Below are positions 1 to 64,000 of a DNA stretch of 64,000 nucleotides, one piece after another; the first letter of the stretch is position 1, and every line of letters starts with the position of its first letter. A program made the position numbers and the translations under genes. The stretch is from contig NZ_CP138214.1 of assembly GCF_034043515.1 (NCBI RefSeq), forward strand, positions 868,001 to 932,000, in the 5' to 3' direction. The notes under the pieces are model-generated. The model was not told the DNA's origin. It saw only the letters and a program-made list of their open reading frames with translations, and ran no database searches. This stretch comes from Pseudomonas sp. MUP55. Its GTDB lineage: Bacteria > Pseudomonadota > Gammaproteobacteria > Pseudomonadales > Pseudomonadaceae.

Positions 1-1734
1 TGGCTGATGCGGGGCGTAGCGCCGTGCCAAAGGCTTGAGCGCGGCCTGCAACTGGACCTGATCATCCTGAGGCAGATAGCGCGAAGGGTCAGACTGATCG
101 CCGATCACTCGCGGCGTCAGGATGAACAGTCGCTCACGCCGATTGTTCTGCCGTTCGGTCGAAGAGAACAGCGCCTTGCCCAGCAACGGTATGTTGCCCA
201 GCACAGGCACCTTGCTTTGTTTGTCGGTGTTTTCCGTGACGTGGAATCCACCCACCACCAGCGAACGTTTTTCCGCCATCACGGCTTGGGTACTGACCTT
301 GCCCCGGCGTACATCGGGGCCCATACGCTCGGGGTTGGACTCGTCGAAGTTACCGTCTTCGATGTCTATCGCCAGATGAATCTGATGACCACCTCGACTG
401 GTGATTACCCGAGGAATCACCTGAAAGCTGGTGCCCACGGTGATGGGCAGGATCGTCGCGTTTTCAGTACCGGCAGTCAGGTATTGAGTACGGTTGAAAT
501 CGATGACCGCTGGTTGGTTTTCCAGGGTCAGTACTGAGGGGTTGGAGACCATGGTTGCCAGCCCGCGGGATTCCAGCGCGCGGATATCGGCGTAAAAGCG
601 ATCGCTGCGTCCGATCGATAGTTGCGAGGCGGTACCGGGCGCCATATTGACGCCGCCACGAAAGCGACTGTTCTGAAAGCCCCATCGGGTACCGAACTCA
701 TTTAATTGTGTGCGCTCGATGTCGAGGATGATCGCGTCGATTTCCACCAGCTTGCGCGCGACATCAAGTTGGCTGATCAGCTCGCGATACATCGCTTGTC
801 GCTCCGGCAAGTCATAAATCAGGATCGCGTTGTTACGCACATCCGCCTCGACGCGGATCTGGCTGGTGCTCACTGGCGCCCGAGGCGTAATCGACATGCC
901 GGTATCCGGGGGCGTAGGTGCGCTGAGCATCTGCCCCAGCAGCGGGTTGCTCAGGCGCGCAAAGCCGGGCGTGACAGGTGCGGGCTGGGACTGGGACGGG
1001 GTGCGTTGAGCCAGGCCGGAAAGCATAGTGGCAGAGCGCGGCTCCAAGAGCTTGCGCAGCATGCTGGCGACGCCAGGGATAACAATTTTTTCGCTGCGGT
1101 ACTCTACTTGGCGGTCTGCGGCATTGGCGAACTTCAGCGGGAACGTCAGCACACTCTGTTTTTCATCTGCGGAGCGACGCTGGCTGCTGAATTGCTTGAT
1201 CTGCTCGATGTAGCTTTTGGGGCCGGACACCAACACGATGCCGTCTTCCGGCAACTCGCCCCAGCCGAATCGGCTATCGAGCAAGCCGATATCGGTGAGC
1301 GCCTGCTTGAGGTCGGAAACCGTCTCCGAAGAAACTTCCAGTCGTGCAGACTCTTGTTGGTCCAGCGTGCTGATAAATAGCGTGTTGTTGTACATGTACC
1401 ATTGGAAACGGTGTTCGACGCCAAGCCTGTCCAGCAGTGACTGCGGGGTGTTCGCTCGGATCTTGCCATTGACGTCGCCCTCCAGCAGGCCCTCGATTTG
1501 CAGTTGCGTGCCGAAGGTCTGGGCGAAGTCTTCGAGTACTTGGCGCAGAGGTTTGTGTTCGGCCTCATAGGCGTAGGCGGTGTTTTTCCATTCCGTGGGG
1601 GTGGCGGCCAGCGTCGTGCCGATAGGGTTAAGCAACCAAGGCATCGCAATTAAGCAACCCCAACGAGCTCGTTTTGATGAGGTGCCTGATGGGTTCGCTT
1701 GCACATACTCAAGCTTGGGGGAGGGCGTATGCAT
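1..1734 (-). CDS. hrcC: T3SS outer-membrane secretin HrcC/RscC (partial, runs off left edge)
   Basis: Secretin of the type III secretion injectisome, forming the outer-membrane ring. The frame is open from an ATG at 1734 through base 1 (up to 578 codons) with no stop in the window. A basic start with a hydrophobic stretch (about residues 20-40, ending GTTLAA) suggests a signal peptide. It is followed by the N-terminal ring-building (N0/N1) domains and then secretin signatures such as VEIDAIILDIERTQ and VVGGFHVTENTDKQSKVPVLG, with PLLGKALFSSTE near the edge. It starts 14 nt after the hrpG stop, as the third gene of a hrpF-hrpG-hrcC unit. A later in-frame ATG lies at about 1644, but the earlier one preserves the basic n-region. 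Family and order match P. syringae Hrp1 systems; the SBW25 name would be rscC. Confidence 0.9.
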   Translation of the reverse strand, partial: MHTPSPKLEYVQANPSGTSSKRARWGCLIAMPWLLNPIGTTLAATPTEWKNTAYAYEAEHKPLRQVLEDFAQTFGTQLQIEGLLEGDVNGKIRANTPQSLLDRLGVEHRFQWYMYNNTLFISTLDQQESARLEVSSETVSDLKQALTDIGLLDSRFGWGELPEDGIVLVSGPKSYIEQIKQFSSQRRSADEKQSVLTFPLKFANAADRQVEYRSEKIVIPGVASMLRKLLEPRSATMLSGLAQRTPSQSQPAPVTPGFARLSNPLLGQMLSAPTPPDTGMSITPRAPVSTSQIRVEADVRNNAILIYDLPERQAMYRELISQLDVARKLVEIDAIILDIERTQLNEFGTRWGFQNSRFRGGVNMAPGTASQLSIGRSDRFYADIRALESRGLATMVSNPSVLTLENQPAVIDFNRTQYLTAGTENATILPITVGTSFQVIPRVITSRGGHQIHLAIDIEDGNFDESNPERMGPDVRRGKVSTQAVMAEKRSLVVGGFHVTENTDKQSKVPVLGNIPLLGKALFSSTERQNNRRERLFILTPRVIGDQSDPSRYLPQDDQVQLQAALKPLARRYAPHQP

Positions 1735-1748
1735 GGAGAGTTCTCTGA

Positions 1749-2141
1749 TTAATATGTCAGTGATCGTAGTGAAGTGGGAGGCACGCTTTTGCGAGGGGAG
1801 GCAAGGCGTGCTGCCACGGCCTGCCACGCGTCGCGTTGGTTCAGCATGGCTTCAAGAGAGTCAATCAGGTGCTCTTCGCCTTGATCAGCGCCCAAACACT
1901 GGATTAGCCAGAGCGCACCAGTGACGGGTGCTCGAGCGAGCGCGCCCTGGAAACGGTTCAGGCTTGCGCTTCCCACCCACATCCATGTTTGCAGTTGCCA
2001 ATCATCAGGTGCATGTTGGGTCAGTTGGACATTTAAGTACAAAGTGCTGCCATAACGCCGCATGACTATTTCAGCATCGCCTTCGCACAAATGGATCTGT
2101 TCTTCGTGACCGTTAAACCAATTGATAAGTAAACTGTTCAA
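1749..2141 (-). CDS. hrpG: T3SS protein HrpG
   Basis: A 130-residue acidic/neutral protein. By size, position and sequence character it is the HrpG homologue, a small CesT-chaperone-like protein which in P. syringae acts on the HrpV/HrpS regulatory circuit. It has no signal peptide or membrane segment. It starts directly after the hrpF stop (2142) and ends 14 nt before hrcC, so it is translated within the hrpF-hrpG-hrcC unit. Assignment rests on the conserved hrpF-hrpG-hrcC order as much as on sequence. hrpT and hrpV, which follow hrcC in P. syringae, would lie beyond the left edge. Confidence 0.78.
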   Translation of the reverse strand: MNSLLINWFNGHEEQIHLCEGDAEIVMRRYGSTLYLNVQLTQHAPDDWQLQTWMWVGSASLNRFQGALARAPVTGALWLIQCLGADQGEEHLIDSLEAMLNQRDAWQAVAARLASPRKSVPPTSLRSLTY

Positions 2142-2369
2142 TTACTGAAAGCTATCAAACGTCGTTTTGTACATCATATGAGCGGCACGGCCTTGTTCAT
2201 GCTGTGCTAACTGAGTATAAAAAGCGTCTCGCGATAATTTTCCAAACAGCGCGGAGAGTTCTCGCAGGTTTTCGGGATCTTGCACAGCGTGTTCCATCGC
2301 ATTATCGAATTGTTTATCGACAACGCTGCGGCTGTTTGACAGTTGAGGCGCCAATTTAAAAAAATTCAT
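2142..2369 (-). CDS. hrpF: T3SS small protein HrpF
   Basis: A 75-residue protein of the same length as P. syringae HrpF (about 74 aa). It is largely helical, with a DPENLRELSALFGKLSRDAF core, and related to small needle-chaperone-like T3SS proteins (YscE/PscE class). The start at 2369 is supported by TGAGGA about 8 nt upstream on the minus strand. A candidate hrp box at 2404-2431 lies 35 nt upstream, which would make hrpF the first gene of a second HrpL-dependent operon (hrpF-hrpG-hrcC). The coding region is visibly more AT-rich than the core genome around it. Confidence 0.8.
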   Translation of the reverse strand: MNFFKLAPQLSNSRSVVDKQFDNAMEHAVQDPENLRELSALFGKLSRDAFYTQLAQHEQGRAAHMMYKTTFDSFQ

Positions 2370-2403
2370 ATTTTTTTCCTCATGTGTTTTTGCGGTCGCT
2401 TTG

Positions 2404-2431
2404 GTTGTGGTTTCCTCTGGGAACTAGTTCC
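2404..2431 (-). promoter_or_regulatory. Candidate hrp box upstream of hrpF (one mismatch)
   Basis: On the minus strand, GGAACT, 15 nt, then CCACAAC. The known HrpL (ECF sigma) consensus is GGAACY-N15/16-CCACNNA. Only the final A is missed (C). It sits 35 nt upstream of the hrpF ATG, where P. syringae also has a separate hrpC-operon promoter. Confidence 0.6.
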
Positions 2432-2479
2432 ACTATTCAGGGCTTCTGAAAGAAATCCTACATGGAATTATTTTTTTGA

Positions 2480-3058
2480 CTACGAGTTCTGACGCTTTTC
2501 AAGCGCTTCACGCATTGAATTCCAACTGATACGAAAGTTACCCTCTTCTGTTTGAAGCACAAGGGTTTGAGACTCTACCCTCTCGTCAGGCTGAAGCTTC
2601 CAATACTTGGAATGCTGACTAGCGAGGTACTGTTTCACAACTTTCATTTCAGGTGGATGGCAAAGCAGTATCGCGTTGACCTCTGGAAGCTGAAGCGTTA
2701 CCAAGTGTCTGAGCAGAGATGCCAGACGTTCTGGTTCTACCGATTCGTCGAGCAGTCTGTGAATGGCTTTATTGACGACCGCGGTGGCATACCGTTCCAG
2801 GTTGTCGCACATTTGCTGACGGTCATTTTCCCAGCGCTTGAGCTGGGCGTCGGCGCGCTGCCATATCTCAAAAGCGGCGCTCTCCAAGATTGCTTCACGT
2901 TCTTTATTGGCTTGGGCCATCAACTGATTGGCTTGGGCTTGGGTGCGGTTCAACAGCTGACTGGCCTGCGAAAAGTCAGCAAGGGTTTGGCGTGAGATGA
3001 GGGTTGGCGGTAGTCCAAGGTTGTCCTTATCTATTTCAATCTTGTGTCTACAGAACAT
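2480..3058 (-). CDS. hrpE: T3SS stator protein HrpE (HrcL/YscL family)
   Basis: A 192-residue cytoplasmic stator that links the HrcN ATPase to the sorting platform (YscL/FliH family). The N-terminal half is a long coiled coil (about residues 30-110, including QLLNRTQAQANQLMAQANKE). The C-terminal part is the globular FliH-like region (LRHLVTLQLPEVNAILL). I chose the ATG at 3058 because GGAG lies 6 nt upstream and the resulting length matches P. syringae HrpE. The longer frame from 3169 would overlap hrpD by about 120 bp. With this start it overlaps the hrpD end by 11 bp, indicating translational coupling. Confidence 0.85.
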   Translation of the reverse strand: MFCRHKIEIDKDNLGLPPTLISRQTLADFSQASQLLNRTQAQANQLMAQANKEREAILESAAFEIWQRADAQLKRWENDRQQMCDNLERYATAVVNKAIHRLLDESVEPERLASLLRHLVTLQLPEVNAILLCHPPEMKVVKQYLASQHSKYWKLQPDERVESQTLVLQTEEGNFRISWNSMREALEKRQNS

Positions 3059-3644
3059 CGCTATCTCCGTGCTCGTTTGAATGAGAGTGCGCGTCAGCAC
3101 CGGTAATGGCCGTAGCACGCCAAACGAACGCTTGGCAAAGTGTGTCCAATCGGCCGTTTCCATTTTCAAATGAAGCGTGGTTTTTTTCTGTTTCGAGTAC
3201 TCGTGTATAAGGGAAGCGCAGTTTCAGACGATGCCAGATAGCAGGTTCGAGCCAGTTATGTAGGAGTTGTAGCGGGTCATCATTGGGCAACAGCATGCCC
3301 GGGGGAAGCGCCTTGGAAAGGCGCATGCACCACAGCTGATTATCTTTGCTCAATGGAGGCGCCGCTGTAGGGTTGAACATGCAATGAATCAGCAAGAGTA
3401 TTAAATTGAGTTGTTCGGATGAGGCACGAACCAGTCGAAGTAGGGTGGGAGTAGGCGCAGCAGGTAAGCAAGGAGCAATACCGATAGCATTGAGGTTCAC
3501 CGGTACGCTCATGCGAGAAAGCCAATCGAGGGCAGCGTATTTATCGGCAGTCTTCCAGTCCTGGTGGGCGCATCGCCATGGGAATGCCCACCATTGAGCC
3601 CAGGCCACGTTCTCGTTTACCGGGTCGTTTCCACCAGGCATCAT
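3048..3644 (-). CDS. hrpD: T3SS accessory protein HrpD
   Basis: A 198-residue protein in the HrpD slot between hrcJ and hrpE. In other systems the family (YscK/HrpD-like) is a sorting-platform accessory factor. It is Trp-rich at the N terminus (WAQWWAFPW) and has no signal peptide. The start overlaps the hrcJ stop (ATGATG at 3644-3639). The last 11 bp overlap the hrpE start. The C-terminal tail (SHSNEHGDSDVL) is His/Asp-rich and low-complexity. Function is inferred mainly from synteny. Confidence 0.72.
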   Translation of the reverse strand: MMPGGNDPVNENVAWAQWWAFPWRCAHQDWKTADKYAALDWLSRMSVPVNLNAIGIAPCLPAAPTPTLLRLVRASSEQLNLILLLIHCMFNPTAAPPLSKDNQLWCMRLSKALPPGMLLPNDDPLQLLHNWLEPAIWHRLKLRFPYTRVLETEKNHASFENGNGRLDTLCQAFVWRATAITGADAHSHSNEHGDSDVL

Positions 3645-4426
3645 AAGATCGGATGGTCAGCTGGTAGCGTCGCCAAGGATGCTTGTTGTCGCCGATGGTG
3701 TAAGAAAAGCGCGCTGCTGGTTATTAGCACCAAACCAATCAGCAAGAATGTAACGCTGATGCGCCAGAACCCGACGTCATTTTCAGGAACAAGAAACGGG
3801 CCGAAATAAGCCATCTGTTGCTTTTCCTGATACGCCGTCGCAGGTATAAATATCACGGCAAGTTTTTGCGGGTTGTCCACGGCTGAGGTCATGCCGGGGA
3901 GACTGCTTGCTACCAGTCTGCGAACACGTGCTCGGGTATTGTCAGGGTCGAGGCGTACGTCGTGCTTTATGAAAACTGAAGCGGATGCTGGCATAATGGG
4001 TTCCCCTGGAGCGATACGTTCGGGGAGGACTACGTGCACTCGTGCGACAATCACACCGTCTACATTGGATAAAGTGGCTTCAAGCTCTTGCGAGAGGGCA
4101 TAGATGTAGCGAGCACGTTCTTCCAAGGGCGTTGAAATAACGCCTTCTTTTCGAAATATATCTCCTAAGGTCGTCCGCGCTAATCTAGGTAAACCTGCCG
4201 CTTCGAGGGTGCGCACTGCACGGCCGATGTCTTGTGCATTGACTGCAACTACAACGCCATCTTTGGCGGATGATTTTTGAGCGCGAATGTTCTTGTCGGC
4301 AAGCTCGGCAATGACCTCATTTGCTTCTTGTTCGGTAAGCTTACTGTGAAGTTCCACACTGTCGCCGCAACCGCTAAGCATAAACGCCAGGGCTAACAGT
4401 AACGCAACGGAGAGCAAACGATTCAT
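3641..4426 (-). CDS. hrcJ: T3SS inner-membrane ring lipoprotein HrcJ
   Basis: Lipoprotein of the periplasmic-side MS ring (YscJ/PrgK/FliF family). Residues 1-20 form a lipoprotein signal peptide with lipobox LSGC (Cys20). The two ring-building domains follow (for example LTEQEANEVIAELADKNI and DGVIVARVHVVLPER). A C-terminal transmembrane helix spans about residues 219-242, with a short cytoplasmic tail. The length of 261 aa is typical. It overlaps hrpD by 4 bp and lies 6 bp after hrpB, so hrpB-hrcJ-hrpD-hrpE read as one operon. Confidence 0.93.
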   Translation of the reverse strand: MNRLLSVALLLALAFMLSGCGDSVELHSKLTEQEANEVIAELADKNIRAQKSSAKDGVVVAVNAQDIGRAVRTLEAAGLPRLARTTLGDIFRKEGVISTPLEERARYIYALSQELEATLSNVDGVIVARVHVVLPERIAPGEPIMPASASVFIKHDVRLDPDNTRARVRRLVASSLPGMTSAVDNPQKLAVIFIPATAYQEKQQMAYFGPFLVPENDVGFWRISVTFLLIGLVLITSSALFLHHRRQQASLATLPADHPIL

Positions 4427-4432
4427 GTCGAT

Positions 4433-4792
4433 TTACTGCAAGTTAGAAATTTTATCAATGCATTGGGTCGCCTTGCCAAGGCTCTTTACCAAAATTTGCG
4501 ACTGGAATAATGCATTGGAAAGCTGATTAGGGAATTTTCCGAGCAACTCGTCATTTCCGTTCTTGCTGATAGCTTTTAGGGTTTTTTTTAACTGGTCTGT
4601 TGTATGAGCGAGCTCTGAGGAAGCAATGGTTAATATGTTTGAACGTTGCGAGGAAGCGGTGCTTGGCCAGGTTTGCTGGGTAAGTGCCGCCTTGAAGAAG
4701 TCCACATCCGCACTGGAAGCCGCAGGGGCGGTGGCATGCTCATTACTGTTGAAATCTCTACGATTCGATTCTACAACCTCTTTAATTATCAT
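4433..4792 (-). CDS. hrpB: T3SS inner-rod protein HrpB
   Basis: A 119-residue protein with a Ser/Ala-rich, probably disordered N-terminal half and a helical C terminus (LFQSQILVKSLGKATQCIDKISNLQ), the pattern of YscI/HrpB inner-rod subunits that anchor the pilus in the basal body. It is the first gene before hrcJ, as in P. syringae. The predicted start has no good Shine-Dalgarno sequence, so the N terminus is uncertain by a few codons. In P. syringae hrpZ (harpin) lies between hrpA and hrpB; no such gene is present here. Confidence 0.8.
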   Translation of the reverse strand: MIIKEVVESNRRDFNSNEHATAPAASSADVDFFKAALTQQTWPSTASSQRSNILTIASSELAHTTDQLKKTLKAISKNGNDELLGKFPNQLSNALFQSQILVKSLGKATQCIDKISNLQ

Positions 4793-4870
4793 ATAGAACC
4801 ACGCGTATGAATACTGATGGATAAGCGCCCGTTATACAATCCGGGGCATGGCTGCTTGGGGTATTGCCAT

Positions 4871-4894
4871 CTCCCCGACAAACGAGTCGGGGAG
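4871..4894 (-). other. Perfect 9-bp hairpin just after the pilin gene
   Basis: CTCCCCGAC / GTCGGGGAG with a 6-nt loop, 10 nt downstream of the pilin stop on the minus strand. No U-run follows, so it is not a standard intrinsic terminator. A role as a processing or stabilising 3' structure that raises pilin mRNA over hrpB is an inference. Confidence 0.6.
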
Positions 4895-4904
4895 ACGTAT
4901 TTTA

Positions 4905-5093
4905 TTAATTTCGCGCTTGAATGGTCGCTTTGTCGTAGCTGGCCTTCTTCGCGTCATTCAAGTCTTTTGCGGCTTGAAGCTGGTCCATTTCTGCGCGCAT
5001 TTTTTCATTTTCCATACTGCCTTCGATACCACTGCCAGCGTTAGGGAATAAGTTAGCGCCATAGTACGGATAGGAACCGGAACCTTGAATCAT
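4905..5093 (-). CDS. Putative T3SS pilin (HrpA-like)
   Basis: A 62-residue protein with a Gly/Tyr-rich N terminus (GSGSYPYYGANLFPN) and a charged helical C-terminal half (MRAEMDQLQAAKDLNDAKKA). This is the architecture of Hrp pilin/needle subunits, which polymerise through the C-terminal helix. I chose the ATG at 5093 because GGAG lies 8 nt upstream; an ATG 13 codons earlier (5132) has no ribosome-binding site. It is the first gene downstream of a perfect hrp box and occupies the hrpA position. Sequence similarity among Hrp pilins is weak, so the call rests on size, composition and position. Confidence 0.68.
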   Translation of the reverse strand: MIQGSGSYPYYGANLFPNAGSGIEGSMENEKMRAEMDQLQAAKDLNDAKKASYDKATIQARN

Positions 5094-5185
5094 GGTTATA
5101 TCTCCAATTTTCAATTTGAACGTTTTCGTCATGGTGGCCTAGGTCGAATGCCAGAGTTCATGGTTATCCATCTAGGGCCGCTAAA

Positions 5186-5214
5186 TGAGTGGTGTTGCAA
5201 AACTAATTGGTTCC
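5186..5214 (-). promoter_or_regulatory. hrp box (HrpL/RspL-dependent promoter) for pilin-hrpB-hrcJ-hrpD-hrpE
   Basis: On the minus strand, GGAACC, 16 nt, then CCACTCA, a full match to the hrp box GGAACC-N15/16-CCACNNA used by the ECF sigma factor HrpL. It is 93 nt upstream of the pilin start codon. The sigma factor gene itself is outside the window. Confidence 0.88.
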
Positions 5215-5332
5215 GGATATTCCAGTCTTGTCATTTCAAAGTGTTACATAATTTTCCGGCTGTTCTCTTCGTCACGTTCGCCCTGTTGAGCCGTGCGCTG
5301 TTCAGTAAGTCTGACAGCCAGGACAGCAGCCG

Positions 5333-6265
5333 TTAATCCTGATTCAACGATATGTCTAAGTGTTTCAGTCGGTAATACAACGTACGCTTTGGTACCCCCA
5401 GCTCCACCGCCACCGTATCTACGCAGTGCTGATGGCGACATAAAGACTCTTCAATCAATATCTTTTCAATGAACTGCAAACGGGCTTTCAGGTTAGTCTG
5501 TGTATAGCATTGCTCGCTTCCAGGGTTCGAAAGGGCCGGCAAGCCCAATACAAACCGTTTAGCGGTCGAGCGCAACTCACGAACATTGCCCTGCCAAGGG
5601 TGGCACAGCAGCTGTTGCAGCAATTCTCCAGACGGCGGTGGCGGCGGCGCGCATTTGAACTGGTCAGCCTCCTCACGGATCATTACCCGGAACAAGGGAA
5701 TGATAAGTTCGCGTCGATTACGCAGAGCTGGGAGCTGAATGTTGACGATATTCAGACGAAAGTAGAGGTCACGCCTGAAGGTGCCTTGCTCCACCATTTC
5801 GTGTAACGCATACTGGGCTGACGCTATAACGCGCATGTCCACAGGAATAAAGCGGGTCGAACCCAGACGCTCTACGCCGCGCGATTCCAGCACACGCAGC
5901 AATTTGGCTTGCAGGCTCAAGGGCATGCTATCAATCTCATCCAAATACAGCGTACCCAAGTGAGCGGCCTCGACAAAACCGGCGCGTGATTGCATCGCTC
6001 CGGTATAGGCGCCGCTATTGACGCCGAATAATTGGCTTTCGGCCAGACTTTCCGGAATAGCTGCGCAGTTCACTGCGATGAAGTTACCTCGTCGGCCGGA
6101 TAGACGATGAATTCGTTGCGCCAAGGTATCCTTGCCTGTGCCGGTTTCCCCCAGCAACAGAATGTCAATATTGAGCGTAGCAGTAGTGTTCAAGATGCTT
6201 TCAATATCGGGATCATCAATTATGGAAATTTCTGTTTCATTTTCCAGGTGGTCGACTCCCAACAT
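5333..6265 (-). CDS. rspR: Sigma54 enhancer-binding activator of the T3SS (HrpR/HrpS family, single copy)
   Basis: A 310-residue AAA+ activator of sigma54 RNA polymerase. It has Walker A GETGTGKD (39-46), a GAYTGA loop (85-90) in place of GAFTGA, Walker B LYLDEID (106-112), and a C-terminal Fis-type helix-turn-helix (VDTVAVELGVPKRTLYYRL). There is no N-terminal receiver domain, as in HrpR/HrpS. In P. syringae two such proteins form a heterohexamer that switches on hrpL; here one gene stands alone directly upstream of the pilin operon. The start at 6265 has GGAG 10 nt upstream. The symbol follows the SBW25 usage I remember. Confidence 0.87.
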   Translation of the reverse strand: MLGVDHLENETEISIIDDPDIESILNTTATLNIDILLLGETGTGKDTLAQRIHRLSGRRGNFIAVNCAAIPESLAESQLFGVNSGAYTGAMQSRAGFVEAAHLGTLYLDEIDSMPLSLQAKLLRVLESRGVERLGSTRFIPVDMRVIASAQYALHEMVEQGTFRRDLYFRLNIVNIQLPALRNRRELIIPLFRVMIREEADQFKCAPPPPPSGELLQQLLCHPWQGNVRELRSTAKRFVLGLPALSNPGSEQCYTQTNLKARLQFIEKILIEESLCRHQHCVDTVAVELGVPKRTLYYRLKHLDISLNQD

Positions 6266-6573
6266 CGAATGATCACTCCATAATAATCAGTGCTTCACTA
6301 CCAGGAATACGATTGCCGCCGCGCTCCAGTAGAGCTGAGTTTATAGTGGTGTCACTTATTGTGGCGGTCGTTATTTGCCTGGACTACGTAGGATAAGTTT
6401 GATTGTGAATGGAGTGCTTACTGTTTTTATAAAAAGTAAATAATTGAATAGGAAAACTCTGTAATTGGTTAAGCTATGTCTGAGATTGCGAGTTTAAATC
6501 ATAAAAATAGCCCACAAAAAAGCCGATGCACTGCATCGGCTTTCTTGTGGGCGGCGTAAACCCCCAAGTAATA
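6266..6573. other. Intergenic gap between ychF and the T3SS activator
   Basis: About 308 bp. It holds the upstream region of the activator gene (AT-rich, no clear sigma54 or hrp box found) and the ychF terminator at 6512-6551. I see no gene. The composition changes from AT-rich to GC-rich near 6570, marking the boundary of the T3SS island with the core genome. Confidence 0.6.
6512..6551 (-). terminator. Intrinsic terminator of ychF
   Basis: Stem GCCGATGCA / TGCATCGGC, extended by AAA/TTT, with a run of U on the minus-strand transcript (AAAAAA at 6516-6521 on plus). It sits 20-60 nt after the ychF stop. Confidence 0.85.
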
Positions 6574-7674
<1,101 letters not shown>

Positions 7675-7695
7675 GGTGTTTCCCCTCGGTAAAAG

Positions 7696-8280
7696 TCAGG
7701 CCTTCTGGCTGTGCAGGTTTTTCATCGCACGGTTCCATTCACCGGCGAAGATATCCGGCAGCACGCCGAGGGCAAAATCGATGCTGGCATCGAGTTTTTC
7801 CTGTTCGGCGCGTGGCGCACGACCCAGGACGAAATTTGAAACCATACTGGCAACGCCCGGGTGGCCAATGCCGAGCCGCAGGCGGTAGAAGTTATTCTGA
7901 TTACCCAACTGCGCGATGATGTCGCGCAGGCCATTGTGGCCGCCATGCCCGCCGCCCAACTTGAGTTTGGCTACGCCGGGTGGCAAGTCCAGTTCGTCAT
8001 GGGCCACCAGGATTTCTTCGGGCTTGATCCGGAAGAAGCCCGCAAGCGCCGCGACAGCCTGGCCGCTGCGGTTCATGTAGGTGGTGGGTATCAGTAGACG
8101 AACATCCTGACCCTGGTGCGAGAAACGCCCGGTCAGGCCAAAATATTTGCGATCGGCCACAAGGTTGATGCCTTGGGCGTGGGCGATGCGCTCAACAAAA
8201 AGGGCCCCCGCGTTATGCCGGGTCTGTTCGTATTCGGCGCCTGGATTTCCCAGGCCAACGATCAGTTTAATGGCAGTCAC
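7696..8280 (-). CDS. pth: Peptidyl-tRNA hydrolase
   Basis: Releases tRNA from peptidyl-tRNA that has dropped off ribosomes. It begins with [13 protein letters not shown], followed by the catalytic-His segment TRHNAG and [10 protein letters not shown], with [12 protein letters not shown] downstream. I place the start at the GTG at 8280, preceded by AAGGAAGGG, giving 194 aa, the usual Pseudomonas length. The longer ATG frame from 8349 adds a non-homologous 23-residue leader. It sits between rplY and ychF, the standard order. Confidence 0.96.
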
Positions 8281-8447
8281 GACAGGGGCCCTTCCTTTGG
8301 AGTTGTGGATAAGATCGCCAGACCGCGGTGCGGCGAAAGTGAACGACACTACATCATTTACTCAAGAGTAAACGCCGCGTTATCGCCCGCTTTCTCGCTA
8401 CGTTTCGGTCCGCGATGTTTCCTCAAGCTCCGACGTTACAGAGAGTA

Positions 8448-9050
8448 TTACTCTGCAGCGGTTTCGCCTGCTTCGTCTTCAGCTACAACACGTGGCGCGT
8501 GGACGTTGGCAACAGCCTTGTCGTCGTTGTGAGCCAGTGCAACGAACTCAACGCCTTTAGGCGCTTTGAGGTCGGACAAGTGAATGATGGTGCCGATTTC
8601 AGCTGCCGACAGGTCGACTTCGATGAATTCAGGCAGATCTTTCGGCAGGCAGGTTACTTCGATCTCGGTGGCAGTGTGGGAAACAACGCCGCCTTTCTTG
8701 ACCGGAGCTTCTTCACCAACAAAGTGCACAGGCACGATAGCGGTCAGTTTCTGGCCAGCTACAACGCGAACGAAGTCAGCGTGCATGATGAACTGCTTGG
8801 AAGGGTGACGCTGCATGGCTTTAACGATCACGTTCTGCTTGGTGCCATCGACGTTCAGTTCGATAACGTGGCTGTAGGCCGCTTCGTTTTCGAACAGCTT
8901 GGCGATTTCCTTGGCCAGAATGGTCACGGATTCAGCAGGCTTGTTACCACCGTAAACAACGGCTGGGATGTTGGCGGCGTGACGCAGGCGGCGGCTCGCA
9001 CCTTTCCCCAGGTCAGTACGCGCTTGAGCGTTCAGAGTAAAATCGTTCAT
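8448..9050 (-). CDS. rplY: 50S ribosomal protein L25/general stress protein Ctc
   Basis: A 5S rRNA-binding protein of the large subunit. At 200 aa it is the long Ctc form. The N-terminal L25 beta-barrel ([20 protein letters not shown]) is followed by a TL5-type C-terminal domain and an Ala/Glu-rich acidic tail ([20 protein letters not shown]). It is separated from upstream prs by an intrinsic terminator, so it either has its own promoter in the short gap or depends on read-through. Confidence 0.96.
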
Positions 9051-9114
9051 GTTGTATCTCCAAAATAGCCATCATCGAGGGGCGTTTGCGACCAGCGCCG
9101 AACTCGACATGGGC

Positions 9115-9151
9115 AAAAAAGCCCCGCCCCAGCGGAATGCTGGGGCGGGGC
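9115..9151 (-). terminator. Intrinsic terminator after prs
   Basis: Thirteen-base-pair GC-rich stem (GCCCCGCCCCAGC / GCTGGGGCGGGGC) with a 5-nt loop, followed on the minus strand by six U. It lies 37 nt after the prs stop. Confidence 0.9.
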
Positions 9152-9187
9152 GCTTTTCGTCAGTGAAATGCTCCGAAGGTTTGACCC

Positions 9188-10129
9188 TTAGCGGAACATC
9201 GCGCTGATCGATTCTTCGTTGCTGATGCGGCGAACCGCTTCGGCAACTACCGGTGCGATATCCAGTTGACGGATACGCGAACAGGCTTGAGCTGCAGCGG
9301 ACAACGGGATGGTGTTGGTCACCACCAGTTCGTCCAGCATGGAGTTCTCGATGTTCTCGATCGCTCGGCCCGACAGCACAGGGTGTGTGCAGTAGGCGAA
9401 GACTTTTGCGGCACCGTGCTCTTTCAAGGCTTTCGCCGCGTGGCACAGGGTGCCGGCGGTGTCGACCATGTCATCAACCAGAATACAGGTACGCCCTTCG
9501 ACATCGCCGATGATATGCATCACTTCAGAGTGATTGGCTTTCTCGCGGCGTTTGTCGATGATACCGAGGTCCACGCCCAGGGATTTGGCAACAGCCCGTG
9601 CACGCACGACGCCACCAATGTCCGGGGACACGATCATCAGGTTTTCAAAGCGCTGGTCTTCGATGTCATCCACCAGAACGGGGGAGCCGTAGATGTTATC
9701 TACCGGAATATCGAAGAACCCCTGGATTTGGTCAGCGTGCAGGTCAACCGTGAGAACACGATCGATACCTACCACGGTCAGCATGTCAGCAACGACTTTC
9801 GCGCTGATAGCCACACGTGCGGAGCGCGGACGGCGATCCTGACGGGCATAACCAAAGTAAGGGATTACAGCTGTGATTCGAGTCGCTGAGGAGCGGCGGA
9901 AGGCATCAGCCATCACGACGAGTTCCATCAGGTTATCGTTGGTCGGAGCGCAGGTCGGCTGAATAATGAAGACGTCTTTACCGCGAACGTTTTCATTGAT
10001 CTCGGCTGTAATTTCGCCGTCGGAGAACTTACCGACAGAGATGTCACCGAGGGGGATATGCAGCTGACGTACGACACGTCGAGCCAGATCGGGGTTGGCA
10101 TTCCCCGTAAAGACCATCATCTTGGACAC
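9188..10129 (-). CDS. prs: Ribose-phosphate pyrophosphokinase
   Basis: Makes PRPP from ribose-5-phosphate and ATP for nucleotide, His and Trp synthesis. Motifs include FGYARQDRR (flexible ATP loop), [17 protein letters not shown] and the PRPP-binding loop [12 protein letters not shown]. The length of 313 aa is normal for class I enzymes. It sits directly downstream of tRNA-Gln and ispE on the same strand, as in most gammaproteobacteria. Confidence 0.98.
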
Positions 10130-10175
10130 GCGCAGTACCTAGAGGCTGAGGGTAACCTGGATGAGTATTAGAAAA

Positions 10176-10250
10176 TGGCAGGGGCGGCTGGATTCGAACC
10201 AACGCATGGCAGGATCAAAACCTGCTGCCTTACCGCTTGGCGACGCCCCT
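10176..10250 (-). tRNA. tRNA-Gln (anticodon TTG)
   Basis: A 75-nt cloverleaf read on the minus strand: acceptor AGGGGCG...CGCCCCT, anticodon loop TTTTGAT with TTG at 10218-10216, T-loop GGTTCGAATCC and an encoded 3' CCA. It is located between ispE and prs. Confidence 0.97.
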
Positions 10251-10287
10251 GTATCTGTTGCAACGAGTGCCTAACACTCGATTCCTT

Positions 10288-11139
10288 TTAGAGCAGATTT
10301 TGCAGCTTGCGATGCAACATCGAAACGTTGCTTCCCTTTGCTACAAACCCTGTAAGGGTCTCTGTAAGAAGGGCCGAGACTTTATCAGCTTCAGCTTTGC
10401 TTGGGAAGCCCCCAAACACACAACTTCCAGTTCCGGTTAATTTTGCTTCGGTAAATTTACCTAACAAATTCAAAGCGTTACGTACCTCTGGATAACGCCT
10501 TGCTACAACCGGTAAGCAGTCATTTCGACTGTTTCCCTTGGGAACGGGGCGCACTTTAATGGGAGAAGAGTTACGTGTCAACAACGGATCTGAAAAAATT
10601 TCTGCTGTACTTACAGATACTTGCGGCACAAGCACGAGATACCACGGCTCCTCGGGCTCTACGGGGGTGAGTTTCTCCCCCACACCCTCAGCAAATGCGG
10701 CGTGCCCGCGCACGAAAACCGGGACGTCGGCACCGAGTGTGAGGCCCAGTTCGGCGAGGCGATCATGGTTCCAGCCGAGCTGCCACAAGTGGTTGAGACC
10801 GAGCAATGTGGTCGCGGCATTCGAGCTGCCGCCACCGATACCGCCGCCCATGGGCAGGATTTTATCGATCCAGATATCGATGCCGAACGGGCAACCGGAT
10901 TGTTGCTGAAGTTTTTTCGCGGCTTTTACGATCAGATTGCTGTCGTGGGGCACGCCTTCGAATTCGGTGTGCAACTTGATCACGCCGTCGTCACGTACGG
11001 CGAAGGTCAGTTCATCGCCGTAGTCGAGAAATTGAAACAGCGTTTGCAACTCGTGGTAGCCGTCTTCACGGCGCCCCAGGATGTGCAGCATCAGGTTGAG
11101 TTTGGCGGGAGAGGGGAGCGTGAGTTTTGCTGCAGTCAC
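10288..11139 (-). CDS. ispE: 4-diphosphocytidyl-2-C-methyl-D-erythritol kinase
   Basis: GHMP-family kinase of the MEP isoprenoid pathway. N-terminal [19 protein letters not shown] and the ATP-binding loop [17 protein letters not shown] are present. I chose the GTG at 11139, one base after the lolB stop and with GGGG upstream, giving 283 aa as in other pseudomonads. The ATG frame from 11250 would overlap lolB by 110 bp with a non-homologous leader. Translationally coupled to lolB. Confidence 0.95.
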
Positions 11140-11140
11140 G

Positions 11141-11758
11141 TTATTGCCCCAATTTACGCGGTTGCCAGTCCTTGATGACCAGCGTGACGTCAAGGTCGGT
11201 GCCGTGCAGCTTGATGCGCTCGGGCAGCCAGTAACCGTTCTGTTGTACATAGCTCAGGTACTCGACCTGCCAGCCATCCTGTTCAAGGGAGGCCAGGCGA
11301 CTGTCGCCATTGAGGCTCAAGCGGCTTTTGCTATCGGGTGCCGGCAGGCCGCGCACCCACCAGACCAGGTGCGACACGGGCAGTTTCCAGCCGATCTGTT
11401 GCTCCAGCAGTTCTTCCGGCGATGTGGCTTCGTAGCGCCCCTGATTGGCCACTTCAAGGCTCACTTGCCCCGGCCGGCCGGTCAGGCGAGCCGCGCCGCG
11501 ACCCAGCGGACCAGACAGACGGATATCGTAATAGTCCTGGCGTTGCAGCCAGAACAGGGTGCCGCTGCCGGAATCCTTCGGCGCACGCACCCCGACCTTG
11601 CCCTCGATCTGCCAGCCGTCGATGCTGCTGAGCTGATCCTTGTGCTGTTGCCATTGTGCCGGGTTGCCCTGGCCTTCAACGGATTCGCGGGAGCCAAAAC
11701 CCGCGCAACCGGCGAGCAGGGCGATGAAGCTGAAAACGATAACGTGGCGCAGGAACAT
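11141..11758 (-). CDS. lolB: Outer-membrane lipoprotein insertase LolB
   Basis: A 205-aa lipoprotein that receives lipoproteins from LolA and inserts them in the outer membrane. Signal peptide with lipobox LLAGC (Cys18); the family signature includes [12 protein letters not shown] and [11 protein letters not shown]. It lies 4 nt after a TPR lipoprotein gene and immediately before ispE. Confidence 0.95.
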
Positions 11759-11762
11759 AAGC

Positions 11763-13487
11763 TTATAGGGTCTCGGATCCGGTCAGGCGCTTGATGGTGC
11801 CGCGCAGGATGGGGCTTTCGGGTTGTTCCTTGAGGAATTTTTCCCAGATTTGTCGCGCTTCGCGTTGCTTGCCGTTGGCCCAGAGCACTTCGCCCAGGTG
11901 CGCAGCGACTTCCTGGTCAGGAAAGCGCTCCAGCGCCTGGCGCAGCAGGCGCTCGGCCTCGTCGAGGTTGCCCAGGCGGTAATTGACCCAGCCCAGGCTG
12001 TCGAGCACAGCCGGATCTTCCGGGTTGAGCTTGTGGGCCTGTTCGATCAGCACCTTGGCTTCGGCATAGCGGGTTGTGCGGTCGGACAGGGTGTAACCCA
12101 GGGCGTTGAGGGCCATGGCGTTGTCCGGGTCGCGCTTGATGATCAGGCGCAGGTCTTTTTCCATCTGTGCCAGGTCATTGCGTTTCTCTGCCTGCATGGC
12201 TCGGGTGTAGAGCAGGTTCAGGTCGTCGGGGTACTGCAGCAAGGCTTGTTGCAACAGTTTCCAGGCGCGTTCGCCCTGGTTGTTGGCCGACAAGGTTTCC
12301 GCCTGGATCAGGTACAACTGGATCGCGTAGTCCGGTTCGGCGTCGCGGGCCGCGGCCAGGCGCTTCTCCGCTTCGTCGGTACGGCCGTTGCTCATCAGAA
12401 TGTCGGCCTGGCGCAACTGCGCCGGCAGGTAATCGTTACCCGGGCCGACCTGGGCGTACTCAAGCAATGCCGCCTGCGGGTCGTTGCGCTCTTCAGCGAT
12501 GCGGCCCAGGTTCAGGTGCGCCGAGTCCACATGGCTTTCGCGCGCAACCAGCTCTTGCAGGTAACCCTTGGCCTCGTCCCAGGCTTTGGCTTCCAGGCAT
12601 ACCAGCGCGAGGGAATAGCGCAGCTCGTCGTCATCCGGGTATTGCTGGACCAGATTGGCGAACTGCACCTTGGCGTCTTCCATGCGGTCCTGCTCAACCA
12701 GCATCCGTGCGTAAGTCAGGCGCAGACGCTTGTCGTCCGGATACTTCTTGATGCTTTTTTCCAGCAGCGGAATCGCTTCCTTGCCGCGGTTGAGGTTCTG
12801 CAGCAGGCGTGCGCGCAGCAGGATCGGGGCGATCTCACCTTCATCCGGTGGGTTCTGCTCCAGCAGCTTGAGCGCGGCGTCGGCTTCATCGTCCTGCTGC
12901 AATAGCAGGGCCTTGCCGAAAATCAGCTGGCTGTTCTTGGGATGCTTTTGCAGCAGGCGGTCGAAACTCTTCATCAGGCCGTTGCGGGTGTCCTGATCGG
13001 TATCGGCGGCTGACAGCGCAAGGAAGTCGAAATGCGTGTCGCCCTTGCCCTGCAGGACTTTTTCCATATAGACCATGGAATCGTCATAGCGCCCGGCGCG
13101 TGCCAACTGCACAGCGGCCGCACGTTGGGCTTCGAGGTCTTGCGGGGCGTTTTTCGCCCAGATCAGCGATGCATCCAGCGCGGCCTGGTCTGCTCCCAGG
13201 TACTCGGCGATGCGAAACGCGCGCTCCGAGATACCAGGATCCTGGGTATTGATCGCCTGGGTGACGTAGTTATCCAGCGCGATATCGAAGCGGTTACGCT
13301 GGCCTGCGAGTTCCGCGGTCAGCAGGCTGTAGACCGTTTCTTCGCTGAACGAGGAATAGACCTTGGGCTTTTCAGGGGCGGGCGTGGTGTCTTCCACCGG
13401 CGGTGTACTGTCCGGCGACACGGGGGCCGTGGCCTGGCAGCCGCTGAGGAAGACAAAAGCAAGGAGCAACGCGGAAGATCTATTCAT
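11763..13487 (-). CDS. TPR-repeat outer-membrane lipoprotein
   Basis: A 574-residue lipoprotein (lipobox LSGC, Cys17) made of many tetratricopeptide repeats, for example [20 protein letters not shown] and [20 protein letters not shown]. It is the homologue of the PA4667-type gene found upstream of lolB in Pseudomonas. Its exact function is not established; TPR lipoproteins of this type usually scaffold envelope assembly. A Pro/Thr-rich linker follows the lipid anchor ([20 protein letters not shown]). Confidence 0.88.
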
Positions 13488-13553
13488 ATAGGAGAAGGAC
13501 GACTAACCTGCGGTCGGATCATCATGACACAAGCCCTCGGCCAAACATAACCG

Positions 13554-13654
13554 TGTAGGAGCGAGCTTGCTCGCGAAGAACCAGAGAACAACGCGTTTTA
13601 TCCAGTAAGCCAGCGTTATCGTTAACGACCATCGCGAGCGAGCTCGCTCCTACA
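13554..13654. repeat. REPIN of the TGTAGGAGCGAGC class
   Basis: Two inverted 23-bp arms, TGTAGGAGCGAGCTTGCTCGCGA and its near-complement TCGCGAGCGAGCTCGCTCCTACA, about 55 nt apart, in the gap between the divergent TPR gene and hemA. This is a different REP family from the GTGGGAGG elements elsewhere in the window. The rest of the 13488-13761 gap is the hemA promoter region, in which I see no other feature. Confidence 0.88.
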
Positions 13655-13761
13655 GATGGCGTTTATAGGCACAAGCTACTAGGACAATAGACGACGGTGG
13701 TTGTTCTGGATCTTTCGAAGTAGGACAATTGTCGGCTTCCCGACATCATCAGCGATAGTGA

Positions 13762-15051
13762 ATGGCCTTTCTCGCACTCGGTATTAACCACAAGACTGCC
13801 TCGGTAGACGTGCGCGAGCGCGTAGCGTTTACGCCAGAGCAGTTGGTTGAGGCCTTGCAGCAGCTCTGCCGGCTCACCGACAGCCGCGAAGCTGCAATCC
13901 TTTCGACCTGCAATCGCAGCGAGCTTTATATAGAGCAGGAACACCTGTCCGCGGACGTCGTGCTGCGCTGGCTGGCCGATTACCACCATTTGAGCCTCGA
14001 TGAGCTGCGCGCCAGTGCTTATGTGCACGAAGAGGATGCGGCCGTTCGTCACATGATGCGTGTGGCGTCCGGTCTCGACTCGCTGGTCCTGGGCGAGCCG
14101 CAGATTCTTGGCCAGATGAAATCAGCCTATGCCGTGGCTCGCGAGGCCGGCACGGTCGGCCCGCTGCTGGGCCGCCTGTTCCAGGCCACGTTCAATTCCG
14201 CCAAGCAGGTGCGCACCGACACCGCCATTGGCGAAAACCCGGTTTCCGTCGCCTTTGCCGCCGTCAGCCTGGCCAAGCAGATTTTCAGCGACTTGCAGCG
14301 CAGCCAGGCGCTGCTGATCGGTGCCGGCGAAACCATTACCCTGGTCGCCCGGCACCTGCACGACCTGGGCGTGAAGCGTATCGTGGTGGCCAACCGTACG
14401 CTCGAGCGCGCGAGCACCCTGGCCGAGCAGTTTGGCGCGCATGCCGTGCTGCTGTCGGACATCCCGGCCGAGCTGGTGCGCAGCGACATTGTCATCAGCT
14501 CCACTGCCAGCCAGTTGCCGATCCTGGGCAAAGGCGCGGTCGAGAGCGCGTTGAAGCTGCGCAAGCACAAGCCGATCTTCATGGTGGACATTGCCGTTCC
14601 CCGGGATATCGAGCCTGAAGTCGGCGAGTTGGACGACGTTTACCTCTACAGCGTCGATGATCTGCACGAAGTGGTCGCCGAAAACCTCAAGAGTCGCCAG
14701 GGCGCTGCCCAGGCCGCAGAGGAGATGGTCAGCACCGGCGCTGAAGACTTCATGGTGCGCCTGCGCGAACTGGCGGCGGTGGATGTGCTCAAGGCGTATC
14801 GTCAGCAGGGCGAACGCCTGCGCGATGAGGAGCTGATCAAGGCCCAGCGCTTGTTGGCCAATGGCAGCAGCGCCGAAGACGTGCTGATGCAATTGGCCCG
14901 TGGCCTGACCAACAAACTGCTCCACGCTCCCAGCGTACAGCTGAAAAAATTGACTGCCGAAGGCCGCCTCGATGCGCTGGCCATGGCTCAGGAACTCTTT
15001 GCCCTCGGTGAGGGCGCGTCAGATAGCTCTTCGGATAAAAAACCGCAATGA
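13762..15051 (+). CDS. hemA: Glutamyl-tRNA reductase
   Basis: First committed enzyme of C5-pathway tetrapyrrole synthesis, reducing Glu-tRNA to glutamate-1-semialdehyde. Catalytic Cys50 lies in [10 protein letters not shown], the NADPH site is [13 protein letters not shown], and a C-terminal dimerisation helix is present. The length is 429 aa. The stop overlaps the prfA start (ATGA at 15048), so it heads a hemA-prfA-prmC-moeB-murI operon. Confidence 0.98.
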
Positions 15052-16130
15052 AAGCGTCACTGCTCAATAAACTGGATGTGCTCCAGGACCGTTTCGAAGA
15101 ACTGACCGCCTTGCTCGGCGATGGCGAGATCATCTCCGATCAGACCAAGTTCCGTGCTTATTCCAAGGAATACGCCGAAGTCGAGCCCATTGTGGCCACC
15201 TACAAGCACCTGCTCAAAGTACAGGCCGACCTCGAGGGCGCCCAGGCGCTGCTCAAGGATAGCGACCCGGACATGCGCGAAATGGCCGTGGAAGAAGTGC
15301 GCGAGGCCAAGGAAAAACTCGTCGAGCTCGAAGGCGACCTGCAACGCATGTTACTGCCCAAAGACCCTAACGACGGGCGCAACGTGTTCCTCGAAATTCG
15401 CGCCGGCACCGGTGGCGACGAGGCGGCAATCTTTTCCGGCGACCTGTTCCGCATGTACTCGCGCTATGCCGAGCGTCGCGGCTGGCGCGTGGAAATCCTG
15501 TCCGAGAACGAAGGCGAGCACGGCGGCTATAAAGAAGTCATCGCCCGGGTTGAGGGCGATAACGTCTATGGCAAGCTGAAGTTCGAATCCGGCGTGCACC
15601 GCGTGCAGCGTGTGCCGGCGACCGAGTCCCAGGGCCGTATTCACACGTCGGCGTGTACCGTGGCGGTGTTGCCCGAGCCGGACGAGCAGGAAGCGATCGA
15701 GATCAACCCGGCGGACTTGCGGGTCGATACCTACCGCTCGTCGGGCGCCGGCGGCCAGCACGTCAACAAGACTGACTCGGCAATCCGGATCACCCACTTG
15801 CCGTCGGGCATCGTGGTGGAATGCCAGGAAGAGCGTTCCCAGCACAAGAACCGTGCGCGGGCGATGTCCTGGCTGTCGGCCAAACTCAATGACCAGCAGA
15901 CCAGCGCCGCCGCCAACGCGATTGCCAGCGAGCGCAAGCTGCTGGTGGGTTCGGGCGACCGCTCCGAGCGCATCCGTACCTACAACTTTGCCCAGGGCCG
16001 CGTCACCGACCATCGGGTCAACCTCACCCTGTATTCCCTGGATGAAATCCTCGCCGGTGGCGTTGATGCGGTGATCGAGCCGCTGCTCGCTGAGTACCAG
16101 GCCGATCAATTGGCGGCAATAGGTGAATAA
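15048..16130 (+). CDS. prfA: Peptide chain release factor 1
   Basis: Terminates translation at UAA/UAG. It carries the GGQ motif ([18 protein letters not shown], about residue 233) and an RF1 codon-recognition region, with total length 360 aa. The neighbour prmC encodes the methyltransferase that modifies the GGQ glutamine. It overlaps hemA by 4 bp and abuts prmC. Confidence 0.98.
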
Positions 16131-16961
16131 ATGACCATCATCGCCAGCCTGTTGCGTGCCGCTGACCTGCCCGACTCGCCCACTGCGCGCCTGGATGCCG
16201 AACTCCTGCTGGCCGCTGCCCTGGGCAAGTCCCGCAGCTACTTGCACACCTGGCCGGAAAAGATCGTCAGCAGCGAACACGCACTGACGTTCGCCGGCTT
16301 CCTGCAACGCCGTCGCGGCGGTGAGCCGGTGGCGTATATTCTCGGCCAGCAAGGCTTCTGGAAGCTGGACCTGGAGGTCGCTCCCCACACGCTGATCCCG
16401 CGTCCGGATACCGAGTTGCTGGTGGAAGCCGCCCTGGAATTGTTACCGGCCACGCCCGCCACGGTTCTGGACCTGGGCACCGGTAGTGGCGCCATCGCCT
16501 TGGCGCTGGCCAGTGAACGCCCGATGTGGCAAGTCACGGCCGTCGATCGCGTGATGGAAGCCGTGGCCCTGGCCGAGCGCAACCGCCAGCGGCTGCACCT
16601 CAATAACGCGGTGGTGCTCAACAGTCATTGGTTCAGCGCGCTGCAAGGCCAGACCTATGACCTGATCATCAGCAACCCGCCGTACATCGCCGCCAACGAT
16701 CCGCACCTGGTTGCAGGCGACGTGCGCTTCGAGCCGTCCAGCGCCCTGGTGGCGGGCGATGACGGCCTGGACGACCTGCGCCTGATCATCAAACAGGCCC
16801 CGGCCCATTTGAAGGCCGGTGGCCGCTTGTTGCTCGAGCATGGTTACGACCAGGCCCCAGCCGTGCGCGACCTGCTGCTGGGGGAGGGCTTTGAAGAAGT
16901 ACACAGCCGCATCGACCTCGGCGGCCATGAACGCATCACCCTGGGACGCCGCCCGTGCTGA
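16131..16961 (+). CDS. prmC: Release-factor glutamine methyltransferase
   Basis: SAM-dependent N5-methylation of the Gln in the GGQ motif of RF1/RF2. An N-terminal helical domain is followed by a Rossmann fold with VLDLGTGSGAIALALA and the substrate-binding NPPY motif (ISNPPYIAAND). The length is 276 aa. Starts on the base after the prfA stop. Confidence 0.97.
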   Translation: MTIIASLLRAADLPDSPTARLDAELLLAAALGKSRSYLHTWPEKIVSSEHALTFAGFLQRRRGGEPVAYILGQQGFWKLDLEVAPHTLIPRPDTELLVEAALELLPATPATVLDLGTGSGAIALALASERPMWQVTAVDRVMEAVALAERNRQRLHLNNAVVLNSHWFSALQGQTYDLIISNPPYIAANDPHLVAGDVRFEPSSALVAGDDGLDDLRLIIKQAPAHLKAGGRLLLEHGYDQAPAVRDLLLGEGFEEVHSRIDLGGHERITLGRRPC

Positions 16962-17710
16962 CCGACCACGAACTGTTGCGCTACAGCCGACAGATTCTGT
17001 TGCAACATGTCGACATCGAAGGCCAGTTGCGCTTGAAAAACAGCCGCGCGTTGATCGTCGGCCTGGGTGGGCTGGGGGCGCCGGTCGCGCTGTACCTGGC
17101 CGCCGCTGGGGTAGGCGAGTTGCACCTGGCGGATTTCGACACGGTCGACCTGACCAACCTTCAACGCCAGATCATTCACGACACCGACAGCGTCGGGCAG
17201 ACCAAGGTCGATTCGGCCATGCGTCGGCTGGTCGCTATCAATCCCGATATCGCGCTGCTCGCCCATCGCACCGCGCTGGATGCCGATTCGCTGGCAGCGG
17301 CCGTTGCCGCCGTCGACGTGGTGCTCGATTGCAGCGACAACTTCTCCACCCGCGAAGCGGTCAATGCCGCCTGTGTCGCCGGCGGCAAACCGCTGATCAG
17401 TGGCGCGGCGATTCGCCTGGAGGGGCAGCTGTCGGTGTTCGATCCGCGTCGCCCCGACAGCCCGTGCTACCACTGCTTGTACGGGCATGGCAGCGACACC
17501 GAACTGACCTGCAGCGAAGCTGGCGTCGTCGGGCCCTTGGTGGGCCTGGTCGGTAGCCTGCAGGCGTTGGAAGCCTTGAAGCTGCTGGCCGGCTTCGGTG
17601 AGCCGCTGGTGGGGCGCTTGTTGCTGATCGATGCATTGACCTCGCGGTTCCGTGAGTTGCGTGTCAAGCGCGACCCGGGTTGCAGCGTATGCGGGACGCA
17701 ACATGGTTGA
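16955..17710 (+). CDS. moeB: Molybdopterin-synthase adenylyltransferase (MoeB/ThiF family)
   Basis: E1-like enzyme that adenylates the C-terminal Gly of MoaD for molybdopterin synthesis. Nucleotide loop [10 protein letters not shown]-finger region LQRQIIHDT and paired Cys motifs (CYHC and CSVC) for zinc are present. It starts with GTG at 16955, overlapping prmC by 7 bp, and is 251 aa long. It could also serve ThiS; the family cannot be separated by sequence alone. Confidence 0.9.
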
Positions 17711-18497
17711 GAACGCGCCCATCGGTGTGTTCGATTCCGGCGTCGGCGGCTTGTCGGTGCTGGATGAAATCCAGCAGCTGTTACCCCATGAGTCACTGCT
17801 GTACGTGGCCGACTGTGGGCATATTCCCTATGGCGAGAAAACCCCGGCCTTTATCCGTGAGCGCTCCCGCCTGGTCGCCGAGTTTTTTCGCGAGCAGGGG
17901 GCCAAGGCGTTTGTGATTGCCTGTAATACCGCGACGGTCGCGGCCGTGGCCGATGTGCGCCAGGACTACCCCGACTGGCCCTTGGTCGGCATGGAGCCCG
18001 CGGTAAAGCCGGCGGCGGCGGCGACTCGCAGCGGCGTAGTCGGCGTGCTGGCCACCACCGGCACCCTGCAAAGCGCCAAGTTCGCCGCCTTGCTCGACCG
18101 CTTTGCCACCGACGTGCGGGTGATTACCCAACCGTGTCCTGGCCTGGTGGAGCTCATCGAAACCGGCGACCTGAACAGCCCGGCCCTGCGCCAGTTATTG
18201 CAGGGCTACATCGAACCGCTGCTCAGCGCCGGCTGCGACACCATTATCCTCGGCTGCACCCACTACCCCTTCCTCAAGCCACTGCTGGCGCAGATGCTAC
18301 CGCCGAGCATCATCCTGATCGACACCGGCGCCGCCGTCGCACGCCAGCTCAAGCGTTTGCTGGGCGAACGGAGCTTGCTGTCCAGCGGCACGCCCGCGCC
18401 TGCGCAGTTCTGGACCAGCGGCGACGTGTATCACCTCAGAAATATCCTACCGACACTTTGGAAACACCCTGGAGTTGTGCGAAGCTTCGGCTCGTGA
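17703..18497 (+). CDS. murI: Glutamate racemase
   Basis: Supplies D-glutamate for peptidoglycan. It begins [14 protein letters not shown] and has the two catalytic Cys motifs [10 protein letters not shown] and LGCTHYPF. I chose the ATG at 17703 (8-bp overlap with moeB, GGGAC upstream), giving 264 aa. The longer frame from 17652 would overlap moeB by 59 bp. Last gene of the hemA operon. Confidence 0.96.
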
Positions 18498-18596
18498 AAA
18501 TTTCGTGAAATCTCGCTGAACTTCTGACTCTACGCAAGCTTCTATAGCGAGATGGCCTGTAAATAACCAACAACTTCGTTCGCAAAGGTAGGTTCT

Positions 18597-19115
18597 ATGA
18601 AGCGCTTGTTCTGTATGGCTGCAATTGCGGCTGTGATGCTGGGACACTCTATGACAACCCAGGCCGCCGGCCTGGAGTTCGGCCTTGGCAGCACCAGCGA
18701 TTCAACGCTGACCTACCGTCTGGGCCTGACCTCGGATTGGGATAAAAGCTGGATGCAGAGCAACGTCGGTCGCCTGACGGGCTACTGGAGCGGCGCTTAT
18801 ACGTATTGGGAGGGGGATGACCGCGCAGGCGCCAGCAGCCTGTCGTTTTCGCCGGTGTTTGTGTATGAGTTTGCCGGGGAGTCGGTCAAGCCTTACATCG
18901 AGGCCGGGATCGGCGTGGCGTTGTTCTCCCGCACCAAGCTGGAAGACAACAACATTGGCCAGTCCTTCCAGTTCGAAGACCGCCTGGGTTTCGGCCTGCG
19001 GTTTGCCGGTGGGCATGAAGTGGGTATTCGTGCCACCCACTATTCCAATGCCGGGATCAGCAGCAATAACGATGGGGTAGAGAGCTACTCCCTGCATTAC
19101 ACCATGCCGCTGTAA
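18597..19115 (+). CDS. pagL: Lipid A 3-O-deacylase PagL
   Basis: Outer-membrane 8-stranded beta-barrel that removes the 3-O acyl chain of lipid A. It has a cleavable signal peptide (to about residue 24, TTQAA) and the catalytic HYSN motif (His148, Ser150, Asn151) in the last strands, matching the H-x-S-N arrangement of P. aeruginosa PagL. The length of 172 aa is normal. Stand-alone gene followed by a REPIN. Confidence 0.92.
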   Translation: MKRLFCMAAIAAVMLGHSMTTQAAGLEFGLGSTSDSTLTYRLGLTSDWDKSWMQSNVGRLTGYWSGAYTYWEGDDRAGASSLSFSPVFVYEFAGESVKPYIEAGIGVALFSRTKLEDNNIGQSFQFEDRLGFGLRFAGGHEVGIRATHYSNAGISSNNDGVESYSLHYTMPL

Positions 19116-19140
19116 CGTTTAAGAAACGCCGGGAAACCAA

Positions 19141-19230
19141 TGTGGGAGGGGGCTTGCCCCCGATAGCAGTGGGTCAGCCAGCAAATCTGTTGACTGAAAC
19201 TCTGCCATCGGGGGCAAGCCCCCTCCCACA
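19141..19230. repeat. REPIN (GTGGGAGGGGGCTTGCCCCCGATAG class)
   Basis: A 90-bp inverted repeat with outer arms TGTGGGAGGGGGCTTGCCC and GGGCAAGCCCCCTCCCACA, in the convergent gap between pagL and the YkgJ-family gene. Confidence 0.92.
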
Positions 19231-19254
19231 GTTGGATCTCTACTTATTTGAATA

Positions 19255-19560
19255 TCAGCGGTAGACCGTGGCAATACCCGCACGCTCTTCCAGGCACTCC
19301 GGCGCCCCCATCTCGAATTCGCGGCATATCAACGGCCGAAGCTCATAGATCGTGCACATCATCGTGTCCCGATCCAGCGCTGCGCACCAACCATCGTCCA
19401 GGCGCAGCATGACTTCGCCGCCCCAGTCATCGGTATCGATATAGCGCTGCGGCACGCCGGTGTCGGTGATCAGCATCACTTCCAACTGGCAGCAGCAGGC
19501 TGCGCACGTCGAGCAGGTGACGGCGGGTTCGGTGATTTGCGTGTGAGGGATGTTGGTCAT
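19255..19560 (-). CDS. YkgJ-family cysteine-cluster protein
   Basis: A 101-residue cytosolic protein with the YkgJ cysteine pattern: C-x2-C-x2-CCC near the N terminus (CSTCAACCC), then CAALDRDTMMCTIYELRPLICREF. It is proposed to bind zinc or an iron-sulfur cluster; the function is unknown. It is on the same strand as the photolyase/Cfa operon, 55 nt downstream of its last gene, with a degenerate repeat in between, so co-transcription is possible but not shown. Confidence 0.82.
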   Translation of the reverse strand: MTNIPHTQITEPAVTCSTCAACCCQLEVMLITDTGVPQRYIDTDDWGGEVMLRLDDGWCAALDRDTMMCTIYELRPLICREFEMGAPECLEERAGIATVYR

Positions 19561-19561
19561 A

Positions 19562-19605
19562 GGGCGGCAGCTTCAAGCTTTAAGCGGCAAGCTGCAAGCA
19601 GAAGC
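19562..19605. repeat. AAGCGGCAAGCTGCAAGC-type repeat
   Basis: An imperfect palindromic stretch (GCAGCTTCAAGC, then AAGCGGCAAGCTGCAAGC). The core CAAGC/GGCAAGCT recurs at both ends of the insert between cysD and cysN (36938-36969 and 37395-37432). It appears to be a third REP-like family in this window. Confidence 0.6.
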
Positions 19606-19614
19606 CGACCGGCT

Positions 19615-20124
19615 TCATCTATTACGTGCCGTGCGAAGTTCGCCGCGTGTAGCTGCTCCCGTCAGCAGCGTGAACACCACTGCCCAAAGTAGCGCCAGCC
19701 CGGCCATCGTGGGCCCCAGGGCATAACCAAACTGCACGCCCGCCAGTTGGCTGCCTGCGTAATACGACAGCGGCCCACCGACGGCGCCCAGCAGGGCGGC
19801 GCGCCACCAGGGGCGGGCGCTCCAGGCCAGGCAGTGGCGCAACGTGGTCGCCAGCAATGCCCACAGCAGCATCAACCAGAATGGAATCAGCGGCCCCGGC
19901 TCGCTGAAGTGGAAAACTCCCAGCGTGCGCAGCAGTGTGTCCAGTACCGTGCCGGCGAGTGTCACGCTGACGATCAGCGCCCCGTCATCGGTCAGCGAAC
20001 TTATCCACAGCAGGTGAATGACCAGCACCGCCAGGCCCACCAGCAACCACGGGCCATCGCCGCCGAGCACACAGGCGAACCAGCCGCATTGAAACAGCGC
20101 GGCATTGGCCAGGGTTTTAAGCAC
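19615..20124 (-). CDS. DUF2878 integral membrane protein
   Basis: A 169-residue hydrophobic protein with about five transmembrane helices, matching the DUF2878 family (YjjA/YsxB-unrelated; no biochemical function known). It overlaps the Cfa-like gene by 8 bp and is the distal gene of the photolyase operon. DUF2878 genes commonly travel with Cfa/DUF1365/FAD-oxidoreductase genes, suggesting a membrane-lipid role. Confidence 0.8.
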   Translation of the reverse strand: MLKTLANAALFQCGWFACVLGGDGPWLLVGLAVLVIHLLWISSLTDDGALIVSVTLAGTVLDTLLRTLGVFHFSEPGPLIPFWLMLLWALLATTLRHCLAWSARPWWRAALLGAVGGPLSYYAGSQLAGVQFGYALGPTMAGLALLWAVVFTLLTGAATRGELRTARNR

Positions 20125-21388
20125 TGAAACGGCCTAGCAACGGCGGGTTGATTGCCGCCGGCTTGGCCAGCAGCAACTGCGCGGTGCCAATCGTGCGCTC
20201 CATGAAGCCGCCCTCGCAGTAGCACAGGTAGAACTCCCACAAGCGCAGGAAGTACTCGTCGTAGCCCAGCTCGGCGAGACGGCCATGGGCGCGGCGAAAG
20301 TTCTCATGCCACAGGCGCAGGGTTCGCGCGTAGTGCAGGCCGAAATCCTCCATGTGCAGCAGGTTCATATCGGTGTCGCGGCAGACGATCTGCAGCATGT
20401 TTTGCACGCTGGGCAAGGCGCCGCCGGGGAAGATGTAGCGTTGGATGAAGTCGACGCTGTTCTTGGCCTGCTCAAAGCGTTGGTCGCGGATAGTGATGGC
20501 TTGCAGCAGCATCAGGCCGTCGGGCTTGAGCAGGTGCGCGCACTGCTTGAAATACGTAGGCAGGAAGCGATGGCCCACCGCTTCGATCATTTCGATGGAC
20601 ACCAGTTTGTCGTACTCGCCGGTAAGGTCGCGGTAGTCCTGCAACAGCAATGTCACCTGATCCTGCAGGCCCAACGCCTCGATGCGCTGGGCGGTGTAGG
20701 CAAACTGCTCTTTGGACAAGGTGGTCGTGGTGACCTTGCAACCGTAATGCTGCGCCGCGTACAGCGCCATGCTGCCCCAGCCTGTGCCGATTTCCAGCAG
20801 GTGATCGCTGGGCTTGAGCGAGAGTTTCTGGCAGATGCGTTCCAGCTTGTTCAGTTGCGCCTGTTCCAGGGTGTCGTCGGCGGTCAGAAATTGCGCCGCC
20901 GAATACATCATGGTCGGGTCAAGAAACTGCTCGAACAGGTCGTTGCCCAGGTCGTAATGGGCGGCGATGTTTTTCTGCGAGCCCTTGCGCGTATTGCGGT
21001 TGAGCCAGTGCAGGCCCTGGGTGAGCGGTCGCGCCAGACGTGCCAGGCCGCCCTCCATCGCATCGAGTACGTCCAGGTTGCTGACCATCACGCGCACCAC
21101 AGCGGTCAGGTCCGGGCTGCTCCAGTAGCCGTGTATAAACGCTTCGCCGGCACCGATCGAACCGTTGGCGGCCACCAGGCCCCACACCGCCGAGTCGAGG
21201 ATCTGGATTTCCCCGAGCAGGTGCGCTTCCCGTGCGCCAAACACTTGTCGCTCGCCGTCCTCGACGATCACCAATTGGCCATGGCGCAATTGGCTGAGTT
21301 GGCGCAACACGCCCTTGCGCAGCAGCGCGGCGGTCATGCCGTTGACGTTCAGGCGATTAGCCTTGACCGATAAGCTAGGGGATTTCAT
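20117..21388 (-). CDS. Cyclopropane-fatty-acid synthase-like SAM methyltransferase
   Basis: A 423-residue SAM-dependent methyltransferase of the Cfa/mycolic-acid cyclase family acting on unsaturated acyl chains of phospholipids. The SAM site is LEIGTGWGSMALYAAQHYGC, and SIEMIEAVGHRFLPTYF is the family signature. I chose the ATG at 21388, with AAGGA 9 nt upstream. In operons of this type the enzyme can be a UfaM-like methylase rather than a true cyclopropane synthase; the sequence alone does not settle this. Confidence 0.9.
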   Translation of the reverse strand: MKSPSLSVKANRLNVNGMTAALLRKGVLRQLSQLRHGQLVIVEDGERQVFGAREAHLLGEIQILDSAVWGLVAANGSIGAGEAFIHGYWSSPDLTAVVRVMVSNLDVLDAMEGGLARLARPLTQGLHWLNRNTRKGSQKNIAAHYDLGNDLFEQFLDPTMMYSAAQFLTADDTLEQAQLNKLERICQKLSLKPSDHLLEIGTGWGSMALYAAQHYGCKVTTTTLSKEQFAYTAQRIEALGLQDQVTLLLQDYRDLTGEYDKLVSIEMIEAVGHRFLPTYFKQCAHLLKPDGLMLLQAITIRDQRFEQAKNSVDFIQRYIFPGGALPSVQNMLQIVCRDTDMNLLHMEDFGLHYARTLRLWHENFRRAHGRLAELGYDEYFLRLWEFYLCYCEGGFMERTIGTAQLLLAKPAAINPPLLGRFSA

Positions 21389-22184
21389 GGCGGCGATCCT
21401 TGGTATACCCGACTGCGGTGCTGGAGGCGCCATCGGCGGCCCGGTGGGAAAAAATCGGTGTGCGTTTGAGCAACAGGCGCAGGGCCTGCCAGTAAATCGC
21501 GAGGCAGGTCTTGGCGGTCATCCAGGGGAAGCGCCAAAGATAGCGATGCAGGCTGGCGCGGTTCAGGGCTTGCTTCTGCAAGCTCAAGGTTGCGTCGAAG
21601 ACTTTATGCGCGCCCTGCCAGTCGGCCATGTGCACGCCGAGCCTGGCGGCGGGCGGGCTGAAGCTCATGCGGTATTCCAGGTCGCGCGGCAGGAAGGGCG
21701 ACACATGGAACGCCTTGGCCACGGCAAAATGCTGATGCTCATGGGCATCCAGCGCCTGGGCCGGCAGCACATAGTGATAGCGCTCGCGCCACGGTGTGTT
21801 GGTGACTTCGCACAGGATCGCCGCCAACTGCCCGTCGGCCTCGAAACAATAGAAGAAGCTCACCGGATTGAACGCCAGGCCCCAGCTGCGGGCCTGGGTC
21901 AGCAGGCAGATAGCGCCTTGCGGCGTACGCCCAAGGGCCTTGCCGACTTCCTGGCGCACCGCGTCGCTCAAGCTCATGCCGTGGCGTGTGAATTGGCGCA
22001 GATAGTCCTGCTGGCGAAAGCCGAACGGCGCCAGGCGACTCGCGCCGGCCAGGGGCGAGAGCCCGAGTACTGCATCCTGTTCGCTGAGGTCCAGGTACAG
22101 CAGGCCGATGCGGTAGCGAAAGGCATGGGCCTTTGGCGAAAACCGACGATGGGCGATCCAGCCGCTGTACAGGGCGCTGTTCAC
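21375..22184 (-). CDS. DUF1365 family protein
   Basis: A 269-residue protein with the DUF1365 hallmarks FNPVSFFYCFEADG and FHVSPFLPRDLEYRMSF. It is conserved next to Cfa-like and FAD amine-oxidase genes in many proteobacteria and is presumed to work on lipids with them. Biochemistry is unknown. It overlaps both neighbours (4 bp with the FAD gene, 14 bp with the Cfa gene), indicating tight coupling. Confidence 0.88.
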   Translation of the reverse strand: MNSALYSGWIAHRRFSPKAHAFRYRIGLLYLDLSEQDAVLGLSPLAGASRLAPFGFRQQDYLRQFTRHGMSLSDAVRQEVGKALGRTPQGAICLLTQARSWGLAFNPVSFFYCFEADGQLAAILCEVTNTPWRERYHYVLPAQALDAHEHQHFAVAKAFHVSPFLPRDLEYRMSFSPPAARLGVHMADWQGAHKVFDATLSLQKQALNRASLHRYLWRFPWMTAKTCLAIYWQALRLLLKRTPIFSHRAADGASSTAVGYTKDRRHEIP

Positions 22185-23428
22185 AGGGTTTCCCCAAAGG
22201 CCTGGGCCACGCGCAGGGCGCTGACCACGCCGTCTTCATGGAAACCGTTGGCCCAGTAGGCGCCGCAGTAGAACGTGTTGCGCGCGCCATGCAATTCTTC
22301 CCAGCGCGCCTGTGCGGCCACCGCCGCCAGGCTGTACTGGGGATGAGCGTAGGTGTAGCGCGCCAGGATTTTCAGCGGGTTGATCATCGGCGTCTGGTTG
22401 AGGCTGACGCAAAAGGTGGTGGCGCTGTCGATGCCCTGCAGGATGTTCATGTCATAGGTGACGGCGGCTTGATGCTGCTGACTGCCGGTCAGCCGGTAAT
22501 TCCAGCTGGCCCAGGCCAGCTTGCGGTCGGGCAGCAGTCGCGTGTCGGTGTGCAGCACCACGTCGTTGTCGGCGTAGGGCAGGGCACCGAGGATTTGCTG
22601 TTCGGCATCGCTGGGGTCGTCGAGCAAGGCCAGGGCCTGGTCGCTGTGGCAGGCGAAGACCACGCGGTCGAACGTCTCGCTGCCCGCCGGGCTGTGGATA
22701 ACCACGCCGTCATCGGTGCGCTGTACTTTATGCACAGGGCAGTTGAGGCGCACTTGGTCGCGAAAGCTGCGGCTCAGCGGTTCGATGTAGCTGCTGGAAC
22801 CGCCTTCGATCACGCACCATTGCGGGCGATTGCTCACCGACAGCAGGCCGTGATTCTTGAAGAAGCGCACGAAGAACTGCAGCGGAAAGCCAAGCATGTC
22901 GGCCAGCGACATCGACCAGATCGCCGCGCCCATCGGCACGATGTAATGCTGGATAAAACGAGGCCCATAGCCGCCCGCTTTCAGATAGTCGCCAAGGGTC
23001 ATGTCCGCCTTGATGCGCTGTTCTTGCAGGTCCAGCGGCGCCTGGCGGTTGAAGCGCAGGATATCGCGCAGCATGCCCCAGAACCCGGGCGACAGGATGT
23101 TGCGGCGCTGGGCAAACAAGCTGTTGAGGTTATTGCCGTTGTATTCGAAGCCGGTGCTCTGGTCGCACACCGAAAAACTCATTTCGGTGGGTTTGAACCG
23201 CACCCCGATCTGCCCCAGCAAGCGGATGAAGTTCGGGTAGGTCCAGTCGTTGAACACGATGAAACCGGTGTCCACCGCATAGCGCTTGCCCTCGACCGTT
23301 ACGTTGGCCGTATGGGTGTGTCCGCCCAGGCAGTCACCCGCTTCGAACAGCATGATGTCGTGGCGCCGACTGAGCAGGTAGGCGCTGGTCAGCCCGGCGA
23401 TGCCGCTGCCGATAATGGCGATCTTCAC
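22181..23428 (-). CDS. FAD-dependent amine-oxidase/desaturase-like oxidoreductase
   Basis: A 415-residue flavoprotein. Dinucleotide-binding IGSGIAGLTSAYLL is at the N terminus and the second FAD element FEAGDCLGGHTHT follows. It belongs to the NAD(P)-binding amine-oxidase/phytoene-desaturase-like group found beside DUF1365 and Cfa genes. A role in oxidising or desaturating acyl chains is an inference from this context. ATGA overlap with the SDR gene upstream. Confidence 0.86.
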   Translation of the reverse strand: MKIAIIGSGIAGLTSAYLLSRRHDIMLFEAGDCLGGHTHTANVTVEGKRYAVDTGFIVFNDWTYPNFIRLLGQIGVRFKPTEMSFSVCDQSTGFEYNGNNLNSLFAQRRNILSPGFWGMLRDILRFNRQAPLDLQEQRIKADMTLGDYLKAGGYGPRFIQHYIVPMGAAIWSMSLADMLGFPLQFFVRFFKNHGLLSVSNRPQWCVIEGGSSSYIEPLSRSFRDQVRLNCPVHKVQRTDDGVVIHSPAGSETFDRVVFACHSDQALALLDDPSDAEQQILGALPYADNDVVLHTDTRLLPDRKLAWASWNYRLTGSQQHQAAVTYDMNILQGIDSATTFCVSLNQTPMINPLKILARYTYAHPQYSLAAVAAQARWEELHGARNTFYCGAYWANGFHEDGVVSALRVAQAFGETL

Positions 23429-24207
23429 AGGTCGTCCTTTTTCGGTGGCGGGCTGCGCAACATGCGTTTGCCGATGATCAGTTGTGCACGGTTAGGCAGC
23501 TTCGATAGCGGCCACAAGGTGGCGATGAACAGGGCCGGAAAGGCAATCTCCAGCGGGCGTTTTTCCAGCTTGGCGAAGATATGCCTGGCCGCCTTGTCGG
23601 CGGGCCAGCTCAGCGGCATGGGGAAGTCATTACGTTCGGTCAGGGGCGTGTCGACGAACCCTGGGCTGATCACGGTAACGTCGATGTTCTCCGGTGACAG
23701 GCCAATGCGCAGGGATTCAAACAGGTAGCGCAGCCCCGCCTTGGATGCACCGTAAGCCTCGGCGCGAGGCATGGGCAGGTAGGTCACGGCGCTGGCCACG
23801 CCAACAAGGTGCGGCGTACGTCCGGCACGCAGGAGTGGCAGCGCGGCTTCAATGCAATAGCTGCTGGCCAGCAGGTTGGTGCGCACCACGTGTTCGATGA
23901 TCGAGGCATCGAATTGCCTGGCGTCGACATATTCACAGGTGCCTGCGTTGAGGATCACTGTGTCCAGGCTGCCCCAGGTTTCGCCGATGCGTTCACCGAT
24001 CTCGCGTACGGTCTGGCTGTTGGTCAGGTCGCCTTCCACCACCAGCACCTGCCCCGGATAACGCTGGGCGAGGGCTTGCAGCGGGCCTTTGCTGCGCGAG
24101 CTGAGCGCCACGTGGGCGCCGCTGTTGAGCAGTTCCACGGCCAGCGCGGCACCGATGCCACTGCTGGCGCCGGTCAACCAATAACGACGGGGCGGTGTCA
24201 GGCTCAT
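23425..24207 (-). CDS. Short-chain dehydrogenase/reductase
   Basis: A classical SDR of 260 aa: cofactor motif TGASSGIGAALAVEL, NAG (ILNAGTCEYV) and catalytic YGASK (YxxxK). The start at 24207 overlaps the NTF2-like stop (ATGA) and has AGGAG upstream; the ATG at 24228 lacks this. The C-terminal tail has a hydrophobic segment (IAFPALFIATLWPLSKLP) that may contact the membrane. Substrate unknown; the context suggests a lipid or carbonyl product of oxidative stress. Confidence 0.88.
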   Translation of the reverse strand: MSLTPPRRYWLTGASSGIGAALAVELLNSGAHVALSSRSKGPLQALAQRYPGQVLVVEGDLTNSQTVREIGERIGETWGSLDTVILNAGTCEYVDARQFDASIIEHVVRTNLLASSYCIEAALPLLRAGRTPHLVGVASAVTYLPMPRAEAYGASKAGLRYLFESLRIGLSPENIDVTVISPGFVDTPLTERNDFPMPLSWPADKAARHIFAKLEKRPLEIAFPALFIATLWPLSKLPNRAQLIIGKRMLRSPPPKKDDL

Positions 24208-24626
24208 CCCATTCTCCTTTTCAGCCAACTGATGACGCCGCCGAGGACCGGCAGGTGTTCATAAAGCAGAGCGCCGGCATCGAAATAATCGCGATGTCGG
24301 TAGACCTTCTCGCGCCACATCAAGTGGGAACAACCGGGCACCTGGATCAGCTTGCCACTGGCCAGGCGCGGGTGACGAAAACTCATGGTCCAGCGCAGGT
24401 AGCCTTCGCCTTCGGCCGTTTGGTCGAAACCGTGGAAATCAAAGCCAAGCTGGCTGACGTTGCTGTACAGCTGCTCAAAGTAGCGATGCAGTTCAGCTAA
24501 GCCGTGGACTTCATGCAGCGGGTCGGCAAACACGATGTCGTCGCTGTACAGGCTGTCGAGCAGGTGCAGGTTGTGCCTGTCCAAGGTGGCGAAGGTGTGG
24601 CCGAAGCGGCGCAGAAAGTCACTCAT
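24204..24626 (-). CDS. NTF2/SnoaL-like protein
   Basis: A 140-residue protein of the NTF2-like fold (SDFLRRFGHTFATLDRHNL, SDDIVFADPLHEVHGLAEL). These are cone-shaped pockets used as isomerases or binding proteins. I chose the ATG at 24626, which overlaps the photolyase end by 8 bp and removes a spurious leader. Conserved in photolyase operons of pseudomonads; function unknown. Confidence 0.85.
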   Translation of the reverse strand: MSDFLRRFGHTFATLDRHNLHLLDSLYSDDIVFADPLHEVHGLAELHRYFEQLYSNVSQLGFDFHGFDQTAEGEGYLRWTMSFRHPRLASGKLIQVPGCSHLMWREKVYRHRDYFDAGALLYEHLPVLGGVISWLKRRMG

Positions 24627-26061
24627 GCTCGGCCATCTCCTGACGCGCGGGCAGGCTGCGAAACGCGGCAAGCGCGCGTTCGCGGGATTTTTTCAAGTCG
24701 ACGATGGCGCTCGGGTAATCGGCCACGCCGAACAAGCCCCCGGCTGCTTGCGGGTTGTGAACTTCCTTCTTGTTCAATGCGGCCAGCTCCGGCAGCCAGT
24801 GCTTGATGAACAAGCCTTCGCTGTCGAACTTTTCCGACTGGCTCAGCGGGCTGAAGATCCGGAAGTACGGCGCGGAATCGGTGCCGGTCGACGAACTCCA
24901 CTGCCAGCCGCCGTTATTGGCTGCCAGGTCGCCGTCGATCAGGTGGCGCATGAAGAAGCGCTCGCCCTCGCGCCAGTCGATCAGCAGGTTCTTGGTCAGG
25001 AACATCGCCACCACCATGCGCAGGCGGTTGTGCATCCAGCCGGTTTCGAGCAGTTGGCGCATGGCCGCATCGATGATCGGCAAGCCGGTGCGGGCTTGCT
25101 GCCAGGCCGCGAGATCCTTGGGCGCATCACGCCAGGCCACGGCTTCGGTTTCGGGGCGGAATGCACGATGGCGCGAGACCCGCGGGTAACCCACCAGGAT
25201 ATGTTTGTAGAATTCGCGCCACAGCAGTTCGTTGATCCAGGTGATCGTGCCGATGTCGCCGCTTTCGAATTCGCCCTGATTGGACTGCAACGCAGCGTGC
25301 AGGCACTGGCGTGGCGACACCACTCCGGCGGCAAGGTAGGCCGACAGCTGGCTGGTGCCAGGCTTGGCGGGAAAGTCGCGTTCGTCTTTGTAATAGCTGA
25401 TCTGTTCATCCGCAAAGGCGTCGAGGCGGCGGCGCGCTTCGTATTCACCGGCAGGCCAGAGTGCACGCAAGGTTTCACTGGGCGGCTCGAAGCCTTCGAC
25501 GGTAGTGGGGATGGCGTCGCTTTTCAGGTCAAGCCGGGCCTGGGCCTTCGGGCTTGCCACCAAGCGCGGCAAGGCGCTGTGCAGGCGTGTATAGCAGACC
25601 TTGCGGAACTGGCTGAACACCTGGAAGTAAGTACCGGACTTGGTCAGCACGCTGCCCGGCTGGAAAAACAGCTGGTCCAGGTAACTGTGGAAGGTTACGC
25701 CTTGGGTCTCCAGCGCCTGGGCCACCGCGCTGTCGCGACGGCTCTCATGGATACCGTATTCCTCGTTGACGTGCACCGACTCCACCTTGAGTTCGCGGCA
25801 CAGCTGGCTCAGTACGTCCGGCGTCTGGTCCCAGGTGGCGGCGTGGCGGATCAGCAGCGGGATGTTCAGCTCCCCGAGCGCCTGGCTCAGTGCTCGCAGG
25901 TTGCGCAGCCAGAAATCCACTTTGCACGGCGCGTCATCGTGAGCCAGCCATTGTTGCGGCGTGATCAGGTAAACGGCCGCGACCGGGCCTCGCTGGCTGG
26001 CGGCAGTCAGTGCGGTGTTGTCGTGAAGGCGCAGGTCGGTGCGCAGCCAGATCAAGTGCAT
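24619..26061 (-). CDS. phrB: Deoxyribodipyrimidine photolyase
   Basis: Light-driven repair of cyclobutane pyrimidine dimers. The N-terminal antenna domain starts HLIWLRTDLRLHDNTAL. The C-terminal FAD domain has TRTGLPIIDAAMRQL, GWMHNRLRMVVAMFL and the WRE...FMRHLIDGDLAANNGGWQW region with the DNA-binding tryptophans. It is 480 aa, a class I CPD photolyase. ATG directly follows the regulator's TAA. Confidence 0.97.
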   Translation of the reverse strand: MHLIWLRTDLRLHDNTALTAASQRGPVAAVYLITPQQWLAHDDAPCKVDFWLRNLRALSQALGELNIPLLIRHAATWDQTPDVLSQLCRELKVESVHVNEEYGIHESRRDSAVAQALETQGVTFHSYLDQLFFQPGSVLTKSGTYFQVFSQFRKVCYTRLHSALPRLVASPKAQARLDLKSDAIPTTVEGFEPPSETLRALWPAGEYEARRRLDAFADEQISYYKDERDFPAKPGTSQLSAYLAAGVVSPRQCLHAALQSNQGEFESGDIGTITWINELLWREFYKHILVGYPRVSRHRAFRPETEAVAWRDAPKDLAAWQQARTGLPIIDAAMRQLLETGWMHNRLRMVVAMFLTKNLLIDWREGERFFMRHLIDGDLAANNGGWQWSSSTGTDSAPYFRIFSPLSQSEKFDSEGLFIKHWLPELAALNKKEVHNPQAAGGLFGVADYPSAIVDLKKSRERALAAFRSLPARQEMAEHE

Positions 26062-26991
26062 TTACACAATTCCACGCTGGATCAATATCTGGTGGGCCGA
26101 CAACGGGTCTTCGGCGACGGACAACTCAGGGAAGTCAGTGGTTAATACGGCTAACTCGGCGTGGTGGATGCATACCGTTGGTCCGGCAATCAGCAGTGGG
26201 CAGCCCACGCCGGTCAGCAGCTTTTTCAGGGCCGGTACCTGCAGAGCCTTGCTTGAATACAACAGCACGGCGCGCGGTTGCAGGTGCTCCACCGCCAGGG
26301 CCAGCTCGCCGGCCGGCAGCGGCCAGTCAAACACCTCCACCGGGCAGTCGGCGCTGCTGGCCAGCCAGGCACTGAGCCACAGGTGCGGTTCCAGCGGTAA
26401 GTCGGAGTGGTTGACCAGCAGCAGCGGGGCGCCGTGGAGTTGGCGATTGTTGTGGTAGATTCGCGCGCCAAATTTGCTGCGCAGCCATGACAGGAAAAAT
26501 ACCCGTTCCATCTGCGCGCCGAACTGACCCTGCCATTTCTGCTCAAGCTCGCTGAGCAGCGGCAGCAACAACTGTTCGCACAGGGTGCGTGGCGGGTAGA
26601 GCGCCATGGCCTGGTTGAAGGCATCGTCGACCCGGCGTTCAGCCAGTTCGCCGATGGCATTCACCAAGGCCTGGCGCAGGGCGTGCCACTCGCTTTCCAT
26701 CGACTCGGGGTTGGCTTGGGTCGAGTCGATCAAGCCCTTGACCTGGCTGACCGGCACGCCTCGATTAAGCCAGGTGAGGATGGCGTGAATGCGTTGCACA
26801 TGTTCGGCGCTGAACAACCGATGCCCCTTGGGCGTGCGCTGGGGCACGATCAGGCCGTAACGGCGCTCCCACGCGCGCAGCGTCACGGCGTTCACGCCAG
26901 TCTGGCGCGCCACTTCGCGGATCGGCAGCCAGCCATTTTCCAGGGCCAGGGCGATGTCTTCGCCGGGTTCGTCTTGCAGGGCAGCTTTCAT
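26062..26991 (-). CDS. MerR-family regulator, class II LitR/PplR-like (light response)
   Basis: A 309-residue regulator. The N-terminal MerR helix-turn-helix (LPIREVARQTGVNAVTLRAW, RRYGLIVPQRTPKGHRLFS) is followed by a helical region and a C-terminal domain with the Rossmann-like layout of LitR/CarH. The cobalamin-binding D/E-x-H-x2-G signature is not visible. That fits class II LitR proteins such as P. putida PplR, which are controlled through a short LOV protein instead of adenosylcobalamin. It lies between DUF523 and phrB in the operon it probably represses. No LOV gene is in the window. Confidence 0.83.
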   Translation of the reverse strand: MKAALQDEPGEDIALALENGWLPIREVARQTGVNAVTLRAWERRYGLIVPQRTPKGHRLFSAEHVQRIHAILTWLNRGVPVSQVKGLIDSTQANPESMESEWHALRQALVNAIGELAERRVDDAFNQAMALYPPRTLCEQLLLPLLSELEQKWQGQFGAQMERVFFLSWLRSKFGARIYHNNRQLHGAPLLLVNHSDLPLEPHLWLSAWLASSADCPVEVFDWPLPAGELALAVEHLQPRAVLLYSSKALQVPALKKLLTGVGCPLLIAGPTVCIHHAELAVLTTDFPELSVAEDPLSAHQILIQRGIV

Positions 26992-26994
26992 GGT

Positions 26995-27954
26995 TTAGAT
27001 CGCATTACGCAGGCTGAGGTTTTCCGGGTGCGGTTGCAGGTAGGCCTGCTGCGCGATGTAGCGGTCCGGGTGCTGACGAAAATGATGCTTGAGCAGCGTG
27101 AGGGGCACCACCAGTGGCACGATGCCGTGGCGGTATTGGCCGATGACGGTTTGCATTTCCTGCTTGTCGTCGGCGCTGATCGCCTCTTTCAGGTAGCCGC
27201 TGATGTGTTGCAGCACATTGGTGTGGGTGCCGCGGGTGGCGCACTTCTTCAGACCGGTCATCAGCTCGCTGAAGTAGCCGCTGGCCAGTTCGTTGAGGTC
27301 GTCATCCTTGCCCATGGTGCCGAGCAACTGGCCAAGGCTTTTGTAGTGCACCGGGCTATGGGCCATCAGCAGGTATTTGTAGCGCGAGTGAAACGCCAGC
27401 AACCGGTGCCGCGACAGGCCTTCGGCGAGCAACTGCTGCCAACTGGCGTAGACGAATACGCGGGTGAGGAAATTTTCCCGCAAGACCGGGTCGTTCAGAC
27501 GGCCGTCCTCTTCCACCGGCAAGTTGGGGTGGCGCGCGCAGAACGCCTGGGCGTAGATACCGCGCCCACCGCCATCCACCGGTGCGCCGTTCTCACGGTA
27601 GACTTTCACGCGCTCCAGGCCACAGGACGGCGACTTCTGCATAAAGATGTAGCCGCACAGGTCGGTGTGCTCACGTGCCATGGCTTGCCCGTACTCATCC
27701 AGCGGCTGGGTCACGTTGAGTTCACGGTGTACGGTGCCCACGGCTTGTGGGTTGGCGGCGTCGCCGACCAGGCGAATGGTTTCGCGCGGAATGCCCAGGC
27801 CGATTGCGACTTCAGGGCACAGCGGCACGTAGTCGAAGTACTCGGCGAGGGTCTGGCTGCACAACAGCGATTGTTTATGTCCGCCGTTGAAACGCACGTT
27901 CTCGCCCAGCAGGCAGGCGCTGATGCCGATCTTGGGTTTCACGGAACTGGACAT
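26995..27954 (-). CDS. DUF523/DUF1722 (YbgA-like) protein
   Basis: A 319-residue two-domain protein. N-terminal DUF523 carries conserved Cys (GISACLLGENVRFNGGHK, KSPSCGLERVKVY) and C-terminal DUF1722 is YbgA-like (KYLLMAHSPVHYKSLGQLL). It is often encoded beside photolyases; in E. coli ybgA precedes phr. I place the start at 27954 (SSVKPKIGISA), downstream of the promoter; the longer frame from 28032 would run through the operator. First gene of the photolyase operon. Confidence 0.88.
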   Translation of the reverse strand: MSSSVKPKIGISACLLGENVRFNGGHKQSLLCSQTLAEYFDYVPLCPEVAIGLGIPRETIRLVGDAANPQAVGTVHRELNVTQPLDEYGQAMAREHTDLCGYIFMQKSPSCGLERVKVYRENGAPVDGGGRGIYAQAFCARHPNLPVEEDGRLNDPVLRENFLTRVFVYASWQQLLAEGLSRHRLLAFHSRYKYLLMAHSPVHYKSLGQLLGTMGKDDDLNELASGYFSELMTGLKKCATRGTHTNVLQHISGYLKEAISADDKQEMQTVIGQYRHGIVPLVVPLTLLKHHFRQHPDRYIAQQAYLQPHPENLSLRNAI

Positions 27955-27975
27955 GGCAAACCTCTGCGAAATTCC

Positions 27976-27999
27976 TGTACAGCGCTCAAATACTGTACA
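27976..27999. promoter_or_regulatory. PplR/LitR-type box 1 (TGTACA-N12-TGTACA)
   Basis: Two TGTACA half-sites 18 bp apart, lying in the 5' leader 22-45 bp upstream of the DUF523 start. It matches the direct-repeat operator T(G/A)TACA-N12-TGTA(C/T)A that I recall for P. putida PplR1. Confidence 0.75.
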
Positions 28000-28009
28000 A
28001 CTAAATCTC

Positions 28010-28037
28010 ATCATAGATTTGATCTTGTACAAGTCAA
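28010..28037 (-). promoter_or_regulatory. Sigma70 promoter of the photolyase operon
   Basis: On the minus strand TTGACT (28037-28032), 16-nt spacer, TATGAT (28015-28010). The spacer contains a TGTACA half-site of box 2, so a bound MerR-family protein would cover the promoter. Confidence 0.65.
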
Positions 28038-28049
28038 TTGTTTTGTATA
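28026..28049. promoter_or_regulatory. PplR/LitR-type box 2 (TGTACA-N12-TGTATA)
   Basis: Exact match to the same direct-repeat pattern, overlapping the -35 element and spacer of the operon promoter on the minus strand. Confidence 0.78.
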
Positions 28050-28065
28050 GGTATTTGCAGAAGAC

Positions 28066-29294
<1,229 letters not shown>

Positions 29295-29313
29295 CTACGC
29301 CGACACCAATAGC

Positions 29314-29337
29314 TGTACAATATTGTTTTTTGGTATA
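29314..29337. promoter_or_regulatory. PplR/LitR-type box 3 (TGTACA-N12-GGTATA)
   Basis: Same spacing as boxes 1 and 2 with one mismatch (GGTATA for TGTATA). It sits 50 bp upstream of the FAD-oxidoreductase start and 140 bp upstream of the TIGR01777 start. No other feature was identified in this gap. Confidence 0.65.
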
Positions 29338-29476
29338 AGTTTTGGCGTGCCTGATTGTGTGGCGTGACCTATGGTTAAGCTATGGCTTAAACGCCCGTCA
29401 CGCTCGATTATCAAATTGATCCCTGCTTATAAAATAGACCAGTGAGCGGCGGCGAACGTTACATGAGGAGAGTCCC

Positions 29477-30376
29477 ATGCATATTTTGCTGACCGGCGGT
29501 ACCGGCTTGATCGGCCGTCAACTGTGCCGGCACTGGCTTGCCCAGGGCCATCGCCTGACCGTATTGAGCCGCAAACCGGATTCGGTTGCGCGGGTGTGCG
29601 GCGCGCAGGTGGCGGGTGTCGGGCGCCTGCAAGACGTGAGCGGCGTGGTGGACGCGGTGGTCAACCTCGCTGGCACGCCCATCGCCGACCGCCCCTGGAC
29701 CCACAAGCGCAAGGCGCTGCTGTGGAGCAGTCGCATCAGCCTGACCGAAACCCTGCTGGCGTGGTTGGAAAGCCTGGAGCACAAACCCGCGGTGCTGATC
29801 TCCGGGTCTGCGGTGGGGTGGTACGGCGACGGCGGCGAACGTGAGCTGACGGAGGCCAGTGGCCCGGTGCTGGACGATTTCCCCAGCCAGCTGTGTATCG
29901 CCTGGGAAGAAACCGCAACCCGTGCCGAGGCCTTGGGCATTCGTGTGGTGCTGGTGCGTACCGGCCTGGTGCTGGCCGCCGAGGGCGGCTTTTTGTCGCG
30001 CCTGCTGCTGCCATTCAAACTGGCGCTGGGCGGGCCGATCGGCAATGGTCGGCAATGGATGCCGTGGGTGCATATTCAGGATCAAATCGCCCTGATTGAT
30101 TTTCTTCTGCACAAGGCTGACGCCAGCGGTCCTTATAATGCGTGCGCGCCACACCCGGTGCGTAACCGCGAATTTGCCAAAACGCTGGGTGAGGTGCTGC
30201 ACCGCCCGGCGTTCATGCCGATGCCGGCCTTTGCACTGAAGGTGGGCTTGGGCGAGTTGTCGGGTTTGTTGCTGGGTGGGCAAAAGGCACTGCCTGAGCG
30301 GCTGCTGGCTGCGGGTTTCACTTTCCAGTTCACTGAGTTGCGTGCGGCCCTGGACGACTTGTCCAGCCGCCTCTAG
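29477..30376 (+). CDS. TIGR01777-family NAD(P)-dependent epimerase-like protein
   Basis: A 299-residue extended-SDR-like protein (SulA/YfcH family). It begins with the NAD-binding motif [32 protein letters not shown] and [13 protein letters not shown] are family signatures, with a C-terminal DUF1731 segment ([16 protein letters not shown]). A good Shine-Dalgarno (GAGGAG) precedes the ATG. Reaction unknown. It precedes hemH by 14 nt in one transcript. Confidence 0.9.
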
Positions 30377-30390
30377 AGATAGGATGTTGC

Positions 30391-31416
30391 ATGACCGATC
30401 ACGCGTTGTTGCTGGTTAACCTGGGCTCGCCAAAGTCCACTTCGGTGGCCGATGTGCGCAGCTACCTCAATCAGTTTTTGATGGACCCTTATGTGATCGA
30501 TCTGCCGTGGCCGGTGCGTCGCTTGCTGGTATCGCTGATCCTGATCAAGCGCCCCGAGCAGTCGGCGCATGCCTATGCGTCCATCTGGTGGGACGAGGGC
30601 TCGCCGCTGGTGGTCCTCAGCCGTCGCCTGCAGCAGCAGATGACCGCGCAGTGGACCCAAGGCCCGGTGGAGCTGGCGATGCGCTATGGCGAGCCTTCGC
30701 TGGAAAGCGTACTGACGCGCCTGGCCGCCCAGGGCATTGAGAAAGTCACCCTGGCGCCGCTGTACCCGCAATTTGCCGACAGCACCGTGACCACGGTGAT
30801 CGAGGAAGCCCGGCGTGTGGTGCGCGACAAGAAACTGAAGGTGCAATTCTCGATCCTGCAGCCGTTCTACGATCAGCCTGAGTATCTTGATGCCCTCGCG
30901 GCCAGTGTGCGACCGCATGTAGAGCAGGACTACGACCACCTGCTGCTGAGTTTCCATGGCTTGCCGGAGCGCCACCTGACAAAGCTCGACCCAACGGGCC
31001 AGCATTGTTTCAAAGACGCCGATTGCTGCAAGAACGCGTCGCCTGAAGTGCTCGCCACCTGTTATCGCGCGCAGTGTTTCAGCGTCGCCCGCGATGTGGC
31101 CGCGCGGCTGGGGCTGCCGGACGGCAAGTGGTCGGTGGCGTTCCAGTCTCGCCTGGGCCGCGCCAAGTGGATCGAACCCTACACCGAGGCGCGCCTTGAG
31201 GCGTTGGCGCAGCAAGGCGTGAAGAAATTGCTGGTGATGTGCCCAGCGTTTGTCGCCGATTGCATCGAGACCCTGGAGGAGATTGGTGATCGCGGGCTGG
31301 AGCAGTTCCGTGAGGCAGGGGGCGAGGAGTTGGTGCTGGTGCCCTGCTTGAATGATGACCCGCAGTGGGCGGCGGCGCTTAATACCTTGTGTGAAAGGGC
31401 GCCTGTGTCACTGTAA
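30391..31416 (+). CDS. hemH: Ferrochelatase
   Basis: Inserts Fe2+ into protoporphyrin IX, the last step of protoheme synthesis. Family motifs [22 protein letters not shown] (catalytic His) and [17 protein letters not shown] are present; length 341 aa. Downstream of the TIGR01777 gene and so possibly light-controlled through box 3, which would make sense because free protoporphyrin is a photosensitiser. Confidence 0.97.
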
Positions 31417-31438
31417 TTGCGCCTGGTGGTTATCCAAA

Positions 31439-31527
31439 TGTGGGAGGGGGCTTGCCCCCGATAGCGGTGTATCAGTCAGGAATGTTAAGACTGACACACT
31501 GCTATCGGGGGCAAGCCCCCTCCCACA
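31439..31527. repeat. REPIN (GTGGGAGG class)
   Basis: An 89-bp near-perfect hairpin with outer arms TGTGGGAGGGGGCTTGCCC / GGGCAAGCCCCCTCCCACA. It is located between the hemH stop and the convergent TonB-receptor stop. Confidence 0.93.
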
Positions 31528-31544
31528 TTCAGTACTGTGTTTGC

Positions 31545-33641
31545 TTAGAGATTGAGGGTCAGGCTGAGCGTCAAGTTGCGCGGCTCACCGGGGTTGACCC
31601 AGTAGCTGCTGTAGGAGCGCTCGTAATACTTTTCATCAAACAGGTTGTTGAGGTTCAGGCCCACGGTGAGGTTCTGCGTCGCCTTGTAATGCGCCAGCAG
31701 ATCGACCGTGTGGTAGGCGGGCAGTTCGAAGGCTGTTCCCGCTTCACCGGAGCGATCACCGACATAGGTAAACGCCGCGCCCAGGTCCGACCCGCGCAAT
31801 GCGCCGTCCTGGAACTCATACACGCCCAACAGACTGCCGCTGCGCTTGGCCACGCCGAGGATGCGGCTACCGGTTGGAATGGCTTTGTCGCCTTTAGTCA
31901 CTTCGGCGTCGATGTAGGCAAACGCGCCGATCACGCGAATGGCGTCGCTGACTTGCCCGGTCAGCTGCAGATCGAACCCCTGGCTGCGCGCCTTGCCCAT
32001 TGCACGGTTGGTGTTGGTTGCCGGGTCCAGGGTCAGCACGTTTTCCTTTTCGATATGGAAGGCGGCGAGGGTGGCGCTTAGGCGGTCATCGAACAGCTCG
32101 CTCTTGATCCCCACTTCATAACCCACGCCTTCTTCGGGCTTGAAGGTCTTGCCGCCCGCATCCACGCCGCTGTTGGGCTTGAACGAGGTGGAGGCGTTGG
32201 CGAACACTCCCACCTGCGGCGTCAGTTGATAGAGCAGGCCGGCGCGCTGGGTCAGGGCGTCGTGGGTTTGCCGGCTTTTGGTGTGGTTGCGGGCAAAATC
32301 ATCGGTGCTCTGTTCGAAATGCTCCAGGCGCGCTCCCACCATGCCGCGCAGGCGGTCGGTGAAGACAATCTGGTCTTGCAGGTTCAGCGCCTGGCTTTTG
32401 GTGTGTTCGAAGGTATCGGTGCCCGAGCGGACGCCGTTGGGTTTTGGCTTGCCGTAGACCGGGTTGTAGATATCGATGGGGTAATTGGCGCCGCCAACGG
32501 TGGTCACGCGCTCCTTCTTGCGGTAGTCCTCGTATTCGGTGCCGATCAGCAGTTCATGCTGCCAGCTGCCTACGTCGAACAGGCCGCGCAGTTCCAGTTG
32601 GGTGATGCTGTCATGCCACCCGGTGGAGCGCTCGCGGTAGCGGCGATTGACGGTGTGACCATCCGGGTTCAGTGCACGACTTTCCGAGGCGTCGCCCCAC
32701 AGGCTGCCTTGTTTGTAGTGACTGGCCAGGCGCAGTTTCCAGGCATCGTTGAGGTGATGCTCCAATGCCGCCTGGAGGCGATTGTTGTGGTTGCGGATAT
32801 TGCCGTCGTTAGGCTCGCCGAGGAAGGTGGACCGGGACATGCCGGTGTTGGCGACAATACCTCGGTCGAAGGTGGAGCTGTGGCGCACGAATTCGCTTTC
32901 CACCAGCAGGCTGGTGTCCGGATCCAGTTGCCAACTGAACGACGGCGCGACGAACACCCGCTTGGCGTCCACGTGATCACGAAAACTGTGGTTGTCTTCA
33001 ACCGCCAGGTTGACGCGGGATAACACTCGCCCCTCGCTGTCCAGCGGGGTATTCACATCCAGCGCCGTGCGGTAGCGGTCCCAGCTGCCGGCGCTGGTCT
33101 GCAAGGTGGTGAAGGCATCCGGCTGAGGCTTCTTGCTGACGATATTCACTGTGCCGCCAGGATCGCCGCGCCCATACAGGCTGGCGGCAGGCCCCTTGAG
33201 CACTTCGATGCGTTCGATATTCGCGGCGTCCGGCGTGCTTGGGTAGCCCCGGTTGGCACTGAAGCCGTCCTGATAGAACTCAGAGGTGGTGAAGCCACGC
33301 ACGCTGTATTCGTAGAGGGTCAGGCCGCCGAAGTTGTTTTGCTTGGAGACGCCGCCGGCAAATTCCAGGGCGCGCTCCACGCTGGTGCTGCCCAGGTCCT
33401 TGAGCACCGTGGCGGGAATCACGCTGATCGATTGCGGGATGTCGCGCAGTGCGGTGTCGGTCTTGGTGGCACTGGCGGAGCGGGTAGCACGGTAGCCCTG
33501 CACCGGGCCGGTGGCCGACTCATAGGCGTCGGTGGTGACACTGATGGTGTCCAGCTCCAGCGTGTTTTCTTCGGCGTAGGCGGGGTCGAGCAGCAAGCCA
33601 AAGGCGAGGCCAGCCAAGGGCACAAATTTTCGAGACGGCAT
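31545..33641 (-). CDS. TonB-dependent siderophore receptor
   Basis: A 698-residue outer-membrane receptor. A signal peptide (to about residue 24, DPAYAEE) is followed by the plug domain (DIPQSISVIPATVLKDLGS, VLKGPAASLYGRGDPGGTVN) and a 22-strand barrel ending in NLTLSLTLNL. No N-terminal signalling domain, so it is not a FecA/FpvA-type transducer. I chose the ATG at 33641 over a TTG 5 codons earlier. The ligand cannot be named from the sequence. No convincing Fur box was seen in the short upstream gap. Confidence 0.93.
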   Translation of the reverse strand: MPSRKFVPLAGLAFGLLLDPAYAEENTLELDTISVTTDAYESATGPVQGYRATRSASATKTDTALRDIPQSISVIPATVLKDLGSTSVERALEFAGGVSKQNNFGGLTLYEYSVRGFTTSEFYQDGFSANRGYPSTPDAANIERIEVLKGPAASLYGRGDPGGTVNIVSKKPQPDAFTTLQTSAGSWDRYRTALDVNTPLDSEGRVLSRVNLAVEDNHSFRDHVDAKRVFVAPSFSWQLDPDTSLLVESEFVRHSSTFDRGIVANTGMSRSTFLGEPNDGNIRNHNNRLQAALEHHLNDAWKLRLASHYKQGSLWGDASESRALNPDGHTVNRRYRERSTGWHDSITQLELRGLFDVGSWQHELLIGTEYEDYRKKERVTTVGGANYPIDIYNPVYGKPKPNGVRSGTDTFEHTKSQALNLQDQIVFTDRLRGMVGARLEHFEQSTDDFARNHTKSRQTHDALTQRAGLLYQLTPQVGVFANASTSFKPNSGVDAGGKTFKPEEGVGYEVGIKSELFDDRLSATLAAFHIEKENVLTLDPATNTNRAMGKARSQGFDLQLTGQVSDAIRVIGAFAYIDAEVTKGDKAIPTGSRILGVAKRSGSLLGVYEFQDGALRGSDLGAAFTYVGDRSGEAGTAFELPAYHTVDLLAHYKATQNLTVGLNLNNLFDEKYYERSYSSYWVNPGEPRNLTLSLTLNL

Positions 33642-33721
33642 GATAGAGCGTTCCAATGTCGATATTGAAACAATATAACATGACGAATGAGAGATATTGC
33701 TATGTAAAATCGTCGTGCAAG

Positions 33722-33739
33722 CGCCCGTGAACGGGCGCC
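33722..33739 (-). terminator. Hairpin after algW (weak terminator)
   Basis: GCGCCCG/CGGGCGC with a 4-nt loop, 14 nt after the algW stop on the minus strand, followed by only a short T stretch. Confidence 0.4.
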
Positions 33740-33752
33740 TGGGCGATGCCGC

Positions 33753-34916
33753 TTATTCCTCTTCTTTTACGGGCGCCGTGGCCGGTGGTGGGCGCAGGCC
33801 GATTTCCGCCGACAGCTTGAGCTCCTTGCCGTTGCGCATCACCTGAATCGCCACCTTGTCGGTCGGCTTGATGCGCGCCACCTGATTCATCGACTTGCGA
33901 CCATCACCCGCCGGTGCGCCGTCGATGCTGAGGATCACGTCGCCCAATTGCAGGCCGGCTTTCTGCGCCGGACCGTCGCGGAATATCCCCGCGACCACGA
34001 TGCCAGGGCGCCCGGTCAGGCCGAACGACTCGGCCAGTTCCTTGGTCAGGGGCTGTACTTCAATGCCCAGCCAGCCGCGAATCACCTGGCCGTGTTCGAT
34101 GATCGACTTCATTACTTCCATCGCCAGTTTCACCGGGATCGCAAAACCGATGCCCTGGGAGCCGCCGGACTTGGAGAAAATCGCCGTGTTGATGCCCGTC
34201 AGGTTGCCATTGGCATCCACCAGCGCGCCGCCGGAATTGCCAGGGTTGATCGCCGCATCGGTCTGGATGAAGTCTTCGTAGCTGTTAAGGCCCAACTGGT
34301 TACGCCCGGTGGCGCTGATGATGCCCATGGTCACCGTCTGGCCCACGCCGAACGGGTTGCCGATGGCCAGCGCCACGTCGCCTACGCGCAGGCCATCGGA
34401 GCGGCCCAGGGTGATCGAAGGCAGGTCCTTCAGGTCGATTTTCAATACCGCAAGATCGGTTTCCGGATCGCTGCCTACCACGCGGGCCAGGGTCTCGCGG
34501 CCATCACGCAGGGCCACCACGATCTGGTCGGCGCCGGTGGTCACGTGATTGTTGGTGAGGATGTAGCCTTCGGGGCTCATGATCACCCCGGAACCGAGGC
34601 TGGACTCCATGCGCCGTTGCTTGGGCCCGTTGTCACCGAAATAGCGGCGAAACTGCGGGTCTTCGAACAAGGGATGCGCCGGCTTGTTGATGACCTTGGT
34701 GGTGTACAGGTTGACCACGGCGGGGGCGGCAATGGTCACGGCGTCCGCGTAGGTCACCGGGCCCTGCACCACCGTGCTGGTTTGCGGGGCCTGTTGCAGG
34801 TTCACGTCGAGGCTGGGCAGGCCCACCCACTGTGGATAACGCTGAATGATCAGCATCGCAATCAGCACGCCAGCCAACAATGGCCATCCAAAAAAACGCA
34901 GTGCCTTGAGCATCAA
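33753..34916 (-). CDS. algW: Periplasmic serine protease AlgW (DegS-type)
   Basis: Membrane-anchored protease that senses misfolded envelope proteins and starts cleavage of the anti-sigma factor MucA, freeing AlgU. An N-terminal membrane anchor (residues 7-25) precedes the trypsin-like domain with His124 (TNNHVTTG), Asp154 (ETDLAVLKI) and Ser228 (GNSGGALVD). One PDZ domain spans about residues 275-370. A single PDZ and a membrane anchor separate it from MucD/DegP. Next to the Nif3 gene and cysD as in P. aeruginosa. The start could be the second Met. Confidence 0.94.
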   Translation of the reverse strand: MMLKALRFFGWPLLAGVLIAMLIIQRYPQWVGLPSLDVNLQQAPQTSTVVQGPVTYADAVTIAAPAVVNLYTTKVINKPAHPLFEDPQFRRYFGDNGPKQRRMESSLGSGVIMSPEGYILTNNHVTTGADQIVVALRDGRETLARVVGSDPETDLAVLKIDLKDLPSITLGRSDGLRVGDVALAIGNPFGVGQTVTMGIISATGRNQLGLNSYEDFIQTDAAINPGNSGGALVDANGNLTGINTAIFSKSGGSQGIGFAIPVKLAMEVMKSIIEHGQVIRGWLGIEVQPLTKELAESFGLTGRPGIVVAGIFRDGPAQKAGLQLGDVILSIDGAPAGDGRKSMNQVARIKPTDKVAIQVMRNGKELKLSAEIGLRPPPATAPVKEEE

Positions 34917-35014
34917 GTAAGTCCTGACAGGTTGCAGGGGGCGCGGGAGCGACCATAATGTGGCGCATTATACGAGGCTGTGACGCCTGCGAACGGGATA
35001 TTTAGGAGTCTTTT

Positions 35015-35773
35015 ATGGCCGTCCCCCTTACCACCCTCGTCGAGGAAGCGGACCGCTACCTTGGCAGCTCGAAAATCGCCGATTATTGCCCCAACGGCCT
35101 GCAGGTCGAGGGCCGGCCCCAGGTGATGCGCATCGTCAGCGGCGTCACCGCCAGCCAGGCCCTGCTGGACGCTGCCGTCGAAGCCCAGGCCGACTTGATC
35201 CTGGTGCACCACGGGTATTTCTGGAAAGGCGAGAACCCCTGCGTCGCCGGCATGAAGCAGCGTCGCCTGAAAACCTTGCTCAAGCATGACATCAGCCTGC
35301 TGGCCTACCATCTGCCCCTGGATCTGCATCCGGATGTCGGCAACAACGTGCAACTTGCCAGGCACCTGGACATCACCGTCGAAGGCCCGCTGGACCCCAG
35401 CGATTCCAAGGTCGTAGGCCTGGTCGGCTCCCTTGCCGAGCCGCTGTCACCGCGTGACTTTGCCCGTCGCGTACAGGAAGTGATGGGCCGTGAGCCGCTG
35501 TTGATCGAAGGCAGCGAAATGATCCGCCGCGTGGGCTGGTGCACCGGCGGTGGCCAGGGTTATATCGACCAGGCGGTGGCTGCCGGTGTCGACCTGTACC
35601 TGAGCGGCGAAGCATCGGAGCAGACCTTCCACAGCGCGCGGGAAAATGACATCAGCTTCATCGCCGCCGGTCACCACGCCACCGAGCGCTACGGCGTGCA
35701 GGCGCTGGGGGATTACCTGGCCCGCCGCTTCGCCCTGGAGCATATCTTCATCGATTGCCCGAACCCGATCTGA
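35015..35773 (+). CDS. Nif3-like dinuclear metal centre protein
   Basis: A 252-residue Nif3/YbgI family protein with metal-binding His motifs (ILVHHGYFWKGE and AAGHHATERYG) and YHLPLDLHPDVGNN. These proteins form hexameric toroids; GTP cyclohydrolase I type 2 is a common but doubtful annotation. Divergent from algW, upstream of cysD, with a REPIN following. Confidence 0.92.
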   Translation: MAVPLTTLVEEADRYLGSSKIADYCPNGLQVEGRPQVMRIVSGVTASQALLDAAVEAQADLILVHHGYFWKGENPCVAGMKQRRLKTLLKHDISLLAYHLPLDLHPDVGNNVQLARHLDITVEGPLDPSDSKVVGLVGSLAEPLSPRDFARRVQEVMGREPLLIEGSEMIRRVGWCTGGGQGYIDQAVAAGVDLYLSGEASEQTFHSARENDISFIAAGHHATERYGVQALGDYLARRFALEHIFIDCPNPI

Positions 35774-35792
35774 GGCCCACAGCGGACCTGAA

Positions 35793-35881
35793 TGTGGGAG
35801 GGGGCTTGCTCCCGATAGCGGTGTGTCAGTCAGTACAAATTTAACTGACCCACCGCTATCGAGGGCAAGCCCCCTCCCACA
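35793..35881. repeat. REPIN (GTGGGAGG class)
   Basis: An 89-bp inverted repeat between the Nif3 gene and cysD. One arm has diverged slightly (GGCTTGCTCCCGATAG against CTATCGAGGGCAAGCC). Confidence 0.92.
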
Positions 35882-36020
35882 CTCAGGCCAAACTCAGCGG
35901 CATATCCATATACCGTTTCGATCTAGTTGGCGCCCTGAATAGAAGCAGGTGCTGTGCTAGCATGCCCCGCTCGAACACGGCCCGCTGGCCGTCCATACGA
36001 TCGTTTTTCCGTGAGTAGCC

Positions 36021-36938
36021 ATGGTCGACAAACTGACGCACCTGAAACAGCTGGAGGCGGAAAGCATCCACATCATCCGCGAGGTCGCCGCCGAGTTCGA
36101 CAACCCGGTGATGCTCTACTCGATCGGTAAAGACTCCGCCGTGATGCTGCACCTGGCACGCAAGGCCTTCTTCCCGGGCAAGTTGCCGTTTCCAGTGATG
36201 CACGTCGACACGCGCTGGAAATTCCAGGAGATGTACACGTTCCGCGACAAGATGGTCGAAGAGCTGGGCCTGGACCTGATCACCCACGTCAACCCGGACG
36301 GCGTGGCGCAGGGCATCAACCCATTCACCCACGGCAGCGCCAAGCACACCGACATCATGAAGACCGAGGGCCTCAAGCAGGCTTTGGACAAGCATGGTTT
36401 CGACGCCGCGTTCGGAGGTGCTCGTCGCGATGAAGAGAAATCCCGCGCCAAAGAGCGCGTGTACTCGTTCCGCGACAGCAAGCACCGCTGGGACCCGAAG
36501 AACCAGCGCCCGGAGTTGTGGAACGTCTACAACGGCAACGTCAACAAGGGCGAATCCATCCGTGTGTTCCCGCTGTCGAACTGGACCGAACTGGACATCT
36601 GGCAGTACATCTACCTGGAAGGCATTCCGATCGTGCCGCTGTATTTTGCCGCCGAACGCGACGTGATCGAGAAGAACGGCACGTTGATCATGATCGACGA
36701 CGACCGCATCCTCGAGCATCTGTCCGACGAAGACAAAGCCCGCATCGTCAAAAAGAAAGTCCGTTTCCGCACCCTAGGCTGCTACCCGTTGACGGGCGCG
36801 GTGGAGTCCGAAGCCGAAACGCTGACGGACATCATTCAGGAAATGCTCCTGACGCGAACTTCCGAGCGCCAGGGCCGGGTCATCGACCACGATGGCGCAG
36901 GCTCCATGGAAGATAAAAAACGTCAAGGGTACTTTTAA
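36021..36938 (+). CDS. cysD: Sulfate adenylyltransferase subunit 2
   Basis: The N-type ATP pyrophosphatase subunit that forms adenosine 5'-phosphosulfate. The PP-loop is [18 protein letters not shown] (SxGKDS), and [14 protein letters not shown] and the C-terminal RQGYF end are typical; 305 aa. Normally cysN follows within a few bases. Here 499 bp carrying a four-helix-bundle gene intervene. Confidence 0.97.
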
Positions 36939-36969
36939 GCTTCGAGTTACAAGCGGCAAGCTGCAAGTT
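36938..36969. repeat. Left repeat arm of the cysD-cysN insert
   Basis: AGCTTCGAGTTACAAGCGGC then AAGCTGCAAGTT, starting at the cysD stop. It shares CAAGCGGCAAGCT with the right arm in inverted orientation and with the repeat at 19562-19605. Confidence 0.7.
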
Positions 36970-37042
36970 AAGGGCGGTATGCGTAATTTTGCAGTTTGGT
37001 GCTTGCAGCCGGTTGTTGCGAGCCGTTATCGAGTGACTCGTA

Positions 37043-37384
37043 ATGGACTTCGAGAAGTTGGTCGTGTGGCAAAGAAGCAAGTGTTTGGCGGTTGGAATCT
37101 ATAGAGAGTTTGCCGATTGCAGGGATCTTGGTTTCAAAGACCAAATCACCCGATCGGCGCTTTCGGTGCCCTCCAACATTGCTGAAGGCATGGAACGTTG
37201 CAGCGCTAAAGAAAAGGTGCGTTTTCTCTGGATCGCGAAGGCTTCTTGTGGAGAGTTACGTACACAAATTCTCATCGGCAGTGACATTGCTTACATCGCC
37301 CCTTCGCTGGCTGAAAACTGGATTACAGAAACTCGCGAGCTCTCAAAAATGCTCTGCGGCCTGATCAACAAAATTTCTGACTAG
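37043..37384 (+). CDS. Four-helix-bundle protein (23S rRNA intervening-sequence protein family)
   Basis: A 113-residue helical protein with the family pattern [37 protein letters not shown] and [16 protein letters not shown] (TIGR02436/S23). Members are encoded by intervening sequences in 23S rRNA genes and elsewhere, form pentamer-like bundles, and resemble the Avd accessory protein of diversity-generating retroelements. No reverse transcriptase is nearby. Codon use is more AT-rich than in cysD and cysN. Shine-Dalgarno is weak. It breaks the cysD-cysN pair on the same strand, so it should be co-transcribed with them. Confidence 0.88.
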
Positions 37385-37394
37385 CTGTACGCCG

Positions 37395-37432
37395 ACAAGC
37401 TTGCCGCTTGAAGCTTACAGCTCGGAGCTTGA
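37395..37432. repeat. Right repeat arm of the cysD-cysN insert
   Basis: GACAAGCTTGCCGCTTGAAG followed by CTTACAGCTCGGAGCTTG. The GGAG within it (37424-37427) is the only plausible Shine-Dalgarno for cysNC, 10 nt before its ATG. Confidence 0.7.
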
Positions 37433-37437
37433 ACGCA

Positions 37438-39336
37438 ATGAGCCATCAATCTGATTTGATCAGCGAGGACATCCTCGCCTACCTGGGCCAGCACGAGCGC
37501 AAGGAAATGTTGCGCTTCCTGACCTGCGGCAACGTCGACGACGGCAAGAGCACCCTGATCGGGCGCCTGCTGCACGACTCCAAGATGATCTACGAAGATC
37601 ACCTGGAAGCCATCACCCGCGATTCGAAGAAGTCCGGCACCACCGGCGATGACATCGACCTGGCGCTGCTCGTTGACGGCCTGCAGGCCGAGCGCGAGCA
37701 GGGCATCACCATCGATGTTGCCTACCGCTACTTCTCCACCGCCAAGCGCAAATTCATCATTGCCGATACCCCAGGCCATGAGCAGTACACCCGCAACATG
37801 GCCACCGGGGCGTCCACCTGTGACCTGGCGATCATCCTGATCGACGCCCGCTACGGCGTGCAGACCCAGACCCGTCGCCACAGCTTTATCGCTTCGTTGC
37901 TGGGTATCAAGCACATCGTGGTGGCCGTCAACAAGATGGACATCAACGGCTTTGACCAGAGCGTATTCGAGCAGATCAAGGCCGATTACCTGAAGTTCGC
38001 CGACGGTATCGCCTTCAAGCCGAGCACTCTGGCCTTCGTGCCGATGTCGGCGCTCAAGGGCGACAACGTGGTGAACAAGAGCGAGCGTTCGCCGTGGTAC
38101 ACCGGGCAGTCGCTGATGGAGATCCTGGAAACTGTCGAGATCGCCAACGACCGAAACTACACCGACCTGCGTTTCCCGGTGCAGTACGTCAACCGTCCGA
38201 ACCTGAACTTCCGTGGTTTTGCCGGCACCCTGGCCAGCGGCATCGTGCACAAGGGCGACGAGGTTGTGGTGTTGCCGTCGGGCAAGAGCAGCCGCGTCAA
38301 GTCCATCGTCACCTTCGAGGGCGAGCTGGAACACGCGGGCCCGGGCCAGGCCGTGACCCTGACCATGGAAGACGAGATCGACATCTCCCGTGGCGACCTG
38401 TTGGTGCATGCCGACAACGTGCCGCAAGTGACCGACGCCTTCGACGCCATGCTGGTGTGGATGGCCGAAGAACCGATGCTGCCGGGCAAGAAATACGACA
38501 TCAAGCGCGCCACCAGCTATGTGCCGGGTTCCATCACCAGCATCGTGCACCGCGTGGACGTGAACACCCTGGCCGAAGGCCCGGCGAGTTCGCTGCAGTT
38601 GAACGAGATTGGCCGGGTCAAGGTCAGCCTCGATGCGGCTATCGCGCTGGACGGCTACGACAGCAACCGCACCACCGGCGCGTTTATCGTCATTGACCGT
38701 CTGACCAATGGTACCGTCGCGGCAGGCATGATCATCGCTCCGCCAGTCAGCCATGGCAGCGCGGCGCAGCACGGCAAGCTGGCCCATGTGTCCACCGAAG
38801 AGCGCGCCCTGCGTTTCGGCCAGCAACCGGCCACCGTGTTGTTCAGCGGCCTGTCTGGCGCCGGCAAGAGCACCTTGGCCTATGCGGTCGAGCGTCGGTT
38901 GTTCGACATGGGCCGTGCGGTGTTCGTGCTGGACGGTCAGAACCTGCGTCATGACCTGAACAAGGGGTTGCCGCAGGACCGTGCCGGGCGCACCGAGAAC
39001 TGGCGTCGTGCCGCTCACGTGGCGCGCCAGTTCAACGAAGCCGGACTGCTGACCCTGGCGGCCTTCGTTGCGCCGGATGCCGAAGGCCGCGAACAGGCCA
39101 AGGCGCTGATCGGCAGCGACCGTCTGCTGACGGTGTACGTGCAGGCCTCGCCGCAGGTGTGTGCCGAACGTGATCCGCAAGGGCTGTATGCCGCCGGTGG
39201 GGATAACATCCCGGGTGAGTCGTTCCCGTACGACGTGCCGTTGAATGCCGACCTGGTGATCGACACCCAGTCTTTGTCGCTGGAAGACAGCGTCAAGCAG
39301 GTGCTGGAGCTGTTGCGTCAGCGCGGCGCGATCTAA
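37438..39336 (+). CDS. cysN: Bifunctional sulfate adenylyltransferase subunit 1/APS kinase
   Basis: CysN-CysC fusion (632 aa). The CysN GTPase (about 1-445) has [23 protein letters not shown] and NKMD and drives APS formation with CysD. The CysC kinase (about 455-632), with P-loop [17 protein letters not shown] and ERDPQGLY, makes PAPS. I chose the ATG at 37438 ([15 protein letters not shown]); the frame from 37408 starts inside the repeat arm. The fused form is normal in Pseudomonas. Confidence 0.97.
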
Positions 39337-39353
39337 GGGTTGCAGTTACCAAA

Positions 39354-39442
39354 TGTGGGAGGGGGCTTGCCCCCGATAGCGGTGGATCAGTGGCAGATGT
39401 ACTGACTGACACACAGCTATCGGGGGCAAGCCCCCTCCCACA
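39354..39442. repeat. REPIN (GTGGGAGG class)
   Basis: An 89-bp inverted repeat filling the convergent gap between cysNC and the acyltransferase gene; its right end is 7 bp from the acyltransferase stop. Confidence 0.93.
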
Positions 39443-39448
39443 TTTTGA

Positions 39449-40348
39449 TCAGTTGCGGTCTGGGTAATCGGTGTGAAGCTTTGCCAGCAACGCATCCTTG
39501 TCTTCCCACAACCGGTTGATCCACCCCTGGAACGCCAACCGATACTCCCCGTCCTGCTCATAATTCTTGCCGATAAACTCCGGCGGAATCCGCACCTCTT
39601 CGAACTGCACCACCACATCCTTCACAGTCCCGCACAGCAAATCCCAATACCCCGGGCGCCCGGCTGGGTAGTGGATGGTCACGTTCACCAGTGACTTCAA
39701 CTGCTCGCCCATGGCATCCAGCACAAACGCGATACCACCGGCCTTGGGCTTGAGCAGATAGCGAAAGGGCGACTGCTGCTGCGCATGCTTGCCCGGCGTA
39801 AACCGTGTGCCTTCGGCAAAGTTGAAAATGCCCACCGGGTTGGCGCGAAACTTCGCACAGGTCTTGCGGGTGGTTTCCAGGTCCTTGCCTTTCTTCTCCG
39901 GGTGTTTTTCCAGGTACGCCTTGGTGTAGCGCTTCATGAACGGGAAACCCAGTGCCCACCACGCCAGGCCAATCACCGGCACCCAGATCAGCTCCTGCTT
40001 GAGGAAGAACTTCAGCGGGCGAATGCGGCGATTGAGCACGTATTGCAGCACCATGATGTCGACCCAGCTCTGGTGGTTGCTGGTCACCAGGTAGGAATGC
40101 TGATAATCGAGGCCTTCAAGGCCGCTAAGGTGCCAACGGGTGCGCCGTACCAGGTTCATCCAGCCCTTGTTGTTGGTGACCCAGGCTTCGTGCGTGTGGT
40201 TCATCAACCATTCGCTGAAGCGTTTGGCGAAGGGCAGGGCCTTGAACAGCGCGACGATAAACAGGAACGAGCACAGCAGGATCGTGTTCAGCGCCAGCAG
40301 CAGGGAAGCGATCACCCCGCGCACGGCGGCAGGTAGAAAATCCAGCAT
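39449..40348 (-). CDS. PlsC-like acyltransferase (YihG type)
   Basis: A 299-residue membrane-associated acyltransferase. An N-terminal hydrophobic segment (residues 8-35) precedes the PlsC motifs NHQSWVD (H-x4-D, acyl transfer) and FAEGTRF (acceptor binding). The family transfers acyl groups to lysophosphatidic acid or related lipids. The start follows the pta stop by a base, so they form an operon. Confidence 0.9.
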   Translation of the reverse strand: MLDFLPAAVRGVIASLLLALNTILLCSFLFIVALFKALPFAKRFSEWLMNHTHEAWVTNNKGWMNLVRRTRWHLSGLEGLDYQHSYLVTSNHQSWVDIMVLQYVLNRRIRPLKFFLKQELIWVPVIGLAWWALGFPFMKRYTKAYLEKHPEKKGKDLETTRKTCAKFRANPVGIFNFAEGTRFTPGKHAQQQSPFRYLLKPKAGGIAFVLDAMGEQLKSLVNVTIHYPAGRPGYWDLLCGTVKDVVVQFEEVRIPPEFIGKNYEQDGEYRLAFQGWINRLWEDKDALLAKLHTDYPDRN

Positions 40349-42448
40349 TTAGATATCCATAGGTCGGTTGGCGGCTTGGATCGCAGTCAGCGCGATGGTG
40401 TACACAATGTCGTCCACCTGGGCGCCGCGCGGCAGGTCGTTGACCGGTTTGCGCAGGCCCTGGAGCATCGGCCCCAGGCTTACGCAATCGGCGCTGCGCT
40501 GCACGGCTTTGTAGGTGGTGTTGCCGGTATTCAGGTCGGGGAACACGAACACCGTGGCCTTGCCAGCGACCTGGCTGTTGGGAGCCAGTTGCCGGGCGAC
40601 ACTTTCGTTGGCGGCGGCGTCGTATTGCAACGGGCCGTCGATCAGCAGCGAACTCTGTTGCTCGTGGGCCAGCAGGGTGGCTTCGCGGACCTTTTCCACT
40701 TCTTCGCCGCTGGCCGAGTCGCCGCTGGAATAACTGATCATCGCCACGCGCGGGACGATGCCGAACGCGGCCGCCGAATCGGCGCTTTGCAGGGCGATTT
40801 CCGCCAGCTCCGCAGCACTCGGGTGCGGGTTCATCACGCAGTCGCCGTACACCAGCACCTGCTCGGGGAACAGCATGAAGAACACCGACGACACCAGCGT
40901 GCAGCCCGGCGCCGTCTTGATCAACTGCAAGGCCGGGCGGATGGTATTGGCGGTGGAGTGAATCACCCCGGACACCAGGCCGTCGACTTCGTCCAGGGCG
41001 AGCATCATGGTGGCGATCACCACGGTGTCCTCCAGTTGCTGCTCGGCCATGGGCGCGTTCAGGCTCTTGCTCTTGCGCAGGGCCACCATGGGCTCGACGT
41101 AGCGCTGACGGATCAGGTCCGGGTCGAGTATCTCCAGGCCTTCCGGCAGTTCGATGCCCTGGGCGCGAGCCACCGCCTCTACGTCCGCCGGCTTGGCCAG
41201 CAGCACACAGCGGGCAATGCCGCGCGCCTGGCAGATCGCAGCGGCTTGTACGGTCAGCGGCTCGCTGCCTTCGGGCAGCACGATGCGCTTGTTGGCGGCC
41301 TGGGCGCGCTGGATCAACTGGTAGCGGAATACCGCCGGTGACAGGCGCATCTCCCGTGGGGTGCCGCAGCGTTGGTGCAGCCAGCGCGCATCGAGGTGGC
41401 TGGCGACGAAGTCGGTGATGATCTCCGCGCGCTCGCGGTCATCGATGGGGATTTCCTTGTTGAGGCTATTGAGCTGGTTGGCGGTGTCATAGGAGCCAGT
41501 GCTCACCGAGAGTACCGGCAACCCGGCCTGGAACGCGCCACGGCACAAATCCATGATGCGCGGGTCGGGCAGGGTGTCGCTGGTCAGCAGCAGGCCGGCC
41601 AGCGGAACGCCGTTGATGGCGGCCAGGCTGACGGCAAGGATGATGTCGTCGCGATCGCCCGGAGTTACCACCAGCACGCCGGGCTTGAGCAACTCCACGG
41701 TGTTGCGCATGGTGCGTGCGCAGATAATGATCTTGGTCATGCGCCGGGTTTCGTAGTCGCCGGCGTTGAGGATTTGCGCGCCCATCAGGTCGGCCACGTC
41801 GCGGGTACGCGGCGCGTTGAGTTCGGGCTGGTAGGGAATGCAGCCGAGCAGGCGGAAATCACCGCTGCGCAATAACGGCGAGTGCTCCTTGAGGCGCGCC
41901 GAGAAGGCCTCCATGCTTTCGTCGGTGCGCACTTTGTTGAGGATCACGCCCAGTACTTTCGGGTCTTTCGGGCCGCCGAACAGTTGGGCCTGCAGTTCCA
42001 CGCGGCCGGACAGCTCGGTGAGCACTTCATTTTCCGGGGCCGAGACCAGAATCACTTCCGCATCCAGGCTCTTGGCCAGGTGCAGGTTGACCCGTGCCGC
42101 ATAGCTGGCGCTGCGGGTCGGCACCATGCCTTCGACGATCAGCACGTCCTTGCCCACGGCGGCTTGCTGGTACAGCGTGATGATCTCTTCGAGCAACTCA
42201 TCGAGCTGGCCGTCGCCGAGCATGCGCTCCACGTGGGCCAGGCCCAGGGGCTGTGGCGGCTTCAGGCCGTGGGTGCGCGCCACCAGTTCGGTAGAGCGCT
42301 CGGGGCCGGTGTCGCCAGGGTGCGGCTGGGCAATCGGCTTGAAGAAACCGACTTTCAGCCCGGCGCGTTCCAGGGTGCGCACCAGCCCAAGGCTGATGGA
42401 GGTCAGACCCACACCAAAATCGGTGGGCGCGATAAAAAAAGTCTGCAT
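40349..42448 (-). CDS. pta: Phosphate acetyltransferase
   Basis: Interconverts acetyl-CoA and acetyl phosphate. A long, three-domain form of 699 aa: N-terminal P-loop/BioD-like domain (TDFGVGLTSISLGLVRTLER), middle DRTGG domain, and C-terminal PTA_PTB catalytic domain (SRHIV-type core, for example SYSSGDSASGEEVEKV and FPDLNTGNTTYKAVQR). The start at 42448 matches other Pseudomonas Pta proteins. No ackA gene is nearby in the window. Confidence 0.96.
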   Translation of the reverse strand: MQTFFIAPTDFGVGLTSISLGLVRTLERAGLKVGFFKPIAQPHPGDTGPERSTELVARTHGLKPPQPLGLAHVERMLGDGQLDELLEEIITLYQQAAVGKDVLIVEGMVPTRSASYAARVNLHLAKSLDAEVILVSAPENEVLTELSGRVELQAQLFGGPKDPKVLGVILNKVRTDESMEAFSARLKEHSPLLRSGDFRLLGCIPYQPELNAPRTRDVADLMGAQILNAGDYETRRMTKIIICARTMRNTVELLKPGVLVVTPGDRDDIILAVSLAAINGVPLAGLLLTSDTLPDPRIMDLCRGAFQAGLPVLSVSTGSYDTANQLNSLNKEIPIDDRERAEIITDFVASHLDARWLHQRCGTPREMRLSPAVFRYQLIQRAQAANKRIVLPEGSEPLTVQAAAICQARGIARCVLLAKPADVEAVARAQGIELPEGLEILDPDLIRQRYVEPMVALRKSKSLNAPMAEQQLEDTVVIATMMLALDEVDGLVSGVIHSTANTIRPALQLIKTAPGCTLVSSVFFMLFPEQVLVYGDCVMNPHPSAAELAEIALQSADSAAAFGIVPRVAMISYSSGDSASGEEVEKVREATLLAHEQQSSLLIDGPLQYDAAANESVARQLAPNSQVAGKATVFVFPDLNTGNTTYKAVQRSADCVSLGPMLQGLRKPVNDLPRGAQVDDIVYTIALTAIQAANRPMDI

Positions 42449-42527
42449 GCGAATTCTCTGGAGGTGCATGGCTTGGGTGGCGCTCTATGCATGAGTGCCT
42501 ACCGCGAATCAGGCGCCAAGGTTATCG

Positions 42528-42818
42528 TTATTCGGGCTGTTGCGCACACCAGCCGCACGCAAAGGGTTGGCCTATTTTTTCAAGGCGTTGCGCAGGGTCC
42601 AGTACCCAGGCGCGTGACTGCCAGGGCGGCTGGTGGCGCAGGTGCTGGGTGTGGCCGCAGGACAGCTCGGCGACCCAGTGCAGGTCGTCGTCCTGGTGGA
42701 AACCGCAGATCGTCGAGACCGTTGGTCGGCCCCGTCTGTCCGGGTTCTGTTCGCTTTCGGGCAAATCCTTGTTTAGACTTGTCCGTTCTTCATTCTTATG
42801 CAAAAGGTCTCGCCCCAT
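42528..42818 (-). CDS. DUF3565 protein
   Basis: A small protein whose core (ICGFHQDDDLHWVAELSCGH, then RHQPPW and CGWC) is the DUF3565 family, with a Cys/His pattern that suggests metal binding. Function unknown. The ATG at 42818 overlaps the slyD ATG on the other strand and lacks a Shine-Dalgarno; the true start is probably further in, near residue 30, perhaps at a non-ATG codon. The C-terminal three quarters are secure. Confidence 0.75.
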   Translation of the reverse strand: MGRDLLHKNEERTSLNKDLPESEQNPDRRGRPTVSTICGFHQDDDLHWVAELSCGHTQHLRHQPPWQSRAWVLDPAQRLEKIGQPFACGWCAQQPE

Positions 42819-43302
42819 GACGATCGCCGCTAACAAGGCTGTCTCCATCGACTATACCCTGACCAACGACGCTGGTGAGGTCATCGACAGCTCCGCCGGC
42901 GGCGCGCCGCTGGTCTACCTGCAAGGCGCGGGTAACATCATCCCAGGCCTGGAAAAGGCTCTGGAAGGCAAGGCGGTTGGTGATGAACTGACCGTGGCCG
43001 TAGAACCTGAAGATGCCTACGGCGAATACTCCGCCGAACTGGTCAGCACCCTGAGCCGCAGCATGTTCGAAGGCGTCGATGAGCTGGAAGTGGGCATGCA
43101 GTTCCACGCTTCCGCGCCGGACGGCCAGATGCAGATCGTGACCATCCGCGACCTGGACGGCGACGACGTGACCGTTGACGGTAACCACCCTCTGGCTGGC
43201 CAGCGTCTGAACTTCCAGGTGAAGATCGTTGCCATCCGCGACGCTTCCCAGGAAGAAGTGGCTCACGGCCACGTTCACGGTGAAGGCGGTCATCAGCACT
43301 GA
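42817..43302 (+). CDS. slyD: FKBP-type peptidyl-prolyl isomerase SlyD
   Basis: A 161-residue metallochaperone/prolyl isomerase. FKBP core IDYTLTNDAGEVIDSSAGG and LPG-like IIPGLEKALEGKAVGDE, an inserted-in-flap chaperone domain, and a His-rich metal-binding tail (HGHVHGEGGHQH). The ATG at 42817 gives the normal N terminus. Followed by a strong terminator. Confidence 0.95.
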   Translation: MTIAANKAVSIDYTLTNDAGEVIDSSAGGAPLVYLQGAGNIIPGLEKALEGKAVGDELTVAVEPEDAYGEYSAELVSTLSRSMFEGVDELEVGMQFHASAPDGQMQIVTIRDLDGDDVTVDGNHPLAGQRLNFQVKIVAIRDASQEEVAHGHVHGEGGHQH

Positions 43303-43326
43303 TCGATGTTTTGATCAAGCGGTAGC

Positions 43327-43358
43327 AAAAAGCCCCGACTGGTTCGGGGCTTTTTTTT
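43327..43358 (+). terminator. Intrinsic terminator of slyD
   Basis: Stem GCCCCGA/TCGGGGC with a 5-nt loop followed by eight T, 25 nt after the slyD stop. Confidence 0.92.
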
Positions 43359-43386
43359 GCGCTTGATAATGCGCCACCTATTCAAA

Positions 43387-43475
43387 TGTGGGAGGGGGCT
43401 TGCCCCCGATGACAGTGTGTCATTCAGAATATCTGGTACTGATGCACCGCTATCGGGGGCAAGCCCCCTCCCACA
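43387..43475. repeat. REPIN (GTGGGAGG class)
   Basis: An 89-bp inverted repeat lying between the two facing terminators of slyD and rpsT. Confidence 0.93.
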
Positions 43476-43499
43476 TTTGGATGGTGATCTGAACACAAA

Positions 43500-43534
43500 C
43501 AAAAATGCCCCGGACCTTTCGGTACGGGGCATTT
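43500..43534 (-). terminator. Intrinsic terminator of rpsT
   Basis: Stem AAATGCCCCG/CGGGGCATTT with a 12-nt loop and a U-rich tail on the minus strand, 45 nt after the rpsT stop. Confidence 0.88.
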
Positions 43535-43578
43535 CTTAACTGTTACGCAACCTCAGGTCGCGTGGCAGTTGTTACCAC

Positions 43579-43857
43579 TTAGGCTGCAGCAGGAACGCTC
43601 AGAGCCTTGATGTGGCCGTTCAGGCGGCTCTTATGACGAGCGGCCTTGTTCTTGTGGATGATGCCTTTATCGGCCATACGGTCGATAACTGGCACGGCCA
43701 GAACGTAAGCTGCTTGAGCTTTTTCAGCGTCTTTGGTGTCGATGGCTTTAACTACATTCTTGATGTAGGTACGAACCATGGAACGCAGGCTGGCGTTGTG
43801 GCTGCGACGCTTCTCAGCCTGTTTTGCACGTTTTTTGGCGGAAGGTGTGTTGGCCAC
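43579..43857 (-). CDS. rpsT: 30S ribosomal protein S20
   Basis: A basic 92-residue primary 16S rRNA-binding protein ([20 protein letters not shown] start, helical throughout). Divergent from murJ across a 253-bp gap that should hold both promoters; I see no other element there. Confidence 0.97.
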
Positions 43858-44110
43858 CGTCGAGCTCCTCGAAAGACTTTTTAGGAAATAGCAAACAAAA
43901 TAGGCCGCGAATCATGCCGATGACTTGATGGGTTGTCAAGGGCGGCTGATGCGAACTGCTGAGTGGTCGATCTGAAGAGGCGGGTGATTTATTTCCGGCG
44001 CTTGACCTGTAAACTCGCGAGCTTTGGCTCTGTGCTGTTGCAGGCGCGCAGTATCGCATAAGTAGGCGCTTTGTTCGCCTGCTCTTTATCTATAGGCGCA
44101 AACTCTTTCA

Positions 44111-45649
44111 ATGAATCTGCTCAAATCGTTGGCTGCCGTCAGCTCTATCACGATGATCTCCCGGGTTTTGGGGTTTGTGCGTGACACCCTGCTGGCGCGT
44201 ATTTTTGGCGCCAGCATGGCCACGGACGCCTTCTTCATCGCCTTTAAATTGCCCAACCTGCTGCGCAGGATCTTCGCCGAAGGCGCGTTTTCCCAGGCAT
44301 TCGTGCCGATCCTGGCCGAATACAAGACTCAGCACGGCGAGGAGGCAACCCGCACATTCATTGCCTACGTCTCTGGCCTGTTGACCCTGGTGCTGATGCT
44401 GGTGACCTTCGTCGGCATACTCGCCGCGCCCTGGGTGATCTGGGCCACGGCCCCCGGCTTTGCCAATACCCCGGAGAAATTCGCGCTGACCACTGATCTG
44501 CTGCGCGTGACCTTTCCTTATATATTGCTGATCTCGCTGTCATCGCTCGCCGGGGCGATTCTCAATACCTGGAACCGTTTCTCGGTGCCGGCCTTCGTGC
44601 CGACACTGCTTAACGTCAGCATGATTATCTTCGCGCTGTTCCTCACGCCGTACTTCGACCCGCCGGTGATGGCCCTGGGTTGGGCCGTCCTGGCCGGCGG
44701 CCTGGCGCAGTTGCTCTACCAGCTGCCGCATCTGAAAAAGATCGGCATGCTTGTGCTGCCGCGCCTGAACTTCAAGGACACCGGCGTCTGGCGCGTGATG
44801 CGCAATATGTTGCCAGCGATCCTCGGGGTGTCGGTCAGTCAGATTTCCCTGATCATCAACACCGCCTTCGCTTCGCTGCTGGTGTCCGGCTCGGTGTCGT
44901 GGATGTACTACGCCGACCGTCTGATGGAATTGCCATCCGGCGTGCTCGGGGTCGCCTTGGGTACGATCCTGCTGCCGACCCTGGCGCGCACCTATGCGAG
45001 CAAGGACCGCCAGGAGTATTCGCGCATTCTCGACTGGGGCCTGCGCCTGTGCTTCCTGCTGGTGCTGCCATGCGCACTGGCCCTGGGTATCCTGGCTGAA
45101 CCTTTGACAGTCTCGCTGTTTCAATACGGACAATTCGACGCCCATGACGCCTTGATGACCCAGCATGCGCTGGTGGCCTACTCCGTCGGCCTGCTCGGCA
45201 TTATCGTGATCAAGGTGCTGGCACCGGGCTTCTATGCCCAGCAGAACATCCGCACGCCGGTGAAGATCGCGATTTTCACGCTGATCGTCACACAGCTGCT
45301 CAACCTGATCTTCATCGGCCCGCTGGCCCATGCCGGCCTGGCGTTGGCGATCAGTGCCGGTGCCTGCATCAATGCCGGCCTGTTGTTCTACCAACTGCGC
45401 AAGCAGCAGATGTATCAGCCGCAGCCAGGCTGGGGGGCGTTTACCCTCAAGTTGCTGGTGGCAGTGGCCGCGATGTCTGCCGTGTTGCTTGGCTTGATGC
45501 AGGTGATGCCGGCCTGGGACCAGGGCCACATGCTGGAGCGCTTCCTGCGCCTTGGCGTGCTGGTGGTGGCGGGCGTGGTGGTTTACTTCGGGATGTTGCT
45601 GCTGCAGGGTTTCCGCCTGCGCGATTTCAATCGCAAGTCGCTGGGATAG
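44111..45649 (+). CDS. murJ: Lipid II flippase MurJ
   Basis: MATE/MOP-superfamily transporter moving lipid II to the periplasm. 512 residues with about 14 transmembrane helices; N-terminal [20 protein letters not shown] with essential [12 protein letters not shown]. Orientation and order rpsT/murJ/ribF are conserved in Pseudomonas. Confidence 0.96.
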
Positions 45650-45768
45650 ACAGTTTGCAGCGGTAAAACGGCTGTTTTATCGAATCGATCCATTTGGCCT
45701 GCGCTGTTGCCTGTCGTCCGGGGCCGGGTGTGGTTATAATCGACCACTTTATGAGCAAGAAGCGCGTT

Positions 45769-46707
45769 ATGCAGCTGGTTCGAGGTCTCCACAACCTGCG
45801 CCCCGAGCACCGGGGCTGCGTCGCCACTATTGGCAACTTTGACGGTGTTCACCGTGGCCACCAGGCTATCCTGGCCAGGCTGCGCGAGCGTGCGGTCGAG
45901 TTGGGCGTGCCCAGCTGCGTGGTGATTTTTGAGCCACAGCCGCGGGAATTCTTTACCCCGCAAACGGCGCCGGCCCGTCTGGCCCGCCTGCGGGACAAGT
46001 TGCAGCTGCTGGCTGAAGAGGGTGTGGACCGCGTCCTCTGCCTGGCTTTCAACCAGCGCCTGCAAAGCCTGAGCGCCGCCGAGTTCGTCGACCGGATCCT
46101 TGTCGATGGCCTGGGCGTACAGCATCTGGAGGTCGGCGACGACTTCCGTTTTGGTTGCGACCGCGTCGGCGATTTCGATTTCCTGCAGCACGCTGGCGTC
46201 AACCAGGGTTTTACCGTCGAAGCCGCGCAAACCGTCGAACTGGACGGTCTGCGCGTGAGCAGCACCCAGGTGCGTAACGCCCTGGCCGCTGCCGACTTCG
46301 CCTTGGCCGAGCGCTTGCTCGGTCGCCCGTTCCGCATCGCCGGACGGGTACTGCACGGCCAGAAGCTGGCGCGCCAACTGGGCACGCCAACCGCCAACGT
46401 GCAACTCAAGCGCCGTCGTGTGCCGCTGACCGGGGTTTACCTGGTGAGTGTCGACATCGACGGCCAATCGTGGCCGGGAGTCGCCAACATAGGCGTCAGG
46501 CCCACGGTTGCAGGTGATGGCAAGGCCCACCTGGAAGTTCACCTTCTGGATTTTGCCGGTGATTTATACGACCGGCGTTTAACGGTGGTTTTCCACCAGA
46601 AGCTGCGTGAAGAGCAGCGATTTGCCTCCCTTGAGGCATTGAAAACGGCGATCAATGCGGATGTCGCCGCCGCCCGTGCACTAGCCGCACCTAGCGCCCA
46701 TCGCTAA
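45769..46707 (+). CDS. ribF: Bifunctional riboflavin kinase/FAD synthetase
   Basis: Makes FMN and FAD. The N-terminal nucleotidyltransferase domain has IGNFDGVHRGHQAIL; the C-terminal kinase domain has GTPTANVQL (PTAN). The ATG at 45769 (QLVRGLHNLRPEH) gives 312 aa. An ATG 6 codons earlier (45751) is possible. Starts the ribF-ileS-lspA-fkpB-ispH cluster. Confidence 0.96.
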   Translation: MQLVRGLHNLRPEHRGCVATIGNFDGVHRGHQAILARLRERAVELGVPSCVVIFEPQPREFFTPQTAPARLARLRDKLQLLAEEGVDRVLCLAFNQRLQSLSAAEFVDRILVDGLGVQHLEVGDDFRFGCDRVGDFDFLQHAGVNQGFTVEAAQTVELDGLRVSSTQVRNALAAADFALAERLLGRPFRIAGRVLHGQKLARQLGTPTANVQLKRRRVPLTGVYLVSVDIDGQSWPGVANIGVRPTVAGDGKAHLEVHLLDFAGDLYDRRLTVVFHQKLREEQRFASLEALKTAINADVAAARALAAPSAHR

Positions 46708-46721
46708 CCGAAGAGCCTTAA

Positions 46722-49553
46722 ATGACCGACTATAAAGCCACGCTAAACCTTCCGGACACCGCCTTCCCAATGAAGGCCGGCCTGCCACAGCGCGAACCGC
46801 AGATCCTGCAGCGCTGGGACAGTATTGGCCTGTACGGAAAGTTGCGCGAAATTGGCAAGGATCGTCCGAAATTCGTCCTGCACGACGGCCCTCCTTATGC
46901 CAACGGCACGATTCACATCGGTCATGCGCTGAACAAGATTCTCAAGGACATGATCCTGCGTTCGAAGACCCTGTCGGGCTTCGACGCACCGTATGTTCCG
47001 GGTTGGGACTGCCACGGCCTGCCGATCGAACACAAAGTCGAAGTGACCTACGGCAAGAACCTGGGCGCGGATAAAACCCGCGAACTGTGCCGTGCCTACG
47101 CCACCGAGCAGATCGAAGGGCAGAAATCCGAATTCATCCGTCTGGGTGTGTTGGCCGAGTGGGACAACCCTTACAAAACCATGAGCTTCAAGAACGAGGC
47201 CGGTGAAATCCGTGCCTTGGCCGAAATCGTCAAGGGTGGTTTCGTGTTCAAGGGCCTCAAGCCCGTGAACTGGTGCTTCGACTGCGGCTCGGCCCTGGCC
47301 GAGGCGGAAGTCGAGTACGAAGAAAAGAAATCCTCGACCATCGACGTGGCGTTCCCGATCGCCGACGACGCCAAGCTGGCCGAGGCCTTCGGCCTGGCAT
47401 CGCTGGCCAAGCCCGCGGCCATCGTGATCTGGACCACCACGCCATGGACCATTCCTGCCAACCAGGCGCTGAACGTGCACCCGGAGTTCACCTACGCGCT
47501 GGTTGACGTGGGTGACCGCCTGCTGGTGCTGGCCGAAGAAATGGTCGAGTCGTGCCTGGCGCGTTACGAACTGCAAGGCTCGGTGATCGCCACCACTACC
47601 GGCTCCGCGCTGGAACTGACCAACTTCCGTCATCCGTTCTATGACCGTCTGTCGCCCGTCTATATGGCCGACTACGTTGAGCTGGGTTCGGGCACGGGCA
47701 TCGTTCACTGCTCGCCTGCCTACGGCGTGGACGACTTCGTGACCTGCAAGAAGTACGGCATGGTCAACGACGACATCATCAACCCGGTGCAGAGCAACGG
47801 CGTGTATGTGCCGTCGCTTGAGTTCTTCGGCGGGCAGTTCATCTTCAAGGCCGACCAGCCGATCATCGACAAGCTGCGTGAAGTCGGCGCGTTGATGCAG
47901 GCCGACACCATCAAGCACAGCTACATGCACTGCTGGCGCCACAAGACCCCGTTGATCTACCGCGCCACTGCGCAGTGGTTTATCGGCATGGACAAAGAGC
48001 CAACCAACGGCGAGACCCTGCGCGTACGCTCCCTCAAAGCCATCGAAGACACCCAGTTCGTCCCGGCCTGGGGCCAGGCGCGCCTGCACTCGATGATCGC
48101 CAACCGTCCGGACTGGTGCATCTCCCGCCAGCGCAACTGGGGCGTGCCGATTCCGTTCTTCCTGAACAAGGAAAGCGGTGAGCTGCACCCACGCACCGTC
48201 GAGCTGATGGAAGAAGTGGCCCAGCGCGTTGAACAGGAAGGCATCGAAGCCTGGTTCAAGCTGGACGCCGCCGAGCTGCTGGGTGACGAAGCGCCGCAGT
48301 ACGACAAAATCAGTGACACCCTCGACGTGTGGTTCGATTCGGGCACCACCCATTGGCACGTCCTGCGCGGTTCGCACCCGATGGGCCACGAAACCGGCCC
48401 GCGTGCCGACCTGTACCTGGAAGGTTCCGACCAGCACCGTGGCTGGTTCCACTCTTCGTTGCTGACCGGTTGCGCCATCGATGGCCATGCGCCGTACCGC
48501 GAATTGCTGACCCACGGCTTCACCGTCGACGAAAACGGTCGCAAGATGTCCAAGTCGCTGAAAAACGTGATCGAGCCGAAAAAGATCAACGACACCCTGG
48601 GCGCCGACATCATGCGTCTGTGGGTTGCGTCGACCGATTATTCGGGCGAGATCGCCGTGTCGGACCAGATCCTGGCCCGCAGCGCCGATGCCTACCGTCG
48701 CATCCGTAATACCGCACGCTTCCTGCTGTCGAACCTGACCGGTTTCAACCCGGCCACCGACCTGCTGCCGGCCGAGGACATGATCGCCCTCGACCGTTGG
48801 GCCGTGGACCGTACCCTGTTGCTGCAACGCGAGTTGCAGGAACACTACGGCGAGTACCGCTTCTGGAACGTGTATTCGAAGATCCACAACTTCTGCGTGC
48901 AGGAACTCGGTGGCTTCTACCTCGACATCATCAAGGACCGCCAGTACACCACCGCCGCCAACAGCAAGGCGCGCCGCTCGGCGCAGACCGCGCTGTATCA
49001 CATCAGCGAAGCGCTGGTGCGCTGGATCGCCCCGATCCTGGCGTTCACCGCCGACGAGCTGTGGGAATACCTGCCGGGTGAGCGTAACGAGTCCGTCATG
49101 CTCAATACCTGGTACGAAGGCCTGACCGAACTGCCGGCCGACTTCGAACTGGGCCGCGAGTACTGGGAAGGCGTGATGGCCGTGAAGGTTGCGGTGAACA
49201 AGGAGCTGGAAGTGCAGCGCGCGGCCAAGGCCGTGGGTGGCAACCTGCAAGCCGAAGTCACCCTGTTTGCCGAGGAAGGCCTGACCGCCGACCTGGCCAA
49301 GCTGAGCAACGAGCTGCGCTTTGTGTTGATCACCTCGACCGCAAGCCTGGCACCCTTCACCCAGGCGCCGGCGGATGCGGTGGCGACCGAAGTGCCGGGC
49401 CTGAAGCTCAAAGTGGTCAAGTCGGCCTTCCCCAAGTGCGCCCGTTGCTGGCACTGCCGTGAAGATGTCGGCGTGAACCCTGAGCACCCGGAAATCTGCG
49501 GTCGTTGCGTGGATAACATCAGCGGTGAAGGCGAGGTTCGCCACTATGCCTAG
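46722..49553 (+). CDS. ileS: Isoleucyl-tRNA synthetase
   Basis: Class I synthetase, 943 aa. HIGH motif in [20 protein letters not shown] in [10 protein letters not shown], a large editing (CP1) domain between them, and a C-terminal zinc finger ([20 protein letters not shown]). Ends in an 8-bp overlap with lspA. Confidence 0.98.
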
Positions 49554-50070
49554 TCAAAGCATGCCTGACGCCGGCCGTTTCGGACGTCTTGGCTGGCTCG
49601 TGCTGAGCGTGCTGGTCCTGGTCATCGACCAGGTCAGCAAGGCTCATTTCGAAGGCACCCTGGAAATGTTCCAGCAAATCGTGGTGATCCCGGATTACTT
49701 CAGCTGGACCCTGGCCTACAACACCGGCGCGGCCTTCAGTTTCCTCGCCGATAGCGGCGGCTGGCAGCGTTGGTTGTTCGCGCTGATCGCCGTGGTGGTC
49801 AGTGCGGTGCTGGTTGTCTGGCTCAAGCGCCTGGGCCGCGATGATACCTGGCTGGCCATTGCGCTCGCCCTGGTGCTGGGCGGCGCGCTGGGCAACCTGT
49901 ACGACCGCATCGCCCTGGGCCACGTAATCGACTTCATCCTGGTGCACTGGCAGAACCGTCATTATTTCCCGGCGTTCAATTTTGCCGACAGTGCCATCAC
50001 CGTCGGTGCAATCATGCTGGCGCTGGATATGTTCAAGAGCAAGAAAACCGGAGAGACCGTCAATGACTGA
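49546..50070 (+). CDS. lspA: Lipoprotein signal peptidase
   Basis: Aspartyl protease (SPase II) that cleaves prolipoproteins. Four transmembrane helices, catalytic Asp pair in [16 protein letters not shown] and [12 protein letters not shown] chose the ATG at 49546, overlapping ileS with GAGG upstream (174 aa); the ATG at 49561 would give 169 aa. Overlaps fkpB by 8 bp. Confidence 0.96.
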
Positions 50071-50518
50071 TCAGGTATTGGCTGAGCAACGCATCGGCCA
50101 GAACACGGAAGTCACGTTGCATTTCGCATTGCGCCTGGAGAATGGCGATACGGTCGACAGCACCTTCGACAAGGCCCCGGCGACCTTCAAGGTCGGCGAT
50201 GGCAACCTGCTGCCGGGTTTTGAGGCGGCTTTGTTTGGGTTCAAGGCCGGGGATAAGCGCAACCTGCAGATCCTGCCGGAAAATGCCTTTGGCCAGCCAA
50301 ATCCGCAGAACGTGCAGATCATTGCGCGCTCGCAATTCGAAGGCATGGACCTGTCGGAAGGCCTGCTGGTGATTTTCAATGATGCGGCAAATACCGAATT
50401 GCCCGGCGTGGTCAAAGCCTTCGATGACACACAAGTGACCATCGACTTCAACCACCCGTTGGCCGGTAAGACACTGACCTTTGACGTCGAGATCATCAGC
50501 GTCAAGGCGCTGGTCTAA
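50063..50518 (+). CDS. fkpB: FKBP-type peptidyl-prolyl isomerase (FkpB/SlpA)
   Basis: A 151-residue SlyD-like prolyl isomerase without the metal-binding tail: [53 protein letters not shown]. The ATG at 50063 overlaps the lspA stop. Always located lspA-fkpB-ispH in gammaproteobacteria. Confidence 0.94.
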
Positions 50519-50520
50519 AA

Positions 50521-50547
50521 TGTGGGAGGGGGCGATCCCCCTCCCAC
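50521..50547. repeat. Collapsed REPIN hairpin after fkpB
   Basis: TGTGGGAGGGGG, cgat, CCCCCTCCCAC: the two outermost arms of a GTGGGAGG-class REPIN joined with the middle missing. An 11-bp GC stem starting 2 nt after the fkpB stop, inside the fkpB-ispH gap. Confidence 0.85.
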
Positions 50548-50618
50548 CTTTGATCCCCATTGTCCCTTCGGTCAGCAACAAACCTGACCCTAAGTGGCTG
50601 CAAGACACGAGGCACAGC

Positions 50619-51566
50619 ATGCAAATCAAACTCGCCAATCCCCGTGGCTTCTGTGCCGGTGTGGACCGGGCGATCGAAATCGTCAACCGCGCCCTGGAAG
50701 TCTTCGGGCCGCCGATTTACGTGCGCCATGAAGTGGTTCACAACAAGTTCGTGGTTGAAGACCTGCGCGCGCGCGGCGCCATCTTCGTCGAAGAACTCGA
50801 CCAGGTGCCCGATGATGTCATCGTCATCTTCAGCGCCCACGGTGTTTCCCAGGCTGTACGCACCGAAGCGGCCGGCCGCGGCCTGAAAGTCTTCGACGCT
50901 ACCTGCCCGCTGGTGACCAAGGTGCATATCGAAGTGGCGCGCTACAGCCGTGATGGCCGTGAATGCATCCTGATCGGCCACGCCGGCCATCCGGAAGTCG
51001 AAGGCACCATGGGCCAGTACGACGCCAGCAATGGCGGCGCCATCTACCTGGTGGAAGACGAAAAAGACGTCGCCAACTTGCAGGTTCAAAACCCCGAGCG
51101 CTTGGCCTTCGTGACCCAGACCACCTTGTCCATGGACGACACCAGTCGCGTTATCGATGCCCTGCGCACACGGTTCCCGGCCATTGGCGGCCCACGTAAG
51201 GACGACATCTGCTACGCCACGCAAAACCGCCAGGACGCCGTCAAGCAACTGGCCGATGAGTGTGATGTGGTGCTGGTAGTCGGCAGCCCCAACAGCTCCA
51301 ACTCCAACCGCTTGCGTGAACTGGCCGAGCGCATGGCGACGCCGGCGTACCTGATCGACGGCGCCGAGGACATGCAGCGCAGCTGGTTCGACGGTGTCGA
51401 GCGCATCGGCATCACCGCCGGCGCTTCGGCCCCGGAAGTGCTGGTGCGTGGGGTGATCCAGCAATTGCACGCCTGGGGTGCCATTGGGGCCGATGAATTG
51501 GCGGGCCGGGAAGAAAACATTACCTTTTCCATGCCCAAGGAGTTGCGGGTTCGCTCGCTGCTCTGA
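50619..51566 (+). CDS. ispH: 4-hydroxy-3-methylbut-2-enyl diphosphate reductase
   Basis: Last enzyme of the MEP pathway, an iron-sulfur reductase giving IPP/DMAPP. The three cluster cysteines lie in [24 protein letters not shown] and [11 protein letters not shown]; 315 aa. I chose the ATG at 50619 ([17 protein letters not shown] upstream). Confidence 0.98.
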
Positions 51567-51582
51567 ATCCCGGCGGGTTGGA

Positions 51583-52101
51583 TCAGCCTCGGCATAACGC
51601 CTGCTCAGCTTTCTCGCTGCGCAGGCTGATACGCCCGCTGGGCGCCAGCACTACCTGATACAGGCTCTGTGCCTGCTTCGTGTCGCACACGTGCACGGTG
51701 CCGGCACGAAATCCCCCGCCGGCAAACACCGGCTCTCCCAGACCGCTGAAACGAACCTGGCTGCTGACCGGGCCATTTCCGGCCACCGGTACACGCCCGC
51801 TGTCCTGTCGCTCCAGCAGCACGGTATTGTCCTCATCCAGATGGCCGCGCCCGCTAAGGTCCAATATCACCCGCCAGCCATGACTCCAGTTTTCATCCAA
51901 TGCATGGATGACCACCGCACGATTGCGTGCGATCGCTTCGGCGCGTGCGTAACGCAGCCCTTCGGCCAGTGACAGGGCCACACTTTGTCGCTGCTGCGAC
52001 TCCAGCAAACCCTTGAAGTTGGGTATGGCCAGTTGTGCCAGCAAAGCCGTCACGATCAGCCCCAACAGTAGTTCGATCAGGGTAAATCCCCGTTGTGTCA
52101 T
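51583..52101 (-). CDS. FimT/FimU-like minor type IV pseudopilin (GspH family)
   Basis: A 172-residue minor pilin. Prepilin peptidase site QRG/FTLIELLLGLIVTALL with Glu5, then a GspH-like beta domain. Start at 52101 gives a 5-residue leader. Transcribed divergently from pilV; in P. aeruginosa fimU leads the pilV-E operon on the same strand. Convergent with ispH, 16 nt apart. Confidence 0.87.
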   Translation of the reverse strand: MTQRGFTLIELLLGLIVTALLAQLAIPNFKGLLESQQRQSVALSLAEGLRYARAEAIARNRAVVIHALDENWSHGWRVILDLSGRGHLDEDNTVLLERQDSGRVPVAGNGPVSSQVRFSGLGEPVFAGGGFRAGTVHVCDTKQAQSLYQVVLAPSGRISLRSEKAEQALCRG

Positions 52102-52304
52102 GTGCGCTCCCATCCGTGGATGCCAGTGATCTCAAGTGACAGGCATAGGTATAGCGCTTGGTTTCTGGGGCTGAATGATGGCCTTTGCGTCCAATGTATT
52201 TCCCTTTGTTCCGATTGCAGCGCCGTTTAAAAACCGGCGCTAGTCTTGGGCTGCACACAGGGTTTCCCTGTTTTCCACGACCTTCGACAGGGACGACGAC
52301 GGTA

Positions 52305-52790
52305 ATGCTTTTACGCCGAAATACCTTTTCTCTACGCGTTTCCCGCCGACGCCAATCCGGCATGACACTGGTCGAAGTGCTGGTAGCGGTGTTGGTCCTG
52401 GCGCTTGGGATGCTGGGCGCCGCGGCGATCCAGCTCAACGCCCTGAAGTACACCGACAGCGCACGGATGACCAGCCAAGCCAGTTTCATTGCCTACGACA
52501 TGCTCGACCGTATTCGCGCCAACGCCGGCGCCGATTACGCCTGGGGTCGAACCGAGCGGGCTCAGCCCAGCACTTCGACAGCCAGCGTGCGTGACCTGGA
52601 CCTGCATGACTTCGAAGCCAACATCATGGGTTTTGCCGGCAAGGACGCCAAGGGTGCCGTAGCGGTCAGCGGTGACGAGGTCACTATCAGCATCAGTTGG
52701 GAGGATGCCAGGAGCGCGAGCAGCCCCGGTGCCCGGGAGACCTTCACCCTGACCAGTCGAGTTGCCAATGGGCGAGGGACGTCGCAATGA
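52305..52790 (+). CDS. pilV: Type IV pilus minor pilin PilV
   Basis: A 161-residue minor pilin with a basic leader (RRNTFSLRVSRRRQSG) and the cleavage/N-methylation site G/MTLVEVLVAVLVLALG. Part of the tip-priming complex of the type IVa pilus. The ATG at 52305 is chosen; the frame continues upstream to 52185 without homology. Overlaps pilW by 4 bp. Confidence 0.88.
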   Translation: MLLRRNTFSLRVSRRRQSGMTLVEVLVAVLVLALGMLGAAAIQLNALKYTDSARMTSQASFIAYDMLDRIRANAGADYAWGRTERAQPSTSTASVRDLDLHDFEANIMGFAGKDAKGAVAVSGDEVTISISWEDARSASSPGARETFTLTSRVANGRGTSQ

Positions 52791-53494
52791 TCCGCCCGGC
52801 GCGGGGTTTCGGTCTGGTGGAGTTGCTGCTGGCATTGGCCATCGGGCTTGTCGTGGTGCTGGGTGCAAGCCAGGTGCTGATCAGTTCGCGATTGACCCAG
52901 GCCAGTCAGCAGGCGGCCATGGTGCTGCAGGATGATGCGCGGTTCGTCCTGAGCAAGATGACTCAGGATATTCGCCAGGCCGGCATGCTGGGGTGTTTGG
53001 CTACCGCCTATATCCACAACGCCCCGGCGGCTTTTGATCGGCCGATCAGTTGGGAGGTATCGGCAGGCGCGAAAGCCCTGACACTGGTGACCGCCCACGC
53101 CGGCCACGGTGCTGGCAAACCTGACTGGACGGTGGTGTCCGACTGCAAGGAGGCCGCCCAGGCTTACACCGCAACAGCGCCTGCGACCGCGCCTGGCCAG
53201 ATTCGTTTTGCCATACGCGAGCTTACCTATACCTACGAAACGGGCCAGTTGAAGATCAGCACGCCCTCGGCACCGGCCAAGGCGGTACTGATGGATAACG
53301 TACGGGCATTTGACCTCAGCTTTGGCGTGGCAGCCAGGCCTGGGTCGACGGACGTGGTGGGTTATGAGAGCCACCCGGCCGATCCATCGTTGATCCGCAG
53401 CGTGCGCCTGCACATGACCCTGCAAGACCCGACCGGTCGCGTGAAGGATCAGGCTTACAGCGTCGTGGCGGCTTTGCGCAACCGGCTGGAGTAG
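52787..53494 (+). CDS. pilW: Type IV pilus minor pilin PilW
   Basis: A 235-residue minor pilin. Prepilin site RGFGLVELLLALAIGLVVVL near the N terminus, followed by the PilW domain (VLSKMTQDIRQAGMLGC). ATGA overlap with pilV. Confidence 0.9.
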   Translation: MIRPARGFGLVELLLALAIGLVVVLGASQVLISSRLTQASQQAAMVLQDDARFVLSKMTQDIRQAGMLGCLATAYIHNAPAAFDRPISWEVSAGAKALTLVTAHAGHGAGKPDWTVVSDCKEAAQAYTATAPATAPGQIRFAIRELTYTYETGQLKISTPSAPAKAVLMDNVRAFDLSFGVAARPGSTDVVGYESHPADPSLIRSVRLHMTLQDPTGRVKDQAYSVVAALRNRLE

Positions 53495-53498
53495 GACG

Positions 53499-54029
53499 AT
53501 GACCATAGTTGTAAGTAGCCAGATGCGGCAGACGGGAATGGTGCTGCTGATCAGCTTGGTATTTTTGCTGATGTTGTCGTTGCTGGGGCTGTCATCGATG
53601 CAAGGCGCAATCTCGCAGCAGAAGGCCGCCAGCAGCCTGTGGCAGCGTATCCAATCGTTCCAGGCTGCCGAAAGCGGCCTGCGGCTAGGGGAGGCAGCGG
53701 TGCGCAGGGGCGGGCATGCGCTGCCGATTTGTCACTCGGTCATCGCTTGCGCGCCGCCCGATGAAGCGTTTTCGTTGGTGGGCGCCGGGCCCAATCCGGT
53801 TTCGGGAGTGACTTGGGTGGCGTTCAAGAGTGGGGTATATGGCGTTCAGTCCCTGGGAGAGGGTATGGGCCAGGCGCATTTGCCGCCGCATGCCCCAGCC
53901 ACGCTTTTTCGGGTGACGGCCGTCGGGCTGGATGGCCAATCGCGCACGGTGCTGGAGACCGTGTACGCGCGGGTGGAGGAGGGCGGCGGCGAAAGGTTTC
54001 GGCGCGTCTTGTGGCGGCAACTTCAATAA
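53499..54029 (+). CDS. pilX: Type IV pilus minor pilin PilX
   Basis: A 176-residue minor pilin with the PilX/GspK-like N terminus MRQTGMVLLISLVFLLMLSL, lacking Glu5 as usual for tip-located pilins, and FQAAESGLRLGEAAV following. In P. aeruginosa pilY1, the large tip adhesin, comes next; here only 11 bp separate pilX from pilE. Confidence 0.86.
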   Translation: MTIVVSSQMRQTGMVLLISLVFLLMLSLLGLSSMQGAISQQKAASSLWQRIQSFQAAESGLRLGEAAVRRGGHALPICHSVIACAPPDEAFSLVGAGPNPVSGVTWVAFKSGVYGVQSLGEGMGQAHLPPHAPATLFRVTAVGLDGQSRTVLETVYARVEEGGGERFRRVLWRQLQ

Positions 54030-54040
54030 GGAGCAACTGA

Positions 54041-54442
54041 ATGGGCATGGATAGCCAGGGTTTTACCCTGATCGAGTTATTGATCGCCGTGGCGATCATT
54101 GCGCTGCTGGGCGGCATTGCTTACCCCGTCTACACCAGCCAGGTGAAAAAGGTGTATCGGGTGCAGATCGTCGCGCTGCTGACCGAGCAGGCTCAGCATC
54201 TGCAGCGCTATTACACGCGCAACGGCAGTTTTATTGATGCAGGCGGCGTCAGTACGGGCAATGATCACTATAGAATCAGCGCAGTATTGAACCCCCAGGA
54301 TTTTGCCCTGCTCGCCACGCCTGCCACCGACTCAGTCATGGCGAGCGACGCGTGCGGCCAATTCCGCTTGTCCAGCTCCGGTATGCGAAGCAATCCGGGT
54401 GCTGCGCCGCAGATGCCGCTCAAGGCATGCTGGGGGCAGTGA
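54041..54442 (+). CDS. pilE: Type IV pilus minor pilin PilE
   Basis: A 133-residue minor pilin. Site SQG/FTLIELLIAVAIIALL and a short C-terminal domain with a Cys pair (SDACGQFRL, KACWGQ) likely forming the D-loop disulfide. GGAG lies 9 nt before the ATG. Last gene of the pilVWXE unit. Confidence 0.9.
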   Translation: MGMDSQGFTLIELLIAVAIIALLGGIAYPVYTSQVKKVYRVQIVALLTEQAQHLQRYYTRNGSFIDAGGVSTGNDHYRISAVLNPQDFALLATPATDSVMASDACGQFRLSSSGMRSNPGAAPQMPLKACWGQ

Positions 54443-54504
54443 TGAGAGTGCTGGATGAATGGGCGCCGGGTGCGCTTCTCCCTTTTTATCGGCTGGATCA
54501 AATG

Positions 54505-55614
54505 ATGGCAAAGCAACAGCGAGTAGTGATTGTCGGCGGCGGCGTAATAGGCTTGTTGACGGCATACAACCTGGCAAACCGGGGGCGGGCGGTCACCTTG
54601 CTGGAGCGCGCCGGGCTTGGTCAGGAATCGTCCTGGGCTGGCGGTGGGATTGTTTCGCCGCTGTATCCGTGGCGCTACAGCGCGGCGGTGACGGCCTTGG
54701 CCCACTGGTCCCAGGATTTCTACCCGCAACTGGCGCAACGGCTGTTCGCCGCCACCGGTGTTGACCCGGAGGTGCACACCACGGGCCTGTATTGGCTCGA
54801 TCTGGATGACGAGGCCGACGCTCTCGCCTGGGCTGCGCGTGAGGGGCGGCCCTTGAGCAAAGTGGACGTTTCTGCGGCCCATGATGCGGTTCCGGTGCTG
54901 GGCAGCGGTTATTCGCGGGCGATCTACATGGCCAACGTGGCCAATGTGCGCAATCCGCGTCTGGTCAAATCACTCAAGGCGGCGTTGTCGGCGCTGCCCG
55001 ATGTGACGATTCACGAGCAGTGCGAAGTCGATGGATTTATTTTGCAAGGCGACACCGTGGTAGGCGTGAATACGGCTGTTGGCGCCATGCTGGGCGATCA
55101 GGTGGTGCTCGCAGCGGGCGCCTGGAGTGGGGAGTTGCTGGGAAAACTGGGTTTGGCGCTGCCCGTGGAGCCGGTCAAGGGCCAGATGATCCTCTACAAG
55201 TGTGCGTCTGACTTCCTGTCGAGCATGGTCCTGGCAAAAGGGCGCTATGCGATACCGCGGCGTGATGGGCACATTCTGATCGGCAGCACCCTGGAGCATG
55301 AAGGGTTCGATAAAACGCCGACCGACACCGCGCTGGAAAGTCTCAAGGCGTCTGCGGTGGAGCTGTTGCCCGCCCTGGCGGACGCCGAGGTGGTGGGGCA
55401 CTGGGCCGGGTTGCGGCCCGGCTCGCCGGAAGGCATCCCTTATATCGGCGAGGTGCCGGGCTTTAAGGGCCTGTGGCTCAATTGCGGGCATTACCGCAAT
55501 GGCCTGGTGCTTGCTCCGGCATCCTGCCAGTTGTTTGCCGACTTGCTGCTGGGGCAGGCACCGATCATCGATCCGGCACCTTACGCCCCCGCCGGTCGAC
55601 TCAACGCTGAATAG
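54505..55614 (+). CDS. thiO: Glycine oxidase ThiO
   Basis: FAD enzyme that oxidises glycine to iminoglycine for thiazole synthesis. FAD motif VVIVGGGVIGLLTAYNLA, ESSWAGGGIVSPLYPWRY and C-terminal GHYRNGLVLAPASC; 369 aa from the ATG at 54505 (or the adjacent ATG at 54502). Overlaps the convergent PP0621-like gene by 14 bp. Confidence 0.94.
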   Translation: MAKQQRVVIVGGGVIGLLTAYNLANRGRAVTLLERAGLGQESSWAGGGIVSPLYPWRYSAAVTALAHWSQDFYPQLAQRLFAATGVDPEVHTTGLYWLDLDDEADALAWAAREGRPLSKVDVSAAHDAVPVLGSGYSRAIYMANVANVRNPRLVKSLKAALSALPDVTIHEQCEVDGFILQGDTVVGVNTAVGAMLGDQVVLAAGAWSGELLGKLGLALPVEPVKGQMILYKCASDFLSSMVLAKGRYAIPRRDGHILIGSTLEHEGFDKTPTDTALESLKASAVELLPALADAEVVGHWAGLRPGSPEGIPYIGEVPGFKGLWLNCGHYRNGLVLAPASCQLFADLLLGQAPIIDPAPYAPAGRLNAE

Positions 55615-55834
55615 ACTTGGGCCCTTGCTGCAGGTGCGCCTGGGTGCAATACCAGGCCTGGCCCGAGCTCAGCGCACGATCCTGCGGCACGTGCACGCCG
55701 CAGTGGGCGCAGCGCACCATCAATGCGGCATCTGGCTCGCCGGTGCGGCGTTGGCTGGCAGCAGGGCTTTTAAATTTGCGCCAGAGCCATACCGCGGCGG
55801 CAATGACGGCGATCCAGAACAATAGACGAAGCAT
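55601..55834 (-). CDS. PP0621-family small membrane protein
   Basis: A 77-residue protein with an N-terminal transmembrane helix (LRLLFWIAVIAAAVWLWRKF) and a C-terminal zinc-ribbon-like segment CAHCGVHVPQDRAL...YCTQAH. Conserved opposite thiO in Pseudomonas. Function unknown. Confidence 0.85.
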   Translation of the reverse strand: MLRLLFWIAVIAAAVWLWRKFKSPAASQRRTGEPDAALMVRCAHCGVHVPQDRALSSGQAWYCTQAHLQQGPKSIQR

Positions 55835-55914
55835 GATGGGCAGTTTCTCGATAAGGAATGCGCCAGTTTAGCCAAGGTCGTCATGGGCGCACAGCGCAAT
55901 AAATACTCGCCCAT

Positions 55915-55940
55915 GAAAAAGGGAGCTCCTGAGAGCTCCC
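55915..55940 (-). terminator. Intrinsic terminator of bamD
   Basis: Stem GGGAGCTC/GAGCTCCC, 4-nt loop, five U following on the minus strand (four T on plus, so possibly bidirectional), 21 nt after the bamD stop. Confidence 0.88.
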
Positions 55941-55960
55941 TTTTGCGTTGCGTCGAACGA

Positions 55961-56986
55961 TCAGTCGAACACACCGAAGGTCATGTAGCTGAACCACGAG
56001 CGGTCCTGGTTGTTGCCCAGGGCTTGCGGCTCTTCTTCTTCGATCACGTCGCCGTTTTCGTCGTGCGGTTTGAGGTCCGAAGGGATCGCGTCCTTGGCGT
56101 CCTGGTACTGCTTGATCACGTCCTGGTTGGCACGTGTTTCACCTGGCGGCAGCGGTGGACGGGACTCGATCAGGCCCAGCGTGTACTTGCTCAGCCACGA
56201 ACGGTTGTCGGCTTCGTCAACCTGAGGCACGAACTGGCCGTCTTTCAGGCTTGGGTGGTCCGGGTAGTTGAGCTTCAGGGTTTCCAGGCTGGTGCTCGCC
56301 AGTTCGTCCAGGTGCAAGCGCTGGTAAGCCTCGGTCATCACGGCCAGGCCGTCACCCACCGAAGGGGTTTCCTGGAAGTTTTCCACCACGTAGCGGCCAC
56401 GGTTGGCGGCGGCCACGTATGCCTGACGGGTCAGGTAGTAGTGGGCCACGTGGATCTCGTAGGAGGCCAGCAGGTTGCGCAGGTAGATCATGCGCTGCTT
56501 GGCGTCCGGCGCGTAGCGGCTGTTCGGGTAGCGGCTGGTCAGCTGGGCGAACTCGTTGTAGGAGTCGCGAGCGGCACCCGGGTCACGCTTGGTCATGTCC
56601 AGCGGCAGGAAGCGCGCCAGCAGGCCAACGTCCTGGTCGAACGAGGTCAGACCCTTCATGTAGTAGGCGTAGTCCACGTTCGGGTGCTGCGGGTGCAGAC
56701 GGATGAAACGCTCGGCGGCGGACTTGGCAGCTTCCGGCTCGGCGTTCTTGTAGTTGGCGTAGATCAGCTCGAGCTGGGCCTGGTCGGCATAGCGTCCGAA
56801 CGGATAGCGCGACTCCAGGGCCTTCAGCTTCGCTGTGGCGCTGGTGTAGCTATTATTGTCCAGGTCTGTCTGAGCTTGCTGGTACAGCTCGACTTCGCTC
56901 AGGTTTTCGTCGACGACGTCCTTTGTTGACGAGCAAGCAGCAGTCATGGCGAGGATGGCGATCAGCAGCAGGTGTTTCACTTGCAT
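55961..56986 (-). CDS. bamD: Outer-membrane protein assembly factor BamD
   Basis: Essential lipoprotein of the BAM complex. Lipobox MTAAC (Cys18), then five TPR-like repeats ([20 protein letters not shown] onward). The 341-aa form has the C-terminal acidic extension seen in Pseudomonas. Start at 56986 ([13 protein letters not shown]) chosen over an upstream ATG without signal-peptide logic. Divergent from rluD. Confidence 0.96.
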
Positions 56987-57135
56987 GGCGGCTTGCGTCC
57001 CTATGACGGCCGCTGTCTTGGGCGGGGCCGTCCTGTTATGATGAGCGCCCCGTTGAAAGCCTCGGGGCAAAAGACGCCGTATTTAACCACAAGCGCGCAG
57101 CCGAAACCAAAGGCTGTGCCACGCCTAGTCTGAGC

Positions 57136-58098
57136 ATGTCCGATAAAATTGAACTTCGCGCAGAGGTGCCGTCCGAATTGGGCGGCCAACGCCTCGATCA
57201 AGTCGCCGCACAATTATTCGCTGAGCACTCGCGCTCGCGCCTTTCCGCCTGGATCAAAGACGGCCGCCTGACTGTGGATGGAGCGGTTATCCGCCCGCGA
57301 GACATAGTCCATGGCGGTGCGATTCTTGAGCTGACTGCCGAGCAGGAAGCCCAGGGAGAATGGGTCGCCCAGGACATCGAGCTGGATATCGTCTATGAAG
57401 ACGACGACATCCTGGTCATCAACAAACCCGCAGGCCTGGTGGTTCACCCGGCTGCCGGGCATGCTGATGGCACCTTGCTCAATGCCTTGCTGCACCACGT
57501 GCCAGACATCATCAATGTGCCGCGTTGCGGCATCGTGCACCGTCTGGACAAGGACACCACCGGCTTGATGGTGGTGGCCAAGACCATTCAGGCGCAGACG
57601 CAGCTTGTTACTCAATTGCAGAGTCGCAGCGTCAGCCGGATCTACGAATGCATCGTGATCGGTGTAGTGGTGGCGGGGGGCAAGATCAACGCCCCCATCG
57701 GTCGCCACGGCCAGCAGCGCCAGCGCATGGCGGTGATGGAGGGCGGCAAGCAGGCCGTCAGCCACTATCGCGTGCTGGAGCGTTTCCGTTCCCACACTCA
57801 CGTGCGGGTCAAGCTGGAAACCGGTCGTACTCACCAGATCCGCGTGCACATGGCCCACATCAACTTCCCGTTGGTCGGCGATCCGGCCTACGGTGGCCGC
57901 TTCCGCATTCCGCCGGCGGCCAGCCAGACCATGGTTGAATCGCTCAAGACGTTCCCGCGCCAGGCGCTGCATGCACGCTTCCTGGAACTGGATCATCCGA
58001 CGAGCGGTAAGCGCATGAGCTGGGAATCGCCGCTTCCGGATGATCTGGTCTGGTTGTTGTCGCTGCTCAAGCAGGATCGCGAGGCGTTTGTCGGATGA
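57136..58098 (+). CDS. rluD: 23S rRNA pseudouridine(1911/1915/1917) synthase RluD
   Basis: An N-terminal S4 domain (RLDQVAAQLFAEHSRSRLS) and a RluA-family catalytic domain with the active Asp in HRLDKDTTGLMVVAKT; 320 aa. ATGA overlap with pgeF. Divergent from bamD, the usual arrangement. Confidence 0.97.
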   Translation: MSDKIELRAEVPSELGGQRLDQVAAQLFAEHSRSRLSAWIKDGRLTVDGAVIRPRDIVHGGAILELTAEQEAQGEWVAQDIELDIVYEDDDILVINKPAGLVVHPAAGHADGTLLNALLHHVPDIINVPRCGIVHRLDKDTTGLMVVAKTIQAQTQLVTQLQSRSVSRIYECIVIGVVVAGGKINAPIGRHGQQRQRMAVMEGGKQAVSHYRVLERFRSHTHVRVKLETGRTHQIRVHMAHINFPLVGDPAYGGRFRIPPAASQTMVESLKTFPRQALHARFLELDHPTSGKRMSWESPLPDDLVWLLSLLKQDREAFVG

Positions 58099-58820
58099 AT
58101 GACTGGCTGATTCCGGACTGGCCCGCGCCGTCTCGGGTCAAGGCCTGCGTCACCACCCGCGCGGGCGGCGTCAGTGTGGCGCCGTTCGACAGCCTCAACC
58201 TGGGCGATCATGTCGAGGACAGCCTTGAGGCCGTTCTGGAAAATCGTCGTCGCCTTACCGATGCCTTCGATATTCAGCCGGCCTGGTTGCGCCAAGTCCA
58301 CGGGGTCAGCGTGGTCGAGGCCGATCCGGGCCGTATTGCCGAAGCCGATGGCGCCTGGACCAGCACGCCGGGCATCGCCTGCACATCGATGACGGCTGAC
58401 TGCCTGCCTGCATTGTTCTGCAATCGAGCGGGCACCCGCGTTGCGGCGGCTCATGCCGGTTGGCGTGGGCTGGCGGCCGGCGTGCTGGAGGCCGCTTTTG
58501 AGAGCCTTGAGAGCGACCCCGCCGACGTTCTGGTCTGGCTCGGCCCGGCCATTGGCCCGCAAGCCTTTGAAGTCGGCCCCGAGGTGCGTGAAGCCTTCAT
58601 GCAGCAACTGCCGGCGACTGCCCAAGCCTTCGTTCCCGGTCGCAATCCCGGCAAGTTCATGGCCGACATCTATCAGCTCGCCCGCCTGCGCCTTGCCGTG
58701 CGGGGCATTAGCGCTGTCTATGGTGGCGGTTTTTGCACCGTGACCGACCCGCGCTTCTTTTCTTACCGCCGCAGCCCGCGTACGGGCCGATTCGCCTCCC
58801 TTATCTGGCTTGAACGCTAG
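58095..58820 (+). CDS. pgeF: Peptidoglycan editing factor PgeF (YfiH/laccase-domain)
   Basis: A 241-residue Cu/Zn oxidoreductase-fold protein that removes misincorporated residues from peptidoglycan precursors. Metal site in MTADCLPALF and AAHAGWRGLAAGVLEAA; TDPRFFSYRR near the end. Often mis-named polyphenol oxidase. Co-transcribed with rluD. Confidence 0.94.
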   Translation: MNDWLIPDWPAPSRVKACVTTRAGGVSVAPFDSLNLGDHVEDSLEAVLENRRRLTDAFDIQPAWLRQVHGVSVVEADPGRIAEADGAWTSTPGIACTSMTADCLPALFCNRAGTRVAAAHAGWRGLAAGVLEAAFESLESDPADVLVWLGPAIGPQAFEVGPEVREAFMQQLPATAQAFVPGRNPGKFMADIYQLARLRLAVRGISAVYGGGFCTVTDPRFFSYRRSPRTGRFASLIWLER

Positions 58821-58850
58821 ACTGTCCTGACCTGTATCAACCCACAGCTG

Positions 58851-58879
58851 CTTGAATCCCGCAAAATCCACCCCATCTA
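58851..58879 (+). promoter_or_regulatory. Sigma32 heat-shock promoter of clpB
   Basis: CTTGAA, 14 nt, CCCCATCTA: a near-perfect RpoH promoter 73 nt upstream of the clpB ATG. Confidence 0.9.
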
Positions 58880-58951
58880 TAAGGGTATCTGGCAGGTTTC
58901 TTCATTCAGGATGTGTTTACAGCTCCGGCCTGCTCAAAAGGAAGGTGACTA

Positions 58952-61516
58952 ATGCGTATTGATCGTTTAACCAGCAAATTGCAGTTGGCCTTATCGGATT
59001 CCCAGTCCCTGGCGGTCGGCCTTGACCACCCGGCGATTGAACCGGCGCACTTGATGCAAGCGCTCCTGGAGCAACAAGGTGGTTCTATCAAGCCCTTGTT
59101 GATGCAGGTGGGCTTTGACGTCAACAGCCTGCGCAAAGAGTTGAGCAAAGAGCTCGACCAACTGCCGAAAATCCAAAACCCCACCGGCGACGTAAATATG
59201 TCGCAGGACCTGGCACGCCTGCTGAACCAGGCAGACCGCCTGGCCCAGCAGAAAGGTGACCAGTTCATTTCCAGCGAGCTGGTGCTGCTTGCCGCGATGG
59301 ACGACAACAGCAAGCTCGGCAAATTGTTGCTTGGCCAGGGCGTGAGCAAGAAAGCCCTGGAAAACGCCATCAACAATCTGCGCGGCGGCGAGGCGGTTAA
59401 TGACCCCAATCACGAGGAGTCGCGCCAAGCCCTGGATAAGTACACCGTCGACCTGACCAAGCGTGCCGAAGAGGGCAAGCTTGACCCGGTGATCGGTCGT
59501 GACGATGAAATTCGTCGCACCATCCAGGTGCTTCAGCGTCGCACCAAGAACAACCCGGTACTGATCGGTGAGCCTGGCGTGGGTAAAACCGCCATCGCCG
59601 AGGGCCTGGCCCAGCGCATCATCAATGGTGAAGTGCCGGACGGCCTCAAAGGCAAGCGCCTGCTGTCCCTGGACATGGGGTCGTTGATTGCCGGCGCCAA
59701 GTTCCGTGGCGAGTTCGAAGAACGTCTGAAATCCCTGCTTAATGAATTGTCCAAGCAGGAAGGGCAGATCATTCTGTTTATCGACGAACTGCACACCATG
59801 GTCGGCGCGGGTAAGGGCGAGGGCTCCATGGATGCGGGCAACATGCTCAAGCCTGCCCTGGCGCGAGGCGAGTTGCATTGCGTCGGTGCCACCACGCTCA
59901 ACGAATACCGTCAGTACATCGAAAAGGATGCGGCGCTTGAGCGGCGTTTCCAGAAAGTGCTGGTGGAAGAACCGAGCGAAGAGGACACCATTGCCATCCT
60001 GCGTGGCCTGAAAGAACGCTATGAGGTTCACCATAAAGTCGCGATCACCGACGGCGCGATCATTGCGGCGGCCAAGTTGAGCCATCGCTATATCACTGAC
60101 CGGCAGTTGCCCGACAAGGCCATCGACTTGATCGACGAAGCGGCCAGCCGCATTCGCATGGAGATCGATTCCAAGCCGGAAGTGCTCGACCGCCTGGATC
60201 GCCGCCTGATTCAACTGAAAGTCGAATCCCAGGCGCTGAAGAAAGAAGAAGACGAGGCAGCGAAGAAGCGCCTGGAAAAACTCCAGGAAGAAATCGTACG
60301 CCTGGAGCGGGAGTATTCGGACCTCGAGGAAATCTGGACCTCGGAAAAAGCTGAAGTGCAGGGTTCTGCGCAGATCCAGCAGAAAATCGAGCAATCCCGC
60401 CAGGAACTGGAAGCTGCCCGCCGCAAAGGCGACCTGAGCCGCATGGCCGAGTTGCAGTACGGGGTCATCCCGGACCTGGAACGTAGCCTGCAGATGGTCG
60501 ACCAGCATGGGCACAGCGAGAACCAGTTGCTGCGCAGCAAGGTGACCGAGGAAGAAATTGCCGAGGTGGTCTCCAAGTGGACCGGTATTCCCGTGTCGAA
60601 AATGCTCGAAGGCGAGCGCGACAAGCTGTTGAAGATGGAAAGCCTGTTGCACCAGCGCGTTATTGGCCAGGAAGAGGCCGTGGTGGCGGTGTCCAACGCG
60701 GTGCGGCGTTCGCGCGCCGGGCTGTCCGACCCGAATCGCCCGAGTGGTTCGTTCATGTTCCTCGGCCCGACCGGCGTAGGTAAGACCGAGCTGTGCAAGG
60801 CCTTGGCTGAATTCCTCTTTGATACTGAAGAGGCGATGGTGCGCATCGACATGTCCGAGTTCATGGAGAAACACTCGGTGGCTCGCCTGATCGGTGCACC
60901 ACCAGGCTATGTGGGCTACGAGGAGGGTGGTTACCTGACCGAAGCCGTGCGGCGCAAGCCTTACTCGGTGATCTTGCTCGATGAGGTCGAGAAGGCGCAC
61001 CCGGATGTGTTCAACATCCTGCTGCAAGTGCTGGAGGATGGCCGTCTGACCGACAGCCACGGCCGTACGGTGGATTTTCGCAACACCGTGATCGTGATGA
61101 CCTCCAACCTGGGCTCGGCGCAGATCCAGGAACTGGTGGGTGATCGCGAGGCCCAGCGCGCAGCGGTGATGGACGCGCTGACCACGCACTTCCGGCCGGA
61201 ATTTATCAACCGGGTGGATGAAGTGGTGATCTTCGAGCCTCTGGCGCGGGATCAGATCGCCGGTATCACCGAGATCCAGCTGGGACGCCTGCGTGCACGT
61301 CTGGCCGAGCGCGAACTGGCGCTGGACCTGAGCAGCGAGGCGTTGGACAAGCTGATCGCGGTGGGTTACGACCCGGTGTATGGCGCACGGCCGTTGAAAC
61401 GTGCGATCCAGCGCTGGATCGAAAACCCGCTGGCGCAGCTGATCCTGTCGGGCAGCTTCATGCCGGGCACCAGCGTCGAGGCAACCGTGGAGAACGACGA
61501 AATCGTCTTCCACTAA
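58952..61516 (+). CDS. clpB: ATP-dependent disaggregase ClpB
   Basis: Hexameric Hsp100 that resolves protein aggregates with DnaK. N-terminal Clp repeat domain (1-145), first AAA+ with [13 protein letters not shown], coiled-coil M-domain (about 405-530, rich in [20 protein letters not shown]), second AAA+ with [17 protein letters not shown] and C-terminal sensor region; 854 aa. Shine-Dalgarno AAGGAAGG upstream. Confidence 0.98.
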
Positions 61517-61542
61517 GCCCGGCTGGCACTGCTATAAGAGGG

Positions 61543-61569
61543 GGCCCCGCATTGCGGGGCCTTTTTTTT
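61543..61569 (+). terminator. Intrinsic terminator of clpB
   Basis: Stem GGCCCCGC/GCGGGGCC, 3-nt loop, eight T, 27 nt after the clpB stop. Confidence 0.93.
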
Positions 61570-61701
61570 CGATAGGGCGTTGAACTGTAAGGCAAAGGCT
61601 TGTAAAGTGCGCCCCGCAGCAACGTCAGCCCACGGGTTTCTTCTCCCCAAGAAGAAATCAGAAAGAAGCGCAAATCATTGTCTTAAAAGCAATTTAAAGG
61701 G

Positions 61702-61729
61702 TTGACAGGGGTTTTTAAGATTGTAGAAT
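61702..61729 (+). promoter_or_regulatory. Sigma70 promoter of the tRNA operon
   Basis: TTGACA, 16-nt spacer, TAGAAT, then a GC-rich discriminator (AGCGCGCC), the pattern of stringently controlled stable-RNA promoters. Confidence 0.82.
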
Positions 61730-61818
61730 AGCGCGCCTCAGAGACGCTAACGTAGCGATACGGACAGGGTCGAAGAGAAGGTTGTACGCAGTAGAAGTTG
61801 TACTTTGAAATATGTAGT

Positions 61819-61894
61819 TCCGTGATAGCTCAGTCGGTAGAGCAAATGACTGTTAATCATTGGGTCCCAGGTTCGAGTCCTGGTCACGGAGCCA
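61819..61894 (+). tRNA. tRNA-Asn (anticodon GTT)
   Basis: A 76-nt cloverleaf, acceptor TCCGTGA/TCACGGA, anticodon loop CTGTTAA, T-loop GGTTCGAGTCC, encoded CCA. Confidence 0.97.
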
Positions 61895-61903
61895 ATTTCA
61901 AAC

Positions 61904-61980
61904 CGGGGTATAGCGCAGTCCGGTAGCGCGCCTGCTTTGGGAGCAGGATGTCGGGAGTTCGAATCCCCCTACCCCGACCA
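61904..61980 (+). tRNA. tRNA-Pro (anticodon TGG), copy 1
   Basis: A 77-nt cloverleaf, acceptor CGGGGTA/TACCCCG, anticodon loop TTTGGGA, encoded CCA. Identical over its full length to the copy at 62250-62326. Confidence 0.97.
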
Positions 61981-61985
61981 TATTT

Positions 61986-62061
61986 GGGTCGTTAGCTCAG
62001 TTGGTAGAGCAGTTGGCTTTTAACCAATTGGTCGTAGGTTCGAATCCCACACGACCCACCA
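61986..62061 (+). tRNA. tRNA-Lys (anticodon TTT)
   Basis: A 76-nt cloverleaf, acceptor GGGTCGT/ACGACCC, anticodon loop CTTTTAA, encoded CCA. The equivalent tRNA-Lys next to clpB in P. aeruginosa is an integration site for PAPI-1/pKLC102-type elements. Confidence 0.97.
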
Positions 62062-62249
62062 TTTTTGAGACCAGTTAGCGCTGGAATCAAATCTTAGAAT
62101 CAGAGGTTCTAGCTCTGATAGAGGCGGTTTTACGGTTTTGGAAAGTGTTACAGCACTTAGATATCGCCGTAGACATGCAGCCGTCTGAGGCGAACAGTAG
62201 TTTCGGTTCGTCATGATGTCAATGTGCATCGGTTTTGCGATGTGCATTC

Positions 62250-62326
62250 CGGGGTATAGCGCAGTCCGGTAGCGCGCCTGCTTTGGGAGCAGGATGTCGG
62301 GAGTTCGAATCCCCCTACCCCGACCA
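62250..62326 (+). tRNA. tRNA-Pro (anticodon TGG), copy 2
   Basis: Exact duplicate of the tRNA-Pro at 61904, separated from tRNA-Lys by 188 bp that hold nothing recognisable except short imperfect palindromes (GAGGTTCTAGCTCTGA at about 62101). It is the tRNA nearest to the recombinase gene. Confidence 0.97.
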
Positions 62327-62334
62327 TATTTAAT

Positions 62335-62365
62335 GAAAAAAGGCGCCTTTATGGCGCCTTTTTTT
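62335..62365 (+). terminator. Intrinsic terminator of the tRNA operon
   Basis: Stem AAGGCGCC/GGCGCCTT, 5-nt loop, followed by seven T and preceded by six A, so it can act in both directions and also serve the facing recombinase gene. Confidence 0.9.
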
Positions 62366-62495
62366 GTGTTTCGAACAAAGTCTTACCGTTCGTCTGAAAA
62401 AATCTGAGTCTCGACATGGTGCTTTATTCCGGGCAAGCGAAAGCCTCTGGCCAACCAGAATTCCCTACAGCCAGTGCGCTTCGATTATGAGCGTA

Positions 62496-63815
62496 CTAGG
62501 GCGATGCTCGAGAAAATGATGAGCTTCGCATTGAATGCTCAGTTGAGGTGCGTTTCCTGAAGGTGCCGACACCAAGCCCGCTCGCCATTAGCGTCAATAG
62601 TAAACTCTGCTCTACTTGATCTACCGGTGGGTCCATGGAGCATGTCATTGACTCGCGATGCAGTTGCGCAGATGCGAGCTCGAGAGCTCTCTGTAGCGCG
62701 CTTCGGCCAGTCGACTTGGTCGGCCGGTCAATACTGACCTCTGTGCTGCTAGATTGTTGTGGAGCTGGCAGCTTCTTGGGCTCTGGTTGAGCGGTTTCCT
62801 GTGAGTGCACACCTATCTTGGCGGGTAAGGGGGCAGAGGGTGTGCCACTTGGATCAACCCGTCTCACTCGGCTTAGAGCGCCCTGAGCCAGGCTTCGCTC
62901 ATGCAGAACAGCACGCATATGGTCGTAGTCCGCCTCTATGTAATTCATCGTTGTCGCTAGATTCGAGTGATTCAGCAGGCTTTTCGTGAGATGAATGTTT
63001 CGCTCAGGCTGCTTCATCAAGTCTGTTGCTAATGTGTGCCTGAAGCGGTGAGGGGTCATGCGCACGCCGATCTTATCGGTGAGCTTGCCGTACATTGACT
63101 CCACCTGGTCAATGTTCATTTCCTTGCCATAGAAGTGACGAGAGAATCTGTTGACGTTGAACAGCTGATCGTCTGGTGAAAAACCGATTTTTTCGGCCTC
63201 CCCCAGGATCCTGGATAAGTGTGGAGCGAGTCCTTCCATAATGGGGAGGAAAAACTCCCGATGAGTCTTCTCTGTTTCACCGCGGACCAAGATCATCTGG
63301 CTGTCCCAGTCGATATCTTTGTAGCGCAGGCACAGCAGGGCATTCAGACGTATGCCTGTGTAATAAAACATCTCGAAGACGCTGAGCCAGAACCAGGCTG
63401 GTGTGATCTGGCTACGTTCATGCGTACAACGTTCTTGGCCTACAAGGGATATGAGCCAGTTGCGTGCTCGTTGGATGGCGTCTCCATTGATTATCTTGCT
63501 GGCTCGCTTTGGTGGGATAACGCTGGTTTTCTTGAATGGGTTGATCGTGGTATGGGTCATCAGGCCGTGTTCTATGGCATAGCCCCAAACAGTTCGAAGG
63601 TGATTTGAATAGGTGTTCCAGCTGCGTTTGGATAATCCGTTCTCAAGGACTTTTTTTCGCCATGTCAGAACCGCACGATGATCGATCTCCTCAACTGAGG
63701 CCGTTCGGAAATGCTTGAGTAGTGCTTTGGTCGAGGCACGATAGATCTTTGCACTGGCAGGCCGCAGATCATGGGCAAAGATGTATTCCTCCGTCAGATT
63801 CGAGGGCGTCGTCAT
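62496..63815 (-). CDS. Tyrosine recombinase/integrase, probably frameshifted near the 3' end
   Basis: Site-specific recombinase, 439 residues as read. An N-terminal SAM-like core-binding domain (about 1-95) precedes the catalytic domain with Arg156 (YYTGIRLNAL), His256-x2-Arg259 (TPHRFRHTLATDL), His283 (LLNHSNLATT) and nucleophile Tyr292 (MNYIEADY). All catalytic residues are present. A tail of 147 residues follows, Pro/Gln-rich and then Ser/Arg-rich at its end. In the -1 frame, open from 62727 to a stop at 62539, the DNA instead encodes a protein-like end (VNDMLHGPTGRSSRAEF, then ANGERAWCRHLQETHLN), suggesting a one-base deletion. The start at 63815 has GGAG 10 nt upstream. It faces the tRNA-Pro gene. 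Confidence 0.85.
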   Translation of the reverse strand: MTTPSNLTEEYIFAHDLRPASAKIYRASTKALLKHFRTASVEEIDHRAVLTWRKKVLENGLSKRSWNTYSNHLRTVWGYAIEHGLMTHTTINPFKKTSVIPPKRASKIINGDAIQRARNWLISLVGQERCTHERSQITPAWFWLSVFEMFYYTGIRLNALLCLRYKDIDWDSQMILVRGETEKTHREFFLPIMEGLAPHLSRILGEAEKIGFSPDDQLFNVNRFSRHFYGKEMNIDQVESMYGKLTDKIGVRMTPHRFRHTLATDLMKQPERNIHLTKSLLNHSNLATTMNYIEADYDHMRAVLHERSLAQGALSRVRRVDPSGTPSAPLPAKIGVHSQETAQPEPKKLPAPQQSSSTEVSIDRPTKSTGRSALQRALELASAQLHRESMTCSMDPPVDQVEQSLLLTLMASGLGVGTFRKRTSTEHSMRSSSFSRASP

Positions 63816-64000
63816 TGTGGCGGCTCCGTTGCTTCTGACTTCAAGGACAGGCTGATATTGTCGAAAGGGACCTCAGAGAAGATTGTTCGCGGGTCTAGTA
63901 GTAAGTACCCCTTGAGCTGCTTGGATTTTCGAGGTCCAACAACGTCACAGGTCCAAATATTCAAACTCTTATGCGTTTTTCGATGAAGTTTCTGTTTCTC

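Follow-up and report, generated by a model that had tools for sequence, protein, structure and literature searches.

Gene content and organization of the locus

The window analysed here is a stretch of 64,000 nucleotides of the Pseudomonas sp. MUP55 genome. Its minus strand carries nine genes head to tail between positions 19615 and 27954, all of which were confirmed to be present. In order of transcription they encode (i) RudS, a fusion of a TudS/2-thiour_desulf domain with DUF1722 (26995–27954; Pfam matches and catalytic residues); (ii) LitR1, a class II LitR/CarH-like MerR repressor of the PplR1/PmlR1 type (26062–26991); (iii) the deoxyribodipyrimidine photolyase PhrB (24619–26061; NCBIfam PRK10674, 542 bits against a cut-off of 506); (iv) an NTF2/SnoaL-like protein (24204–24626; Pfam SnoaL_2); (v) a short-chain dehydrogenase, SDR (23425–24207; Pfam adh_short); (vi) an FAD-dependent oxidoreductase with the position and family of UfaD (22181–23428; Pfam Amino_oxidase); (vii) a DUF1365 protein resembling the furan-forming UfaO (21375–22184; Pfam PF07103); (viii) a Cfa-like SAM methyltransferase resembling the acyl C-methylase UfaM (20117–21388; Pfam CMAS); and (ix) a DUF2878 protein (19615–20124; Pfam PF11086).

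Shorter starts are a better fit for the NTF2 (24626), SDR (24207) and Cfa-like (21388) genes. With the corrected starts, the junctions in transcription order measure +3 (RudS–LitR1), 0, −8, −4, −4, −4, −14 and −8 nt, and the coupled nine-gene operon of a preliminary description is thus borne out. The operon begins at the RudS ATG at 27954, which corrects that description. Likewise, its interval (19615–28049) encloses the operon and two upstream boxes, but misses a third box and a renalase–DUF2389 gene pair.

The first gene, known before by its DUF523 and DUF1722 domains, belongs by sequence to the RudS family of tRNA 4-thiouridine (s4U) desulfidases, with s4U removal as its predicted activity. 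Besides the domain fusion, it has, at the same spacing, the three cluster cysteines and the Glu, Arg and two Ser residues tested in RudS_KT (PMC11417400). The genome also encodes ThiI, the maker of s4U, which is the RudS substrate. tRNA would thus be a third target besides DNA and the membrane. The earlier idea that photorepair is coupled to membrane lipid change agrees with the published account of the same operon, but did not include this target.

A CMAS methylase, an FAD oxidoreductase and a DUF1365 protein are encoded together, as in the UfaM–UfaD–UfaO set. By family and position, the Cfa-like, FAD and DUF1365 genes appear to correspond to UfaM, UfaD and UfaO of furan fatty acid synthesis. 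According to PMC7380195, UfaD is a methyl-branched acyl desaturase, furan ring formation in both R. sphaeroides and R. palustris is due to UfaO, a DUF1365 protein, and the three genes besides ufaD and ufaO in the R. sphaeroides operon are dispensable for furan fatty acids. A true cyclopropane synthase (Cfa) was rejected for the methylase, which scores under the NCBIfam equivalog cut-offs (294.9 against 400 bits for PRK11705 and 248.4 against 650 for CfaB). The NTF2, SDR and DUF2878 proteins remain without an assigned role, as stated before, whereas the DUF1365 protein, formerly counted with them, belongs to the described UfaO family (PMC7380195).

The operon promoter and its LitR boxes

Upstream of rudS lies a sigma70-type promoter sequence, TTGACT-N16-TATGAT (28010–28037, minus strand), accompanied by two predicted LitR sites of the form T(G/A)TACA-N12-TGTA(C/T)A that were located by pattern scan. 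One box (28026–28049, minus strand; TATACA-N12-TGTACA, TGTACAAGTCAATTGTTTTGTATA) overlaps the −35 hexamer (28037–28032) and the start of the spacer, and is the equivalent of Site 1 of the P. mendocina promoter P6650. The other (27976–27999, minus strand; TGTACA-N12-TGTACA, TGTACAGCGCTCAAATACTGTACA) lies between the predicted transcription start and the RudS ATG, as the equivalent of Site 2. Both are exact sites, one of them over the −35 and spacer as first described, and the proposed pairing of a class II LitR with this consensus agrees with what has been published for the same operon (PMC9758184; P. putida, Sumi 2020, as cited). The sigma70 promoter needs more care: as a bare consensus match it does not rise above chance (two promoter-like sites in the region against 1.0 in shuffles), and the weight of the call comes from its identity in hexamers and spacing to the mapped P6650.

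Three LitR-type sites with at most one mismatch occur in the window (the third at 29314), against a mean of 0.06 and a maximum of 1 in 100 shuffles. Exact sites number four in the whole 5.95 Mb genome and zero for the reversed control; the operon boxes account for two of them, and the one at C1:4205515, within a long open frame, probably arose by chance. Across the genome, sites with one mismatch number 15 against 7 for the reversed control, close to background, and were kept out of the evidence, except for the site at 29314, which was admitted because its position and conservation support it.

The operon boxes are widely conserved in the genus. At a score of at least 11/12, at least one is found in 78 of 79 loci and two in 65 of 79, while the exact pattern TGTACA-N12-TGTAYA occurs at least once in 77/79 genomes, against 8/79 for the reversed control. 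These locus counts use gene starts taken from the alignment and lipid genes at no less than 45% identity, and some stretches end at contig edges; the RudS query began one codon upstream of the ATG, and the first residue of each query was set to M. Column alignment on the rudS side covered 57 of 61 rows (L042, L047, L050 and L061 were excluded). The neighbours of sites elsewhere were surveyed in 19 stretches chosen by eye among the matches listed, with A+T-rich spacers preferred, plus one one-mismatch site of this genome. Because these stretches were hand-picked, they provide examples and no count; at several of them (L086, L090, L098, L101, L102 and L104) a telling neighbour was not found.

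Regulators and light input

LitR1 matches the Pfam families MerR and B12-binding_2, the domain make-up of a class II LitR, with no Pfam match to a second B12-binding domain, and CarH structures align with its residues 19–174. Class I LitR/CarH proteins bind cobalamin through the motifs W-x9-EH and ExHxxG. Neither motif is intact in any of the 61 aligned LitR1 copies, many of which keep an E-P-H remnant. A B12-sensing class I LitR is ruled out by these broken motifs and by the missing match to a second B12-binding domain. For P. putida, B12-independence of class II LitR is cited in PMC9758184. Class II LitR is described as adenosyl-B12-dependent in PMC11417400, a view that conflicts with PMC9758184 and with the residues of the LitR1 copies analysed here.

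A second LitR (LitR2) and a short LOV protein, 61% identical to PpSB1-LOV, are encoded one gene apart near C1:4.897 Mb of this genome. In P. mendocina the light input is a short LOV protein, which binds the second LitR (PMC9758184), and the short LOV protein near LitR2 is likely to be the light sensor for the operon here. The class II LitR reading of the MerR protein in the preliminary description stands, with an amendment on light input, given the lack of intact cobalamin motifs in LitR1 and the LOV route in P. mendocina.

LOV input cannot be universal in the genus, since 8 of the 79 genomes have LitR1 but neither a short LOV protein nor LitR2. All eight retain at least one operon box, and neither a BLUF protein nor, at E 1e-10, another LitR-like protein occurs in any of them; a BLUF receptor as their missing sensor was discarded (0/16 genomes searched). 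These genomes would suit a reading, compatible with LOV-mediated release, in which LitR1 itself senses light or redox without a LOV partner and the LitR2–LOV pair is accessory. We regard self-sensing by LitR1 as unlikely, although worth keeping in view: its cobalamin motifs are broken throughout the aligned copies, class II LitR of P. putida is cited as B12-independent (PMC9758184), and the eight genomes may have lost the light response altogether.

The renalase–DUF2389 pair and a third LitR-type box

A further gene pair spans 28066–29264 on the minus strand. It consists of a predicted renalase, from the family of FAD-dependent oxidases that use NAD(P)H isomers as substrates (28278–29264; full-length match to PDB 4ZCC 'Renalase', 607 bits), and a tryptophan-rich DUF2389 protein (28066–28281; Pfam PF09493), whose ATG overlaps the renalase stop codon (ATGA). 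New here is a third LitR-type box in front of this pair, TATACC-N12-TGTACA (29314–29337, minus strand), which lies 50–73 bp upstream of the renalase ATG and differs from the published consensus by one mismatch. One of its half-sites coincides with the −35-like hexamer of a weak promoter-like element, TTGTAC-N17-TAGTCT (29292–29320, minus strand). This element falls in conserved columns but was not reported by the consensus promoter scan; the alignment on the renalase side covered 57 of 61 rows (L062, L063 and L065 were excluded for having no gene pair and L051 for a longer gap).

The third box scores at least 11/12 in 74 of 76 divergent regions of the genus, against expectations of 0.03 based on the remaining sequence of these loci and 0.1 based on dinucleotide shuffles. 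Even of the 15 regions that diverge most from the window (54–60% identity), 14 score 11–12. Across the family, the box is present in 23 of 45 renalase loci and missing from 22. One family locus (L211, genome G028) has a renalase without the box, on a different contig from LitR1. Its conserved box makes renalase a likely member of the light regulon.

The box sits in a region common to both directions of transcription, and hemH lies within the stretch in 76/79 loci and on the strand opposite renalase in all of the loci that have it (58 of 61). It could act not on renalase but on the divergent DUF1731 epimerase–hemH side, with light increasing ferrochelatase and thereby depleting the photosensitiser protoporphyrin. 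We find this quite unlikely, as in 72/76 loci the box starts 68–80 bp ahead of the start of renalase, whereas in the window its end is 139 bp from the divergent start; the −35-like hexamer of renalase shares its position with a half-site, and a separate conserved element of TATTTTA type, about 90–100 bp away, belongs to the divergent side.

Among the light-induced units named in the main text on P. mendocina (PMC9758184), there is none with renalase. Bacterial renalase as a subject was not found among the matches listed for renalase with Pseudomonas and light, going by titles and abstract starts, and the words operon, MerR and gene cluster are all absent from the available text of PMC13274461. 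We consider it reasonably probable that (i) renalase takes part in a bacterial blue-light response, (ii) LitR controls a second promoter, the one ahead of renalase–DUF2389, (iii) the resulting kit serves four targets (i.e. DNA, tRNA, membrane lipid and nicotinamide cofactor) and (iv) in nature this renalase recycles the NAD(P)H isomers arising from light-driven, flavin- or porphyrin-sensitised reduction.

Proposed mechanism and significance

The present analysis established the order of the genes and their domains, the boxes and the promoter sequence, how far these are conserved, and the presence of the LitR2–LOV pair in the genome. Since gene order, promoter hexamers and box positions are as in P. 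mendocina P6650, the operon is a further instance of an already known type. With a probability of roughly 85%, we read the locus as a Pseudomonas pplR1/pmlR1-type photoprotection operon of nine genes, with a sigma70-type promoter sequence and two LitR-type boxes, for which dark repression by class II LitR and blue-light release through the short LOV protein are predicted, and to whose regulon the third conserved box likely adds renalase–DUF2389.

In the dark, LitR would occupy the box over the −35 and spacer as well as the box after the start site, obstructing RNA polymerase. Under blue light, repression would be relieved through binding of LitR by the LOV protein, whose gene lies one gene from LitR2. 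PhrB would then act on DNA dimers, RudS on s4U, a near-UV chromophore in tRNA, and UfaM–UfaD–UfaO on unsaturated acyl chains, giving methyl-furan fatty acids, while renalase may deal with NAD(P)H isomers from nonspecific, including photochemical, reduction. Induction would also raise the LitR1 repressor, because LitR1 is encoded within the operon.

The preliminary description had linked the operon to singlet-oxygen regulons of alphaproteobacteria, a link that does not carry over: ChrR (TIGR02451) has no match in this genome at E 0.001, with a positive Caulobacter control, and a ChrR regulon was set aside for it. Among 14 genus genomes searched for the ChrR family, two exceed the cut-off and three more have weaker matches only. 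A singlet-oxygen (ChrR/sigmaE-type) or general stress operon, with light acting only via photosensitised damage and the LitR boxes secondary, would be in line with the response of similar R. sphaeroides lipid genes to singlet oxygen and chrR loss (PMC7380195), with blue light transmitted via ROS by MerR and ChrR in V. cholerae (PMC5241685) and with a reported rise of P. putida PP_0738–PP_0742 in co-culture under equal illumination, which suggests a non-light input, but is very improbable: the genome has no ChrR match, and the operon shares its promoter sequence and LitR boxes with a LOV/LitR system demonstrated in vitro (PMC9758184).

In brief, light-released LitR repression would let a non-phototroph respond to several types of photodamage through a single light switch. 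The conserved LitR-type box places bacterial renalase in a physiological context and hints at how its odd substrates originate. The genomes with LitR1 only raise the question of LitR1's own signal, in a genus with well-developed genetics.

Comparison with known systems

The closest counterpart is PME6650–6610 of P. mendocina (PMC9758184), with nine genes in the same order (the paper names some, and the hypothetical ones were matched by position), of which pmlR1, phrB and ufaM are light-induced about 6- to 33-fold. Its promoter P6650 has the same TTGACT-N16-TATGAT, where Site 1 covers the −35 and Site 2 precedes the start codon, and its LitR2 and short LOV protein are likewise encoded one gene apart, away from the operon. 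Light induction, repressor footprints and LOV anti-repression were established by others in this relative (PMC9758184), and would apply here by analogy. By contrast, the species is different, one half-site here reads TGTATA, and the renalase–DUF2389 pair and its box are absent from the discussion in that paper's main text. The P. putida pplR1 cluster is of the same operon type (Sumi 2020, as cited). RudS shares the fusion architecture and all seven cluster/catalytic residues of P. putida PP_0741, and the same activity is predicted for it; light-responsive operons that combine rudS with phrB and LitR are already described in PMC11417400.

The lipid genes belong to the same three families as the Ufa genes of R. 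sphaeroides and R. palustris (PMC7380195), and their FAD–DUF1365–methylase order is that of RPA2571–2570–2569, a comparison by family and order. Unlike in those organisms, they are found here behind LitR boxes, in a genome without ChrR and with NTF2 and DUF2878 genes added. V. cholerae also has a MerR–phr unit and a Cfa gene (VC1122), both blue-light-induced (PMC5241685), but its MerR and ChrR are two separate regulators, whereas here there is one LitR-box operon in a ChrR-less genome. Finally, the renalase matches that of P. phaseolicola over its full length with 607 bits (PDB 4ZCC; Hoag 2015 cited in PMC7660482); the renalase passages of PMC7660482 describe no regulation, whereas here the gene has a LitR-type box in front of it and an overlapping DUF2389 gene behind.

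Operon organization and genus-wide conservation

The minus-strand operon (27954 to 19615) consists of nine head-to-tail genes that encode RudS, the MerR repressor LitR1, PhrB, an NTF2/SnoaL-like protein, a short-chain dehydrogenase (SDR), an FAD oxidoreductase, a DUF1365 protein, a Cfa-like methylase and a DUF2878 protein. With corrected starts the junctions measure +3, 0, -8, -4, -4, -4, -14 and -8 nt, which bears out the coupled nine-gene unit of the preliminary description. Both upstream LitR boxes that it proposed, one over the -35 and spacer of the promoter, were also found: box 1 (28026-28049) spans the -35 and first spacer bases of TTGACT-N16-TATGAT (28037-28010), upstream of rudS, and box 2 (27976-27999) lies between the expected transcription start and the rudS ATG. 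Across the 5.95 Mb genome the motif T(G/A)TACA-N12-TGTA(C/T)A is matched exactly at four sites, and its reversed control at none. The operon is real and had been well read.

For 79 genus genomes we then compared one locus each: the window itself, 77 stretches surrounding LitR1 and, in G015, which lacks LitR1, the region of rudS. PhrB is encoded in all 79 of these stretches, RudS and LitR1 in 78 each. Renalase occurs in 76 and DUF2389 in 53; the DUF1731 epimerase and HemH occur in 76. At least one operon box with at least 11 of 12 matched half-site positions occurs in 78 of the 79 loci and two in 65; paired boxes are mostly 49-51 bp apart.

Exact boxes also occur elsewhere. In the window's own genome, one (L003:1501-1524; C1:1603189) precedes a DUF3833 gene by 55 bp, and a second genome has an exact box before DUF3833 too (L096). 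Others adjoin photolyase-related DPRP (CryB-like) genes (L097, checked by profile, and L099, which begins with nearly identical sequence). In other genus genomes, examples chosen among the matches listed adjoin chemoreceptor genes of the CHASE3-HAMP-MCP, 4HB-MCP and PAS-MCP types (L088, L095, L087 and L094), and would place chemotaxis receptors under light control.

RudS and the lipid genes

The first gene had been described by its domains (DUF523/1722); that call holds, and a role can now be assigned. TudS-DUF1722 fusions are RudS proteins, which take 4-thiouridine (s4U), a near-UV chromophore that crosslinks in tRNA, off tRNA; rudS has already been noted alongside phrB and LitR in light-responsive operons (PMC11417400). 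The window gene encodes such a fusion and is RudS, a predicted tRNA 4-thiouridine remover. The RudS_KT residues that were probed by mutation (cysteines, Glu, Arg and Ser) all recur here with identical spacing, and the genome encodes the s4U synthase ThiI. The RudS identification is new for the window.

UfaM, UfaD and UfaO of R. sphaeroides and R. palustris act on phospholipid-borne vaccenoyl chains, which they methylate, desaturate and close to a furan ring with O2 (PMC7380195). The FAD, DUF1365 and Cfa-like proteins share family and gene order with UfaD, UfaO and UfaM, respectively, and probably correspond to them as orthologues; the Cfa-like protein scores under the curated cut-offs of true Cfa. 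Among the four proteins earlier called undescribed, DUF1365 gains a putative counterpart (UfaO); no role could be assigned to NTF2, SDR or DUF2878. The lipid genes behave like a cassette: of the 79 loci, 46 have all six, 6 have five, 3 have two, 5 have one and 19 have none (at least 45% identity; some stretches end at contig ends). This behaviour and the Ufa identifications are new for the window. Exact boxes also adjoin NTF2/SnoaL-like genes away from LitR1 (L089, L100 and, from sequence alone, L092), possibly relocated lipid units.

A conserved third box at renalase

A renalase gene (28278-29264; full-length match to PDB 4ZCC 'Renalase', 607 bits) precedes the operon and reads in the same direction; its stop is overlapped by the ATG of a DUF2389 gene. 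A third box, TATACC-N12-TGTACA (29314-29337; TGTACA-N12-GGTATA on the other strand), sits in the divergent region that separates renalase from the DUF1731 epimerase and hemH. Its half-sites are those of the P. mendocina site before light-induced folM (PMC9758184). Because one-mismatch sites are near background genome-wide (15 vs 7 in the control), this single one-mismatch match would mean little by itself; its support is conservation. At least 11 of 12 positions are matched in 74 of 76 genus loci; the expectation is 0.03 judged from 1.08 Mb of these loci, and dinucleotide shuffles give 0.1. The best sites start 68-80 bp ahead of the renalase start in 72 of the 76, 14 of the 15 regions with the lowest identity to the window (54-60%) retain 11-12 positions, and the half-sites are conspicuous against variable flanks in 57 aligned regions. 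A weak -35-like hexamer of renalase (29320-29292) falls on one of the half-sites, and the promoter-like element on the hemH side is distant from the box. At the family level, renalase is present in 45 of 59 genomes and a box lies within 350 bp in 23 of these 45 loci (9/16 genera; 19/40 outside the genus); as counter-evidence, 22 have none, including G028 (L211), where renalase and LitR1 are on different contigs. The conserved box, a new piece, makes renalase a likely member of the light regulon.

PP_0742 of P. putida should lie on the renalase-DUF2389 side, given that RudS there is PP_0741. That RudS assignment is published (PMC11417400), and PP_0738-PP_0742 rise together in co-culture, where light was not the variable (PMC11014904). 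This joint rise leans towards the renalase fit. Renalases, including one cited from P. phaseolicola, oxidise 1,2- and 1,6-NAD(P)H, dehydrogenase inhibitors that arise in nonspecific, including photochemical, NAD(P)+ reduction (PMC7660482); light might produce these isomers in the present cells.

In 76 of 79 loci the ferrochelatase gene hemH (30391-31416 in the window) neighbours the light regulon; it may have a connection with porphyrin photosensitisation.

Light regulators and comparison with known systems

LitR1 contains a MerR domain and a B12-binding_2 bundle. CarH holds cobalamin through known motifs, and these are intact in none of 61 LitR1 copies, many of which keep an E-P-H remnant. 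LitR1 therefore fits class II LitR. This class has been described as B12-dependent (PMC11417400) but also as not needing B12 (PMC9758184); the LitR1 residues side with the latter.

A second regulator gene, LitR2 (G000:C1:4897715-4898734), is separated by one gene from a short LOV gene (61% protein identity to PpSB1-LOV), as in the P. mendocina pair, and has folM/folE-like genes on its other flank (read from ORFs). In G034, LitR2 is split over two frames (G034:C1:1989944-1990902).

Short-LOV relatives are present in 71 of the 79 genus genomes at our own threshold of at least 140 bits (any LOV match at E 1e-20: 76/79). The other eight (G013, G018, G020, G026, G027, G028, G054 and G056) yielded neither LitR2 nor a BLUF protein in our searches, and ChrR exceeded its cut-off in two; LitR1 and one or more operon boxes persist in all eight, which is also new. 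Conversely, G015 has LitR2 and LOV, lacks LitR1 and keeps a box directly before rudS (L091 and L202).

In P. mendocina, the nine genes PME6650-6610 follow the same order, and promoter P6650 is TTGACT-N16-TATGAT with Site 1 over the -35 and Site 2 between the transcription start and start codon (PMC9758184). Blue light raises pmlR1, phrB and ufaM about 6- to 33-fold (Table 1), PmlR2 leaves a footprint on the promoter and represses it in vitro, and illuminated PmSB-LOV relieves this repression (PMC9758184). Judged by gene content, gene order and promoter sequence, together with hexamer spacing and box placement, the window operon is a predicted further member of this published P. mendocina-type system, not a new one.
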